NCBI GenBank assembly: GCA_034406715.1
Contig: CP137865.1
Coordinates: 1,525,317 to 1,589,316, forward strand
DNA length: 64,000 nucleotides
Direction: 5' to 3'
Origin: Rhodotorula mucilaginosa
Taxonomy: Eukaryota > Basidiomycota > Microbotryomycetes > Sporidiobolales > Sporidiobolaceae
Part shown: positions 1 through 64,000 of the stretch, piece by piece
How positions within the stretch are numbered: the first letter of the stretch is position 1
How the letters are laid out: each line of letters opens with the position of its first letter
The notes under the pieces: model-generated
What the model saw: the letters and a program-made list of their open reading frames with translations, nothing else
What the model was told of the DNA's origin: nothing
The model's database searches: none
Translations under genes and position numbers: made by a program

Positions 1-59
1 CTTTGACCCTCGAAGCCCTCGACTCTCGAAACGCTCGCTTCGATCATAATCTTCCTGAT

Positions 60-113
60 CCTCACCGTCCTCACCGTCCTCACTGTCCTCACTGTCCTGA
101 CTGTCGTCACCGT
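60..113. repeat. 9-bp minisatellite, six copies
   Basis: There are six consecutive 9-bp units of the form CCTCAC(C/T)GT. The first four are nearly perfect and the last two each carry substitutions. The array is short and probably of no functional importance. It lies in a stretch with no recognisable gene. Confidence 0.85.
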
Positions 114-1562
114 TATGTTCTCTCTACCCCCTCACGAGCGCATGACCCAGTCCCTTTTGATGCTTTTGGCGAACTTTTCGCCGTTTTCGATAGTTCAATG
201 TGTTGTCCCTCGCGTTTGCGTTTGCGATACCCTTGTGCAGCAAACCCTGCCGTACAAGCACCACCAGCGTGTCCTGTCCTCGATGACACGAGTGAGGCGT
301 GTGCAGCAACTTTAAGGGTTTTATCGCGAGCAATTTCGCAGAAGGATGCAGGGTGGTGACGAGAGACAAATGGTATCCAGGCGCCTGGAGAGGGAGGCAA
401 GGAGCAAACAGAATCTAGATTTGGATCTTCTTGACCTGCTCCCAGGGTAGCTTGGGGTGACCAAAGTGATCATTGCAAGCCATTGAGCTGTAAATTGGGC
501 ACTGCAGGTTGCCAACAGAAGCACAAAAGCGGAGGTCAACATCTCACGGCTTCAGAACATTCACCTGATGTGCGCCAGATCTGGAGGTGCCACCGCTGCT
601 TCAAGTCTGGTACAATATAGTAAAACCATTTGTATCAACAGAGAGGGTAATTTCTGTTCTGAAAAAAAAGGAGTGTGGTAGAGACACACACCTTTGAGAT
701 CAAGCAAGGTAAATCAGCTCGTAAGCAAGTCTTGAGCAAAGCAATTCACTCTCTGGCTTACTTGCATCTCCTGGCTCTACTCCTGCCTGCTTTTGACAGG
801 CAGCCACTTAATGTACTGGTCCTTGCGACTGGAGTGCAGTGCCTCTGCGCAGATTTGCTTTCCCACCGCTTGCCAGCCAAGAGTACAAGATATTCTGTCA
901 CATGTTCACATCAAAGACTGGTGTCAATGATCAACATCCACAACCCTCCACCGACTCCAACCGGCAACCCCATGCACAGGATCGCTGCTCCATTCTTCTT
1001 TCCCATGCTTGGACTCATTTGAAAGTGCATCTTAGTCCAGCCGCCTGCGAGGTACATTTTCTGACATGCGGCGTTGAACTGCACAGTAGAGGTGTCTGGG
1101 GTTGTCAGTACTGCCAAAGCCGCGCATGCCGCGCCAGGTGGTGCGCCGGGCGGCACCGAGGTAAACCGGAAAAGACTGACGGATTCGGTCCTTGTATTTG
1201 TCTGCAAAATTGTCTGCAGAGATTTGAAGGGTTGCCAATCAGTTTCTCTTACTGGAGTCTTAACCAATTTCTCTTCCTGAAGACTTGAGCAGGAGGAGAC
1301 AGTAGCTTACCAGAAATAGCCCCCGCCAAATTCATCCGCCGGGGCGTAGAATGACTGTCAATGGCAGCAGCGTGTTCTGTGCTGTTCCTGTTGCGGAGGA
1401 AAGGAGGCGTGCTCTGCCCTCCGTACTGCATGTGGTCTGCCTCAGGAAATCCCTCATCCTGCGCAGCAAGGACCGCGGAAACATGAGAGTCCGGGTTGTA
1501 ATTGCAGAGATCGTTCGTGTTGAGCGATCTTTGGGCAGGGATCCTATAAGGATAACTAAAAC

Positions 1563-1955
1563 CTATCGGCCATGCACCATTGCAAAGCTGAGGTCAGCTA
1601 ACTGACTCTCAAGTCTCAGGACCGAGTCTGCATTGCGAGTCAAGGACTGAGCTTTGAGCAGGAGCTCACTGGGAGGACCCTGAAAGCCTTGGGTCTGCTC
1701 GGGGGCTGTGCTTGCACGGCGTAAAGTTCCAATGGCGTTTGAGAACTCAGTGGACGATTGCGGTCTCGAGATGACTGGCCTCAAAAGAGCGCCGTCGCGC
1801 TTAAGGGGCGTCGTCGCACCCGGCTGGAGCGGTTTCCTGCTCGGAGGAGTTGCTTGACTGTTGTGCCGCTCGTGAGGCTCGTCTTTACCGCCACACCGAG
1901 CCCGACAAGCACGCTCGGCGCAAATTTGCTCTGAAAGTAGAGAGGGTGTCGACAT
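1563..1955 (-). CDS. possible small hypothetical protein (130 aa)
   Basis: An ATG-initiated minus-strand frame of 130 codons has a disordered Ser/Thr/Pro-rich N-terminal half. It ends in a segment with regular leucines and alanines (about residues 92-128, beginning SELLLKAQSL) that could form a helix. A GT dinucleotide follows the final Ala-Met codons, so the protein might continue into another exon, but no persuasive next exon was found. I do not recognise a family. It may be a real short gene or a chance open frame in GC-rich DNA. Confidence 0.2.
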   Translation of the reverse strand: MSTPSLLSEQICAERACRARCGGKDEPHERHNSQATPPSRKPLQPGATTPLKRDGALLRPVISRPQSSTEFSNAIGTLRRASTAPEQTQGFQGPPSELLLKAQSLTRNADSVLRLESQLADLSFAMVHGR

Positions 1956-3077
1956 CCTGGAAAAGTGCTTGGCTCGGCTTTGGAAGAAGCGAGACTGCAG
2001 GAACGAAAGAAGCGGGAGCGGCTATCTTATGGACGATATGGCGCAAGTGGGATGGCGTGATTGTCCGTCCGTGACGAACAGGCGGTTGCGCGGAGCTCCG
2101 AGCGCGGCGGAAGCTGGTCCCGAGAGACCGCGCATGCGATTCAGGCGGCACCCTTTTCAGCAAAGCTCACGGGGCGCCTCAGCGACACCCCCCTCAAAGG
2201 TCATTCAGAAGTGTGCCCACTTCTACGCGACTACAGTCAGTAGCATCCGCGCTGGGCCTGCAAGATTTGCACGTGCCCCCGAACGCGTTCGGCGAAGGAA
2301 AAGCCCGCGGACATGCCGAGGTCTGGTGCACGAGGGTCCCGTCTGCGGCCATCGGAACGAGAGGATTTGGCCGAAGTCCATTGACTCCTTTCTAAAGAGT
2401 CACATATGTCTGGTCTGGGACGTGGAGGTGCGAGCTTCTCTGAGCGTCGAGGCGAAAACGGGCGGCGAGGGGAACAGCAGCAATGGACGTTGTTGAGCGT
2501 CGGACGGGGTGCCGGGCGAGAGTAGATTTGAGAGCCGTGTCTTTAAAGCATGAAGAGTGTCGGAAGTTCCAGCGACAGAGCCACGAAGGCGAGCCGTGAA
2601 CAACGACGAGAACGAGAAGAGAATTCTGTCAGGAAACGCCACTTGGGCGTGTTAACCCTCGCAAGGTTCCACATGGCTCCTTTAGAGACAGAGCGATGCC
2701 CATCTCAATAAGGATCATGGGCTATCCCCGCCTTGCTCACTTGCGGTCCTCCTGCGCCCTGTTCACCTTCCACACTTGACTGCTTCTGCGTACACCTTCT
2801 TGATCCGCTGCCTCTCGGCATCCTCCTCCTTTCGCGACGGACACTTTGTTGTAAACAGCGTTCAAGAAGAGGGAGTATACCGTATTTGCAACTACAGGTT
2901 GTCAAGGCCAACTTCTATCAGCCCCGCGCATCATCTTTCACTGAGAACCTGTCGCGTGAGATGACCGCCTTCCTTGCCGAGGCACCTTTTTCCTGTCTAT
3001 CGTTGGCATAGTCACCCCACCTTCCGAGTCGGAGCTCTGTGCGGACTGGCCAGGTTCTGTTGCGGAGCGTCGCACTG

Positions 3078-3566
3078 TCAAAAGTAGGCGTCACGACCCT
3101 GAGCAGTGAATCGGTCCGCGGGAGAGGGCGCATCTTGGTCCTCTCCTGCCTCAGCCGTACCCTGCTCTGGCATGGTGAAAACTTTGCGCAAGAGGTTGTG
3201 CTTCGGTAGTTTGTGCAGATTTGTAGTGCCAAAGTTCCGATTTTCCCGAGTGAGACGGTCATCTATAGAGCGAGGCGGAGAATTCAGCATATGGGAGGGA
3301 CCAGTCATGTTGCAAAGTCGACATGTACAAATTTGCAACTTACTGGGTTCAGACTGTTGTGTCGCTTGCAGATGATTGTTGGAGAAATCATCAGCACTCG
3401 ACCTCGGAGTGAGCACGACCGGGCTCGACTTCGGGCTCGTGCGCGGTGTGAACACGACTGGGCTCGTCGAGCCAGTGCGCGCGCCCGGTGTCGTCGCTCC
3501 CTGCTCAAATGGGGAAGAGTCGCTCCCGTGCGAATCGCGGTGGTGGCCTCCAGTGTGAGTCACCAT
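3078..3566 (-). CDS. possible hypothetical protein with SPVV-TPR repeats (162 aa)
   Basis: This is a 162-codon minus-strand frame starting with ATG. Residues about 34-58 hold two tandem copies of a SPVV(F/L)TPR(T/S)S peptide, encoded by a short imperfect DNA repeat. A Cys pair (CTCRLC) lies near the middle. Otherwise the composition is polar and low in complexity. No known domain is recognisable. It could be a gag-like relic, a disordered protein or a spurious frame. Confidence 0.2.
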   Translation of the reverse strand: MVTHTGGHHRDSHGSDSSPFEQGATTPGARTGSTSPVVFTPRTSPKSSPVVLTPRSSADDFSNNHLQATQQSEPSKLQICTCRLCNMTGPSHMLNSPPRSIDDRLTRENRNFGTTNLHKLPKHNLLRKVFTMPEQGTAEAGEDQDAPSPADRFTAQGRDAYF

Positions 3567-4321
3567 TCTTGTAGATGGCTATGAAAAGCAGAAGATTTGG
3601 GGGGGAGAGCAAAGAGAGAGAGAGAGAGAAGGAGGAACCCCTTGAGGTCGACGGCCTGGCGTCCGTTGCGCGATAAGCGATGGCGTGATCACCCAAGGCG
3701 AACGGACGTATCCGCGGCGTTCCGAGCAAGCCCAAGATAGGAGCCTGTCGCAGAGACAAACAACCGAAGAAAACAGCGAGGGACGAATCGTGCACCGTCT
3801 TATTTCAAATTGCTTGTGACGCCTTCGCCGCGACACGGGGGAGCGTGCGTCATGCAAGCAGGACAGCCTCCGAAGGATCGTACGGGGTAATTGACCGGTT
3901 TTGGGCGAGTTGGAATTTGAAACGTGTGGCCGGGCGAAGAAACCCGCGGACAGGCCGAGGACAAGGGACGTCGACGCGGCAAGCGAGCGGCCGTTGGAGC
4001 GAGCGGGTGGGATCGCCGAGGCGCAGCATCGTGTACAATCTAGCTCGGTTCTGATGCGAATTCCTCGAGCGCTAGCTGGGAGAGAAACGCGTGAGAGAGT
4101 GGAAAAGCGATTGGCAGAGCGTGCAGACGGAGTGCCGGCGGACGAGTCCGGTTGAGGGCGGAGATAAGCAGAAGCCTGACGAAGCGTCGTGTCTAGAGTA
4201 TGAAAGCCAGCCCACTCAAGAAGCTATAGCGACGCAAGTGAGCGGTGAGGAAAGGAGCAACTGGGACGCGAACGCGGCCGAGGTCTCGCTCACAACGACC
4301 CCTCGCCGATATTCAGCGACG

Positions 4322-7300
4322 ATGCTCCGGGCTGCACGCCCTTTACGGGTGTCTCTAGCGCAGGCTAGACCCGCTCCGCCCGCCGTCCTGCGGAGAGGTG
4401 AGCCGGGTTTCACTTCCGATCAGTTCAACTGGCGACGTCATGTCGACCGCCCTGTCGCGCACAAGGGCAGAGCCTCGGGGGTGATAGCGAGGCGACGTGA
4501 TCGTCTTTTCATGCAGCTGCTCGCACGAATCTGCCCGCTGATCCGGTAGTGGCTCGCAGTGCGGATCCGAGCCGCCTCCGTCTCGCCGTGGCAACTCGCC
4601 TGGAACGAAGCCAAGACAGGGCAGCGAACTACACTCGCAAGGTTCTATTCAACTTCAACCCCGCAAGACCCGCCCCGAGTGGCGCCCGCACCCCATGCTG
4701 CCGCCGCCACCAACGCAGGCACCGACTCGCCCGTCGCAAGTTCGTTCACGCGCAAACCCCGCTTGGCGTCAAGACACCGCCTGAGCCAGCTCCAGCACGA
4801 CTTGTACCTCCTCCTCTCGCGCAAATTGCCCCTCCAGGCCATCCGGTCCCGGTACGACAAACACCGCCCGTCGCGGCGCCAACGCCGACTCTTGCTCCTC
4901 GCCTTGGCCCTCGCCGCCTTTGCCACCGCGTACGAGTTCTCGACCCCGTTCCGACACGGCGTCATCGCCGTCGAACGGTGCGCCGTCATCGGCTGGGCGG
5001 TCCTGCGCGCCGTCGTCGATTACAAGTTGCTGTTCAGGAAGGAGTGGCCCGAGACGGCCGAGGGGCACACGCAGCGCCATCAGGACTATGAGGACACGCA
5101 CTGGAAGGCCGCGCACCGCTTGATGGAAGCCCTCAGGCAACTCGGAGGGATCTACATCAAGGTACGTGCGCGCGCGAGGGCGAACGAGCGGAGACGATTC
5201 CCATTCGCGACAGGTACTGATCCCTTTTCGCACGAACGAACGCGCACAGCTCGGCCAACACCTCTCGACGGTCCAGTTGATCCCCGCCCCGTGGGCCGAA
5301 GCGATGCGCCCCCTTCAAGACCAATGCTTCCCGACCCCGCTCGACGAACTGCAAGCCCTCTTCCTCGCCGAGACGGGCGCCCCGATGACCTACTTCTTCT
5401 CGTCGTTCGACCCGGACCCGATCGGCGTCGCGAGCTTGGCCCAGGTGCACAAGGCCGTTGAGCGCGAGTCGGGCAGGATGGTCGCCGTCAAGTGCATGCA
5501 TCCGCACCTCGAAGAGTGCGTTTTTCGACTTTCCCTCTCGCAGCATGATTGACGTCCTTCCACCTGCGGGTCGAAGGGGTCACTCATTGGCGAAGCTTCT
5601 TACGCACACAGATTCGCCGCGATCGATATGCAGACGACGACGTTCTTGCTGCACGCCGTCAAGCGCATCTTCCCGACATTCGAGTTCACCTGGCTCGGCG
5701 AAGAGATGGAGCAGAACCTCCCGCTCGAGATGGACTTTCGTGCGTGTTCCGCCGCTTTCTCACCACGCTCTTTCCATTGCTGGCTATATTATCAGCAACT
5801 TGGACTGATGGTTACATAGGGGCCAACTCGCAGGGCACGAAGCGGCGAACGCGGCGAGATGCGTGCGCGACTTTGCCGACTTGAAGCAGACGACGCTCGT
5901 CCTCCCCGAGGTCATGTGGGCCAAGAAGCGCGTCATGGTCATGGAATGTGCGTGCCTCGGCTCCCTCTCTCAAGTCTTTATACTTGCAGTACGGTTGTCG
6001 TCAACTTCCGTACCGGTTCTGATTGCGGGATACGGTCATCGCACGCAGTCATCCAAGGCGGCCGGGTGGACGACCTCGCGTACCTCGCCAAGCACAAGAT
6101 TGATCGCAACCTCGTCAGTCGCGAGATTGCAGAGATCACGGCGCGCATGATCCACATCACCGGTGCGTCGCGTCACGCATGTCGAGTTCAACCTGTGGAG
6201 CTCTAGTGAGCGATGCAGGCTGATTCCGCTCGTTCGTTCGTGGCCGCACAGGCTTCTTCCACGCCGACTTGCACGGCGGCAACCTCTTGATCCGCCCGGC
6301 ACTGCCGCACTCGCGATCGCCCTACAACTTTGAAGTCGTCCTCCTCGACCACGGCCTATACTTCGACCTGCCCGACGACCTCCGCGTCAACTACTCGAAA
6401 TTCTGGCTCTCGTTGATGGAGTCCAACTCTCCCTCGGTCGAAGCTGCGCGGCGCAAGTACGCGAAACTGGTCGCCAACATTGATGATGACCATTATCCGC
6501 TGTTTCAAGCGGCGATTACGGGTCGCGCGGCGTTGCAGGGGGCGACTCTGAGTGGGGAAGAGACGAAGGGGACCACCAGGAGGGGGAGCATGCTCGATTT
6601 GGAGGGGAACTCGCCCGAGGAGAGGAAGATGATGAGGAGGGCGATGGTCGAAGGGGGACCGGACGGGAGCAACTTGCTCGAGCAGCTGTTTGTCATCCTG
6701 CGCAACATTCCGAGGAGGTGCGTGGGAGTTTGCGAGTATCTATTCAGGCGATATACTCGACCTCTCGAGTGGTTCGTTGACTTGGATACGCGTTCATGGG
6801 CCACGTGCAGGATGCTCATGATCTTCAAGGTCAACGATTTGAACCGGTGCGTCGCCTGATCTCGTTTTCGCTTGACTTTTTGAGCAGGCTCGGCTCACTG
6901 ACTCGCGCGCGCCGTGCAAAACATAGGGCTCTCGACATCTCGCTGCAGACGACACACTCGCCGGTCCGGATCTTTTTGATCATCGCCTCGTGAGTCCATC
7001 CATTGCGGTTTGCGTGCGCACTGTCCGATCCTACCTTTGCCAGTGGGGTTCAGCGGATTTTCACATATGTTCTGCAAGCGTGGCCTCGCTGACTTTTTCC
7101 ACCTGCCTTCCCTTCTCGCGCGCGCGCGCGCAACAGGTACTGCAACCTCGCGATCCGGCTCGACGACCTCTCTCATTTGTCCGAGTTGACGCTCCGCGAG
7201 CGGTTCTCGTCGTGGTGGCGGTACCAGTCGTGGCGGCTGACGCTGTGGATGTACACGTTCGGGGCCGAGAGCAAGACGGTGATTGATCGGTGGAAGGGCG

Positions 7301-7332
7301 TCCGGAGGAAAGAGTTGGTGCTCGAGTTGTGA
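4322..7332 (+). CDS. ABC1/UbiB-family protein kinase-like protein, ADCK1/MCP2 type (mitochondrial)
   Basis: Predicted 686-residue protein from ten exons: 4322-4397, 4560-5161, 5250-5515, 5612-5739, 5834-5947, 6049-6162, 6252-6717, 6811-6846, 6927-6989 and 7137-7332. All junction phases agree. The N-terminus is Arg/Ala-rich like a mitochondrial presequence, and a hydrophobic segment (LLLLALALAAFATAY) follows near residue 115. UbiB hallmarks are present: the KxGQ motif (KLGQ, split by an intron), an Ala/Gly loop (GVASLAQVH), the VAIK-like lysine (VAVKCMHP), the catalytic-loop sequence HADLHGGN, and the metal-binding Asp in LLDHGLY. In yeast and animals this subfamily (Mcp2/ADCK1) is a mitochondrial inner-membrane protein linked to lipid and coenzyme Q homeostasis. 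The assignment to ADCK1 rather than another ADCK branch is by overall appearance only. Confidence 0.88.
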
Positions 7333-7580
7333 GCGAGGGGGGCGGGTGCGGGGAAGAGCCTCGTAGCGATAGATGTCCTCTCTATATTATACAACCCCAG
7401 AACCAACTCTTGTCGCTATGCATGCTGCTGGGGTTGATGAAGCTTCCGCGTCAAAGTCTGCACGTGATTGCGACTCTTCCTGCTCTCTTGCCCCCTTATA
7501 GCTACGGACCAACGCTCGAAGGCGTGTGCGCGGGTGCTGCAGGTTCTTGTAGAAAAACCCGACCCGCGCCCATTACCGCA

Positions 7581-9259
7581 ATGCGCTCTCGCTCCCACTA
7601 TGCGCCTGCTCCCGCTTCGTCACCAGCCTCCCCGACAACAACAACAACAGCAACAGCAGCAGGCCAAGTCGCCTCGCCACTGCTCGACGTGACTGAGCAG
7701 GGGAGCGCATCAAGCGCGCGTAGGAAGACGGCGAGGACACGCTCGAAGCGAGGCGACGATCCGGTCAAGAGATGGTCCAGAAGAGCATGGTGGTGGCCGG
7801 TATGTCCCTGACGGGGCCGGAGACAGGGCGAAGCTGACAAGAAAGCACGCATGCAGAGACGACCGTCCATATGGATCGGTGTCGCTGTGCTCGTGGCTGC
7901 CGCGGCGTTGCTCGCCCGACATCATTACGCGACTCGAATCCCTTTTCACTATCCGCTCGCTCATCCAGTCGGAAACACCACTTTTGCGCCGACCGAAGAA
8001 CGCAGAATCCCACCTTATGTCCACTACGTCTTTGGCCTTTCTCCCCCTTCGCCCAAGAACGAGTTCAACTTTATCCACTACCTTTGCCTCACCTCCGCCC
8101 TCGTCGAACTGAAACCCCAGATCGTCTACTTCCACTACCGCTTCAAACCGACGAGCTGGTACTGGATTCGGTTCAAACTCGAGGTCGAACGGAGCGAGAC
8201 GACCAGGCTCGAGATGGTGCGGGAACGGGACGTGACCGAGGTGTTTGGGAACCCGGTCGAGCATTACGCCCACAAGGCGGACGTGCTCCGCCTCGAGGCA
8301 CTCCAGAAGTACGGCGGTGTGTACTTGGATGCCGATGTGTTGGTCGTACGGGGTGAGTGCTCCGTTCCCGTGTCTATGGGGGTTGGACCGGCGGCCTTCG
8401 CACTCCAGCGCTCCTAGCTGACGCTTGCACCCCGAACGTTCTCACAGACTTTGCGCCGCTGTACCGCCTCGACACCGTCATGGGTATGGAATCGCAACCG
8501 AACCTCGATCCGGCATTGCCGCCGTCGGGACTGTGCAACGCCGTCATCCTGGCTAAACCCTACAGCTCGTTCATCAGTGCGTGCCACGCGTCTCGCCGTC
8601 TTCGGCTCGAAGCGGATGCAATTGCAGTGCAACTCGAGCCTGATTCGTGTTTGTGGCCTCGTACAGCACGGTGGATCGACAGCTACCGCACGTTCAACAA
8701 GACGCTCTGGGCGAAACACAGCGTGACGACTCCATGGGTGCGTACGCGGAGCGCTCGATACCGCGCCTCAGGCGGAGGGAAATGTCTACACTGGGATGCT
8801 GATTGTCGATGATCGTCGCACAGGACCTTGCCCGCGCCTACCCCACGGAGATTACCGTCCTGAACAAGTTTGCCTTCTTCTGGCCCATCTGGTGCGCTCT
8901 CGTTTCTCTTCCGACAATCTTGAACTGGTCGCTAATCTCAGAGTGCACACAGGGACGACGACTCGCTCCGGGTGATCCACCGCGACGACCGCAACTCGTT
9001 CCATCGCGCGCCGGCCCTCGCCCCAACCTGGGACACCCCCTTCGCCTGCCACCTCTGGGAATCGACCGCCTACGAGCGCTACCTCTCCCCGTACGATCCC
9101 GACCGGATCCACAACCGCGGCAAGAAGCAAGGAGCGGAGCGCGAAGAGGACGGCGCGAGCGACGAGAATAGCTTTTCGAGGGAGGCGAGGCGGTTCGTTT
9201 CGGACGAGTTTAGGGCCGCGTGGAGAGCGGCCAAGGCGCTCGGGTTGGTGGATCACTAA
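7581..9259 (+). CDS. type II membrane glycosyltransferase with DXD motif (GT32-like)
   Basis: Predicted 429-residue protein from exons 7581-7799, 7857-8352, 8448-8576, 8667-8737, 8824-8891 and 8953-9259, all in phase. A cytosolic tail of about 75 residues contains short Thr, Ala and basic stretches. One transmembrane anchor follows (IGVAVLVAAAALLA), then a lumenal catalytic region. The DXD sugar-binding signature is visible in the context KYGGVYLDADVLVVR, with the preceding HKADVLRLEAL typical of the Gly_transf_sug/OCH1-like fold. Later conserved-looking blocks include the Trp/Tyr-rich RWIDSYRTF and a His/Asp-rich C-terminal segment. It is probably a Golgi sugar transferase using a nucleotide sugar. 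Donor and acceptor specificity cannot be read from the sequence. The short exon junction at 8737/8824 is the least certain part of the model. Confidence 0.82.
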
Positions 9260-9902
9260 GGTGGCGCGGTCGTCTGTACGCCCAGGCTGTTTCATTCGTT
9301 GTTTCCACTCGCGTTTCAGAGATGATTCGTCTTCCCTCGATTCCGCGGCCGCCGCTGAGAGATCCCGACGCAGGCTTTCGCTGCTTTCGCCGATCGTCTT
9401 CGACGTTACACCGACAACGGCTCTCAAGGCTTGTATCTTCATCCCGCTCGCGCATCCCCCTCCGTTGGAAGACTCGAGGACCGCTGGTACGCAGCGCTCC
9501 TCGGCGCAGTAAGTGAGCTCGGCCGGAAATTCCCTTTCCTACTTGATTTTCTCCGCCCTCGACTTACTTAGTCCGCAGCGACTCGCTCGACCTCGCCTCC
9601 CTTGTCGACATCTTAAGCGCTTTCCAATCACCCGGCTGCTTCCCCCCTGTTTGGGATCTCTGCGGCGCGCCCAGTCCCCTTCGGTCTTGGACGTCCGTCC
9701 GTCCCGAACGCTCGCTCGCTCCTGCTCTTTCTCTCTCTCTTTCTCACACACCTTCGCGACACAGCTGTAGCGTGGACGATAGGGCTTCGCTCATTGATAA
9801 CCCTCGTCGATCGCTTGTGCGCTTGATCGGGCCCAACGTCGCCCGTCTACATAGTTCCTTCGCTTCGCGTCCTTGACCGCTCGCTCCTCCGATCGCGTCT
9901 GG
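9260..9902. other. intergenic region, no gene seen
   Basis: This spacer lies between the glycosyltransferase stop and the first MYND gene. Pyrimidine-rich stretches around 9725-9760 could belong to the promoter or 5' UTR of the downstream gene. No RNA gene or conserved frame was seen. Confidence 0.5.
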
Positions 9903-11035
9903 ATGTCGGAAACCTTGCGATCCGGGGTGGGTGACGTTGAGATGGTGATCTGCACATGGTGTGACATCCCGGCCACCTCGCGGTGCAGTGCCTGGTGAGT
10001 CGCCCCGCTTTCGCTCTCGAGGCAGAATCTTCGCAGACTGATGGTGGGCGATGCATACACCTTTACCTTTTTGCAGCCACCAGGCACCTTTCTGCAGCAC
10101 GGAATGTCAGAAGGAGGCCAGTCTCTGTTGACTTTCACTGCAGCCTGAAGGCTCCTTCGACACTCCGCCCCGCCGCTGCCACCGCTGCGAATCAGCCTTC
10201 GACCGTCCGTTGACTTGCGTCTCAGGTTCTGCAGTGCTGGCCGGTACACAAGTTCGTCTGTGCCGCCGAGCCCGATGTGTTTCGCCAAGCTCCGCTCTCG
10301 CTGAAAGAGATGACCGCCCTCGACGGATTGAAACATTACGCGTGCGACGGCTCCGGCTCGGGTGGACCCGGTTTCGACAAGTTTGTTCAGAGTGTTTGCA
10401 AATGCGAGCCGAGTCTGCAAACATGGGAGGTGAGTTTGCTCCTGTCCCGACAGCTGATTGCTTTCCCCTGACATCTGAATTTCCTTTCTGCTGGTGGGTA
10501 CGGAAAGGACGTCGGTGCGTTGCTCGTTGGCCCCGTCACCGCGCTCCCGACCGATGTCGCTGTCGGCATCCGGGAGGCACTCATTTGCTACGCACGCGTC
10601 CACCTCGGCACGTATGAGCACTATTCGAGCGCCACACCGTTGAGCGAGCGAGTCTCGAATATCGTCGCCTCCCCGCTGTCGACATGTATAGGGGAGATCC
10701 TGACACACAGCTCAAGTGCGGTTCGAGAGAAAAGCAAGTGGATCTTCCACATTGCCGGGGAGGCATGCCGCCAACTCTACGCGTATCTGCACGAGTCGAT
10801 CTGGTCCGCGTACGCGCTCGCCTTGTTGGTCGAGCAGAGAGCGACGGCGCCGATCCCAGTGCGGAGCAGGTGGTACAAACTCCTCAATTTTCACCTTCTC
10901 CGGCAACGTCGACTGGCCTGCGAGGCGCACGTCGACCCGGCGGTCCGGAGCAAGCTGGAAGAAGACGCGACGGCTCGCGTCGCGAAGTATGCCGAGATGG
11001 CCCGGCGCGGCGGCTTTGGCACTTTGGAGCAGTAA
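9903..11035 (+). CDS. MYND zinc-finger protein, array copy A
   Basis: Predicted 284-residue protein from exons 9903-9994, 10077-10116, 10235-10429 and 10508-11035. The N-terminal MYND finger is assembled from the first three exons: CTWC, CSAWC, FCSTEC, then CWPVHKFVC supplies the terminal His and Cys. MYND domains bind two zinc ions and usually mediate protein-protein contacts. The rest (residues about 60-284) is a mostly helical-looking region shared with copy B, for example TALDGL, SLQTW and ATAPIPVR. It matches no family I know. Intron 2 begins with GC (GAG|GCCAGT) where copy B has GT, and the reading frame is kept only if this GC donor is used. The gene may therefore splice through a GC-AG intron or be decaying. 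The ATG at 9903 opens the frame; an in-frame ATG 13 codons later is also possible. Confidence 0.75.
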
Positions 11036-11541
11036 CACGGGTGCATTCTCTGAGATTGGGACAGCGGGATGAGCATGCGTCGAGTTTGAGCCTACATCCC
11101 GAGCTTGTCACGACGTTTGCCACCTTTGAACGCAAGATATTGATTTGATTCGAGAGCGATTCAGACGTCTCAAGCTGCAAGCGAAGCGTGTAATGAACCT
11201 GCGCTATATGCATCTTTTCACTCGCATCTGCCGAGCTATGCCCGCTTCGCTCGGCTCCGCGGCGGCCGAGCAATCCCCGCTCGCTTTCATCAGAGTTAGC
11301 GTCGGAGTTCAAGAATGGACGGCTTTCTCTACCTTCTAAGCGATCCAGCGGCTAGAGATCAGCTGCTACACGCTGCTCAGCTCAGTCAGTGCGGACTTTC
11401 TGACGTACCGCCGCTTCCTCGTCGCTCGGTGCCCGCCGCCTCGATTCTTCCCTCGCGCCTCGACGCGGTGCAACTCGCTTCACGACCTCGCGCACCGCGA
11501 ACCGCCGAGCACAACGTCACGGAACCAGGTCGGGACGGATC
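11036..11541. other. spacer between MYND copies A and B
   Basis: About 500 bp with no recognisable gene. It presumably carries the 3' UTR of copy A and the promoter of copy B. Confidence 0.5.
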
Positions 11542-12640
11542 ATGACGGCAAAGGAGCTCTGTACGTGGTGCGAGAAGACGGTGACGTCGCGTTGCAGTGC
11601 ATGGTGAGTCGTTCTTCGGCTTCCGCTTTCGGACGCAGAAGACGCTGGCGCTGATCATGAAACTCTGCGGCCTTTGCCCCTTGAAGCCATCAGGCGCCTT
11701 TCTGCAGCACCGACTGCCAGAAGGAGGTGAGTCCCCATCCAATTTTCATGCTGTTGGCCGCACCGGCTTGCTGCTCGGCGGCTACCCGCCGCTCCGAGCC
11801 GGCTAATTCGCTGACTGACACTCGAGCGTTGACAGTGCTGGCGGATACACAAGCTCATCTGCGGCGCCGAGCCGGATGTGTTTCGACAGGCGCCGCTCTC
11901 GTCGAGTGAAATGACCGCCCTTGACGGGCTGAGAGGTCGGCGGTACGGCGGCCCGGACGGAGTCCAGTTTGACAAGTACATCATGTCTGTGTGCTGGCGC
12001 GAGCCTAGCTTGCAAACCTGGCCCGTGAGTACCACCGTCCTCCTTGCATCACTCGATTTACAGGACGCACCGCCCTGACACTCGATCGCCTCACTCGCGA
12101 AAGGGGATCCGCGCTTTGCTCGTCGCTCCCGTGACCTCGCTGCCGGTCCCGGTCGAGGAGGGCGTCCGCGAGACAATCATCTGCTACTCACGCGCCCACC
12201 TCAGCCTGCACGCGTACTATCCGCCGGAGATGTCCAACGAACGGGTCTGGCACTTTGCCTCGTCCGCCGTCTTGACGTGCGTGACCGAACTGATGCCGCA
12301 CCGACCGAAAGCCGGTCGCGACGACGGCGACTGGTTGGTCGAACTGTTTGCGATGGCGTGCCGCCACCTGCGCGGATACCTGTACGAGACGGTCTGGCTC
12401 TCGTATGCGCTCAGTCTGTTGATCGAACGCAAGACGACGGCGCCCATCCCGGTGCGGAAACGGTGGTTCGAACTCCTCCTCGTGCATTGCAACCGGCAAG
12501 GCGACTTTGCGCGGGCAGCCCCCGTGGAGTCGCGGATCCAGAACAGGTTGGCCGGGTTCGCCGACGATCGCATCAGGGAGTACGGCGTGATGATACTCAG
12601 TGGCAAATTTGGCAATCTGATAGAAGGTCAAGCAGGGTAG
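11542..12640 (+). CDS. MYND zinc-finger protein, array copy B
   Basis: Predicted 275-residue protein from exons 11542-11603, 11687-11726, 11836-12024 and 12104-12640. The MYND ligands appear in the same places as in copy A: CTWC, CSAWC, FCSTDC and CWRIHKLIC. Exon 2 is exactly 40 nt, as in copies A, C and D, and here it ends at a normal GTGAGT donor. The C-terminal region is close to that of copy A: both have FRQAPLS, EMTALDGL, SLQTW, ALLV-PVT-LP and TAPIPVR. A and B are thus the most recent-looking pair with this architecture. The acceptor of intron 1 is TTGAAG, an atypical AAG, chosen because it restores the conserved Cys-His-Gln. Function is unknown beyond zinc binding and likely protein interaction. 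Confidence 0.8.
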
Positions 12641-13117
12641 GTTGGCGTGATGCCGGACAAGCAAAATCCTCGTTGCCTTTCTCATCCTCCGTGGGGATGC
12701 ATTCTCCGTTGGCTCGACGGCGACTCCCACTTTGTTGACCAGCCGAGCCTCAATCTGCATCTAAGGCTTCTTGTCGCCTCTGACCAGGCACACTCTCTGA
12801 GCTCTGAGGGAGCGCTTGAAGCTGCATTGATTTCAGCCGTCAAGCTCGCCGGATTGCAGAAACCCGTGCGCTCTTGCGCGGATTGCTCGCTTGGAAGCTG
12901 TTGCGCGAATTGCTCGCTTGGAAGAAATCGAAAGGGCTATGTGACCGAAGCTGCCCGCAAGAATAGACCCGGTTATAGGCTCGAGGGCGCGAGCTCGAGA
13001 GAGGCTGTGGCGGCGAGCACCGAGAATTCTGGAAAGTTGTCACGTGCTTGTGGCGAGGCATACCCTCGCCCTCTCGCCTTTGCTCCCCTCAATCGCTCTC
13101 CAATCATAGTCGATAGC
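12641..13117. other. spacer between MYND copies B and C
   Basis: Nearly 480 bp without a recognised gene. It includes a tandem-like pair of GAATTGCTCGCTTGGAAG / GATTGCTCGCTTGGAAG segments near 12880-12925. Confidence 0.5.
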
Positions 13118-14268
13118 ATGGTCGCTCCCAAGAACAGAAAGACGGCGACAGTCTCTGTGGTGACGAGGTGCGTCCTGAACTCGTCAGTGTGTTCATCATC
13201 ATCCATTGTTCCTCGACCGCTGACCCTGCCAGCGGCCCGACCGCAGCCCGCCAGAACGCCCTCGGGAAGTTGTGCCCGACACACGCTGTGCCTGGTGCGA
13301 CAAGCCGGCCTCGTCTCGGTGCTCGTCCTGGTGAGTCGCACCGTCTGGTCTTCGCCGTCTCAGACCCGCCGGCTGACACCCCGATTGCGCCACGAAACAG
13401 CCAGACCATCCGGTTCTGCAGTGAAGAGTGTCAGCGTGCCGTGATTACACTGGCGAAGCTGCCCCGAGCAAACGTGGAACCCGGCTGACCACCGCTTCGC
13501 TCTCCCAGTGCTGGCCCATCCACAAAACCCTCTGCAAGGTCGACCCAAAGTCGTTCCGCTTCCCGCCGCTCCCCGCTGCCGACATTGAGAAGCTCAAGAA
13601 GATCAAGGACGAGAGCTATGGCGGGCCCTTCACGACTTATGTCGTCGAAGGGAGCTTGCTCCAGCGGATCCCGAAATTCTTGCCGCCGTCGATTCCTTCT
13701 TTCTCTTGGGAAGTGAGTCTTGCTTCCGCAGAACACGTTCTACATTTTTTGTAGACTGACAATCCCGCTCGAGCAGGAAATTGCCAACATCTTGGCCAGT
13801 CCGACTTCGACCGAGCCCGTCAATATCACGAACGACATCCGCGAACAGATTCACGCCCACGCCCGCGCGCACCTCTACAATTACAAACAGGCCGACTCGA
13901 TGCCGCACGGTCCGGACCGCACGTGGATCCGGGTCGCGCACCACGTCGTGACGGTCGTGTGGGCGTGGGACCAGGGCAAGTACGGCGATTCGGCGTGCCT
14001 CAAGCCGGGAGAGATCTTCCGCGTCTACAACGGCTACTTGCGCCAGTGCATTTTGTTTCAGTGGGCGCGCGACATTGCCCTCGAGGCGACACAGACCAAG
14101 GCGCCAAGGGAGGAGCTCCGAGCGGCCGGTGCGCGCGCCGCCGACTTGATCAAACGGGCGAAGAACACGTGGGAGGCCGAGAGTGCGACGGTGCAACAAC
14201 CCGACTCTTGGCTCACGTTCAAGTTGAGCGAGATCCAATGGCCCATGACCAACTTGGGGAACTCGTGA
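13118..14268 (+). CDS. MYND zinc-finger protein, array copy C
   Basis: Predicted 289-residue protein from exons 13118-13167, 13247-13330, 13401-13440, 13509-13712 and 13777-14268. Compared with A and B it has one extra 5' coding exon, which gives a basic leader of about 28 residues before the finger. The MYND finger reads CAWC, CSSWC, FCSEEC and CWPIHKTLC. The region after it (CKVDPKSFRFPPLP, then SYGGPFTTY) and the C-terminal block with HAHARAHLY and MPHGPDRTWIR are shared with copy D at matching exon boundaries (204-nt fourth exon in both). The partner or target is not predictable. It lies 1-2 kb from its neighbours, all on the same strand. Confidence 0.8.
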
Positions 14269-14644
14269 TTCGGTGGCAAACTCGTCGGGCTGACTTGTTG
14301 GGGGAGATGCGCGGCTTTCCATCTTGGCTTCTGGGGGTCCGGAGACGTGCCGAGCTTTTGTATCTTCACGAGTACTTCCGTTTCCGTTCATGCATTCTGC
14401 CTCGTCTTCTCTCCTTCTCTATGCACGTCGCCGTTTTCCCACGGGCAAAACTTGCAGGAGTTGCGTCTTTGCCTGCGCCGCTGCTTGTGCGTCTTGCGAG
14501 CAAATATGGAAGAAGGGTCTTGCAGTACTATAAGTACACATCCCTCTTTATGCGCTCGCTGTAGACCGGATGTATCACGTGCAACGCGCCGCTCGTTTCT
14601 TCCTTTGCCTCCTCCACTTCACTTTGCTCTTCCAGATCTGGATC
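14269..14644. other. spacer between MYND copies C and D
   Basis: About 380 bp without a recognised gene. Confidence 0.5.
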
Positions 14645-15934
14645 ATGACCGCGCTCCACATCTCACGTGAAGCGAGGCGCTTCCAAGGGACCACCGTCTC
14701 GACCTCGCTGCTGCATGAGCCGCCGGCATCTGCACGGAGAGCGACGAGGTGAGAGCGCGCATCTTTTCGCTCTCCCGTCCATCTCGATCCGCCGACCCCT
14801 TCCGACCGTAGCCCGCCGCGGATCTACCGCTCTCAGGATGCATCCTCCGACGCACGCTGCGTGTGGTGCGACAGTCCCGCGTCGTCTCGCTGTGGATCGT
14901 GGTCAGTAGTCGCTCTCTCGGCTCTCGACCCGCGCAGAGCTGTTCGCTGACTCTGCTTGCCGATGCGCGAAACAGCCATAGGACCCGTTTCTGCAGTCCA
15001 GAGTGCCAACGCGCCGTACGACCAACCACATGAACCTCTCCCGAGCGCAATAGAACGACCTGACTGACGATTGCTTCGCCCGCTTGCAGTGCTGGCCCAT
15101 CCACAAAACCCTCTGCAAGATCGACCCGACTTCGTTCCGCTTCCCGCCGATGCGGGCATCCGAGATTGCAGCGCTCGAGCGGTACAAGGATCAGAGTTAC
15201 GGCGGACCGATGACGTCGTACGAAACCGAGGGAAGTTGGCTCCAGCGGTTGCCGACCTATTTGCCACCGGGCATCGGTCCGCTCACTTGGCCGGTCAGTC
15301 TTCCTCGAATAGTGCATCTTCTATACAAAGCGCTCATGGAATTCCGCCCCGCCAGGACATTGTGACGATCCTGCAAAGTCCGACGCCGACCGATCCGGTC
15401 GACGAAGCGCACGACATCCGCGAACAGGTCCACGCGCACGCGCGCGCGCAGCTCTACAACAACATCAACACGGACACGATGCCGCACGGCGTGAGTCGCA
15501 CCTGGATCCGGATCGCGCACCACGTCGTCGCGTGCTTGTACACGTGGACGCGTTCCAAGCACGGTCGACCGGCGCGCTTGAACCCGGGCGCCATTTTCCG
15601 CGTCTACAGCGGCTACTTGAGGCAGTGCGCAATGTTCCAGTGGGCGAGGGACATTGCCTTTGAGGCGGTCCGGACCTCTGCACCCGAAGACGAGTGCAAA
15701 GTTGCCGCGTCGCGGGCGTTCGAGCTGATCCAGCGCGCGCAGCAACTGTGGGAACGCGAGAGCGCCGACGTGCAGGCGTACGATCGGTGGATGACAATCA
15801 AGCAGACGGAGTACTTGCTCCAGATGGGCCACGCGCCAGGGCCCAAGGGGCAGTTGTCAGGTTTGCGGAAGGAAGATCCGAGGAGGCGGGTGGGTTTCGA
15901 TCCGCAGACAGGGAGCATGCATTGGGTCAGCTAG
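14645..15934 (+). CDS. MYND zinc-finger protein, array copy D
   Basis: Predicted 338-residue protein from exons 14645-14748, 14812-14901, 14976-15015, 15090-15293 and 15356-15934. The finger reads CVWC, CGSWC, FCSPEC and CWPIHKTLC. Exon 3 is 40 nt and exon 4 is 204 nt, exactly as in copy C. The C-terminal half parallels C (DIREQVHAHARAQLY, MPHGVSRTWIRIAHHVV, GYLRQC-FQWARDIA). It then extends about 30 residues further, in a basic tail ending TGSMHWVS. The N-terminal leader differs from that of C and is longer, so the first exon has diverged fastest. C and D form a clear second pair within the array. Confidence 0.8.
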
Positions 15935-15998
15935 GGGGGGCTCGTCACATACTTGTGCATACTCGTGCAATCTACACTTGCGCATTGGAGAGCGACTA

Positions 15999-17136
15999 AT
16001 GTCCGCGGACTCCCCCAAGATCCGTCATCTCGCGCGTCGCGGCGCCGCTCTTGAACTCGCTCGACCTGCTCGCCCCCCTCGCCCTGCTTACGCCGACGCC
16101 GAAGGAAGGATGGCGAGTGCAGAATCGGCGCAAGAGTGCGCGCTGTGCCAAGTCCCGGCGACGGCCAAGTGCGGTCGGTGCAAAAACATCTGGTTCTGCA
16201 GCGAACTCTGCCAAAAGACCGTAAGCAGCCTCGGTTTCCATAGGCTCTGTACCTGGTCGTAAGAAGCGGCTGATACCAAAGTCTGCCGCAGCTCTGGCCG
16301 GTGCACAAGCACCTGTGCGGCGGCGACCCGAACTACTTTCGGCAGGCGCCCCTCTCGGACCGCGAGATGAACGACATCGAGGCCGTCAAGGACACGACCG
16401 CGTGCGAAAGGGACTGCAAATGCAACCACGGCATGAACTTTCGCAAGAACCTGACCGCGTACCCGGGAGTCGGCACCTGGGAGGCGAGTCTTTGCTTCTC
16501 CGAGCAGTCTCGGGGAATGTCGTCTTCGTCGACAGCGCACTGATCCGGTTTGCGCCCGCACAGAACGCCCGCACCATCTTGAAGAGCTCGCCCAAGACAC
16601 TCACCAAGCCGAACCCGCGAACCGACTACCGCGAGCTGTGCCTGCTCGACGTCCGCCGCAAACTCCGCGACATCTACGCCGACCAAAAGCGCGCGACGCC
16701 CGTCTCGGACCCGTGGATGGAGTTGGAGTGGTTCTACAACACGGCCAACTGGGCCTTGTCGAACCACCACGAGCCAACATATTCGCGTGCCGAGCAGGAG
16801 CAGATGACGGCGGTGGCGGCGCAAGCCTTGAACGATTGGTTGCGGCAGGCGTTGATCTACTGCCAGATCACCGACCTCGGGATGCAAAACTCGACCATGG
16901 GGCTTGACACCTCGCCGCACACCTGGATCCGCCTCTTGTGCATCAACTGGGACCGCCTCGTCGCCCTCCTCGACAAGGCCGAGATCAACGCGAAAGCCAA
17001 GGCGGCGATCCGCGAACAGATGGAGCAGAAGCAGCGCGGGATCGACGCCATGCGGTGGAGTCGCAAGGCGTTCTGGACGGGACCCGCGAAACACCCGAAA
17101 TCGAAAGGCGCCGTGACTTCGTTCGGACTCGGTTGA
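15999..17136 (+). CDS. MYND zinc-finger protein, array copy E
   Basis: Predicted 328-residue protein from exons 15999-16220, 16292-16483 and 16564-17136. This copy has the most canonical MYND spacing (CALC, CGRC, FCSELC, LWPVHKHLC), and the first part of the finger sits in a single exon. The intron that splits it in A-D is absent. The second intron begins GC (GAG|GCGAGT), where the paralogues have GTGAGT at the equivalent Trp-Glu junction. Using it keeps the frame and joins to the homologous helical region. The body (LDVRRKLRDIY, SPHTWIRLLCINWDR) corresponds to the HARAHLY and RTWIR blocks of C and D. The start at 15999 leaves about 37 residues before an alternative in-frame ATG at 16110. The most divergent member, it may reflect the ancestral form. 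Confidence 0.78.
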
Positions 17137-17788
17137 TCGCTCCGGGGGACGCGGGAACCTCTTTCACGCTGTACATATACTTGTCTATACCTACGCAAAA
17201 GCCATGTCCTACCTGTGTCACTCTGTCTCTCTCTCATACCTGCTTGAAAGGCTTGCTCCACTTTGCTGGGTCCGCAGCGCAGGATAAGGGGGGCCGACTG
17301 CGCGCCCCTTCCAGTACACGGTACCTGTCCTCTCCGAACCTTGTCGGGATCAACCGTGATCAGCTCTCTCTCTCTCTCTCTCTCTCTCTCGCGCGCGTGC
17401 GCGCGCAAGTTCTGGTGCGGGAGCAAAGCAACAGACCTCGGTTGCGCTCTCTGATCGATTGACCCGAGGCGGAATGTGGCGGGGGGATGGTGGTGGCAAG
17501 TGATAATACAATACAAAGGGCCAAAGGTGACAAAGGTGCTGCGTGCTCGAAAGAGGAGAATGACGGTGGAGGAAGCGGGCCGACCGTCCGACTGGACGAA
17601 GGGGAAACGGTGACGAGTACAACGAGGAGGGGGAAATGCCGGGTCGAGTCTGGTCGGGTCGGGTCGGGCGCGTCGAGAGATGCTGAATCGGAGTGTTCGG
17701 CGACAGTCCCGGGGGAATGAGAGCGTCGGCGAGAAGAGAGAGGTGGCGGAAAGAGAAAGTCGAGTGGAAACGGGAAAATCCCCGTCGA
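17137..17788. other. convergent intergenic region with CT and GC microsatellites
   Basis: The region lies between the convergent 3' ends of MYND copy E and RLP24. It includes a (CT)n tract at 17364-17390 followed immediately by an alternating GC/GT purine-pyrimidine tract to 17406. No gene was seen. Both UTRs probably lie here. Confidence 0.6.
17364..17406. repeat. (CT)n plus alternating GC dinucleotide tract
   Basis: About 13 CT dinucleotides run directly into a GCGCGCGTGCGCGCGC stretch. The alternating purine-pyrimidine part could favour left-handed DNA. It lies between two convergent genes and is likely untranslated. Confidence 0.9.
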
Positions 17789-18924
17789 TTATGCCGACAT
17801 GCCCATGCCCATACCGCCGCCGGACGACTTTTTGAGCGAGCTCTGCTTCTTCTTCGACTTTGTCGCCTTGACTTTTTGTCGGACCTTGTCCTCCGCGACG
17901 ACCTCGTCCTCGCCTCCGACATCCATGCTCATGTCGGCCTCGCGGAGCGCGTCCGCCATCGACAACTCTGCCTCCTCTTCGACGTCCGAGTCCTCGTCCA
18001 TCTCGGCCTCCTCTCCGCCCTCCTGCAAGTCGGCGCCGCCCTGGAAACCGACGGCGTTGGCACGGTGCTTGGCGAGGTTCTTGAGGTGCCGTTCGCGTTT
18101 CCGTTCCGCCCTCGCGGCCAACACGAGTTGACTCGCCGACAGCGCCTTCTTCGTCTCTTCCGAGACGGGTTGCATCCCGGGGGTGAGCAAGTGTCCGGAC
18201 CGGGTGACCTCGAGCGAGTCGTTGGTGAGGTTGCCTTCCTTGGCGGCGGCGATCCGGGCCTTGTAGAACGCGCGTTCGCGACGCGCCTTGACTTCGGCGA
18301 TGCGCTTCATACCCGCCACGGTCGCCTGGAACAGGTCGCGGTCGTAGACGACGGGGACGTGGCGGCGCTTTTCGAACGCGAGGGTCGAGTCGACCGTCAT
18401 CTCCTTGCCGGCCGCCTTGCGGAACGCCTTGGTCCACTTGAGCTTCCTCGGGTTTCGCTTCATCCTGTTGGGTCGCCATGCTTGTTAGCAACAAGAGGGT
18501 GGACGGCGAGAGAGATGAGTGGGAACGCACTTGAAGTTTTTGCTGCACTTTGATCGGCAGAAGCGGAAGCACTTGGCGTCGTTGCGGACAAACATGGTGC
18601 CTGCATGCTCGAGTGTCAGCTCTGGTACAGTCGTGGAATGGAAGAGGTGCAGTCTTCTGTCAGCAGGAGGAGCTCTTGAAGAGGACGAGACTGACCATGG
18701 CCGGGGTAACACGGCGAACCGCAGACGTAGCAGGGTTCGATCTTCACTGCAGAGCCAACCGAGCGTGTCAGTCAGTCCCTATACTCGTCCGCTGGCTGTA
18801 GGTGAGTGTGCGAGCTGATCGAGGTGAATGTGGCGGTGCTCGGGTCTCGCTCAACTCGGCCACCATCACTCGCTGCGCCGGCCGAGCCAGCAGGCGGCAG
18901 ACACGGGAATCACGGCAACTTACT
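17789..18924 (-). CDS. RLP24: ribosome biogenesis protein RLP24 (L24e family)
   Basis: Predicted 265-residue protein. Minus-strand exons run 18924 (a single base), 18746-18696, 18600-18531 and 18464-17789. The mature start reads [18 protein letters not shown], followed by [20 protein letters not shown] and [16 protein letters not shown]. This is the L24e-type treble-clef zinc site (four Cys) with the RLP24-specific basic helix. The C-terminus has an acidic stretch and a Lys-rich, Gly/Met tail. RLP24 holds the place of eL24 on pre-60S particles and is removed by the AAA ATPase Drg1/Afg2 in the cytoplasm. No ATG precedes TGAAG in its exon. A strong GTAAGT donor upstream ends in A, so the start codon appears to be split A|TG by an intron. 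The body is secure; the first base is inferred. Confidence 0.93.
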
Positions 18925-19446
18925 GGCTCTACGGACTGCTCGGTAGAGGGTGAGCGCGAGCGAGTGTAAGCAGAAAGTCCTTTCACTCGACTCGTCCGAG
19001 CTGCTTTCGCGCTGCTTCAGCGTCAAAGTCACGTGACCCTCTCGACGAGATTGCGGCGTCGAGGGCGCGTAGAGAGAGCCTTATGTTGCCGATACGACTC
19101 TCATAGCACGTAGGAATGTGCTCCGCGAGTACTCCGCCACGCTCTCAGCGACTACGGATCTTCGGTTTCAGATTTTCGCCACCCGCCTCTCTTCCTCTCG
19201 CACTCTTGGCCGCTATGGAATGAGGAGCACGAGACGGATGAGCCTGCATTGCAACATCGCTCGGGATCGTGTCGTTGATCGACAGGCGTGCATAGGGCGC
19301 ACCAGCAATCGAGACCAAGCAGGCGTCAGACCATCTTTGGTTCGCGATCGGACCGTCCGCCTTGAGCTCGCGAGAGAGCTGGCTTGCAAGCATCAGTCGG
19401 CAGCTGGTCAAGTATGTCTCTGTGGAATGATGAGGCAGCGAAATAG
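18925..19446. other. intergenic region upstream of RLP24
   Basis: It holds the putative RLP24 5' UTR and promoter and the 3' flank of the HOOK gene. No other gene was recognised. Confidence 0.5.
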
Positions 19447-22400
19447 TTAGCGCCCAGAGTTCATCGCTCCCTCGAGTGGCTCGGAAACTCGAAACTCAAC
19501 CAAGCCCTTGCCGTTGACCCGCGCCCGTTGCTGGCTCAACCAACTCTGCGGTTGATATGGCCTCTGCTGCTGCTCGTTTGGAAGATTTGAAGCGGCGGCA
19601 GCGGAGACGACCCGTTCGCGCATCGTCTTGAGACCGAGGTCGTGCCAGGCCGCGAGCATCGTTTGCTGCTCGCGGCGGTACGTCGCTTCCGCTTCAGCGG
19701 CCTTCGCCTGCGGGTAGAACACGGGGAACGTGAGACACCACGTGACATCGGTGACGAAAGGAGGGAGCCAGCCACACCTTCTGCCGCGCGAGCTCGTCTT
19801 TGAGCTTCGAGAGCTGATCCCGCAGCACGGTCTCGTCTGCATTCGCGACCGGCTGTACAGAAGGGTCGGCGTCAGGTTTTCGTCTACTCCATCGAACAAC
19901 CGCGCGGAAACAAATGACTCTTTCGTCTTCTCGAGGAGTTGGCGAGGAAAAGCCTGACGACGCACCTCTTTGGCTTTGGCTTGCTCGGTGCGGAGCAACT
20001 TGTCCTGCTGCTTGATGAACTGTCCATTGCCGTCCTTCCCGCATCAGCACAACGTGACTCAGGGTCGCAATTCACACAGAGAGAGAGATACGAGCGAGCA
20101 ACGCACCTCTTTCATCTTTTGCACCTTGTCGAGCAAGTCGGACTTTTCTCGCTCGAGCGCGGCGAGCTTGTCGGTGTCGGCTTCGTGCGCGGCGAGAGCT
20201 GTTCGAGCGTTTCTGTGTAGTGCAGGTGTCAGTTGCGTTTAGCTTGCGCATATGCCGCCCGCACAACTGGGAGACGGCATCGACGAAGCAAGCGGAGAAA
20301 GGGCGCGCCCACTCACCGGAGTTCCTCCTCCCTCTCGATCGCCCGATCTCTGACCGCCAACCCATCCCCCTGCAAGTCCACCTTCTCACTCAACAACCGA
20401 TTCACCTGCTCGAGCTGAAGACGAGCCTTATCCTTTGCCTCGTGGAGAGCGCTCCGGAGTTGGTCGACTTGAGCTTCGAGGATCGTCTTTTCGGAAGAGA
20501 CCGAGGCGCGGAGGGCGTGCAGGGCTTCGAGCTGGTCGAGGTTGACGAGGGCGACTGTAGGATCGCGTTGAGATGCGTTGAAAAATAGTCAGATTGCGAA
20601 TGGGGAAATGAAGCACGCCCCCGTCAGTGGACGCACGATCAGACTTGGCGATGGTCAACTCGCGGTCGAGTTCCGTGCAGCGGACTTCGAGCGCCGCGTG
20701 AGCTGTGCGGAGTTGGTCAAGCGCGCTGACCGTTTCGTTTAGGCGCTGTCGCAAGGCAAGAGCCGCTTGCGGTCTGCAGTACCCCGACGGACGCAAGGGA
20801 AAACAAGGTCAACCCACTCGCTCGGTCAATTGAAGAGGGTAGCGAACCGAAGCAGACTCACCCGTCTCCGAGAGCCGACTTGCCACTCATGATCTCGTCC
20901 AACCGCGCGCTTAAGACGAGCTTCTCCCGATGCTCTGCGAGGTACTCTTCCCGGACCTGGTCCTTGAGCCGATTCGCATCCGCGAGCAAGTTCTGCAGCA
21001 CGACCGCCGGCCGTTGAGAGGAGTCATCTCCTTCTCGGGCTTGCTCGAGTTGGCGTTCGAGGCGACGGATGCGCAGCTTGAGGTCCGTGGTGGTGGTGGT
21101 CACGCCGGAGAGGGCGTCGTCGAGGTCGTCGCCACCGCCGCCATCCTCGAGGCTCGTTCCTCCTCCCGTACTGGACCTCCTCATCCCAACACTCTTGCCC
21201 GCTCCTTCATCCAACTCTCGCATCCGTTCCTCATACAGCGCCACCTTCTCTGCCTGTTTTCGCCGCTCCTCCTCCGCCTGGACCAACTCTTCCCGCGTCC
21301 GTTCGAGATCGAGTTGGAGGCGGTCCATCTCGCGCTGCAGCGAGGTCGACTTGGACTCGAGCGCGTCGACTTTGGATTTGTACGAGTCGAGGAGGGGTTG
21401 GTACGCTGCGGCTTTGGCGTAGTCGTCTTCGAGAGTGGCGTTCCTATCCAGCAAGTCGGCATTTTGCTCTTCGAGGGCCTGTGGGACAAGTATATGACGA
21501 AAAATGATCAGCTGGGATCACGACCGACGAGTGTCGTGACTTGCACGCCGACGCTTTCCACAGTCGGTTGCCCCACCTTGAGCATTCTCTTGGTCTCGGC
21601 CGCCTCCTCGAGCTTCTTCTTGTACTTTTCAATCACGTTCTCCTGCTTCTTGGCTCGCTCGCTCGTGTGCCGGTACTCGTCGACTTGATCTTTGAGCCGA
21701 GTCGCTTCTTCCGCACGAGGAGTGAGGTCGTCCACCTGTTCTTGGCGACAAGAGAGGGCGCGGGTTAGCTCTGCACGGGCGAAGTTGAGGAGGCAACGTC
21801 GACCGATTGAAGAGGCCTCTCTCTCACCTGCCGCGTCAAGTCGTCGATGATCTGAGTCTGCGAGTCGACGACCTGCTCCGCCTCGCCGAGTTGCGTCGCC
21901 GTCCTTTGCCTGTGCGGTTTACGAGAGAAAGCAGACAAATCAGCACATCGCCCTCGTAACGCACGGAGGGCGGCTTGCCAAGATGTTGCAATTTCTCAGG
22001 ACAAACGCACAGTTCTGCCCGCAGACGTTCGATCTCGGCCTTGAGGGTATGGTCCGGCCGCTCCCGCTCGGCTTTTTCGAGTCTCTGGTTCAGCTCGACA
22101 GCTTTCGCCTCGCTCACCGCCAACGTTCCGAGCGTCTCCTCCTATACATGCGCATCTCGATCGATCAGCTCGACTGGACGTCGGAGAACGGGGAAGGAGG
22201 TTACACGCACATGTTCATCTTTGAGGCAAGAGAACTGCGCGGCGAGCTCGTCGTACAGGATTTGGAGCGCTTCCTTGTCGTACATGATCCGAGACTTTTC
22301 GTGCCGGATCGTGTAAAAGTCGCTGCTCCGATGTGAGCTCGGGAATCAGCTGGATGAAGGACGAGCAACGTCTGCGCAAAAGACAAGACTCACTCGGCCT

Positions 22401-23422
22401 CGTCGTCGTCGGTGTTGTTCGCTGCCGCTTCTTCCGCTTCGACCTCCTCGAGGATCTCTACCGGCCGGACTTTGCTCATCACCTACAGGCGCCTCTTCTC
22501 AGTCAGTGCGAGGTACACCGGAGGCGGAAGAAGCGGGGCAAGGGAAAACTCGCCTGCTCAATCGAGTACATCAATTCGCGCTGGACCCACTCGTCGAGTT
22601 TCTGGATCCGGGCAATGTGCTCCGGTTTCTTCGGTGACTGTGCGCCACACGTGGAAAAGACTACCCATCTCAGCACCTTTGTCTCCGTAATCTGAGAAAA
22701 GAGCTGCGATCGCTCTTCGACGTGGCGCACCTGAACCGTGAGGGCGAGGACGAGCCCGATCAGTTTGCAGACTTCGTCGTCCGATTCGCGAGGGTCGTGC
22801 TTGGCGACGAGGCGGAGGTTGGGCGTCAACAAGTTGGCAGTCGAGGCGCGGAGGATTTCCCTGTGCGTCCCGATCGAACGACTTAATCAGTCTCGGCGAA
22901 AGAACGAAACGGTACCGGATCGCCCGTCTTGAGCTGAAGCATCCGGAGTAAGCATGACGCACTCAAAATAGCGAACGATGAGTCGGTAGAGCTTCTTGAG
23001 GTAGTTGAAGCGGAGGATCCAGTTGTCCGAGAGGGCGTTGGCCGAAGTGCCACCGTTCTCGCTCACGAGGGAGGAGAAGTAGTCCGGGTCGCTGTGGCGG
23101 GAGGGGAGTATGTGTAGGTGAGTGTCGGTACGCCAAAGCACTGCATACTAGACGGCCACAGCAGTGTCCCGTGAGGCCTGAGCCGAATAAACAGCCTGGA
23201 ACCGAACACTCACATCTGTGCGACAATCTCTGCCAACCTGACTCCATCCTTGAGTTCGTCCAGCCCTGAAGCGCCGTCCTCCACACTCGAAGGTGCGTTA
23301 CCGCCGCTGTCCGGCTGTGCGCGGACCCATTCGACGAGGGCGGCGGGGAGCTGTTGATGATCCGCGGTCGAAGCGAGCGACGAGAAGAGCGACTTGCGCG
23401 GCGCCGCCGTCGTTGAGGCCAT
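19447..23422 (-). CDS. HOOK-family dynein adaptor, long coiled-coil protein
   Basis: A multi-exon gene of roughly 15 exons encodes about 900 residues; exact boundaries were not all worked out. The N-terminal exon (from the ATG at 23422) and the next exons (LPAALVEWVRAQ, DGVRLAEIVAQM, DNWILRFNYLKKLYRLIVRYFE) form the HOOK domain, a divergent calponin-homology fold. Then comes heptad-rich coiled coil across most of the protein, for example TRLKDQVDEYRHTSERAKK, AKAAAYQPLLDSYKSKVDAL and LKLRIRRLERQLEQ. A short C-terminal region ends near LEGAMNSGR. In fungi Hook proteins link dynein-dynactin to early endosomes through partners FTS and FHIP, driving long-range endosome motility. No frameshift was noticed, but the splice map of the coiled-coil exons is tentative. 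Confidence 0.85.
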
Positions 23423-23850
23423 TTCCTTGAACGAATCTTCTGTTTGCTAAGCCGTCCCTTGCGCTTGTACGTGCTCTGGCTTGGGGCGCGACGGCGTTCT
23501 CGTCGCCGAGTTCAAGTGGGGAGCGGAACCGAGCGAGCGGTTGCGTCTCTAGAGCGTCACGGTCGAGCCTGGCCAGCCTTCGGGCAGATTCGCCCTGTAC
23601 TCTAGTTCGCCGGGTATTCCTATCCAAAGCACTCTATGCGGACTGGCGCAAGTACGGCCGGCGGAAGTTGCTCTTTCACGCGGAAGCTGCTGCGTCGCGT
23701 CGCTCTCGTTGTCCGTCTTTCTCCGTCAAGCAAAGCTCGCATAGGCAGTCGATCGAATGGTAGCTACTATGTTGCAGACTCCCGCGAAGAAGAGAGAAAG
23801 TGTCTTTAGAGAGGGAGGGGGAAATCTATATCATATAAACAGCAGCAGCG
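23423..23850. other. intergenic region
   Basis: This spacer lies between the HOOK start and the aspartic protease stop. No gene or RNA was recognised. Confidence 0.5.
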
Positions 23851-26599
23851 TTACGCCAACAACCCGATCCCGAACCCAACCGCGGTCGCGAGGAGGACCG
23901 ACACGCCCGCCAGCGGGACACTGCCGAGGAGGAGATTACGCCCGGGCGCGCCTCCGCTGCTCAAACCGGTCTGACCGCCAAACACAGCCGTCGTGACCGT
24001 ATTCGCAGCGACGAGCGTCGTCCGCACTCCGGCGTTCGCTCCCGCTCCCGCCGTGCCCGAGCCTCGCGGAGGAGGAGCCCCCGAGGGTCCGTAGATCCCA
24101 CCCGGGATGGCGGTCAGGTTCCCGTCGTGGGCGGGGTCGGACGAGTTGGAAGGCGGGAAGAACGGCATCGGGTGCGAGGAATTCGAGAGGGTTGCGAACC
24201 CGACGGCGGGGGGTGAGGCGCGAAAGACCGAGTAGACGTTCTTGAGGAAGGCGGCGCCGATCTGCGGCACGAGTCGATTTGTTCCGGTTGAGAGTCAGTT
24301 GGCTGGAGATCGAGGACCAGCACAGCGAGGTCGGGGAGCACAGAAAAGTGCCCCCAGACACCGCGCGTGCATTTGAAGGAAGCGATCATGCACGACCGAC
24401 TCACCACCCAACTGATCCGACTCCCGCCCGAAAAGGCCAAATCAAAGAACGCGCCCAAACACGTCGAGGCGTTCGTCTGCGGATCGATCCCGAACGGTCC
24501 GAGGTTGAAATCCGCGGTCGACATGTTGTACGTCTGCGCGCGCGAGCGCGGAAATACGTTCGTTAGGGTTCGGGTACTTGAACACGAGTTAGGTGAGGGA
24601 AGAAGGTTGAGAGAGAGTGGAATGAGAAAACGTACGACTCCGCCAAAGGTGAGACCGACCGTGATGTTGGCCGAACAAGGGTACGAGTAATAGCCTGTGC
24701 GATTTCACGTCAGCGCGGATCGAAAAGAGAAGCAAGGAAAGAGGATGTGGCGAACTGACCGGTGTAAGCCCCCGTCGCGGCTCTCGCGCCGGGCACGTGC
24801 GCATAAATGTTGGCGACGACGTCCCTCGGCCCTCCGATCAACGTCGTCCCCGTATCGATCGCGACCATATCCTCCTGCCCGTTCGTCCCACCACTCGCCC
24901 ACGAAGTGACGTTCGTTCCATTGACGGCGACCTGATCCATCTTGACGAGCCAGTAACTCTCTTGCCCACTCGGCAAGGGGACATAGTTGATTTCGGAGCT
25001 GTAGAGGGACGAGTTGAGGTACCCGAACGTGAGAGACCCGCCTGGTTCGATCGAAGACGCGTTCGGGACGTTGATGAACCGCGATAACGAGACGGCAAAG
25101 CCGGGAAAGGGGAGCGCGTTCCCTTGGTAGAGGTTTTGCCACCATGGGACGGCCTGAGACGCCGCGAGGGGTTGCCAGCCGAGGCCTGCAGCGGGTTGTC
25201 GTGGTCAGCGCACCGGTTTACTGGCGTTGCAAACGAAAAAGAGAGGGAAAACCGGGTGGGAACTCACCCATCAACCCGCTAATGTCACCGCCGAGCAAGT
25301 CCCGACTGACACTCTCCACCAACGCAAACGCCTGACTCGAGACATTGTATCCCGCGAACGCAACATAATCCTGCATCATCTCCCCTTGGGCCTGGCCCGA
25401 CCCGTACCGGACTGAGAAGGACGTGTTCATGTCGACTTGGGTTTGCGACAGCGACCAGTTGAACAAGGGGACGGTGCTCGAGCAGCCGGTGAGGGAGGTG
25501 CAGTAGTTGGAGGCGATCCAGAGATCGGCAGAGCTAGTGGGCAAAGGGGGGAAACTCCCGAGTTCAGTCTCGAGGACTCGTTTTGGTCGGAACTAGGTCC
25601 GGTAGAAGACACTCACCCGGTATCGAGTATGCAGTTCATATACTGTGCTGGTACTCCAATTCCGATCGGCGCATAGTAGGATCTGTGAAAGGGTTGCGGC
25701 GATCAGCTCTCCCTTCTTGAATTCCTCATCTTGCGCGCGAGGGGGTGTTCGAAGCCGCAGATCTCAGGAGGACCCGAGAGGGAGACTCACAAGTCTGCAT
25801 CGTAATTGAGCAAGTGGACGTCCCCAACGGGGACGGTCTGCGTTGGACCGGGGAACGTGGTCGGAGCCGTCCTCGTCGCGCTGTTGTTGACGCTCCCGGA
25901 AGAAGATCCGCCGCCACTGGTCCGAGTCGCAGCGACTGCGGTCGCGGTTCCGTAGCCGGCGGTACTGAGTGCAGTGCGAGTAGTGGGGGCTGTTGACGAC
26001 GAGACGGTGGTGCCGAGGTGGCCGCCGTTGGGGCCCGCGAGTTGACGGCGGGCGATTGACCAGGCGTCGTCGACGGATTCGTCGTCCTCCTCCCGCGCGT
26101 CTCCGACTTGTAGTCCTGATACTCTTCTCCGTCCCTTGCGTGTCCTCCGCGTGCCCTCGCCGTTCTCATCGTCGTAGTCATTGTTTTGCGGAGATTCCGC
26201 TTTTGAATCGTCTCCGCGTCTCTTCAAGTCGGCGGCGGTGGTGCTGGCGTCCACTCCGTACTTGATTGCAAGCCTGTCCTTTTCTCGGAGTGCCCACCCG
26301 GCAACAATGTCGTGCTGGTCCTGCTGGGACGGAGTCCTCGCCAAGGCGCGGAGGTGACCGTTCCTGCGCAAGAGGGGGACGTGCACGCCTCGCGCGCCCG
26401 TGCCCGTTGTTGCGGGAGGATGGGTCGCGCCGGTGGGTTGTGGCTGCCGGGCGTGTGTGTTGGACTTGGCTTGGACGGGCGTTGCGAGGGCGAGGGCGGC
26501 GAGGGTGGCGGCCAAGACCAGCAAGCTGAGCGGAGGCGACTGCGGCGGAGGAGGCGAGTGCGGTTGGGCGGTGCGTCGACTGGCTCGAGACGGTGCCAT
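23851..26599 (-). CDS. pepsin-like aspartic protease with predicted GPI signal (yapsin-like)
   Basis: Predicted 721-residue preproprotein. Minus-strand exons run 26599-25791, 25682-25617, 25533-25268, 25185-24760, 24694-24636, 24533-24405 and 24261-23851, all in phase. A hydrophobic signal peptide (LSLLVLAATLAALALA) is followed by a long polar propeptide with dibasic sites. The A1 catalytic core carries the first aspartate in ILDTGSADLWIAS, a YGSGQAQG flap-type segment and the second aspartate in AIDTGTTLIGGP. The final exon ends with a Ser/Thr/Gly/Pro-rich stalk and a hydrophobic tail (VPLAGVSVLLATAVGFG), typical of a GPI-attachment signal. Fungal yapsins act at the cell surface on wall proteins and other secreted substrates. 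An in-frame upstream Met exists, but 26599 gives the proper signal peptide. Confidence 0.9.
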
Positions 26600-27125
26600 A
26601 GTGTGCCTTGAACAACTCTCGACTACTACAGTTATAGTCTGGTGGGAGCGAAAAGCTGAGCGAGTTGCGCGTGCCGAGACTTGCGAAATTGCACCGCCTC
26701 GTTCCCGCTCGCCGCCCGTTGCACTGCGCATTACCCTGCGTTGCTAGAGTCCTGGATACTGCGAGCATGGCAGAGAAAAGTATAGGGACTGCCCTGCCAG
26801 AGACTCCGGGCCACTCCGGAACTCGCCACTCCTGCTCCACTGGCTTCATCACATTTGATTGTCAGGCTGCCCGCGTCCAGCCAGTGCTCACCCGCCCAAC
26901 TGGAACGGCCATGCTCGTGTTCGCTATACTTAACCGCCTGCCAAGGCGAAACTCTGCCCACTCCGTCACGCAGCCGCACGCGCACGCGCACGCACCGCTC
27001 GGCCAACTTGAACCAACTCCGCGGCTTGTCCGGGTTGCGTCTTTGGCCCGCCTGCTTCGCTCAAGTCCCTTCACGGACGCACTTCTGCTCTCTTTCTCCG
27101 CTCTCTCGTGCTACCAAAGCACGCG
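26600..27125. promoter_or_regulatory. divergent promoter region
   Basis: The aspartic protease (minus) and the RhoGAP gene (plus) diverge from this 526-bp interval, so it must contain both promoters. No individual element could be identified with confidence. Confidence 0.5.
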
Positions 27126-30100
27126 ATGTGGCACTCCCACGACGATCGGCGAGCGAGGCGTGCCTCAGCCGGGTCCGCCGAGCCTGCCCGAGGCGGACCC
27201 CTCCGTTCTTCCTCGGCGCACGCTCCCACCGTTGGCTATACAGGCTACGAGGGCGACCATGATCGCGACAACCAGATGTCCGGAAGGAAGAGGGCCAATT
27301 CGCTCTCAAAGTTCTTTGGCCGCCATCCCCACGAAGACGAACACGAAGTCCGCGCCAAGCTGCCACTCGTAACGGGCGCCCTGCGTGCAGCACCACCGTC
27401 ACCCCATGGCCAGGCTCATCCAACGGCCGCGAACCCCCTCCTCCAGTCATCGCCGCCTCCTTCCCAGTCGGGATTGTTTTCCCGCGCCGCTCGACAGAGA
27501 CGCAAGAGCGCCGGTTCCGGCTCGGCGTCGACTCGGCCGCCACTACCGCTCCCCCCGCCGTCGTTTTTGACTCGGCAGAGGTCTGCTTCTGTGCCCCCCG
27601 CGTCGTCGCCTGTGGGCCGAACCGGGTACGAGTCTCGCGCACAGGCGACTTATGGTTCGTCGAGGAGGCGGAGTCGCTCGTTGCAGCGGGGGGAGGCGGA
27701 GAGAAGTGAAAACGAAGCGACGCACCCGACAGAAGAAGAAGCGGAAGAACCCACCACCACCACCGACTTATTAGCCGCCACCGCCCAACTCGACCAACCC
27801 CCGCTCTTCAAAGCCAATTTCTCCTTCCGCCAACTCCACCGACTCGAACGCGCCGCCCACCGCGTCGAGAAACATGATCGCAAGCAAGTGAGGAAGGGGA
27901 CGCGCGGAGCCGAGATCAAGATCGCGATGGGGGTTCTCGAAATTTTGGAAACGGAGAGGAGGAACAAGAAAAAGCTGAGAGGGCAGGGGGGCGGAGGTAG
28001 TCGGAGTCACAGTCGGAGTCGGAGTAGGAGTCGGGGAGGAAGGGCCACGGACGGCGAGGGAGATTTGGTCGAGAGTTTCACTTCCGGTCTCGGTGGACTC
28101 GCGCGCCAACTCGAATCCGACCTCGGGCACCGACTCGGCGGCGGCGGCGGCGGCGGCGGTGCAGCGACCTCTTCTCGGTCGCGGCAGCCTTCTACCATCA
28201 CAGCTATCGACGCCCACACCGAGCAAGTGTCTTCTCGCTCGAAGTCGAACTCGGGCATCAGTGGGAGAGAATTGGTCGCGGGAGTCGGTGGCGCAGCTGC
28301 GGTGGCTGGATTGGTCGGAGCCGGTTACGAATGGTGGCGCCATCACCATGACGCTGGTTCCCATCGCGGGACCGACGGCTCGGTCAAAGAAGGAAGGGAG
28401 CGCTTGTCCGGCGGCCGAGGCACAGAACGAGGTGAGTTCCGCTTCCTTTTGCGTTCTTTCTTCTCCTTCTCTGGCGAACGAGAGTGAGCTGATGTCATTG
28501 AGGGTTTTCATACAACACACAGGGGTCTCTGATATCGGACATTGGCCAACTCCGTCACGACATCCCGAAAACCCGCGCGCTTTGAACGCCGTCCCGCCCG
28601 CCACCGCCCACCCTGCCACCGCTTCGATCCCTCGTCCCCTCGCTTCTTCCTCCTCTCCGGCCGGTCCTCCTCCGCCACCGACGCCGTATTTCTCCCGCCT
28701 CACCCCGGCGCAACATCACCTCGTCCGCCACGCAGCGGCCGCCTTGCTCCTGAAACAACATCATGAGCACAAAGGGGTGCATGATGCCCTGCATCGCGCG
28801 ATTGGAGGGTTCGAAAAGATGGTCAAGACTCTGGAAGCGGGGATGGAGAGTGCGTGGAGAGGCGCGAGGGAACATGCCCCGGAGGCGGTGATGGGTACGC
28901 GACCTTCCAGTACGTCTTGCGTTGCCCTTTTCTGCCGAGACGGGCTGCTGGTTTACAATCGTTCACGTTGCCATCTCGCAGAACTGTTTGGGACGCCACT
29001 GAAATATCTGACGACGCACGAAGGGGTCGATTCGTTCCACGGGGCGGACCCGCACGGGACGGTTCGGATCCCCGAGTTCCTCGACCACTGCATTACGGCG
29101 ATGATGCAGGCCGGTGCGCCTGCTCGCCGTCTTCCCCTCTCTTCTGTTCCCATATCCATCTTGGACTGACTATCGTGAACTCCGTCCGTGCGCAGACGTG
29201 ACGGTCGAAGGCATCTTGCGCAAGAGTGGCAAACTCCGCATCGTCCGAGAGATCATGCACGCGCTCGATACGAGCGGCGGGAACGACACCGTCATTGACT
29301 TGGCTGCTCTGTGCGTCAAACGCCTCACTCACTGTGGCGGATCAGATCCCTCCCCGGGTGTGAGAGGCGTCGAGCTGACTGATCGTCTCTGGTCTTGTTC
29401 GCACAGCGATCCGGTCACGCTCGCCGACTTGTTCAAGCAGTTCCTCGGCGCGTTGCCGGACCCGCCCATGACCAGTCACTTGTTCAAGCTCTTCATCGCG
29501 TGCTCGCGTGCGTCTTCTCGTTCGCATTGTGTTTGCCTGTCCACGCGGGGAGTGAGAAGGCTGATCCTCGCTTTTTTTTTTTTTCTTTCGATGGCGGATC
29601 CAGATATCTCGCATGTTGGCATCCGGAGACGGTGCATGCACCTCGTCGTCTGCATGATGCCCAAGACGGTGAGTCGCTTCCATTGCCTTCGCGTCCACGG
29701 GTCCAGAATGCTCAATTTTTGCCACCGTGCCACAACACGCAGAACCGCGACGTGCTCGAAGTCGTGTTTCTGTTCCTCCAGTGAGTCGGATCCGACGTCG
29801 ATTGAGCTTTCTCATGGGCGGGGATTGTTGGACTGACCGGCTCGCTGTTTTGACTCGCCGCAGATGGCTCTCTCGTTTTGCGCACATCACGATCAAGGAC
29901 GGCAACCGCATGAACCTGACCAATATTGCCACAGGTGCGCTTTCTAGCGAACTGCCTTCGTACAAGCACGAGAACTCCAGGAGGTGGACCTTGCTGATCC
30001 CTCGCTTCGCAGTCATGGCGCCTACCTTGCTCCGCCCAGGCCACCGCGACCCCAAGCCCGTCGAGATCCGCCCCATGATCGCCGCAGTCCTGTCCCTCCT

Positions 30101-30275
30101 CGAGGACCAACACATCCTGCACTCTGTCCCGTCCGAGTTGGCGCACGTGTTGCACCTCGAGGTGCCGCGCGACGAGCACCACCGCAAGCACGGCCCGGGA
30201 GGAGGAGGAGGAGGTGGTCCGGCGGGATTGCAGAGCGGAGCGGCGCTGTTGCATACGCTTGCCAAGGTGCTCTGA
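27126..30275 (+). CDS. RhoGAP-domain protein with long disordered N-terminal half
   Basis: Predicted 820-residue protein from exons 27126-28431, 28523-28894, 28982-29113, 29196-29310, 29407-29507, 29604-29668, 29743-29780, 29864-29934 and 30013-30275, all in phase. The N-terminal ~435 residues are Ser/Arg/Pro-rich. They include an RS-like stretch, a poly-Gly run and a short glycine-zipper-like hydrophobic segment (GVGGAAAVAGLVGAGYEWW). The C-terminal ~230 residues form a RhoGAP domain: LFGTPLKYL, IPEFLDHC, VEGILRKSG with the arginine finger, LPDPPMTSHLF, VVFLFLQWL and NIATVMAPTLLRP. Such proteins stimulate GTP hydrolysis by Rho, Rac or Cdc42 in polarity and cell-wall signalling. The join between the two halves rests on splice phase at 28431/28523 only. 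Two separate genes is the alternative. Confidence 0.82.
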
Positions 30276-30625
30276 GGATTGTGGCTGTTTTGTAAGAATA
30301 CACTTGTAACAGGGGTCTCGTATTCCTCTCCAGCAGGAGCAATTTGCGATCGAGGGCATTGAGTTTCACGTGCTTGCTGAGCGGGAGGGCGTTGAAAGGT
30401 GTATACACGTGCATACCTACAGGGTTGCCTGAATGACTTGAGCAGCGTACTTCCTGACACCTTTGTGTACGTTCTCTCCGGCTGTGCCTTCAGCCGAGCG
30501 GGAGCGCTGGGGCCTCGTCAACGACTCCGAGTCCTTGGCCCGCCTCCTCGTCTCTTTCCCTCTCGTTGCATCACGCTTCCACCCCGCACTGGTCCTCGGA
30601 GACTGCTGCAGAGTGATCAGACAAG
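30276..30625. other. intergenic region
   Basis: 350 bp between two plus-strand genes, with no recognised feature. It presumably includes the promoter of the F-box gene. Confidence 0.5.
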
Positions 30626-32718
30626 ATGCAGTCATCGGACGAGTACAGCGACCCGCATGACGACCCCTCTGACGACGACTACGACCCTCGTCCGTCTTCA
30701 TCGCTCTCAACTCCGACTCGCCGCAAAAACTCGCCTGCCAAGCGAGCCAGCCCTGCAAAGGTCGGTGTACAGGCTCCTATGGTGCCCATGAAGCGCACCT
30801 TGTCCCTGTACAGCTTGCCCGCCGAGATGTGAGTCCCCTCGAAGCTGTCCCGCTTTTGCCCCACTTCACTGAGCCGACGCTGAGACCATGCTCTCTCCTT
30901 CGCGCACAGCATCGACGCCATTCTGTACGAGCCCACGCTGCGCATCCATGATCACATGGCTCTCGCGAGGACCTGCCGCACCCTCCGAGCGGTGTACTAT
31001 ACCCCTCCGCCGGCCGGCAACACCTACGCAGCCTTCTCGTCCCCCGTCTGGGCCGCCCTCGTAGCCCAACGTCCGTTCGAAGGTCAAGGTCGCCCCGCCA
31101 TGTTTTACAGCTACACTCACAACGCCACGGCCATCGCGGGGATGTACCCTTCCAAGGAGAAGGAGAAGCGCTTGAAGCACCTCTGGAGCGACCGCTTCGA
31201 CGAGACCAAGATGGTCGTCCTCGGCAGCAAACGCACGTCGGAGCAGCGCAAATGGGACCGCGCGTTGCAGATGCACGTTTTGTACCCGGCCAAGCACGAA
31301 CGGATGCTCATCAGGAGCGAAGAGTGGACCGACGCCATCGCCGACGTCGCCAAGCAGGTGCGCCGTCGCCGTGGCAGTCTCTTCGTCAGGATCTTCTCCG
31401 TTCGTTCGATCGCTGACTTAAGCAACGCTACCATATGGGACGCACAGCGCATCACCAAGACGACCGCCAAGCAGAACTACAAGCTCAGTGAAGCCGAGTG
31501 AGCTCATCGCCCTTTTTTCTCTTGCCTTCACTCGCTCTCTGACCCAGTAACTGCCATCTCAGGCTCGGACGCCTCCCGCACATCGAGAAGCGCAACCCTC
31601 ACTACCGCGGAGCGGCACCGATGCAGCTGTATGTCGAAGCGGCAGTCGAGAGGCTCGCGTACAAATTGCACGGCGGATACCAAGGTCACCTGCAAGTGTA
31701 CGTCACGCGTGCATGTCTTTGTGCGAGTTCGGTGCCCACGCTCGAGTACGATGTGGGAAAGGTTCTTACTTCCGCGGCGGTGACGCACAGCATCAAGACG
31801 CTCACCGAACGCGCCGCCAAGGCGAACCAAACCCGCCGCGCCAAAGCCGCCGGGACGTGGCAACCTCCGACGCCGCAAAAGACGCCCAGGAAGAGTCGCA
31901 AGACTCAAGAAAAGGAGCCGATGCCGACTCCGGGATGGAGGCAGTTGACTCCGCCGCCGATCGTGCTCGGTGATGAGGACGACGACGGCTATGGCGACGA
32001 AGCGGGTTCGCCGACGCCGGGACCGAGTCGCGCGGCGACGGCGGCGGCGGCGGCGCCAGGACCTATTTACATCTCCGACAACGACAACGATGACAGCGAG
32101 TTGATGTTCATGGAGCCCAAGACGCCTACTCGCCGTGTCGAGAAGAAGCGCACCTTTTCGGACGAGGACGGCGACGACGACGAGGATGCGATTGTCGTCA
32201 CTCCCCCTCCAAAGCAGCAACAACGCCAGCAGCAACTTCCGACGCCGCTCTCGCCCCTTGGAGGCGTCAGTCCGTTGAGTATGGCCGGGGCTGCGGGACC
32301 AAGTACGCCGTCTCCCTCCGCGCGCAAGAAGCGTCGTGGTCGTCGTCGGAAGCAGTCGTCGTTGTCGTCGTCTGTCAAGCAGGAGACCAACCCGACCGGC
32401 GGTATGGCCGACGCCGCGTACGAGGAGGTCAAGCCGTCGTCGTCGGGAACGCTTCAAGTGGCGCACGCGTCCGGCTCCGCCATCGCCGCCGCCGGTCCCG
32501 CGCAGACTCTGCCCAAGTTTGAGGGGCTCGCCTGGCTCTCGCCTTGGTCAGAGGAGGAGGCGGTCATCGCTGGAGGAGGCGTCCCAGTCAAGCAGGACGC
32601 GCAAGGCTTTGAAGGAGACGTCAAGAAAGAGGAGGAGGCGGAGGAGGAGACGATCATGAGGAGTGATGGACGCCCGGCTCGTCGCGGAGCCAGAAGGGAC
32701 TACTCAATCTATGCTTGA
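30626..32718 (+). CDS. F-box-like protein with XPA C-terminal-type domain
   Basis: Predicted 587-residue protein from exons 30626-30828, 30910-31357, 31448-31497, 31563-31697 and 31791-32718. An acidic N-terminus is followed by a short helical segment (LYSLPAEMIDAILYE, LARTCRTLRAVYY) that looks like an F-box. After it comes ITKTTAKQNYKLSEAELGRL, then KRNPH, PMQLY and ERLAYKLHGG. This block resembles the XPA/Rad14 C-terminal DNA-binding region (KT-AK-Y-L-L, NPH, M-LY). The last ~250 residues are disordered, with acidic, Ser/Pro and Lys/Arg-rich parts, and end in RRDYSIYA. The combination suggests a chromatin or DNA-damage-related SCF substrate adaptor, but both domain calls are by eye. The last intron is 93 nt, so retaining it would keep the frame open. 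Confidence 0.65.
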
Positions 32719-33331
32719 GGAGGAGGAAGGTCCGCTTTCCGGTCTGACCGAGGAGGGCCGGAGTGTCTTTTTGTTTTGTTCATCGGCTTGGGAAGTACTT
32801 GGGGACTCGGGAGGATTCGCTTCTTTCTTGAGGTGCAGTACCTGTTGTCGGTGTCGTGAATAGCTAGTGCTTTGCATGAATCAGGCTTTCGGTTTCCGAT
32901 CTCAAAATTTAAGTCCCCCAATCGGCGATTAGAGTGGCGAAACTTGAGGCAGTTGAGTCTGCTTCGAGTTTGCCCACGCGTCTCCAAGTTTCTGCACCTG
33001 AGATGGAACAAGGAAGCCCTGGTCCGCTTCAAGCTATGCCTCCACGACGTTGGGGCCCTGCTGCTCTTGCGAATGATGGGAGGGAAGCGTCTTAGGAGCC
33101 TGAGATGGTCAACGCGGGCGACGGCCACGGGCACTCTTGCCGAAAGTCGGATCCTGAATCGAGTGCAGCTCGTTACTACAATATGACCCACTGAACAGCT
33201 CACTGCACTAGAGGTTCCACTCGAGCTCGGCAAGAGTCCGAGCTTTGGCGGGGACGTTGAAGCCTTTGCTGCTGCAGCTGCACGCACGTTCTCGCTTTCG
33301 CTCCCAATCCACTCACAGACTCGTTGAAAAG
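32719..33331. other. intergenic region
   Basis: About 610 bp between plus-strand genes, without a recognised gene. Confidence 0.5.
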
Positions 33332-34954
33332 ATGGCTTGCTACAACTGCGGACAGGTCAGTCGCACTCTGCGCTGATGGGGCATCCATGCCGCGCCCTCG
33401 CCCGCACCTGCGGACCCACGACGAGCACGCCAAAGTCGAGCTTCGACTCCCCTCGCCCGCTCGATCTCGCCCGCGTCAAGCCACGCCACGGCAGAGGCAG
33501 GGACGGCACAGGATGCTCGGTTGCGTCACCTGCGAGGCCGCACCGATCGATCAGCTGGGGCGCCGGAGGAGGCAGCGAGCGACGACGAGCAGCAGCAGCA
33601 GCAGCGGCGGCGGCGGGAGGAGCTCTATGCAACGTGACCCTATTCGCACTCGCAAATGAACACAGGGAGGGGGCGCCGGAGGAACGGAAATCAAGAGGAG
33701 GAACTCCTGTGCTGTCTCTCTCTATGGCCCGACGATGAGCACCTACAATTTCCATAACTCTGGCGGAGCGGGAAGCTGATGGCGTCGCTTCCTTCTCCCT
33801 TGCCTCCCTGTGCTTGCCTATTCCCGACTCGCCGTCAAATATACAGCCCGGTCACATCGCTTCGGCTTGGAAAGTCTCCCGCCTTTGACGGCTCTTAGTT
33901 CGAAGAAGAGATCCGTCGAAAACTAATGCCGAATTCCACCGCTTCCTTTTGTCCTCGACGAGCAGCCCGACTGCTGGTACCCCCCAGTGCTACAACGCGA
34001 GTCTCTTCTCTCGTTTCTGAAGTGCCGGCGGCAGTCTTCCCACCCCGGCGGCGGAAAACTTACTCGAGGTCTCGTCCGCTTCTTTCCTTTCTGCAGTGCA
34101 ACCAGGAGGGCCACATCTCGCGTGCGTAACCTGTCCGCGCATCTTCTAATAGGCGTCGACCGCTGATGGCCGATGGCGAACTGTACAGGCGACTGCCCGA
34201 ACGCGGCCGTCCCGAAGAAGTGCTACTCGTGCGGTGACTCGGGTCACATCGTGTGTTTCCCTTATCTCTTGCGCGCACTATCCGGCGGGGAAATGGCAAA
34301 CCTTTACTCCCCTCGTGCTGACCACGACCCGCTTCCCACCGACTCGCGAAATCAGTCGCGCGAGTGCCCCCAGAACCCGAGCGGTGGCGCCTCGGCCGGC
34401 GGCTTCTCGTCGGGCGGTTTCGCCTCGGGCGGCGGCGCCGGTGCCGGTGTCTGCTACGGTTGCGGCCAGCCGGGTCACATCTCGCGCATGTGCCCGCAGC
34501 GTCAGCAGGGTGGCGGCTGTGCGTTTTTCCGTTTTACTCTTTTCTTTCGCACTCCCGGTGGTTTTCACTTGAGCGCAACAAGCTGACTTCGCTGTCTCCC
34601 TCTCTCGGGTTTAATTCGCACGCGTGTGCAGACCAGGGCGGCTTCCAACAGGGCGGTGCCGGCGGCTTCGGTGGCGCCAAGACGTGCTACTCGTGCGGCG
34701 GCGTCGGTCACCTCTCGCGTGACTGCGTCAACCCGGCCAAGTGCTTCAACTGCGGCCAGCAGGGACACGTCTCGCGCGACTGCCCGCAGCCCGCCGGCCA
34801 GAAGTCGTGCTACAACGTACGTTCTCTCTTCTTCTTCCAGTGTGGACTTTTGTCCCCCCGCTCACCCGAACACTCTTACCTCCTCCTCCAGTGTGGCGAG
34901 CTCGGCCACATCTCGCGCGACTGCCCGACCGCCGGCGGCGCCCCGGCCTCGTAA
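33332..34954 (+). CDS. GIS2: CCHC zinc-knuckle nucleic-acid-binding protein, Gis2/CNBP type
   Basis: Predicted 170-residue protein from exons 33332-33355, 34106-34121, 34189-34250, 34356-34518, 34632-34816 and 34892-34954. It contains six CX2CX4HX4C knuckles: CYNCGQEGHISRDC, CYSCGDSGHISREC, CYGCGQPGHISRMC, CYSCGGVGHLSRDC, CFNCGQQGHVSRDC and CYNCGELGHISRDC. Gly-rich linkers separate them. Members bind single-stranded G-rich RNA or DNA and act in translation and stress granules (yeast Gis2, human CNBP). Introns repeatedly cut the knuckles. The acceptor at 34106 was chosen over one 9 nt upstream because it gives perfect finger spacing. The first intron is about 750 nt, far longer than others in the window. 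Confidence 0.93.
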
Positions 34955-35272
34955 AGAGTGCCAGCTTGCCCCACGCGACGCGCGACGACTTTCTTCCGAC
35001 CTCGTTGTTTCCCCTTTACCCCCTTTGTGTCACTTTCCTTCCTTCCTTCTCACGTGTACCAGTATACCGGGTCGCGTCGATTCGATCGATCGGGGAGAGG
35101 AGAGGTTCGAATCGAATCGAGGCCGAAGAATTAGCCAGCAAAATCTTAAAACTGCAATCTCGCACTGCCTAGCTTGCCTGCCAACTTTGGACGTGTATGC
35201 TTTCACATCCTTTCTTCCTGAGGCCGCTGCCAGCTCTTTTTTGGTTGCGTGATGGCGTGGAAGGACATTGCT
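34955..35272. other. convergent intergenic region
   Basis: The convergent 3' flanks of the Gis2-type gene and VPS11. No other feature was recognised. Confidence 0.5.
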
Positions 35273-38200
35273 CTACACTGCGACCGGTCTGCTCCGCTGA
35301 TCGGGGCCGTCGTACGCCAACCATCCTCTCGAGAACGCGTTCGCGACGGTCGCGAACGGGTCGTCACTCTCGGCCATCTCTTGCACGAACGTGTCGTGCT
35401 GGCCAGCGAGCTGCTCGTTGTTGCTGCGGATCTCGCGGATGACGCCGTGCGTGCGAGCACAGTTTGGGCACTGCGACTCGTTCTCGCCGAGACAGCTGCG
35501 GGGAGCGCGGTCCCAAGTCAGCGACAGGATCAACCACAGGAGGGAGCTGTTGCGAGAACTGACCGTTGATGGTACGAGTGCTTGCACATGAAGTGCACGG
35601 CGGGCAAATCGAGCTGGCCCTGGCACGCCGAGCAGCGCGTGACTTGGAAGATCCGCGGCGCGTTCGGATCCGACAGCTCTTGGATCTCTTTGCGCTTCTT
35701 GGCCGTTTCGGCTCGGTACGACGCGATGAGGGTTTGGTCCTGCACTCGTCCATCCAGAAAGTCAGCCTGGGTTCCTGAGCCGGAGCCGACCAATTGCGCG
35801 CGTACTTACCGACTCGGTGTCCTCCTTGTCGGCGAGGAGTTGCCGCTTGAGGTATTCGCGAACGAGTCCGAGGCTCGCCGTGTTGTTCTTGCTCAGGAGC
35901 TGCACGACCTGGATCGCAGGCATGATCCGCCGCTCGTCGATCTCGTCGAGGATCTCGACCACATCGGCTTGATGCCGCGAGAGGAGCTCGGACGAACTCG
36001 TCAAGTGGGAGAGGACGAGTCGGTACAGTGAGGGACAGGCGGGACCGTATCGTCGAAGTGACCGAATGATGCGCGAAGAGAGGGATGCCTGGGTCGGTTC
36101 GGCCTCGGAAGCTTCGATCCAATCTGCGACGGGTCAAGGGGGGTGAGCATCGGAATGCAGTCTCGGCCGTATATTCCTCGGGCAACCACTCACACTGGAC
36201 AATCTCCTCGTACATGCCGAGGAGTTCGTAGAGCAGGACGAAACCCTCCTCGAAGCCACTCGTCGTGCAGACCAGGAGCGCCTGCGTCTCGTCGTACGGC
36301 ACCTGATCGCGACACCGCAGGAGCTTGATCGCGCGTCTTTCAAACTTGCCGCCATGGTCATCTCCTCCCGCGGCGGCGGCAGCAGAGATATAAAGCTCGA
36401 GGAGCGTGTTCCAGAGCACTTGCTCGTCTCGAGTCGCGCCTTGCCGGACGTCGGACGGCTCAGCCAAGTCCGCCGCGGCGGGTAGAGGTGCTTCGGTGCC
36501 GGTGAGGCTAGAGTGCGGCGGAACGAGCGCCTCGACCGATTTGCCGAACCGTCTTTGCAGGACCTGCTCGAGGAAGACGATGAACTGGCGAGGGTGGTCG
36601 ACGAAATGGGCGAAGAAAGCACGAGGGGACGGTAAAGGAGAGGACGTGGGTTCGGTGGTGATGGCGGTGGTGGTGGGAGTCGCGGTCGAGGCGGCGTCGT
36701 CGGGAACATCGTAGCCGCCGTTGGTGCTACTCTTGCGAGCGGCGGCCGCAGAAGACGGATCGACCTTGCTGGTTCGTATCCGTTCTTCGTCCACCTCGGC
36801 CCCGCAGCAAATCTCGACGAGGACGTCCGTCGTCAAGTCGGGTTCGTGAGCGAGGAGCACGCCACCCCACCGCTTCATGCTCTCTTCCGCCTCATCGCGA
36901 CCATCCCGACCGCCGTCGCCGCCAACCTGACCCCGCGCGAGCTGCCGCACGTAGTTCAAAGCGCCGGCAAAGTCGTTCGTGTCCTCGATCGCGATCCGGA
37001 GGTATTCCCCGTGGGCGTGGTACCGTTCGGCGAGCCAGCCCGCGTGGGTAAAGTATCCAGCTTGCCGGAGGACTCGGATCGCCGTCTCGAGATCGAACGG
37101 AGGGACGTCTTCGTCGCGATCGGAAGCGGACGAGTGGATGAAGCGCGAGATGGCTTCGTCGTCTTTGAGTTTCGTGTAGCAGTTGAGCAACAGAGTCGTG
37201 ATGTCGCTGTTGGCGAGACCTTTCGAGTGCAGTTCTTGCAAGTACGACGTCAAGTGCGTGAGTCGTTGTGCGTCGAGGAACTAGGAGCGCGGTACTTGTC
37301 AGCTTGCGGGGTCTAGCCAGCCGGGACGGGATGCTGCTACTTACCTTGCGGATGACGTAGCTGGGCTGGACTGAGCCGACCGTCTTGAGGTAAGCCGACA
37401 TGGCACCCTCATAGTCTGCTTTGGCGTACAGGTGGTCGCCGTACCTAAGAAGAAACCACGCTGCGAGCGTCAGTTCCCAGATCCTCTCTGGCTTGTCAAA
37501 GTCGCGCTCGCCTCGGCTCACCTTCTGTAAATGTCGGCGACCTCGTCCTTGCCGACTCCGCGACTTTGCGCGAGTCCGATCGCGAGGGTGAACAAGTTGC
37601 GCTGGAACAGGGTCGCGAACGAATCCTTGAGAGGTTGTTCCGAGAGGCGGAAGAGCTGTGCGCGCGTGCGGGGCGGTGGAGCGGTCTAGCTGCCGTTTTG
37701 CTGGAATAAACACTTGTGAGACAGGGGTGACATACCTGACCGGCTTCGGTGAGGACCCAGATAGCACCCCACGCCTCGACGACAGTCTTGATCCCACTTC
37801 CTTCCGCCGCCATGTCGCCGCCACCAGCACCGCCGCCGCCAAACGTCCCCGAAAACGCGACAAACTTGTTCTCCGGATCAAACAACGTCACTTTCGCGAC
37901 GACGTTCTTGTCTTCTCCCGTAATCGGGGTCGACGACCCTTGCGAGCGAGCGGCGTGGTTCCGGATCGTGGCCGAGTTGGAAGCGAGCGAGGAAGGTTGG
38001 GGCGGACTGACGATGACGAGGTACGGGGTGGGGAGGGGTCCGACGTCTGCTGCTCGTACAGAAGGTTGCGAGACCGAGAGGTGGTGCAAGCTCGAGATAT
38101 ACGATTTCGGGCCTGGGGGACACTCGTGTTTGGGTTAGACCTCTCTGAAAGACTTCCTGCTGTAGAGCAGACACACACCTTCATAAGCCCAGCAACCTTC

Positions 38201-39480
38201 CCGCCCGTCGGGACCGTAGACGTAGATGGCTTCCTCCCGCGCGACGACCATCCGTTCTGCCAATTCGCCTTCAGCGGAGCCTTTCCCGCCGCCGAGCGCG
38301 AGGAGCCTGGCGCACCCGACTGCGGCGCCGTGATCGTCGAGGACCGAAGGTGAAAGTTGAGTTTTCGACTTGGCTGCGAGCGGGAGGGCGAGGATTTGCG
38401 AGGTGGTGAGGACAAAGAGGGTCGGGGTGGCGGTGGCGGCGTGGAGAGGAGAGGGCGTCGTGATCCCGAGGTTGGTGACGGGCTCCTTGTTGCCCTCCCA
38501 AAAGATGCGCAGTTTGCCCATCCCTCCTGGTTGGAAGGGACGTGCGCCTCCGCCTCCTCCGACGACGGATCTCAGTTTGCTCGTCGAGGCGACGACGACC
38601 CCACCGGCCTGGGCGGGATCGTTGGCCCTCGCTGCGGCTTCCTCCAAATCGTACAAGCTCGCTTCGATCAGCTCGTCGACGCGTTTCCAGCCGACGACGG
38701 ACCCGTCCGCGAGGCCGACGGCGATGTGCGACAAGGTTGGCGAGACGGCGAGCGCCGAGACGGGCGCCGGGCGGTTCGGAGTCGGCGAGATGGGCGCCGA
38801 GCGGAGGAGCGTCAGGTGCGGCGACGCAGTGGCTGCTGCATCCACGGCCGCCGCCGCTGCTGCTGCTGCGGGTGGGGCCGGCAGCGTGAGGAGCCAGATC
38901 TTGAGGATCGGAAACAGGCTCGACGGTTCCTCCTGCGGGGCGGTCTGGTATTTCAGCGCGCGGTGTCCTGCTGCCACGAGGTTCGGCGCACGGAAGGGAC
39001 TTACGCCGACGGTTACGACGATGGCGCGTCCCTGTACGGGGTCCCAGTCTCGCGACTCGACGAGGTGGACGCGGCCGTCGCCATAGCACCGCCAGCTCTT
39101 TTCGATCTCCCAGCGCTCGTTGACCCAGCTGAGCCTCCCTTCGAGGTCGGCGACGAGGACGAGGCCGTCTGGACCGATCAGCGGGTTCGCGTGGACGCAG
39201 GAAGCGAGCGTCGGCTCGTGGACCCAGTCGGAAGCAGGCAGAGACGCCGACGCGGGCGTGCAGCTCCAGAACGAAAACTGCCGCCACTGTGGGCGTAGTA
39301 GCGGGGTCAGTATACCTTAGTACGACATCTCTAGCCCCTCCTGGTGTCTGTGCGACGAGAGCAGCGCTTCCGATGCGAGGTGGGGGCGAGAGGAGGGGAC
39401 CACGGCTACACACTCACAGCAGGGGCAGCCATGGCTGCAGCTGGAGGAGCACCGAGAGAACTCGCTCCTCGTGGCGCCAT
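35273..39480 (-). CDS. VPS11: vacuolar protein sorting protein VPS11 (HOPS/CORVET core subunit)
   Basis: Predicted 1202-residue protein. Nine minus-strand exons run 39480-39418, 39286-38179, 38112-37736, 37655-37522, 37444-37345, 37280-36194, 36123-35810, 35766-35564 and 35495-35273; all phases agree. The N-terminal part is beta-propeller-like (SALAVSPTLSHIAVGLADGSVVGWKR). Next comes an alpha-solenoid with clathrin-type repeats (YGDHLYAKADYEGAMSAYLK, then AGWLAERYHAHGEYLRI). A coiled segment precedes a C-terminal RING-H2: CSAC, CKHSYHQRC and CPNC. VPS11 is a scaffold of the HOPS and CORVET tethers at endosomes and vacuoles, and its RING contacts VPS18. The chain is somewhat longer than usual because of Ala/Gly-rich propeller insertions and a disordered stretch in the solenoid. 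The start is supported by a short MAPRG exon ahead of WRQFSFW. Confidence 0.93.
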
Positions 39481-39636
39481 CCTCCTCGCGACTATGCCCG
39501 GTGAGGAGTGAAATGTAAAGAGAACAGACTCTCGGATCCAAAGTCCGCCGAAAGATGTAACAGCAAAAACACGGGGTGGGTGTATTTTTCGAGTAAAGCA
39601 GGCTACGATAGTAATATGCGGCAGACTGTCCCCCCC

Positions 39637-42600
39637 TCACCGCTTCGTCCTCCGAAGCGGACGGATCGGCCGTCCCTTGTTATTCGAGTCGTCACCTCCT
39701 CCTCCCGATCCGATATTGAACAACCCGCCACCTGGAGTCGGAGGCGCGCTGCCCGTCGTCGTCGTCGCGGGGGCACCAAAGTTGAACCCGCCTGTAGTTC
39801 CTCCCGGCGTGACAGCTCCGGGCGTACCCGGTTGACTGCCCGCACCGAACGCGAACGGACTCGCGGCAGCGGGGGCGCCGAACGTGAACCCCGCCGAGGA
39901 CGAAGCAGGAGCAGGAGCAGCCGCAGCCGAACCAAAGGTGAAGCCTCCTCCTCCACCGTTGACGGATCCGGTGGTCGAAGTGGTCGAGAGCGTCTGACCC
40001 ATCGCGCTCGAGGTCGGCCCGCCGAACGAGAAGCCTCCTGCGGGTGCAGGCGCAGGCGAAACCGGACCGGCGGAGGGAGTCGCGGCTCCGAACGTGAACG
40101 TCGGAGCTGCCGAAGCTGTCGCAGGGGCGGCCGCCGCCGAGGAAGGACCACCAAAGCTGAACGGGGAAGCGCCACTGGCAGGAGCTGCTCCGCCGCCGCC
40201 AAACGAGAACGAGGGGGTAACCGCTCCCGAGCCGGGGGCGGGCGAAGGCGGCGCAGGCGACGGGGACGCAGACGGTGCCCCAAAGGTGAACGCTGGCGGC
40301 TTGGACGGGCTCGTCGTTGCGCCACTGCCAAAGAACGAGTTGGTCGTGGCAGGAGCAGGAGATCCGAACGGAGAGGCAGGGGGACGGTTGGTGTTGTTGT
40401 CCTTCTTTTCCGTCGAGGTCGAGGTCGAGGTGGGGGCGCCAAAAGTGAAACCGCCCGATGCGGGCGCGGTGGAACCAAACAGGGACGCACCGCCCGACAC
40501 CGGAGCCGTGCTACCGCTCGAGGACACTCCTCCGAACGAGAAGGACGGTGCCGGTGCGGGAGCGGCAGCAGGCTCGGCCTCGTCTTCCATGCCGCTGTCG
40601 CCCGCTTCGTCCGTAACCGACGCGGGCGCCGACGGAGGGTTCAGCGTTCCGCCGAAAGTCGCCGCCTTGGGTGCCGCCGAGTCCTTCTTCTCCTCGGCTT
40701 GCGGAGTCGCCGGAGTCGTACCAAAAGTGAAGGTCGGCGTCGTCGTCGCGGGCTTGACAGCTGCTGCTGCTGCTCCTCCAAAGGAGAACGGTGCGGCAGG
40801 CTTGTCTTTGTCGTCCGAGGCTTTCGAGGCGGCGGGAGCGCCAAAGGAGAACGGCGAAGCAGTAGCCGGGGCTGCATCCGACTTGGGGGCTCCGAACGCG
40901 AACGGCGACTTGGCAGGCTGCGAGCGAGAGGAAAAAGCCGGGATATCTGGGGTCAGGCCCGATTCGATTCAACTTGCCAGTCCGACCAAGAGAGCCTACC
41001 TCGTCCTTCTTCGGTGCTTCGTCTTTCTTGGGTGCGTTAGTCGTCGTCGTCTCTGTGGTCGGAGGGGCGCCAAAGGAGAACGGAGAAGCGGGCTTCGTCG
41101 AAGCCGCGTCCTTGCTTCCCTCTGCCTCCTTGACCAACTCGGCGACGGGCTTGCCGAACGCGGCAAAGGGGTTCCCACCCGAAGTAGCGGCCGTAACCGG
41201 AGCTGGCTTTGGTGCCGCCTCGACGGCGGCCGGGGTCGGCGGGATCACTTCAGTCGGCTTGATCACCGAGTCGGTGGACGACTTGGCAGCAGGAGGCGCT
41301 CCGAACGTGAACGACGGAGTCGATTTGTTCGTGTCGGTGCCGGCGTCTTTGGACTTGTCAGCATCGGCGGCGATGATGGATCCGAAAAAGTTGGGTTTGC
41401 TGCTGCTGCTCGCGTCTGCTCCTGAGAAAGCGGGGGCCGTCGGCTTGCTGGCGAAAAAGTTGGGAGGAGCGGGCTTCGAGGTGGCGGCAGTCGTCTCTTT
41501 GTCGGTGGCGGCGTTGGTGGCAGCGGGCAGCGCGCCAAAGGAGAAACTCGTCGGAGCGGGCTTGGTGGCCGCAGCGGAAGGGGCACCGAACGAGAAAGCC
41601 GTCTTGGTCGTTTCCGCCGATGAAGTCGAAGGCGGTGCAGCACCGAGACGAGAGAGCAGGCTCGTCGTCGGAGCGGCCGGCGTGATCTCGGTGGTGGTCG
41701 AATCGGCGGCGGCGGTGGTGGTCGAGGTAGCAGACGCGTTGATGCCAGTCGTGCCCGCCGTCGGCGCAGGAGGACCGAACGAGAACCCAGCGGGGACCTT
41801 GAACGCCGGCATCTGAATCTTGGCCAACGCGGCATCGTCAATCGGGGGCAAGTCCTCCTCCTTGGCGGAAAACACGCGCGACGACGTCGTGTGTTGCCGG
41901 CTCGTGTGGCTCTTGCCCGGGCGCAATGACGACCGGCCCGTCGAAGTGGACGGAGCCGTAGTGGGGAAGGAAGATGGAGCCGGGAAGGCGATCTTGGGTG
42001 CGGTGGCGGCGGCGGCGGCGGGCTGTTCCGCCGACGATGAGGCTTCGGCGGGAGACGGCGACTTGGCGGTGGGCGATTTGGCGCGCGACAGCTTGGCAGG
42101 TCGTTGACCGTCCTCTGATTCTTGCCCGGCATCCATCTCGGCGTCCTCTCCCTCCTCCTCCTCCTCCTCCTTCTCCTCCGCTCGAATCTGCTTCTTGAAG
42201 CCTCCACGCGTCTTCCTCGCCGGCGGTACGGGCGAAGGCGACTTGGGCTGCTTCTGAGACGACGACGTCCGCGAACTGGCCCGCGTCGAGCGGCGAGACG
42301 ACGACGTCCGGGCGTCGGCCTGCTGCGGTTGCTGTGGCGGTTCGAGGAACTCTTTCCCCTTGCCCTTTGACTTGGTCGACGTTGACGTGCGGGTCTTGCC
42401 CGGCGTCTGCGCCCTCGCAGAGCTACGCGTGACCCGCCGAGGACTTGTGAGCCCCTCCTCCTCTGCGGAGAACACGTCTCGCCCCTCGTCATCGTCACTC
42501 ATCAATTCCTCGATCCGTCGCCGCCGATCCCGCCGCCTCTTCTCGCGCTGCCGTTCCCTCTCCTCATCCTCGAGCCGTTCGCGCTCCCGTTCGGCCCTCT

Positions 42601-44425
42601 CTTGCTCGAGCAACTGGCGACGGCGTTCTTCCCTCGCGCGGAGGACGGCCTGTAACCCCTTCTTTTCGGGTTTCGCGGAGGACGCAGTCGTGGACGTTGG
42701 CGAGGGGAGGGGTTTGGCGGCGGCACGGGCGGCGTAAGGGGTCGAAGCGAAGAGGAACGCGGGCGTGGTCGACGAGCGAGAGAGGCGCTTGTCCTCCTCG
42801 CCAGCGGCGGCGGCGGCCAGAAGCGGGACGTTGATGTGCTTGGGCTGCGCGCGGCGCGGGTTCCGGAGTTAGTGTAAAGCGAGTGAAATGGAACGCAGCC
42901 TCGGGGGACTCACCCTGGTCGAGGCACGCTTGGCTTCGCCGAGGGGCGTCCTGCCCATCCCTTCCAGGACTTCGAGGATCCGCTCCGCTTCGTTCTTGGG
43001 CATAGGCGGCGCGTCCCTGTGAGAGAGTCGGTTCTTAAGCATCAGCCACTGGGTCATCCCGAGGAGGATCCAGCAACCCGAGGAGAGAACCAAAAGCGTC
43101 ACTCACTTTGCTTTTTCCTGCTCCAACTTTTCGCGACTGACCAACCCGCGTTCAGGGTCCCACACGAGTTGTCGCTTCCTCGCTCGGTCCGGCGCGTCCG
43201 CCACCGTTGCCGAAGAAGAAGTCGTGACGAGCATCTCGACGTCTTCCCCCTCGTCCGCGTTAGCGGCGGCGAGGTTGGACAACCCGCCCGAGATGGTTCG
43301 GCTCGCCGGGAGGTTTCTGTGACGACTGGTGGCGTCGTACTCGCGACTGAGCGGGCTCGCAGCAGTCCGGGACGCAAACGTCCGTTTGCCCGTGGCGGAC
43401 CCGCCTCCGAGGGTGGACAACCCGTCACGCATTGAGAATGAGCCCGAGAGGGAAGGGGAAGTCCCCCGTGGGAGGTTGGACGAGTAAGGGAAGAGGGGGT
43501 GTCCCTGTTGCTGTTGTTGTTGGAGGGATTGGCTCGCGTAGGAAGACGAGGCGCCGCCGTGGTGACGACGCGGTGAGTCGGTCGCAGCGAACGGCGAGCG
43601 CGACTGCAAACCGAACGGGTTGGCGGTCGCACTGTCTCCGAGCGTGGTCGAGTGCTGGGCGAGTTGGAACGTCGACATGGAGCCTGCGAGGCCGTTCCTG
43701 AGCGGGGACGGGGACCGGTTCCTCGCCGCTGCGCCGCTGTGCGAGTGCACCGACGTCGCAGCCGCCGGGGATGCGCCGCGCAGGAAAGTTGGCTGCTGCT
43801 GCGAAGGCTGCAAGTTGAGGGTCGAGTGGGTCGTGCGTGGTGCGAACGAGGACAAGGCCGACATGGACGACGACGAAGGAAGCGGCGGCGGGAGCGGCTG
43901 GTTCGCGCGCCGCTCGCCCGCTCGACTCGTAGCGGCGCCAACGAGCTGAGTACTCGTACGACTGCGCGGTAGAACAGCGCCCTCCTCCTTGCGCAGCTGG
44001 TGGTCGAGTTCGGCTCTGACGTCGGCGAGGCTGGTCGAAGTCGAGAGGCCCGACGGCCTCGACGACGAGCGGCTGAGCAGGCCGAGCATGCGACCGGGCA
44101 AGCTCCTCACTTTGCCAAACAGTCCCGTCGACTGCCTCGTACGCGAGGGCTCCTGGTGTTGTTGTTGGTCGAGCTCCTCCTCCTCGTCCTCCGCACGGTC
44201 ATACTGAGCTGCGCGGGTCTGGATCCGCCGCGCGTAGGGAGAGTAGCCCCGCCCTGATCTCCCTGCGCCGATACTCCCCAGCTGGCGCTGCGCAACGACG
44301 GCGCCGTGCTGTGCTGGCTGCGGTTGCTGCGGTTGACTGTGCTCGTCGGCGACGCCGTTGAGCGTGGCCACGGCAGAGGCGGCACTGCGGCGAGTCTGCA
44401 CGCGAGCAGGCGACTCGTACGGCAT
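39637..44425 (-). CDS. FXFG-repeat nucleoporin, Nup1/Nup124/Nup153-like
   Basis: Predicted 1515-residue protein from minus-strand exons 44425-43107, 43016-42914, 42844-41000 and 40917-39637. About 90 residues in, a likely amphipathic helix (GLFGKVRSLPGRMLGLLS) resembles the membrane-binding helix of nuclear-basket nucleoporins. A Ser-rich disordered part follows, then a highly charged Glu/Arg coiled region (RERERLEDEERERQREKRR). The second half holds more than 20 FXFG-type repeats (FSFG, FTFG, FAFG followed by A or G, P). The C-terminus is basic (GRPIRPLRRTKR). Such proteins form the nuclear basket and bind importin-beta during transport. An alternative in-frame start at 44566 would add 47 residues. 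I chose 44425 because the upstream extension shows no feature. Confidence 0.87.
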
Positions 44426-44715
44426 CGCGCCTTGTGTCACTCCCTTCACACGCTCGTCGTCGTGTCCGCGTGTGGTCGAGTGGAAGCCGTCGAGTCGAGC
44501 TAAACCCCGGGGTGAAGAGTGAAGACGTCGGACAAAAGAATTTTTCAGCCACCTCTTCCCAGGCATAGAGTCACGTCTGTATAATTGCTACACCAAGGTT
44601 GTGGATACTACAACAAAAGAGGCGCGAGTCGGGCGTGGAGGAGGGAAAATCCTCGAGTCTTGATCACGTCTCGGGGAGAACAACGCGCCGCTCTAGACAA
44701 CGGAAACGACGAATC

Positions 44716-46397
44716 TCAGCAGCACCCTCCTCCTCTAGACCCCGTACCGCCACCCCCACCGCCGCCACCACCGCCTGTTAGTGAAATGTTGGGCAGCCCG
44801 ACGATTCCCGACCGCCGACTACTGCTCTTGTTCGCGGCCCGGTGCGAGGCGAGCGTCGCTTGTTGTTTCGCGTGCACGAGGCGCGTCAGGGTATTGAAGG
44901 CCTGGGCGTCGAAAGGGAGCGGGGTTTCGAGAACAAGGGGGCGAGAGCCGTTTTGAAGGTTGTAAGAGAGAGTTGGGTGCGCACGGGAGGAGTGAAAGAA
45001 GGCAAGGAAGCCGTGGTCAGCCTTTCGGGGAACTCGCGCTGTTCGCTGCTGCTTCCCAGCGAGTGGGACGCCGCCTCATCAAAGCATATTGAGGGAGAAA
45101 AAAAGCGACCCAGCCCGACGCACCTCTTCGACGCCCGCGCCGCTCTTGGCGCTCGTCTCGACATAGCCCGCCAGCCCTTCCTCCTCCGCCCACCGTTCCG
45201 CCTCTTCCCTCTCCACTTCTCTCCTCTCTGCACCCCCTGTCCCTTCCTCTGTGGTGGAGAGGACGTCCCCCTTGTTCCCGACGAGGAGGACGAGCAAGTC
45301 CTCCTCGCCCCATTGGCGGAGGTCGGCGAGCCACCCGCGGCAGTTGGTGAACGACTGGTGCGAGGTCAGAGAGAAGACGAGCAGGGCGCCGCCGGCGCCG
45401 CGGTAGTACGAGCGGGTGATAGCTCGAAAGGATTCCTGCCCGTCCGTTACGGTGGCGGAGGTTTGTGTGGTTTGAGGGCCGTTTTTTTTTGCGGGCACGA
45501 GAGCAAAGAAAAACGCCGGAGCAGCAGCGGGCGTGGTGCAAGGATTTCGGTGGAATAGTAGAGATTCGTATTTTGCGTTGGGAGCGAGGGGGAAAGCAAG
45601 TTCGTGTTGAAAAGACATGGGAGTCAGCGTCAGATCTCATTCTTTAGTTCTACCCCGCCAGCAGTAAGCCACCCCCAGACCAACAAAGCAAAGCAACGCA
45701 GCGCAACGCAACGCACCTGACCGGCCGTGTCCCAGATCTGCAACTTTATCCGCTTGCCGGCATCGTCCCCCTCTTTGATCTCGACGATCCGGCTCCCAAA
45801 CTCGACCCCGATGGCTGTCACCCACCCTCCTTTGGTGTCAGTACATCATCTTTTTTTTTTTCCTCGCTTCAAAAAACGAAGGGAGAGTTCAAGACGGGAG
45901 GGAGACGGACTCGGTTCCGAGTGCTGGAGGAAACGGTCGTCGGTGAGGCGGACGAGGAGCGACGATTTGCCGCACGCGGCGTCGCCGAGGAGGATCTGTT
46001 TCTGGATCTGCGGGGGTACTTTCAAGGGTCAACAGCGAGTTTTGCTGGAAGAAAGAGGTTCCGGTTGCTCCTGCGGTTTCCTCTGGCGGGCGAGCCGAGC
46101 GCGTGTCGGTTTCGAGAATCTCGAGCGAAGAGACAAGAGGAGACGAAGGCTGCCACGGTTGATCGGGTGTAGACGCCGAGCCGGTTCCTCAGCGCGTTGC
46201 CACTTTTCACACGTAGTCCCCTTTGGCCGTGTGTAGCCTCTGTCCCCAGGGCGTGTGTTTTGTCCTCGACCCCAAGTCGACGGAGAGATGAGATCATGGA
46301 CGACGCCTTCTCTTTGGGTTTCCGAGTCGAGTCGGAGGAAAGCTGGAGCGGGACAGGCAGCATCGCGAAATGGACGCACAAAGTCCCAGCTCGCCAT
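44716..46397 (-). CDS. Rab small GTPase (Rab2/Rab4/Rab14-like)
   Basis: Predicted 234-residue protein from minus-strand exons 46397-46380, 46001-45911, 45814-45717, 45435-45124 and 44901-44716. G-box motifs: P-loop GDAACGKSS, switch I Thr in [29 protein letters not shown] and ETSAK. The C-terminus is a poly-Gly run ending GGGCC, a double-Cys geranylgeranylation signal. The switch II sequence and the LTDDRFL segment point to the Rab2/4/14 group, which acts on endosome recycling or Golgi traffic. The first coding exon is only 18 nt (MASWDF). Intron 1 could instead end 6 nt earlier, adding Ile-Gln. The donor after exon 2 is the weak GTCCGT, used because it restores the switch I Thr. An insertion rich in Glu/Arg/Gly lies between NKGD and ETSAK. 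Confidence 0.88.
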
Positions 46398-46760
46398 TCG
46401 CCAAGTCGTCGGAGTCGTCGGTGGACTTCGGTGAAGAGTGGAGAGAGAGTGCGCTCGAGGGCGGCCGACGGCACAGCAGGTCTCGATCATCACAACGAGT
46501 ACGCCTATTAAAAGACCTCCCTTCTACAAAGTTACTCTTCTCGCAGGAAAGCCGAAACGAATCGACCAGCCGACGGAGAGGCGTCTCTCTGTTGATTCCC
46601 GCGGGCGAGTATTGGACCGATTGAAAATAGGGGTTTTTCAGAGTCTTGCGTAGGAGAACCCCCCCCCAGTCGCTTCTAAGCCACCGCCGTCGTGCCTTCA
46701 TTCCCCCCCATTGTTCCACCCGTCCTCCTCGTGAGCCGTCGAGTGAGGTGAGGAGCGGGT
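46398..46760. other. intergenic region between Rab and ATP15
   Basis: 363 bp between two minus-strand genes. It carries the Rab promoter and the ATP15 3' flank. No other gene was recognised. Confidence 0.5.
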
Positions 46761-47186
46761 TTAGTGCTGCTCGGCGTCGGGCTTGACGATCCACTCCTGC
46801 GGGCGGGCGCGCACGTTCACATCGGGTCAGCGAGAGAGGCGCAGTAGAGAGGCCCAAGGCGGTGACTGACCGAGGGGCCGGCCTTGCCGTTCTCCCAGTG
46901 CTGGACCTTGAGGGTGACGGCGGCGCGGCGCTCGGCGGCGAGGCGCTGCTCCTCCTTGAGGGCCTGGCGGGTCGCACGCGCCGCGACAGAGATGTACTTG
47001 TTGAACCTGCCCCACGTGTGCACCGTAGTCCAGTGCGTGCGCGCGTGTGTGTGTGTTTGGGGTTCGGTTCGGGGGGTTGGAGGGAGAGCGAGAGGGAGGA
47101 GCAGTCAGCCTCACAGCGTGCGGGCAACGGGGGCAGAGGGTAGGGAAGGGAAAGCGGGCTGCTCACGAGAGAGTACCGCGCCACAT
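46761..47186 (-). CDS. ATP15: mitochondrial ATP synthase epsilon subunit (ATP15)
   Basis: Predicted 63-residue protein from minus-strand exons 47186-47167, 47006-46871 and 46796-46761. The sequence begins MWRGTLSFNKYISVAARATR and continues ALKEEQRLAAERR, TLKVQHWENGK and EWIVKPDAEQH. This matches the fungal epsilon subunit in length (about 62 residues) and pattern. It sits at the foot of the F1 central stalk in the mitochondrial matrix, stabilising gamma and delta. There is no cleavable presequence, as is usual for this subunit. The first exon is only 20 nt and the last 36 nt, so automatic annotation may miss it. It is transcribed divergently from HID1. Confidence 0.92.
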
Positions 47187-47512
47187 CCTGTGAGTCTTTT
47201 ACGTGCGTGCGTGCGTGAGAGCGACCTTGAGGGGCGAAAGGACCGCCGGACGCTGCGGTCGGCGCTCGAAAGGCGGTGCATTCGCTTCACCTCTCCCCCT
47301 CTCGCTCTGGAGGGAGTGGGGATGGTATGAAGTATTATGGGATGGCATAGTAGGAATTATCACGCTGTCTTCAACTCGGAATGTGACGAGTCTGGGAGGT
47401 CGACATCTCGCAGCTGGCGCTCCTCCTCGTCCTCACGTTCTCTCTCACGGATCTCTCCACGAGTTTGCAGGTCCCGAGTCACGCGGTAGAGGGAGAGCTC
47501 GAGCGAGCCGGC
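47187..47512. promoter_or_regulatory. divergent promoter of ATP15 and HID1
   Basis: A 326-bp interval separates the two divergent start codons, so both promoters must lie here. No defined element was identified. Confidence 0.6.
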
Positions 47513-50500
47513 ATGTTTGGCCAGCTCGGCAACAAGCTCTTGTGCGCCATCCCTCTCTCTCCTCCGAGACCTTGCGCCCCACTCACCTCTCGCACCTCTT
47601 CACCCTCGCAGCGGACCGGATCCGAAACTCGAGTTTACCAAGCCCGGGCACGGACTCGACTTGCTCGCGAGGAGTAGCGCAGTCAGTCCCCGTCATTCCC
47701 CCTCTCCGCTCCCGCTCATTCGACTGACTTTGGACCTCTTGCTCTTCGGGTACAAAAGACCATCCCCGAAGACAGTGCGTTTCGCCTGGCTTTGCGCTGC
47801 TGTGACTACTCGGACTGATATTCTCGACTGATCCGCAATTGCCCGTGCCGTGCGAACGCCAGGCCCGTATTGGAGACAGGTAACCTCTTCTTTCTCTCAA
47901 CAGTCTTTCTTCAAAACTAACCGCAAACGCCCGCCCGTAGTACCTCACCTTGTTCGACTCGCCGACGGACCTCGTCCTCCTCCTCCCGGCTTCGCAACTC
48001 GCGCACGCCCTCCGCTCCAACCCGCGAAACGTCGTCTCGCTCATCCGGTACTGCGTCCGCACCCTCGTCCGCCATGCGAGCGGAACACAACGCCGAAAGC
48101 CAGGGTGGGAGAAGGAGGTGATGAATGCCGTGAGGGTGTTGGCGAGGGTACTTCCGGTCGTGTTGGCGCCGAGGCAAAGTGCCGCCGCCGCCGGGGAGGA
48201 CGAGTTTGAACTGGCCGTGTTTTGGGCGCAGGAGAGTCGGGTCCGATTCGAGCCGGATGAGGAGGATCAAGCGGAAATGCAGGCGGAACCGAGCAGCGGG
48301 GAGAGGCCGGCGTCGGCGTCGGCGGAGGAGGGGCAGTTTGTCCTCGCGGACGAGGACGACGACGAGGATCAGGAGGAGGAGGGAGACGGAACCGACGCTC
48401 CTCGGCCGCAGGACAACTCGGCTCCGAACGCATCACCACCGCCACAACCACCACTCGCTGAACAACTCCTCGCGGCGTTGGTCGACTTGTTGTTTGTGCC
48501 GGGGTTGACATTGCCACGATCGTCGGTTGACGACAGCAGGAGTGCCGCCGTTGTTGTTTACACGATCTGGTGCGCGGTCTGACCTCGTTGACGGGTGAGC
48601 TCGGATCACTGGCTGACCCGCCCCCTCCGCAGGGAGTACGGGATCGCCTCGCCCGCGCCACCACAGCAGTCGTCACCCTCACAACCGCTCCCGATCCTCC
48701 TCGCCCGCCTCGAAATCCTCCGCCTCTTGTCCCTCCTCATCTCCCTCCCATCTCTACTCACTCCGCCCGGCTTGTTCCCGACGATCCCGAACCGGTGGAG
48801 AGACGCGCTCGTTTCCGGTCGGGTGGTCCACGGCGGCGACAAGAAAGTCGTCTTGTGCTTGCTGTGCTCGGTGTTGAATACCGCTCTCGCCGAGGGGGTC
48901 AGGATCGGAAATCAGCACCCGCACCCGCAGCCTCAGCCTCATGGCGCCGCGTCCGGAGGGTTCGAGGGGTTGAAGGAACGAGCGGCGAGGTTGGCGGCCG
49001 AGACGGCGAGGCGGACGACCCACGCGGCGACCGGAGCTGCTGCCTCTACCTTCTCTGGAGGCGCAAGTGCGGGCGGAGGGAACGGAGAACCGACCGACGA
49101 ACCCAGTGCGAGGCTCGCCCTCGTCGAAACGTGCTGGCAATTCCTCGACGTCGTCCTCGTCGAACATGCTGCCCCTTCTGCCCCTGCCTCGCCAACTATC
49201 GCCAACCAGTTTGCGTACTACTTTTCGAGGTTGCACCGACCGGGGGATTTCGACCTCCTTGCGAAGGGGATGGTGGGGTTCCTCGAAGCGGGGTTGTTGG
49301 CGAACCCGACCACGGCGGGAGCGGGTCTCGCAGCTTCTTCCTCTTCGCTCTTTGCGCCTCTCGCGGGGATGCTCTCCTCGGCGTCCGTCGCGTCTGGACC
49401 CACGACCGCCGCCACCGTCACTTCGCGCTGCACGACCGAAACCCTCGCCGTCCTCCTCCGCCTGATCGAAACGAACCGCAAGTTCGTCCAACACCACCTC
49501 GTTTCGGAGAACCCGGCTTTGCTCGTGCGGGCGTTGGTGGCGGTGGTGGCGAGTATGGTTGATTGTGCCCTGGAGGGGGAGGAGGCCAAGTTGGGGTTGG
49601 TCAGGTTGGCGAGTATCGTGATGCAGAGTTTGACGGCCCAGGTTGCGGGTGGCGGTCATGGTGTGGGCGGCAAGGAGGGGCTCGTGAGAGCGTTGAATGC
49701 GCCGTTGGAGCCGAGGGTGATCGGGTTGGCGCTGGCAGCGGTGGTGAAACGACAAGTTGCCGCGCAGGGGATCGAGACCGAGCCGGCGGATGCTGCGTAC
49801 GGAGGCGCGAGCTCGGATCAAAAAGCCGAAGCGAAGATCGTCACCTTTTCGGAATACCTCGTCGTGAGTCTCTTCAGTCGTCCATGCGTCGCCTTCCCGG
49901 GGCAGCCTGCTCACCTCGCAACCACCGCCACCGCAGATCTCGCTTCACGCGCTCGTCCTCCCTGCCGATCCCCCTTCTGCCTCTTACCGCGCCGCCCTCT
50001 CGACATTGTACCCTTCCCTCCTCCTCTCGGTGACCAACCTCTCCCCGCTCGTGCGCGAACTCGAGAACGAAGCGGCGACGCGGTTGGTGCGTGTGTGGTT
50101 GGCGTTTTCGGCGCCGAGTTGGGTCTTGATGGAGGAAGGGAACCCGCGCTTGGTGTTTTGTGAGTTTGGGTGTGGGGGCTCTTTCTTTGCTTCGACTCGG
50201 CCGCTCATGCTCTCGTCTCCGTCCGCCCAGACCTGCTCGAGGCGTTCAACAACATTGCGCAGTACAATCTCGATCGGGTGCGTCTCTCGCTCTTCCGTAC
50301 AAGCTGCCTCTACACACTTGCCTGACACATCCTCAATCGCGCAGAACCCGTACCTCTTCTACGCCCTTGCCGTCTCGCTACCTCGATTCGACCTCTTGGC
50401 CAATTTCACCCTCGCGCTCGGAATCGCCGAAGCTCGACGACTCCGCGCCGCTCGTCGGGAGCGACTTCGTCCGATCCGAGAAGGCGCTGAGGACGAGGCG

Positions 50501-51306
50501 TCGTCGTCGTCATCGGCCGCCCGTCGACCGAGCCATGACGGCCCGTCCGAAAAGGCGTTGGGCAAACGCCGCGCCAGCTCGGTCTCGCTCGGCGGGTTGA
50601 GCCTCAGCGACACTCACGCCGCCGATGCGACGGCGACGGCGACGGCGCCGCCTTTGAATCTGAGTCGATCCGAGTCGTCTGCGTCACTGGGTGGGGCTTC
50701 TTTGTCGGGAGAGGCGGTCGACGCGATGGGTGAGAATCGACCGTTTGTCGGCAGGAACGGCTTCACGCCGACCGAATCGTGGGTCGCGAGTTGGCGCGAA
50801 GGGTGAGTCTGGTTGTTTGAACGGGGTCAGCGAGCTCGAGAGGTGCGTGCACTCACACCTCGCCCGAAAACAGCCTCCCGCTCGACACGCTGCTCGTCCT
50901 CCTGTCCGAGATCCGACATCGCCTCGCCGAGCTCGATCCAAAGTTTCCCGCCTCGAATCCGTCGATCGATGTCATCTCGTCCCTGCGGAAAGTGCTCGCG
51001 TCCAAGGAGGTGCAGACGATCCTCCCGCCGAAACCCGACTCGTTCCCTCGCACGCGCAAATTCCTCGCTTCGCCCTCGTCGAACAGCTGGCTCGCCTCGG
51101 TCATCTACGCGCGCTTGTACCTCTCGCAGATCGACTACCTGCGCGATTCTTTGCCCGTGCAGCTGTTTGCGGTCGCGCACGCTCCGAAACACGCGCCGCG
51201 CCTCGGACAACTCGGCGCCGAGATGGAGCGGGTCAGCAGATCGGCGGTGCAGGTCGGTGGCAGGGTCGGAGGGGTCTTGAGCGGGGTGCTCGGTCGGTTC
51301 GCGTAG
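47513..51306 (+). CDS. HID1-domain protein (Golgi/dense-core vesicle trafficking)
   Basis: Predicted 1050-residue protein from ten exons: 47513-47541, 47612-47681, 47759-47774, 47863-47879, 47941-48569, 48633-49863, 49937-50159, 50231-50277, 50345-50802 and 50874-51306. The pattern follows animal HID1: PDPKLEFTKP at the start, PYWRQYLTLF, a run from AVRVLARVLPVVL to ALVDLLFVPG, the intron-split IWEYGIA, YLLEAFNNIAQYNLD and the C-terminal WVASWREGLPLDTLLVLL. HID1 proteins are peripheral Golgi proteins in the dymeclin/Ecm30 superfamily, with roles in secretory traffic. Two consecutive microexons (16 and 17 nt) are needed to join SSA to YLTLF in frame. An acidic Asp/Glu-rich loop and a His/Pro/Gln-rich loop are lineage insertions. 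Confidence 0.9.
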
Positions 51307-51855
51307 GGCTGATGTGGGTCTTCCTCGAGGTTCGTTCTGCCGGACTGTTTTCACCAGACCTTTGCTGAACAATCCCCTCCAGCTGATCACAGATACTCAT
51401 CTGGGTTGTGTAGCCCGCGCCGTGCAAGTTGCCTTTCGTTCCCACACCGGTCCTTTGTTTCGGAATTCTCGCTCGTGAATCCTCCGATTCGACATACGGT
51501 CGCGCTTTCGGTGACTAGCTGCGGTCTTCCCGACGCTCATCACGACCATCGCGCCACAAAGACTGACCTAGACTTCAGTCATGGACACGCACGGCGTTGT
51601 ACAATCCGCCCCGGGCTGCTGAACCGGATCCTCCTCGTTGGTGGCGTTTCCCCCGAGGCTGCCTCCGCTGGCGCACACGGACCCGGACCGCTTAAACTGG
51701 CACATTGGTGTGCTGTAGGCGCTGTGATAGCCCGCTTCTGATTCGCTTTTCGGATTGTCCGCGGACCTGACCTCGAAGCGGACCCTGCTCGAGCTACTCT
51801 GCAGCTATTAGGGCCTGCGGATCTCTTTGTCCTCCTCTTTTTCCCTCACCACCAG
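51307..51855. other. intergenic region upstream of the unknown family
   Basis: About 550 bp with no recognised gene. Its distal part holds the TCCGCGGA element of copy P1. Confidence 0.5.
51755..51765. promoter_or_regulatory. TTGTCCGCGGA palindromic element upstream of P1
   Basis: The 11-mer contains the 8-bp perfect palindrome TCCGCGGA and lies about 90 bp before the P1 start codon. The identical 11-mer occurs at a similar distance before P2 and P3, followed in each case by a CTCGAGC-like or CTGCTCGAGC segment. Abutting CCG/CGG half-sites are a typical target type of fungal Zn2Cys6 regulators. Regulation is inferred only. Confidence 0.55.
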
Positions 51856-52914
51856 ATGATGGCACAACCGGCTACGCCCGCGATTGCGCAGACAGACAAC
51901 CCGTTCTACCGCGCTAGAGAACAAGAGATGCTCCGGCAGGTGAGAAGCGGTCGTGGTCACGGCGGCTTCGTGGAGTTCTTTTGCAGATCCAAGCGCCGAG
52001 TCTCACGCACCCCTTGGCCCCCAGATCCGCGTGTTTGGCGCTGCAGATGTAGGAAAGTTCATTGAAACAGCGGTGCTACATGTCGTCAAGGACATCTACC
52101 ATCCGACACTCCTTAGTGCCTACGAGGCCGAGCACGAACGCATTGACGAGTACAGCTTGTCTCGGGGCGAGCCGTGGGTTTTCCAGATCGTGCTTCGCAA
52201 GATCCCCGGTAAGTGCTAATCCATTTACATGGGGTCATCAAGGTCGTTTGTAGAGCTAAGGCTCGGATGATACGCAGACTCTGCCGGAGTACTCCGAGAG
52301 CAGCCAGTTCTTCTTTTGCCCGCACAATCTGTCATGACACGCCGTGTGAAGACGCACTTGCCTAACGAAAGGCCTGCTGCTCACAACCCTGGAAAGGAGA
52401 CGGCCACCGTCGAGTTTCCGAGCGGTGTGTTCCTGCAAAGGACCGACGCACCTTCAGCTGGCCTGGTGGCACCTACGCCCGTGCCCAGCATTCTCTGGAT
52501 GGCTCTCGACAGGACACAGCCCAACAATCCCTACGCACCCCAAGGTCGAAATGTAACGTGGGCGCACATCCGCGAATGGCAGACCGACGCAGTCCGAGCC
52601 GCAGCGGACTCGCATCAAAACAAGTGGACTTTCAGCTGGCCCATCCAGCCGTGGTGAGCTCTTTTTGCTGAGCACAAGTGCAGAAGATCGCAGTACTCAT
52701 GTACGCAACTCTCCAGTGGGCGATTCTGTGGCCAAGGTATACTGTACGAATGCGACAAATGGAGGATCCGCTCGAGTTCGCAACTCATTATTGGCCACCA
52801 CCGGCGGTCATCCACTGGCACTTCACGGCCTCTGTCCCAAGCCCGGACAGGCCCTCCCTTGACTTGATTCTTGAGTTTGCATTGCCTGCGCCCCCTTTGC
52901 CTCGAGCAGGCTGA
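51856..52914 (+). CDS. unknown tandem-family protein, copy P1
   Basis: Predicted 273-residue protein from exons 51856-51939, 52025-52208, 52278-52653 and 52737-52914. The total is a multiple of three and the exon phases match copies P2 and P3. I recognise no domain. Visible conserved blocks are IRVFGAADVGKFIETAVL...IYHP in exon 2, DSAGVL...LLLPAQS at the start of exon 3, VPSILWMALD, EWQTDAV, and in exon 4 RQMEDPLEFATHYWPPPAVIHW...LDLILEFALP. There is no signal peptide or membrane segment. The last intron uses a weak CAAG acceptor at 52736, which is the only AG that keeps the family frame. The protein is probably cytosolic or nuclear with unknown function, in a family expanded near this telomere. 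Confidence 0.6.
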
Positions 52915-53460
52915 AGTTCCCGAGTTCGGACCATTGTTGCGCGGGCCAAACAGCCGTCACAGTTTCTTGCAAAGCTACTTGATGTCGAAACCTTTCTGTT
53001 CAATGGTTGGGTATAGCGGGTCTTGATAGTCAGACAGAAAAGTACGCTCATAAGCTCGCAGCTGCAAAGTCCCGCCTGATTTCAGCCGGCTTGCTGCCAC
53101 AGGCGCTGCAGAGAATGCCAGCTCATCTTTGCTAGCATCTCGTTCATGCTTCGTGCAAACGTTCAAACTCCGGGCGTGGAGTCTTCTTGATCCAGCAATC
53201 CTTTCCGCCGCCGATCAAATGTCGAGTTTCGCAAGCACGGAGATCGGGCTTCCTCGCGCGGACTGGCACCGCCCTCCTTCTGCGGGTTAGACAAAGCGAG
53301 CGAGTCGTGCGAATGCGCATAGTAGAGCCCATGGCTTGCGGGCCAAGATGCCCAGGCGTTTGTCCCGGCTTGTCCGCGGACTGCAGACCTCGAGCGTGCT
53401 ACGCTGCGAATCCGCCGCTCTGCTTCTCTTCTCCGCACCGCTCCTAGCCGCCCCGGCAAC
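52915..53460. other. spacer between P1 and P2
   Basis: No gene was recognised. The distal part carries the P2 promoter element. Confidence 0.5.
53370..53380. promoter_or_regulatory. TTGTCCGCGGA palindromic element upstream of P2
   Basis: The same 11-mer as before P1 and P3 lies about 80 bp before the P2 start. It is preceded by GGC and followed by CTGCAGACCTCGAGC, which closely matches the P3 context. See the P1 element for interpretation. Confidence 0.55.
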
Positions 53461-54439
53461 ATGAACTACGGAAATCTTGGCACCAGTAACCAGTGGCAAG
53501 TCGCACACGGCGCGCTGCCCCTGCAGGTAAGTCGAGGACCGTGCACTTGGAACCAAAGCCAACTCTCGATCTTTAACACAGGGCTTCCCGCCCACAGATT
53601 GCGGCTTTTGGCCTTGACAACACCAAGATCCTCCTCGCACAGGTCCTGCCGTTACTCGTTGACCAGATCTATCTCGAACACATCATCAAACCCGAGTGGC
53701 AGCATGACTGGGCGACGATCCTAGCGGATCACGGGATTCACGCGATAACATGTCCAATCCCTGGTGCGCACAGCTCTTTCGGTATGAGCTAGTCATGCAA
53801 GCTGTGCTGAGCTTGTATGCTGCAGACATAAATGGACAGCTCCCAACGGTGATCACGCTTCCGGCGTTCTCTATCGACGTGGTTTATCTCAAGACCCGCT
53901 CAAGATCCGTTCATGCTGGACGTCAGTCAGCTAGTACTGCCTGCGTTCTAGACGCGGGTCCTGTGCCTCCGGTCCCTCTTCAGGTCCAGGGTCAGGCGCT
54001 GGTACCCAGTATCCTCCCAATAGCTCGTATTTCGTGGACCTTGCCCCGGACAGCTACAAGGAGTCGCGCACAATTCCGCCCAGAGCCAGAAGCTATCTCC
54101 ATCGAACTTGTCCGCAGATGGCAGACTTGGGCAGTTGATCCGCATGGAAATGGCACATGCTGCACGACTTTTAATTTCACTATTCCCTGTAGGTTTTCAG
54201 CTGCTGTTGATTGCACAGTTGGACTTCTTACTCACCCGAGACATCCTACAGGGACCTTGCACCCCCACCATCTATACTGCCACATTTCCCTGCGACAGGT
54301 CGAAGATCCGGACGAGCAGGCGCGCAGCTGGCCTCCCTCCCCAAAAATCCACTGGGAGTTACGAGCTATGTTTAACGGTGTAGTAGAGCCTGTCCTGGAT
54401 GTGCTGCTCCGATTCGAGCCCCGGGTGCGGCGTCAATGA
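53461..54439 (+). CDS. unknown tandem-family protein, copy P2
   Basis: Predicted 260-residue protein from exons 53461-53526, 53598-53763, 53826-54188 and 54252-54439, all in phase. It is clearly related to P1 and P3: IAAFGLDNTKILLAQVLPLL, DINGQL...ITLPAFS, VPSILP, RRWQTWAV, and the C-terminal RQVEDPDEQARSWPP with KIHWELRA and VLDVLLRFEP. The final intron is 63 nt, a multiple of three, so its retention would not break the frame. The start codon sits in a CTCCTAGCC-type leader shared with P3. No known family was recognised, and no signal peptide or transmembrane helix is apparent. Confidence 0.6.
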
Positions 54440-54867
54440 GCAGCAACTTGGGAGTCTTTAGCTGTTTCCCCCGTCCAGACTCTTTCCCAACCCTGTACAC
54501 CGCCTCATTTCTGCAGTTTCCATCTAGGCAGCAAGTGGAGCAATGTAGAATTTTTTTTTGAGCAATTCTCCTGCAAAGCAGCCGCCGGAAGTGCCTGGCC
54601 GAGTTGATATTCGAGGCGCGTCGTTGTTCCTCGCGCGGGGACGCGCTGAATCGTACTTCTGCCGGTGGTCAGCCAAAGTCTCGGCACCGTGTGAAGCATT
54701 CTATAGCCGGAGTTCTTCCTTAACTCGTGACGCTTGACAATGAGGCTGTCGCGAGAACCTTCGGCTTGTCCGCGGAGTGCAGCGCTCGAGCCTCCTGCAG
54801 CTACCCCGCAGTGAACCCCGCCACTCTGCTTCCCCTCTTCTACGCCACTCCTAGCCACCATTGCAGC
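54440..54867. other. spacer between P2 and P3
   Basis: No gene was recognised. It includes a T-rich run near 54550 on the minus-sense side and the P3 promoter element. Confidence 0.5.
54766..54776. promoter_or_regulatory. TTGTCCGCGGA palindromic element upstream of P3
   Basis: Third copy of the 11-mer, about 92 bp before the ATG at 54868 that corresponds to the P2 start. The element and leader are preserved although the gene body carries a nonsense change. Confidence 0.55.
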
Positions 54868-55881
54868 ATGAATCAGTCAGCTCCAGCGCTTTTCGGACAA
54901 TGACTCACCCGTCTTATGAGCAGCGGTGGGCATGGACCAGAATGCTCACTCAGGTGCGGGCTCTCCGCGACAATCTCACATCCGACAGATCATTACTGAC
55001 TCTTTCTGATGAGCAGATTGGCAGCTTTGGGCCCAACAATACGCGGATGCTCGTTGCGGATGCATTGAAGGCACTTGTGCACACGATTTACCATCCAGAC
55101 CTGATCAAGAAGGAGTGGCTTGACTGGCATCATGTCCTGGCGGCGCAGCGAATTGCACCGTCATTCCAGGCTGTCCCTAGCAGGTCACCACTTGCTTATG
55201 TGTGCTTAAAGTGTACTGACCTTCATTTGTGTAGATGCAGATGGAAAGCTCGAATCGCTCGCCGTCATCAGCCTGCCGGCTTCTTCTCTCACAACATACC
55301 TTCTCGAGACATGTTTGCCTCTCAATGAACACACCCCAATTCCTACGGTTTCGGTAAATTTACCCCATGGCGCACCGCGCCTTTGTGCCTCGGCCCAGGC
55401 ACCGGTGCCTAGTATTCTCCCGATGACGGATAATCCGTTGCCGCTGGAATACCACTGCACGCAAGGAACCGCTGGGGGCAGCTGGCAGTACCAGCCTCAA
55501 GGTCGGCGCTCTTCAGTTTGGTTTTACCGCTGCTGGTAGACCCCGGCGGTTAGAGGCCACTCGGGCGAGGACTCAAACACGGACAGCGCCTGCTGCCTTT
55601 CTTTCGCCTTTGATTCTACCTGTGAGTTTCCAGTATGCAGGCTGCTTGTTGCTGCATGCCCAGGCTCATGAGCGGGAACATTTGCAGGGAGTGTTTCTCC
55701 GCTCTTCGCCTCCCATCATTACCGTGTGTTCATGCGCCAACTCAAAAATCCGCACAAGTTGGCGCACATCTGGCCTCCGCGCCCGGCAGTCCACTGGGAA
55801 TTCCAAGCTTGGCATCACGGTGTACAAGAGCCGTTCTTGGAGCTTATCCTCCAATTTGTACTGCCCGGCCAGCATCACTAG
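54868..55881 (+). pseudogene. unknown tandem-family member P3, likely inactivated
   Basis: The exon layout parallels P1 and P2: about 54900-54953, 55017-55179, 55235-55621 and 55688-55881, which would encode about 265 residues. Family blocks are clear: IGSFGPNNTRMLVADALKAL, DADGKL...ISLPASS, VPSILP, and RQLKNPHKLAHIWPP with AVHWEFQA and LELILQFVLP. Three lesions are visible. First, the ATG at 54868, aligned with the P2 start by its leader, runs into a stop after 11 codons, so only a later ATG at 54900 reaches the family frame. Second, the exon 2 donor is GC instead of GT. Third, the conserved WQT of P1 and P2 reads Trp-TAG-Thr at 55537-55539, a single CAG-to-TAG change. The frame beyond the stop is intact to 55881, suggesting recent loss or stop readthrough. 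Confidence 0.65.
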
Positions 55882-56160
55882 GTCGGCGAGGACTTGTCAA
55901 AATTGTTTCTTGGGTACGATTGGGACGAGCGCACGCCTGACTGCAATGGACCTTTGATCAGAATTAGTTCTTCCCTTGCGAGAGTCACTCGCAGCTATAG
56001 GATTACGGTGGCAAAGTTTGTCCCGCCGTGAAGCGCTCCGAAAGTAACACCAAGCCTGAGAAGGCTCCCTGGAAGACGGCCGTCTCTCGCCTCGGAGGAG
56101 CCTTTACAGAAGAAAAGAGTCGCAACAATCCATTGCGCCATCGATCCCGCCTCCCGGGGA

Positions 56161-57378
56161 TTACAACCCCGTGTACCCCGTCATCGCCGTCCCTTCCCGC
56201 TCGCCCCGAATCGCTCCCATCCTTGCCGCGTCCATGCACCCGCCCGGATCTCGCATCCACCACTCTTCCGTCTCGCGGTGCTGCTCCGCCAGCGGGTCGA
56301 GGTCCTTCAATCGCGTAAAGGCGAGGGAGAAGAACGGACGGAGTTCAGCGATCTCCATGGTTGAGATGTTGGGCATCTGCGTGTGTGTGTGTGCGGCGGT
56401 TTCGGGTCAGCTCATGCGGGTGGGGCGACACAAGGAGAGGGATTCGTGGGCTACGCACGCCGAGGTGGACGGGGTTGATCGCGCCGAGACCTTCGCGGAC
56501 TTTGGCCTGCCGCGCTTCGCGGATGTCTTTGAGCAAGAGTCTTATCCGATCGGGCGAGGCCAAGTCGTCCGAGGCGCTGCCGGGCACGTGTTCTTAGTGT
56601 CAGCTGGGTGCGTTCGGTTGCAGGAGAAAAGCGGCTTGTTGTAAAGACGCTCACGTTTCGAGGAGGACTTTGGAGACTTCGAGGTAATCCCGCGGCAAGT
56701 CGCTGAACTCGGCCTGCTCTCGTTCGGCCTTGAGCGTGTCTTCCAGGTAGGCTGTTTCGGGAGCGTTTCGGCGTTAGTCCGGGACACTGGGGGTTGGTGT
56801 AGTTCTCGGGAGCGCTGGCGGGGAGAGCGTTCGCTTCGAGTGGCAATCTCGTTCAAAATCGTCGATCCTGCCTAGATCGCAGACTTCCCACTCGCAATCC
56901 TGGTCCACGAGAACGAGAGCTTGAGACTCACGGACACTCATCCACTGCGGTGCGACCACGCGGCATTTCCGCTTCTTTTTGAGGTGGACGGCGAGCCAGA
57001 GCGGGACCCAGGCTTTTTGAGGCGGGACGAGCGGTCCGTAGGTCAGGTGTCGCTGCGGGAGTGCGGGTGTGAGTGAACGACGCAGGCTTCGACTATGAGG
57101 CGCAGCTCCTGGTACGGATGCAAGCGAGGAGAGCCATGTCCCCATTGAGCAGATCGACAGGAACTCACCCCGTCGAGCCCCTCGATGACGGGCATGCGGA
57201 CGCTCGGTACGATCTCGACGTAGCCCTCCTTGCCCTTGCCCTTGACGTTGTTGCCGCGCTGGGCCTGGTGCGCGAGGTCTCGCTCGACTTGGCTCCATCC
57301 CGCCGAGGCGCCGTCGAGGCACGCAAACTCGACGTCTTGCGGGAGCGGACCGCGCCGACGCGTGTGGTGCACCGACAT
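56161..57378 (-). CDS. PSF2: GINS complex subunit PSF2
   Basis: Predicted 253-residue protein from minus-strand exons 57378-57169, 57052-56932, 56751-56655, 56576-56459 and 56376-56161. Characteristic stretches are PLWLAVHLKKKRKCRVVAPQWM, YLEDTLKAERE, FSDLPRDYLEVSKVLLE, RIRLLLKDIREARQAKVREG and ISTMEIAELRPFFSLAF. PSF2 is one of four GINS proteins that join MCM2-7 and Cdc45 in the replicative CMG helicase. The N-terminus (from MSVHHTRRRG) includes a Lys/Gly-rich loop longer than in yeast. An in-frame ATG at 57639 would add a Ser/Arg-rich extension; the shorter start is preferred because PSF2 normally begins close to the first helix. Confidence 0.88.
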
Positions 57379-57950
57379 GCCGCTGTTCTGCTTGATCAAG
57401 CGGTCCGGAGCGGGGTTCGTGTAGGCAGGACGCGTTCTCGTTTGGGCTGATGGCGATGAGAAAGACCGGCGACTTTGCAACGGGGACTCGCTCGAGCTGG
57501 AGGAGTCGGGCGCTGCTTCGGACCAGCTGAGCCTTGTGCTTGTAAGCTGCTTTACAGCAAGAGCGTTGTGTCGAGTGAGCGGCACAGGTCGAGTCGTGTT
57601 TGCGAGGCGTCGCGGCGCGTCATCTCTTTGCCTTTCCACCTCACACCGCTCGGCTATGATTCAAGCTAGATGCACGGAAGTATGGACTAGATGCTCTCAT
57701 CCGTGCCAACTGGATGTCGCCGTGTCCGCCCGCCCCGCTGCCTCGACTGGTCCTCGCTCTTTCGCTTCTCGCCAGGCCCCGCCAACACGACAACAACCAC
57801 GAGGGCGCGACCGGCGGCATAGACACCCATACGCTCATACTTAGACGAAGCGCTTTACTTCAGGACGCACCGACTATAGCTTGTCGGTACTCGGCCGATC
57901 TCGCCTGGTCTCGCGTCCTAAATGGCAGGTTCCTCTTTCGCCAGCTTACC
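57379..57950. other. intergenic region upstream of PSF2
   Basis: It contains the PSF2 promoter and possibly a 5' UTR. No additional gene is well supported. Confidence 0.45.
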
Positions 57951-58175
57951 ATGGCCAGTCTCAACCCGGGTCAGATCAAATCTCAACAGATCCCTCTTCC
58001 GGCCGATACCCTCGTCGACAGCACGAACCCTTGTCCGAAATATCAACACGGCTTCGACGCGTCCAACCTGCTAAAAGGCGACCGCGCTGGCAAAGAGCTG
58101 TCGCACCTCTGCTTCCTGTCCGGAGGCAACCCGCTCTTACTCGACGACTCGGTCAGATGCACTTGCTGCGGATGA
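57951..58175 (+). CDS. possible short hypothetical protein (74 aa)
   Basis: An ATG-initiated open frame gives a 74-residue protein starting MASLNPGQIKSQQIPLP and ending with a Cys pair (RCTCCG). It contains no recognisable domain, signal peptide or membrane segment. It could be the first exon of a longer spliced gene whose remaining exons I could not place in the following 600 bp, or a chance frame. Confidence 0.25.
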   Translation: MASLNPGQIKSQQIPLPADTLVDSTNPCPKYQHGFDASNLLKGDRAGKELSHLCFLSGGNPLLLDDSVRCTCCG

Positions 58176-58795
58176 AAGCTTTGCCTGAGACCGCTCGCTG
58201 CGACGTCGTCCGCTTGAAGCAGCTCTGCCCCTCGAGTCGCCACCGACCAAAGCGCACCTCTTTCGGCCCATTTCGATCTGGCCAATCGAGATCCGGCCCA
58301 TGTCACCAAGAGGCGACCATCTACTCATCCTTCTCGACTCTAGAGCGACTACGGCTCCAGTGCGCTGCAGCGAAACAGGGATCTCTTTGGCACGTCTCGC
58401 TGGAGCTGAAATCGCCCGGATGCGGTCCCTCCTTCTCCTCAAGAAGATCTCCCTTGCAGTTCAGCGGTGCGCATTGATCAGGGTCTCGTGGTGGTCATCT
58501 TCGATCCCGAACACAGCATGGCGAGGGCGGGCACAAGGCGAGCATGTCGGTTCTTGCGCGCGTCGAGTGGGTGGCCGGCGTCCTGCAGCTGTAATTTTCC
58601 GACGCCCCTCTCTGTACTCCGGCTGTAGAACTGTAACGTACTCTTTGTGACCACCGGCACAGTCTTTCGTCATCTGTAGCCGTGCATTACCTCGATCTGA
58701 CCTGTTGGCGAAAAATGTGAGTATCTCCGCGGACTTTGTCAGGTGAGGGAGATGCCGTCAGCGAGGCGTCCATCTCCTTCCTCGCGCACTAGACG
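58176..58795. other. intergenic region upstream of ISA2
   Basis: No gene is supported. A CCGCGGAC motif at about 58725-58735 lies close upstream of ISA2, but it lacks the full 11-mer context of the P-family elements. Confidence 0.45.
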
Positions 58796-59813
58796 ATGAG
58801 CTCGCTGTGTGGATACTGTGCTTCTCGGAGCGCTCGCCTGGCCCGATCTGCCTCGCTGCCCAAGTCGATCCGACCTCAGGCCGCCGCCTCCACCTCTCTG
58901 CCTCGGCTCGAATCGGCACCGCGGTCTACACACTCGGCGGCGAAGTCCTCGTCACTATGGGCTGCTCGTGTCTCTCGGAGGGGATTCAGCCATGCAGCTA
59001 CCAGCCCAGCAACACCCTCGCCTCGATGCACCACGCTCGTGAATGCAACTCGCGTTCACCGCCGCTTCATCGCCTGCAAGGCCGAGCCGCCGACCAACCC
59101 GTCAGAAGATTTCGAGCCGGTTGAGCAGGAGCTGAAAGAGGGAGAGGCGCTCGAGATGCATTTGACCGAGGCGGCGATCAAGGTGAGGCGGCTTTCGGTG
59201 CACTCGTTCCTGACGACGAGGCTCTTTCATCCTTTGTCGTTTCGGAGCTTGAAAGTGTCGTATTCCCGTGCTCACTCACGTCCTACACACCCTCGCAGCA
59301 AATCGAACGAGCGCAGGCGAAAGCGAACGACCCGACTTTGTCGCTCCGGCTCATCGTCGAGAGTGGCGGCTGCCACGGATACCAGTACAAGATGCAGGTC
59401 ACGAACAAGCGAGACAGCGATGACTAGTGCGTCCCTTCTCTGGCGCTCTTTCCAGTCAGGAATCCTCGCCGTGACTGACTCGTTCGCCCCGCGATCAACT
59501 AGCCGCTTCGCTCCCCCGACCGAGACGACCGCGTCCCTCCTCGTCGACTCGGCTTCGTTGCCGCTCGTGAAAGGGTCGACGATCGACTATGCGACCGAGC
59601 TGATCGGGAGCGCGTTCCGGATCAAGGACAACCCGCAGAGCAAGGATGCCGGCTGTGGGTGTGGAGTCAGTGAGTTGAGCGTGTTCGCTTGATCTCGTGG
59701 ACCCTGCTTCCGAGCGGAAACACTCGCTCAGATGCGGTCCTGGCGAGACCCGAAAGACGCGTTGCTCACCCAGGCCTTCTACCCGTGCAGGCTGGGAACT
59801 CAAGGACATCTAG
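58796..59813 (+). CDS. ISA2: mitochondrial A-type iron-sulfur carrier ISA2
   Basis: Predicted 234-residue protein from exons 58796-59182, 59299-59426, 59503-59669 and 59791-59813. The N-terminal ~85 residues are Arg/Ser/Ala-rich without acidic residues, a likely mitochondrial presequence. The A-type fold follows, with the three cysteine ligand positions visible: GGCHGYQYKM, then AGCGCGVSW near the end. The final exon is only 23 nt and supplies the last seven residues (WELKDI after the split Ser). ISA2, with ISA1 and IBA57, matures [4Fe-4S] proteins in mitochondria. It is assigned to ISA2 rather than ISA1 from the ESGGCHGYQY context; ISA1 is the alternative. Confidence 0.88.
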
Positions 59814-60287
59814 ACATCTCCACGCCTCCCTCGCTTTGTCGAGGCCATGCAAGTCATCACATTTTCCGACCTTCGACTTCTGTCACCCAAGGTGGTGCTC
59901 GTGGTGCGCCCGAACCTCGGCTACATCAGAGCTGGGCTTACAGACAGGCGTCATTCAGATCTGCGGTGGAATGGATTGCGCGGATTTGTCGAGAGCCGCA
60001 AGATTCGACTTTATCGGACCGTTTCCCGACCTTTGTGCGGCGGTCTCCAGCCTCGTACGCACCATTCCAGTGATGCGCCTCTGTGACCTGGACTCGCTTG
60101 GAAGAAAGCCGCAGAGTGAAACCTTTTCCAGGCGAGCGAGCGAACCGCTTCCGCGTCGCAAAGGAGTCGAGAGACTTCACCACTTCCCGCTCTACAGGCT
60201 CGACAGGCCTTGATTAGCTTTGCTGCTGTACTTTGCTCTCCAGCTTCATCGCCTAGCTCCGCTCCCTGCGTCGCCCTATAGCGCGAG
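59814..60287. other. intergenic region
   Basis: 474 bp between ISA2 and the karyopherin gene. Short frames here show no recognisable product. Confidence 0.5.
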
Positions 60288-63200
60288 ATGGCCGACTCGA
60301 ACGCCGCGGCGTCATCCTCGACCTCGACCTCGTCGTCCTCACCCCTCGAGGCCGTTGTGAACGCGCTCAATGTGCTCTATACCAACCCGGACAAGGACGC
60401 AAAGGAAAAGGCCAACGCCTGGCTCGCAGATTTCCAAAAGAGCGTGAGTCTCCCTCCGTCTTGCGGTCTCCTCTCGGACGACTTGGTGTCTGCGTGGGCT
60501 TGGGACTGGTCAAGGAGGGCTGCTCTGGGAGCGCACTCGAGCTCTCTGAGACGCCCTCCGTGCAGCTGCTGTCCTGGAGCTCTCGGTGTCAGCTCGCCTT
60601 CCTATTCACCACAAAGCCATTACTGACGACCCTGCTCGACGGCAGACCGAGGCATGGTCGACCTCGCAGATGATCCTGTTTGCTCCGGACGCGCCGATCG
60701 AACCCAAGCTGTTTGCGGCGCAGACGTTCCGGAACAAGGTGCGTGCGCGCGTGCGGTCAAACCGGGTTCAGGGCTGGTCCTGACCCTTTTGCCCGCCCCG
60801 CAGATCACGTACGACCTCGAGCAACTCCCCGCCGAGCAACTCCTCCCTTTGCGCGACTCGCTCCTGTCGGCCCTCCGTTCCTTTGCCCAAGGTCCCCGCG
60901 TCATCCTCACCCAGATCTGCATCGCCCTCGCCGACATGGCCCTCCAGCTCTCTCCCGCACAATGGAACGACCCCGTCGCGTCGATGATTGACCAGTTCGG
61001 CAAGGAACCCCAGATGGCCGCCGCGTTGCTCGAGTTTTTGCAAGTCCTCGCCGAGGAGTACAACAGCAACTTCAAGATCAAGGTCGCGAACGATTTCGGC
61101 AGGGAGGGCGACGCGAGCGTGCGGCGCGGCGAGCAGGTGATCGGCTTGCTGTCGATGTATGTGCAGGCGCAGGGTGGGTCGTCGGGGAAATTTCCCCGGT
61201 TCTCGTCTTCCGAGTCTCCGGCTCGCGAGTCTCGAGATCGGCGCTGACCCTTTCGGCTCGAAACCGCCCGACAGGCATCACTCGGCAGCTGCACAACCAG
61301 TGCTTTGCGACGCTGGGCGCCTGGCTCCGGACGGGGCAGACGCGAGCCTCGTCGCTTGCCGGAACTCCCGTCCTTGCCTCTGCGTTTGCCGCCCTCGCCG
61401 ACGACGAGCTGTTTGACCACGCCGTCGACGTCCTCGTCGACATCATCCACGAGACGCAAGAGCTGCAGGAAAACATTGCCGTCATCCAGGAACTTGTCCC
61501 GCGGTTGACCCAACTCGGACCGCAAGTTACCGATCCGGCGACGCGCGAAGACGAGGACAAGATGCGAGGGTTCTGCCGGATCCTCGTCGAGGCCGGAGAG
61601 TGGTACGAGCCGTTGATCGTCCAGCATCCCGATACGTTCTTGCCCCTCGTCGAACTCATCAAGCAGTGCGCGACCGTCGACGAACTCGACGTCGTCTCGA
61701 TCACGCTCAACTTTTGGTACCGCTTGTCCAAGGGCGTGCAAAAGATGGCGCCCGCGCCGATACCGGACGCCCTCTTGCAAGTCTTTGTCGACTTGGTCGG
61801 GATCGTCATCAAGCACCTGCACTACCCGGACGAGGCGCTCAAGGGCGAGGAGCGCGACACGTTCCGAGATTTCCGGCACAAGATTGGCGACACGCTCAAG
61901 GATTGCTGTGCCGTGCTCGGAGCGGGCCCGTGTCTCGAGCAGGCGTACGACATTATCGCGCGCGCGGTCGCGTCCGGTTCGGCGCGGTGGCAGGACATCG
62001 AGGCGCCGTTGTTCTCGATGCGGTCGATGGGCGCCGCGATCGACATTTACGACGACGTCCTCGTCCCCAAGATCATGGAGATGCTGCCGAAACTCCCTCC
62101 GCACCCGCGGATCCGGTACGCCGCGATCCTCGTCATCGGCCGGTACACGCACTGGACGCGCCAGCACCCGGAGCACATCCAGTTCCAGCTGCCGTACGTC
62201 TCGTCCGGGTTTGACGACGACGACCCCGAAGTGCTCGCCGCCGCGTCGCAGACGATGAAGTACCTCTGCAAGGACTGCCCCGAACACCTCGTCGCCTTCC
62301 TTCCGCAGCTGCATGCTTTTCTCGTCTCGGTCTCGGGCAAACTCGGCGCCCAAGACTTGCTCGACCTGTCGGCCGCGATTGCCCACATCATTGTCGCCAT
62401 GCCGCCCGCCGAGGTGGCGTCCGCCTTGTCGCAGTTTGTCATGCCCGACGTCGAGGTGGTGCACTCGGTGTCTGGGTCGGCCGACCTAAGGCGCGCCGCG
62501 GATGCTCTCGAACGGATCGACGTCTACCTCGCCATCATCGGACGCGTGCCCGACCTGCCCGCCTCGTGCGCCGCGACCTGCCAGCAGGTGTGGTCTGTGT
62601 TGGACGGCTTCCTGGCCCAGTTTGGTCACCTCGCCTCGGTCGCCGACCGCGCATGCGTCGCGATCCGCCGCGGCTTGGTCTTTTTCGACGAGATGGCGTT
62701 CGCCGTGGCGCCGAGTGTGCTGGACCGGCTGTCGGCGTGCTTCGAGGCGTCGACCGCGTCGGGATACTTGTGGATCACGGGCAAGGTCATCGAGCAGTTT
62801 GCGGGGCGGTCGGCCGAGATGGATCGCGCCGCCTCGTCGGCGTTTGAGCGTGAGAGCGCGCGCTTGTTTTCGCTCCTGCAGTCGACGCCGCCGACGCAGG
62901 TTCCCGATGGTGGGCCGGGTTCATTCCTCCTCTTTTGATCTCTCTGTTTGCTGACTGCCTTTTCGCTGCCCGCCTTGCTACCCGCTCTTCTCGCCACCCG
63001 CCGCCCCGCAGTCTTGGACGACTACACCCACCTCGTTTTGACCCTGATCGACTCGGCCCCTGCGCTCATCTTCCTCTCGCCCGCTTTCCCTTCCGCCTTC
63101 CAATCCGTCTTGACCGCTTTGACGCTCCCGTCACCGCGCGTCGTCATCACCGCCCTGGACGCCATTCGCGCCGTCGTCGGCCACGACGCGCTCGAGGACC

Positions 63201-63618
63201 CGTCCAGTCCTTTTGCCGCTCCGATCCGCGCCGTCGTCGAGTCGACCGCGCAGCAGTCGATACCTCTGCTCTTGGATGTGCTCGTCGGCGGCGGCGAAGA
63301 CGAGCCCTACAACGTCTTGACGATCCTCCGGTTGCTGTCGATGCAGTTCCCGACGCTGCTCGCCACGACCGTGCCGCCCGCCATCGAGTTGCTCCCGGTC
63401 CGAGCCGCGAGCCAGCAGGAAAAGGCCGACTTTTTGAGTCGGTTCGGCAGGTGAGGGTCTCTGCTCGTTTGCGGGTTTTCCCCCGAGCTGACCTATTTTC
63501 CCCCGGCAGCGCCATCACCGCCCTCAACCCGAACCAGGTCAAGGATGCGTTCACGTGGCTGCTCCGGACGTCACGGAAAAGTCGCGACCGCGCGAGGGAT
63601 CTCGGAGAGGGGAGGTAG
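60288..63618 (+). CDS. importin-beta family nuclear import receptor, MTR10/transportin-SR (TNPO3) type
   Basis: Predicted 933-residue protein from exons 60288-60443, 60646-60738, 60804-61173, 61275-62909, 63012-63450 and 63510-63618, all in phase. After a Ser/Thr-rich start comes an importin-beta N-terminal-like region (LEAVVNALNVLY, KEKANAWLADFQKS, LFAAQTFRNK). Helical HEAT repeats continue to the C-terminus (ITYDLEQLP, RVILTQICIALADMALQ, LCKDCPEHL, TVPPAIELLP, TWLLRTSRKSRDRARDLGEGR). The Arg-rich end and the overall pattern match yeast Mtr10 and human transportin-3, which import SR-type splicing or mRNA-binding proteins into the nucleus. The stop codon lies about 315 bp from the telomeric repeat, so this is the last gene of the chromosome arm. 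Confidence 0.9.
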
Positions 63619-63932
63619 TTCGGGAGGCAGTTTGCTTGCAACTAGCCAATTGCTACAGCAGGAATCCCGACGATTTTTGGCGGGGTCTACTCTGGTCATC
63701 TCCTGCCTTGAAACCGTGAATCGGATCCGACAAGAGTTGGCAATGTAGGTTCAAAGGATGGAAGAGCCGGCAGGGCCCAGGGCTGGTTCAGCGGGGCATG
63801 TCGACAAGGCCCACATATCTGTCACGGTGGATATCGCAGAGAGAGGCAGCGGTTGAGCTGGGCCAGACTGCTTTCCCACCGAGTGGCGCTTCTTGTACCC
63901 AACTTGTGGTTCTTTCAGCTTCAGATTCGTGC
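63619..63932. other. short subtelomeric spacer
   Basis: About 314 bp between the last gene and the telomere repeats. It probably includes the 3' UTR of the karyopherin gene. No repeat element, Y'-like or X-like block, or helicase fragment was recognised. Confidence 0.6.
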
Positions 63933-64000
63933 TTAGGGTTAGGTTAGGGTTAGGTTAGGGTTAGGGTTAGGGTTAGGGTTAGGGTTAGGGTTAGGGTTAG
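63933..64000 (+). repeat. telomeric TTAGGG repeat tract
   Basis: A run of TTAGGG units reaches the right edge. The first copies alternate between 6-bp TTAGGG and 5-bp TTAGG; the distal copies are uniform TTAGGG. The G-rich strand runs 5' to 3' toward the window end, the orientation expected for a true right-hand chromosome terminus. Confidence 0.97.

Follow-up and report, generated by a model that had tools for sequence, protein, structure and literature searches.

A diverged head-to-tail array of three paralogous genes with a common proximal promoter towards a chromosome end of Rhodotorula mucilaginosa

Tandem orphan genes are known from Neurospora crassa, with 82 pairs, 73 of the 82 being arranged head-to-tail (PMC2684829). 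In yeast, the zinc-cluster proteins Pdr1 and Pdr3 bind the octamer TCCGCGGA, known as PDRE (PMC11111045). A 64,000-nt stretch of contig CP137865.1 (GenBank assembly GCA_034406715.1) of R. mucilaginosa, here called the window, was found to carry three genes, P1, P2 and P3, that recall both systems. Like the N. crassa orphans (PMC2684829), they are adjacent, head-to-tail, strongly diverged and placed towards a chromosome end. Unlike those orphans, they have conserved cellular genes on their telomere side and a common promoter element, and their own orphan status is presumptive. As in the Pdr1/Pdr3 targets (PMC11111045), the identical palindromic octamer occurs in the proximal promoter of all three copies; unlike those targets, the P1-P3 proteins show no transporter features, and an octamer shared across fungal lineages gives no more than a lead.

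The three genes are tandem paralogues on the + strand, modelled with four exons each, and their similarity is far above chance (pairwise BLASTP E values of 2e-36, 6e-26 and 4e-14). No further copy was found by tblastn and profile search of six-frame pieces across the whole 64-kb window, and the direct repeats of the region are segments of the paralogues themselves. The features of the coding region are as follows.

51856..52914, + strand: P1, exons 51856-51939, 52025-52208, 52278-52653 and 52737-52914, 273 aa
P1 intron 3, + strand: phase 2, AAG acceptor in the model used
53461..54439, + strand: P2, exons 53461-53526, 53598-53763, 53826-54188 and 54252-54439, 260 aa
P2 introns, + strand: all GT-AG, phases 0,1,1, intact copy
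54900..55881, + strand: P3, exons 54900-54953, 55017-55179, 55235-55621 and 55688-55881, frame broken by a stop
54868..54903, + strand: upstream frame of P3, with ATG at the position of the P2 start, 11 codons and TGA, overlapping the model ATG at 54900
55180..55234, + strand: P3 intron 2, GC-AG (GCAGGT...TGTAG)
55537..55539, + strand: in-frame TAG in P3 exon 3, at the Q column of W-Q-T-x-A-V of P1 and P2
55502..55687, + strand: candidate alternative P3 intron of 186 nt (GTCGGC...TTGCAG), obtained by enumeration as the best of five P3 models

The sequence-only reading had assigned four exons at matching phases to every copy; the exon number stands for all three, whereas the phases are 0,1,1 in P2 and P3 and 0,1,2 in the P1 model. 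The conserved blocks it had listed were likewise recovered in part. FG, LPA and VPSIL are present in all three copies, but W-Q-T-x-A-V is confined to P1 and P2, its Q column in P3 being the TAG codon, and D-x2-G-x-L becomes N-x2-G-x-L in P3 (GC-donor model). The C-terminal signature holds for P2 and P3 once its spacing is corrected from P-x4-A to P-x3-A, giving RQ-x3-P-x3-A-x2-WPP-x-P-x2-HW, while the P1 block reads A-x3-WPP and lacks the second P. Only P2 combines an open frame, canonical splicing and all of the conserved blocks.

The departure of P1 lies in its third intron. Ten AG acceptors were tried with the GT donor at 52654, and two of them restored the frame of exon 4, one by way of a 5-nt intron followed by a stop and the other being the AAG; the whole of exon 3 thus joins exon 4 in frame solely through the phase-2 intron with the AAG acceptor. 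A shortened exon 3 does allow YAG acceptors, for instance with the donor after 52552 and exon 4 from 52717 or 52684. Mechanical enumeration of open-frame GT-AG third introns that keep WPP returned 19 models in P1, 56 in P2 and 5 in P3, of which the best 8 of 19, 8 of 56 and 5 of 5, respectively, were listed.

P3 departs further. Within the range scanned for its second intron, the GC donor at 55180 was the only one to give a YAG acceptor, all four GT-donor models taking AAG. Its model of 266 codons has a single internal stop, downstream of which the C-terminal block is kept, so that any loss of the gene looks recent. Splicing of the enumerated intron 55502-55687 would excise this stop along with the segment corresponding to W-Q-T-x-A-V, although such a model is weak evidence of use, since even the intact P2 yields 56. 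Reading of TAG as Gln through a changed code was ruled out: within the window, the triplet also terminates the frames of the Hid1-type and TNPO3-type genes, and that of P3 was therefore taken as an ordinary stop. P3 is probably a pseudogene or the source of an altered product.

The coding sequence of P1-P3 is under purifying selection overall. Conservation at codon positions 1-2 against position 3 was 0.502 vs 0.317, 0.530 vs 0.335 and 0.551 vs 0.479, the third position being lower in all three pairs. On the three-gene tree omega was 0.41 (2 delta lnL of 32.6 against omega 1), a rough value because divergence is near saturation, and it was below 1 separately in exons 2, 3 and 4 (2 delta lnL of 11.4, 12.1 and 8.8; for exon 2 alone, the P1 branch was at its bound). 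The proposal of a constrained core within strongly diverged copies is borne out by these values. The P3 branch gave omega 0.85, indistinguishable from 1 and from the other branches, and a P3-neutral model and a one-ratio model fitted equally well (lnL -2423.34 and -2424.28); free branch omegas were 0.23 for P1, 0.53 for P2 and 0.59 for P3 (lnL -2422.15). In pairwise fits, omega for P2-P3 was 0.56 across all codons and 0.92 when just the final 60 were taken; for P1-P3 the final 60 codons gave 0.13, the divergence estimate having run to its bound. Fits at bounds were left out for P1-P2 (all codons and last 60) and for P1-P3 (all codons). Given the in-frame stop, the non-canonical donor and a branch omega not separable from 1, the idea of three working genes finds no support.

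Conservation extends upstream of the start codons, in the following segments.

51749..51855, + strand: P1 conserved proximal promoter, TTGTCCGCGGA at 51755-51765
53364..53460, + strand: P2 conserved proximal promoter, TTGTCCGCGGA at 53370-53380
54760..54867, + strand: P3 conserved proximal promoter, up to ATG 54868, TTGTCCGCGGA at 54766-54776

This proximal promoter of 97-108 nt, anchored by TTGTCCGCGGA, is conserved in all three copies. Its alignments gave z values of 5.3, 5.3 and 10.8, the observed score being reached by 0 of 200 shuffles for each pair, with block borders that were set after the repeat had been seen. The flanking segments (upstream at about 100-200 and 200-300 nt, downstream at 1-110 nt) were at background level in all nine comparisons. 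Introns show some similarity too (the observed score was reached by at most 1 of 200 shuffles in four of the nine intron comparisons), so that the resemblance of the promoters need not be due to selection alone. The palindrome TCCGCGGA precedes the ATG by 98 nt in P1, 88 nt in P2 and 99 nt in P3 (for P3 counted from ATG 54868; 131 nt from 54900), and every copy thus has in its promoter the PDRE octamer itself. In the window as a whole the octamer is not significantly enriched (5 found vs 3.26 expected).

Placement near the telomere holds as a distance, a TTAGGG repeat beginning at 63933 and the array lying 8-12 kb from the telomere. Hid1-type and PSF2-type genes flank the array, a TNPO3/IPO13-type gene being closer to the telomere; its location does not look like a classic subtelomere, being surrounded by genes of conserved type, and the telomere link is weak because the PSF2- and TNPO3/IPO13-type genes stand in between. 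No RNA gene matched Rfam at gathering score in 48000-64000, and no tRNA was found in the window with ARAGORN (bacterial code).

The absence of a known domain, foreseen from the letters, was confirmed in Pfam, NCBIfam, PHROGs and PDB sequences, and no relative of P1-P3 was found there or among viral and prokaryote contigs, collections that hold neither fungal proteomes nor eukaryote genomes. A plasmid search with P3 only returned no relative. The family is not named in the listed titles and abstract openings on Rhodotorula, Sporidiobolales, Pucciniomycotina and basidiomycete orphans. Structure prediction, which had been suggested as a check, was run on P2 pieces (exon 3, intron 3 and exon 4, aligned with those of P1 and P3, the tail of P1 exon 3 being misplaced in the alignment) and gave no usable fold, with a mean pLDDT of 36.2 and 204 of 204 residues below 50. 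No signal peptide was seen by eye, and the peak hydropathy over 19 residues was 1.27-1.39 across the three proteins.

The reading that we favour, with some reserve, is that of an ageing tandem family, jointly regulated, whose soluble proteins would have an undescribed fold around a constrained core. The locus is an old head-to-tail array of three paralogous protein-coding genes between the Hid1-type and PSF2-type genes, and every copy in it has retained one proximal promoter of 97-108 nt with the TCCGCGGA palindrome. The proteins are presumed soluble and intracellular from the lack of a strongly hydrophobic 19-residue stretch and of a visible signal peptide. A regulator of the Zn2Cys6 zinc-cluster type may switch the copies on jointly at the palindrome; the duplicates would have drifted round the conserved core, the third being lost or giving a shortened or alternatively spliced product. 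A serious contender, if short of an even chance, is a dying family with P2 as its one functional member, a pseudogene in P3 and damage at intron 3 in P1. It overlaps the favoured reading and differs from it in that P1 is dead too. The stop and GC donor of P3, its branch omega and the equal fit of the P3-neutral model are consistent with such decay, as is the joining of the whole P1 exon 3 to exon 4 via AAG only; but P3 has just one internal stop ahead of a retained C-terminal block, GC-AG introns are functional in fungi, and P1 has both a preserved C-terminal block in exon 4 and YAG models with a shortened exon 3.

It is rather unlikely, though plausible, that P1-P3 belong to a known fungal family whose divergence puts it beyond the reach of profile scans with single sequences. 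The profile rests on three diverged sequences and is hence weak, and fungal collections were outside the scope of the searches; yet no Pfam match came near the cut-off (for P3, MMM1 at E 0.074 and a transposase at E 0.4; for P1, DUF285 at E 0.16; for P2, nothing), and the best PDB profile match, a glyceraldehyde-3-phosphate dehydrogenase, had E 0.14. A domesticated mobile-element or mycovirus gene amplified in place is barely conceivable: the multiple copies, the lack of a cellular family and the low GC3 (0.59-0.63 vs 0.73-0.84 in four Hid1-/TNPO3-type ORF pieces) would fit it, but introns 1 and 2 are at matching places in all three copies, the promoter is common to all, the direct repeats are parts of the paralogues, and neither viral contigs nor PHROGs, which were not built for mycoviruses, contained relatives. 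The boldest version, a new-fold family of one fungal lineage co-regulated via a zinc-cluster palindrome, in which a longer P3 intron 3 (55502-55687) would bypass the stop and yield a short isoform without W-Q-T-x-A-V that could modulate full-length P2, is a long shot.

P1-P3 thus have the look of an ordinary, constrained gene family that lacks an assignment, not of something unheard of, and they do not point to a new mechanism. Tandem families without assignment are no rarity in fungal genomes, as the 82 orphan pairs of Neurospora (PMC2684829) indicate, and the value of the locus therefore lies mainly in its testable promoter element and in the P3 stop. If the family is undescribed, it would offer a clean case for how orphan genes are kept: other positions have drifted close to saturation, whereas the coding blocks and some 100 nt of promoter have persisted, and one copy has been caught with a stop.

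P1, P2 and P3, three neighbouring genes of four exons each, are arranged head to tail, all on the + strand, and their models were found to be homologous in every pair (BLASTP E values of 2e-36 for P2-P3, 6e-26 for P1-P3 and 4e-14 for P1-P2).

Features of the P array
51856-51939, 52025-52208, 52278-52653, 52737-52914, + strand: exons of P1, model of 273 residues
53461-53526, 53598-53763, 53826-54188, 54252-54439, + strand: exons of P2, model of 260 residues
54900-54953, 55017-55179, 55235-55621, 55688-55881, + strand: exons of P3, model of 265 residues, counting the internal stop as one residue
55537-55539, + strand: in-frame TAG of P3, in the alignment column of Q in W-Q-T-x-A-V

For exons 1, 2, 3 and 4 in turn, identity of aligned residues spans 0.10-0.44, 0.17-0.41, 0.32-0.38 and 0.40-0.41 over the three pairs. 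Profile and tblastn searches of the whole 64-kb window disclosed no further copy. As the sequence-only reading had stated, no known domain was recognised: Pfam gave no match near threshold, with none for P2 and, under their cut-offs, DUF285 (0.16) for P1 plus MMM1 (0.074) and a transposase (0.4) for P3. None of the three matched a PHROGs or NCBIfam family at E up to 1, and a profile search of PDB sequences gave three matches up to E 10, the best at 0.14. Pattern matches in viral_contigs (54, 17 and 2) and prokaryote genomes (88 and 51) included none that was confirmed, and plasmids, queried with P3 alone, gave no match.

The FG, LPA and VPSIL blocks are present in all three copies. The C-terminal motif holds for P2 and P3, as RQ-x3-P-x3-A-x2-WPP-x-P-x2-HW, but not for P1, which has one extra residue ahead of WPP and lacks the second proline. 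Likewise, W-Q-T-x-A-V, thought to be common to all copies, occurs in P1 and P2 but in P3 is broken by the TAG, taken as a stop in this organism because the Hid1-type and TNPO3-type reading frames also terminate in TAG.

Canonical splicing with an intact frame throughout was found in P2 only, at phases 0, 1 and 1. The proposed matching of intron phases is not general in these models: P1 with the whole of exon 3 requires an AAG acceptor at phase 2. After its GT donor, two of the ten AG acceptors tried recover the exon 4 frame, one being this AAG and the other leaving a 5-nt gap with a stop; shortening exon 3 permits models with YAG acceptors. For the second intron of P3, within the range scanned, a YAG acceptor is obtained solely with a GC donor, and all four GT-donor models have AAG. 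The P3 ATG at 54868, equivalent in position to the P2 start, begins a frame that closes after just 11 codons. Intron-model enumeration gave a candidate 186-nt P3 intron (55502-55687) that would excise the stop together with the W-Q-T-x-A-V segment; its use is purely predicted, and such open models are frequent by chance (19 alternative third-intron models in P1, 56 in P2, 5 in P3). P2 intron 3 (54189-54251) is 63 nt long, a length divisible by three, and has no in-frame stop; its retention would lengthen the protein by 21 residues.

Selection was assessed with a three-gene codon model written for the analysis (GY94-type, F3x4, 217 ungapped codons). The claimed constrained core found support, a single omega of 0.41 over all branches (lnL -2424.28) being favoured over omega 1 (-2440.59), and values below 1 were preferred in exons 2, 3 and 4 fitted separately (2 delta lnL of 11.4, 12.1 and 8.8). 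These omega values are rough because branch lengths are near saturation, the all-codon fits giving some 1-5 neutral substitutions per codon, and for exon 2 alone the P1 branch reached its bound. Third codon positions are the least conserved in all three pairs, as expected for coding sequence. The P3 branch has an omega of 0.85, and a model with P3 neutral fits as well as one ratio (lnL -2423.34), making the fits compatible both with decay of P3 and with its upkeep. The P2-P3 pair by itself gave 0.56 overall and 0.92 over the last 60 codons, which speaks against strong C-terminal constraint in this pair.

The 97-108 nt ahead of each start, measured for P3 up to ATG 54868, are similar in all pairs (z of 5.3, 5.3 and 10.8; none of 200 shuffles matched the observed score in any pair), with block borders chosen after the repeat had been seen. 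Similarity was at background in 9/9 comparisons (between 106 and 194 of 200 shuffles did as well) for the 1-110 nt downstream and for two upstream blocks, at about 100-200 and 200-300 nt. Introns were intermediate (at most 1/200 shuffles as good in four of nine comparisons). The conserved island starts with a 17-nt repeat containing TTGTCCGCGGA. The palindromic octamer TCCGCGGA lies 98, 88 and 99 nt 5' of the ATG in P1, P2 and P3 (131 nt for the modelled P3 start). With five occurrences in the window against 3.26 expected, its mere presence tells little; the weight rests on its being kept at similar distance in three copies. In Saccharomyces, TCCGCGGA is described as the classical PDRE, the binding site of Pdr1 and Pdr3, two activators of the zinc-cluster type (PMC11111045). 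We infer that a zinc-cluster factor may control the P genes. Another copy, at 58726-58733, 5' of a + strand ORF (58793-59689), may be fortuitous, given that the window shows no enrichment of the octamer.

Chromosomal surroundings of the P array
upstream neighbour: Hid1-type gene, four ORFs matching Pfam Hid1 (4e-14, 8e-14, 2e-8 and, short of the curated cut-off, 9e-4)
downstream, minus strand: PSF2-type gene (PSF2_N, 7e-11)
beyond it, ending at 63618: TNPO3/IPO13-type karyopherin gene (5e-24)
63933-64000: TTAGGG array, telomeric repeat

The array was said to be near the telomere, which is true of distance (the chromosome end is 8-12 kb away) but not of setting, a block of conserved cellular genes; ORFs between the PSF2-type and TNPO3/IPO13-type genes had no Pfam match. 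At the end of the window (60992-64000), about 315 nt, almost no subtelomere, separate the end of the karyopherin gene at 63618 from the repeat; either very short subtelomeres or a chromosome end that was truncated and then healed may account for this. The P genes have a GC3 of 0.59-0.63, compared with 0.73-0.84 for four Hid1-/TNPO3-type ORF pieces. Short introns, the TTAGGG telomere and the genes present point to a fungal source, perhaps a basidiomycete of the red-yeast type. Most of the window is close to the GC reported for Rhodotorula toruloides (61.83 and 62.05%, PMC9027234). Among 2-kb blocks the G+C minimum is at 1-2000 (0.528), where a short TCCTCACCG tandem repeat occupies 59-113, and the blocks of the P array, at 52001-56000, rank among the lowest after it (0.568 and 0.550).

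We read the P array as an old tandem duplication under purifying selection, encoding a soluble protein of unknown fold, in which the copies have a regulatory element in common and one of them is interrupted; in a bolder and less probable case P3 would give a regulated short isoform. One Neurospora account describes 82 tandem orphan pairs, gives a head-to-tail arrangement for 73, and finds duplicated pairs commonest in subtelomeres (PMC2684829); the P copies are likewise tandem and head to tail. As its ingredients are all already known from fungal orphan families, the array belongs with a known kind of gene family.
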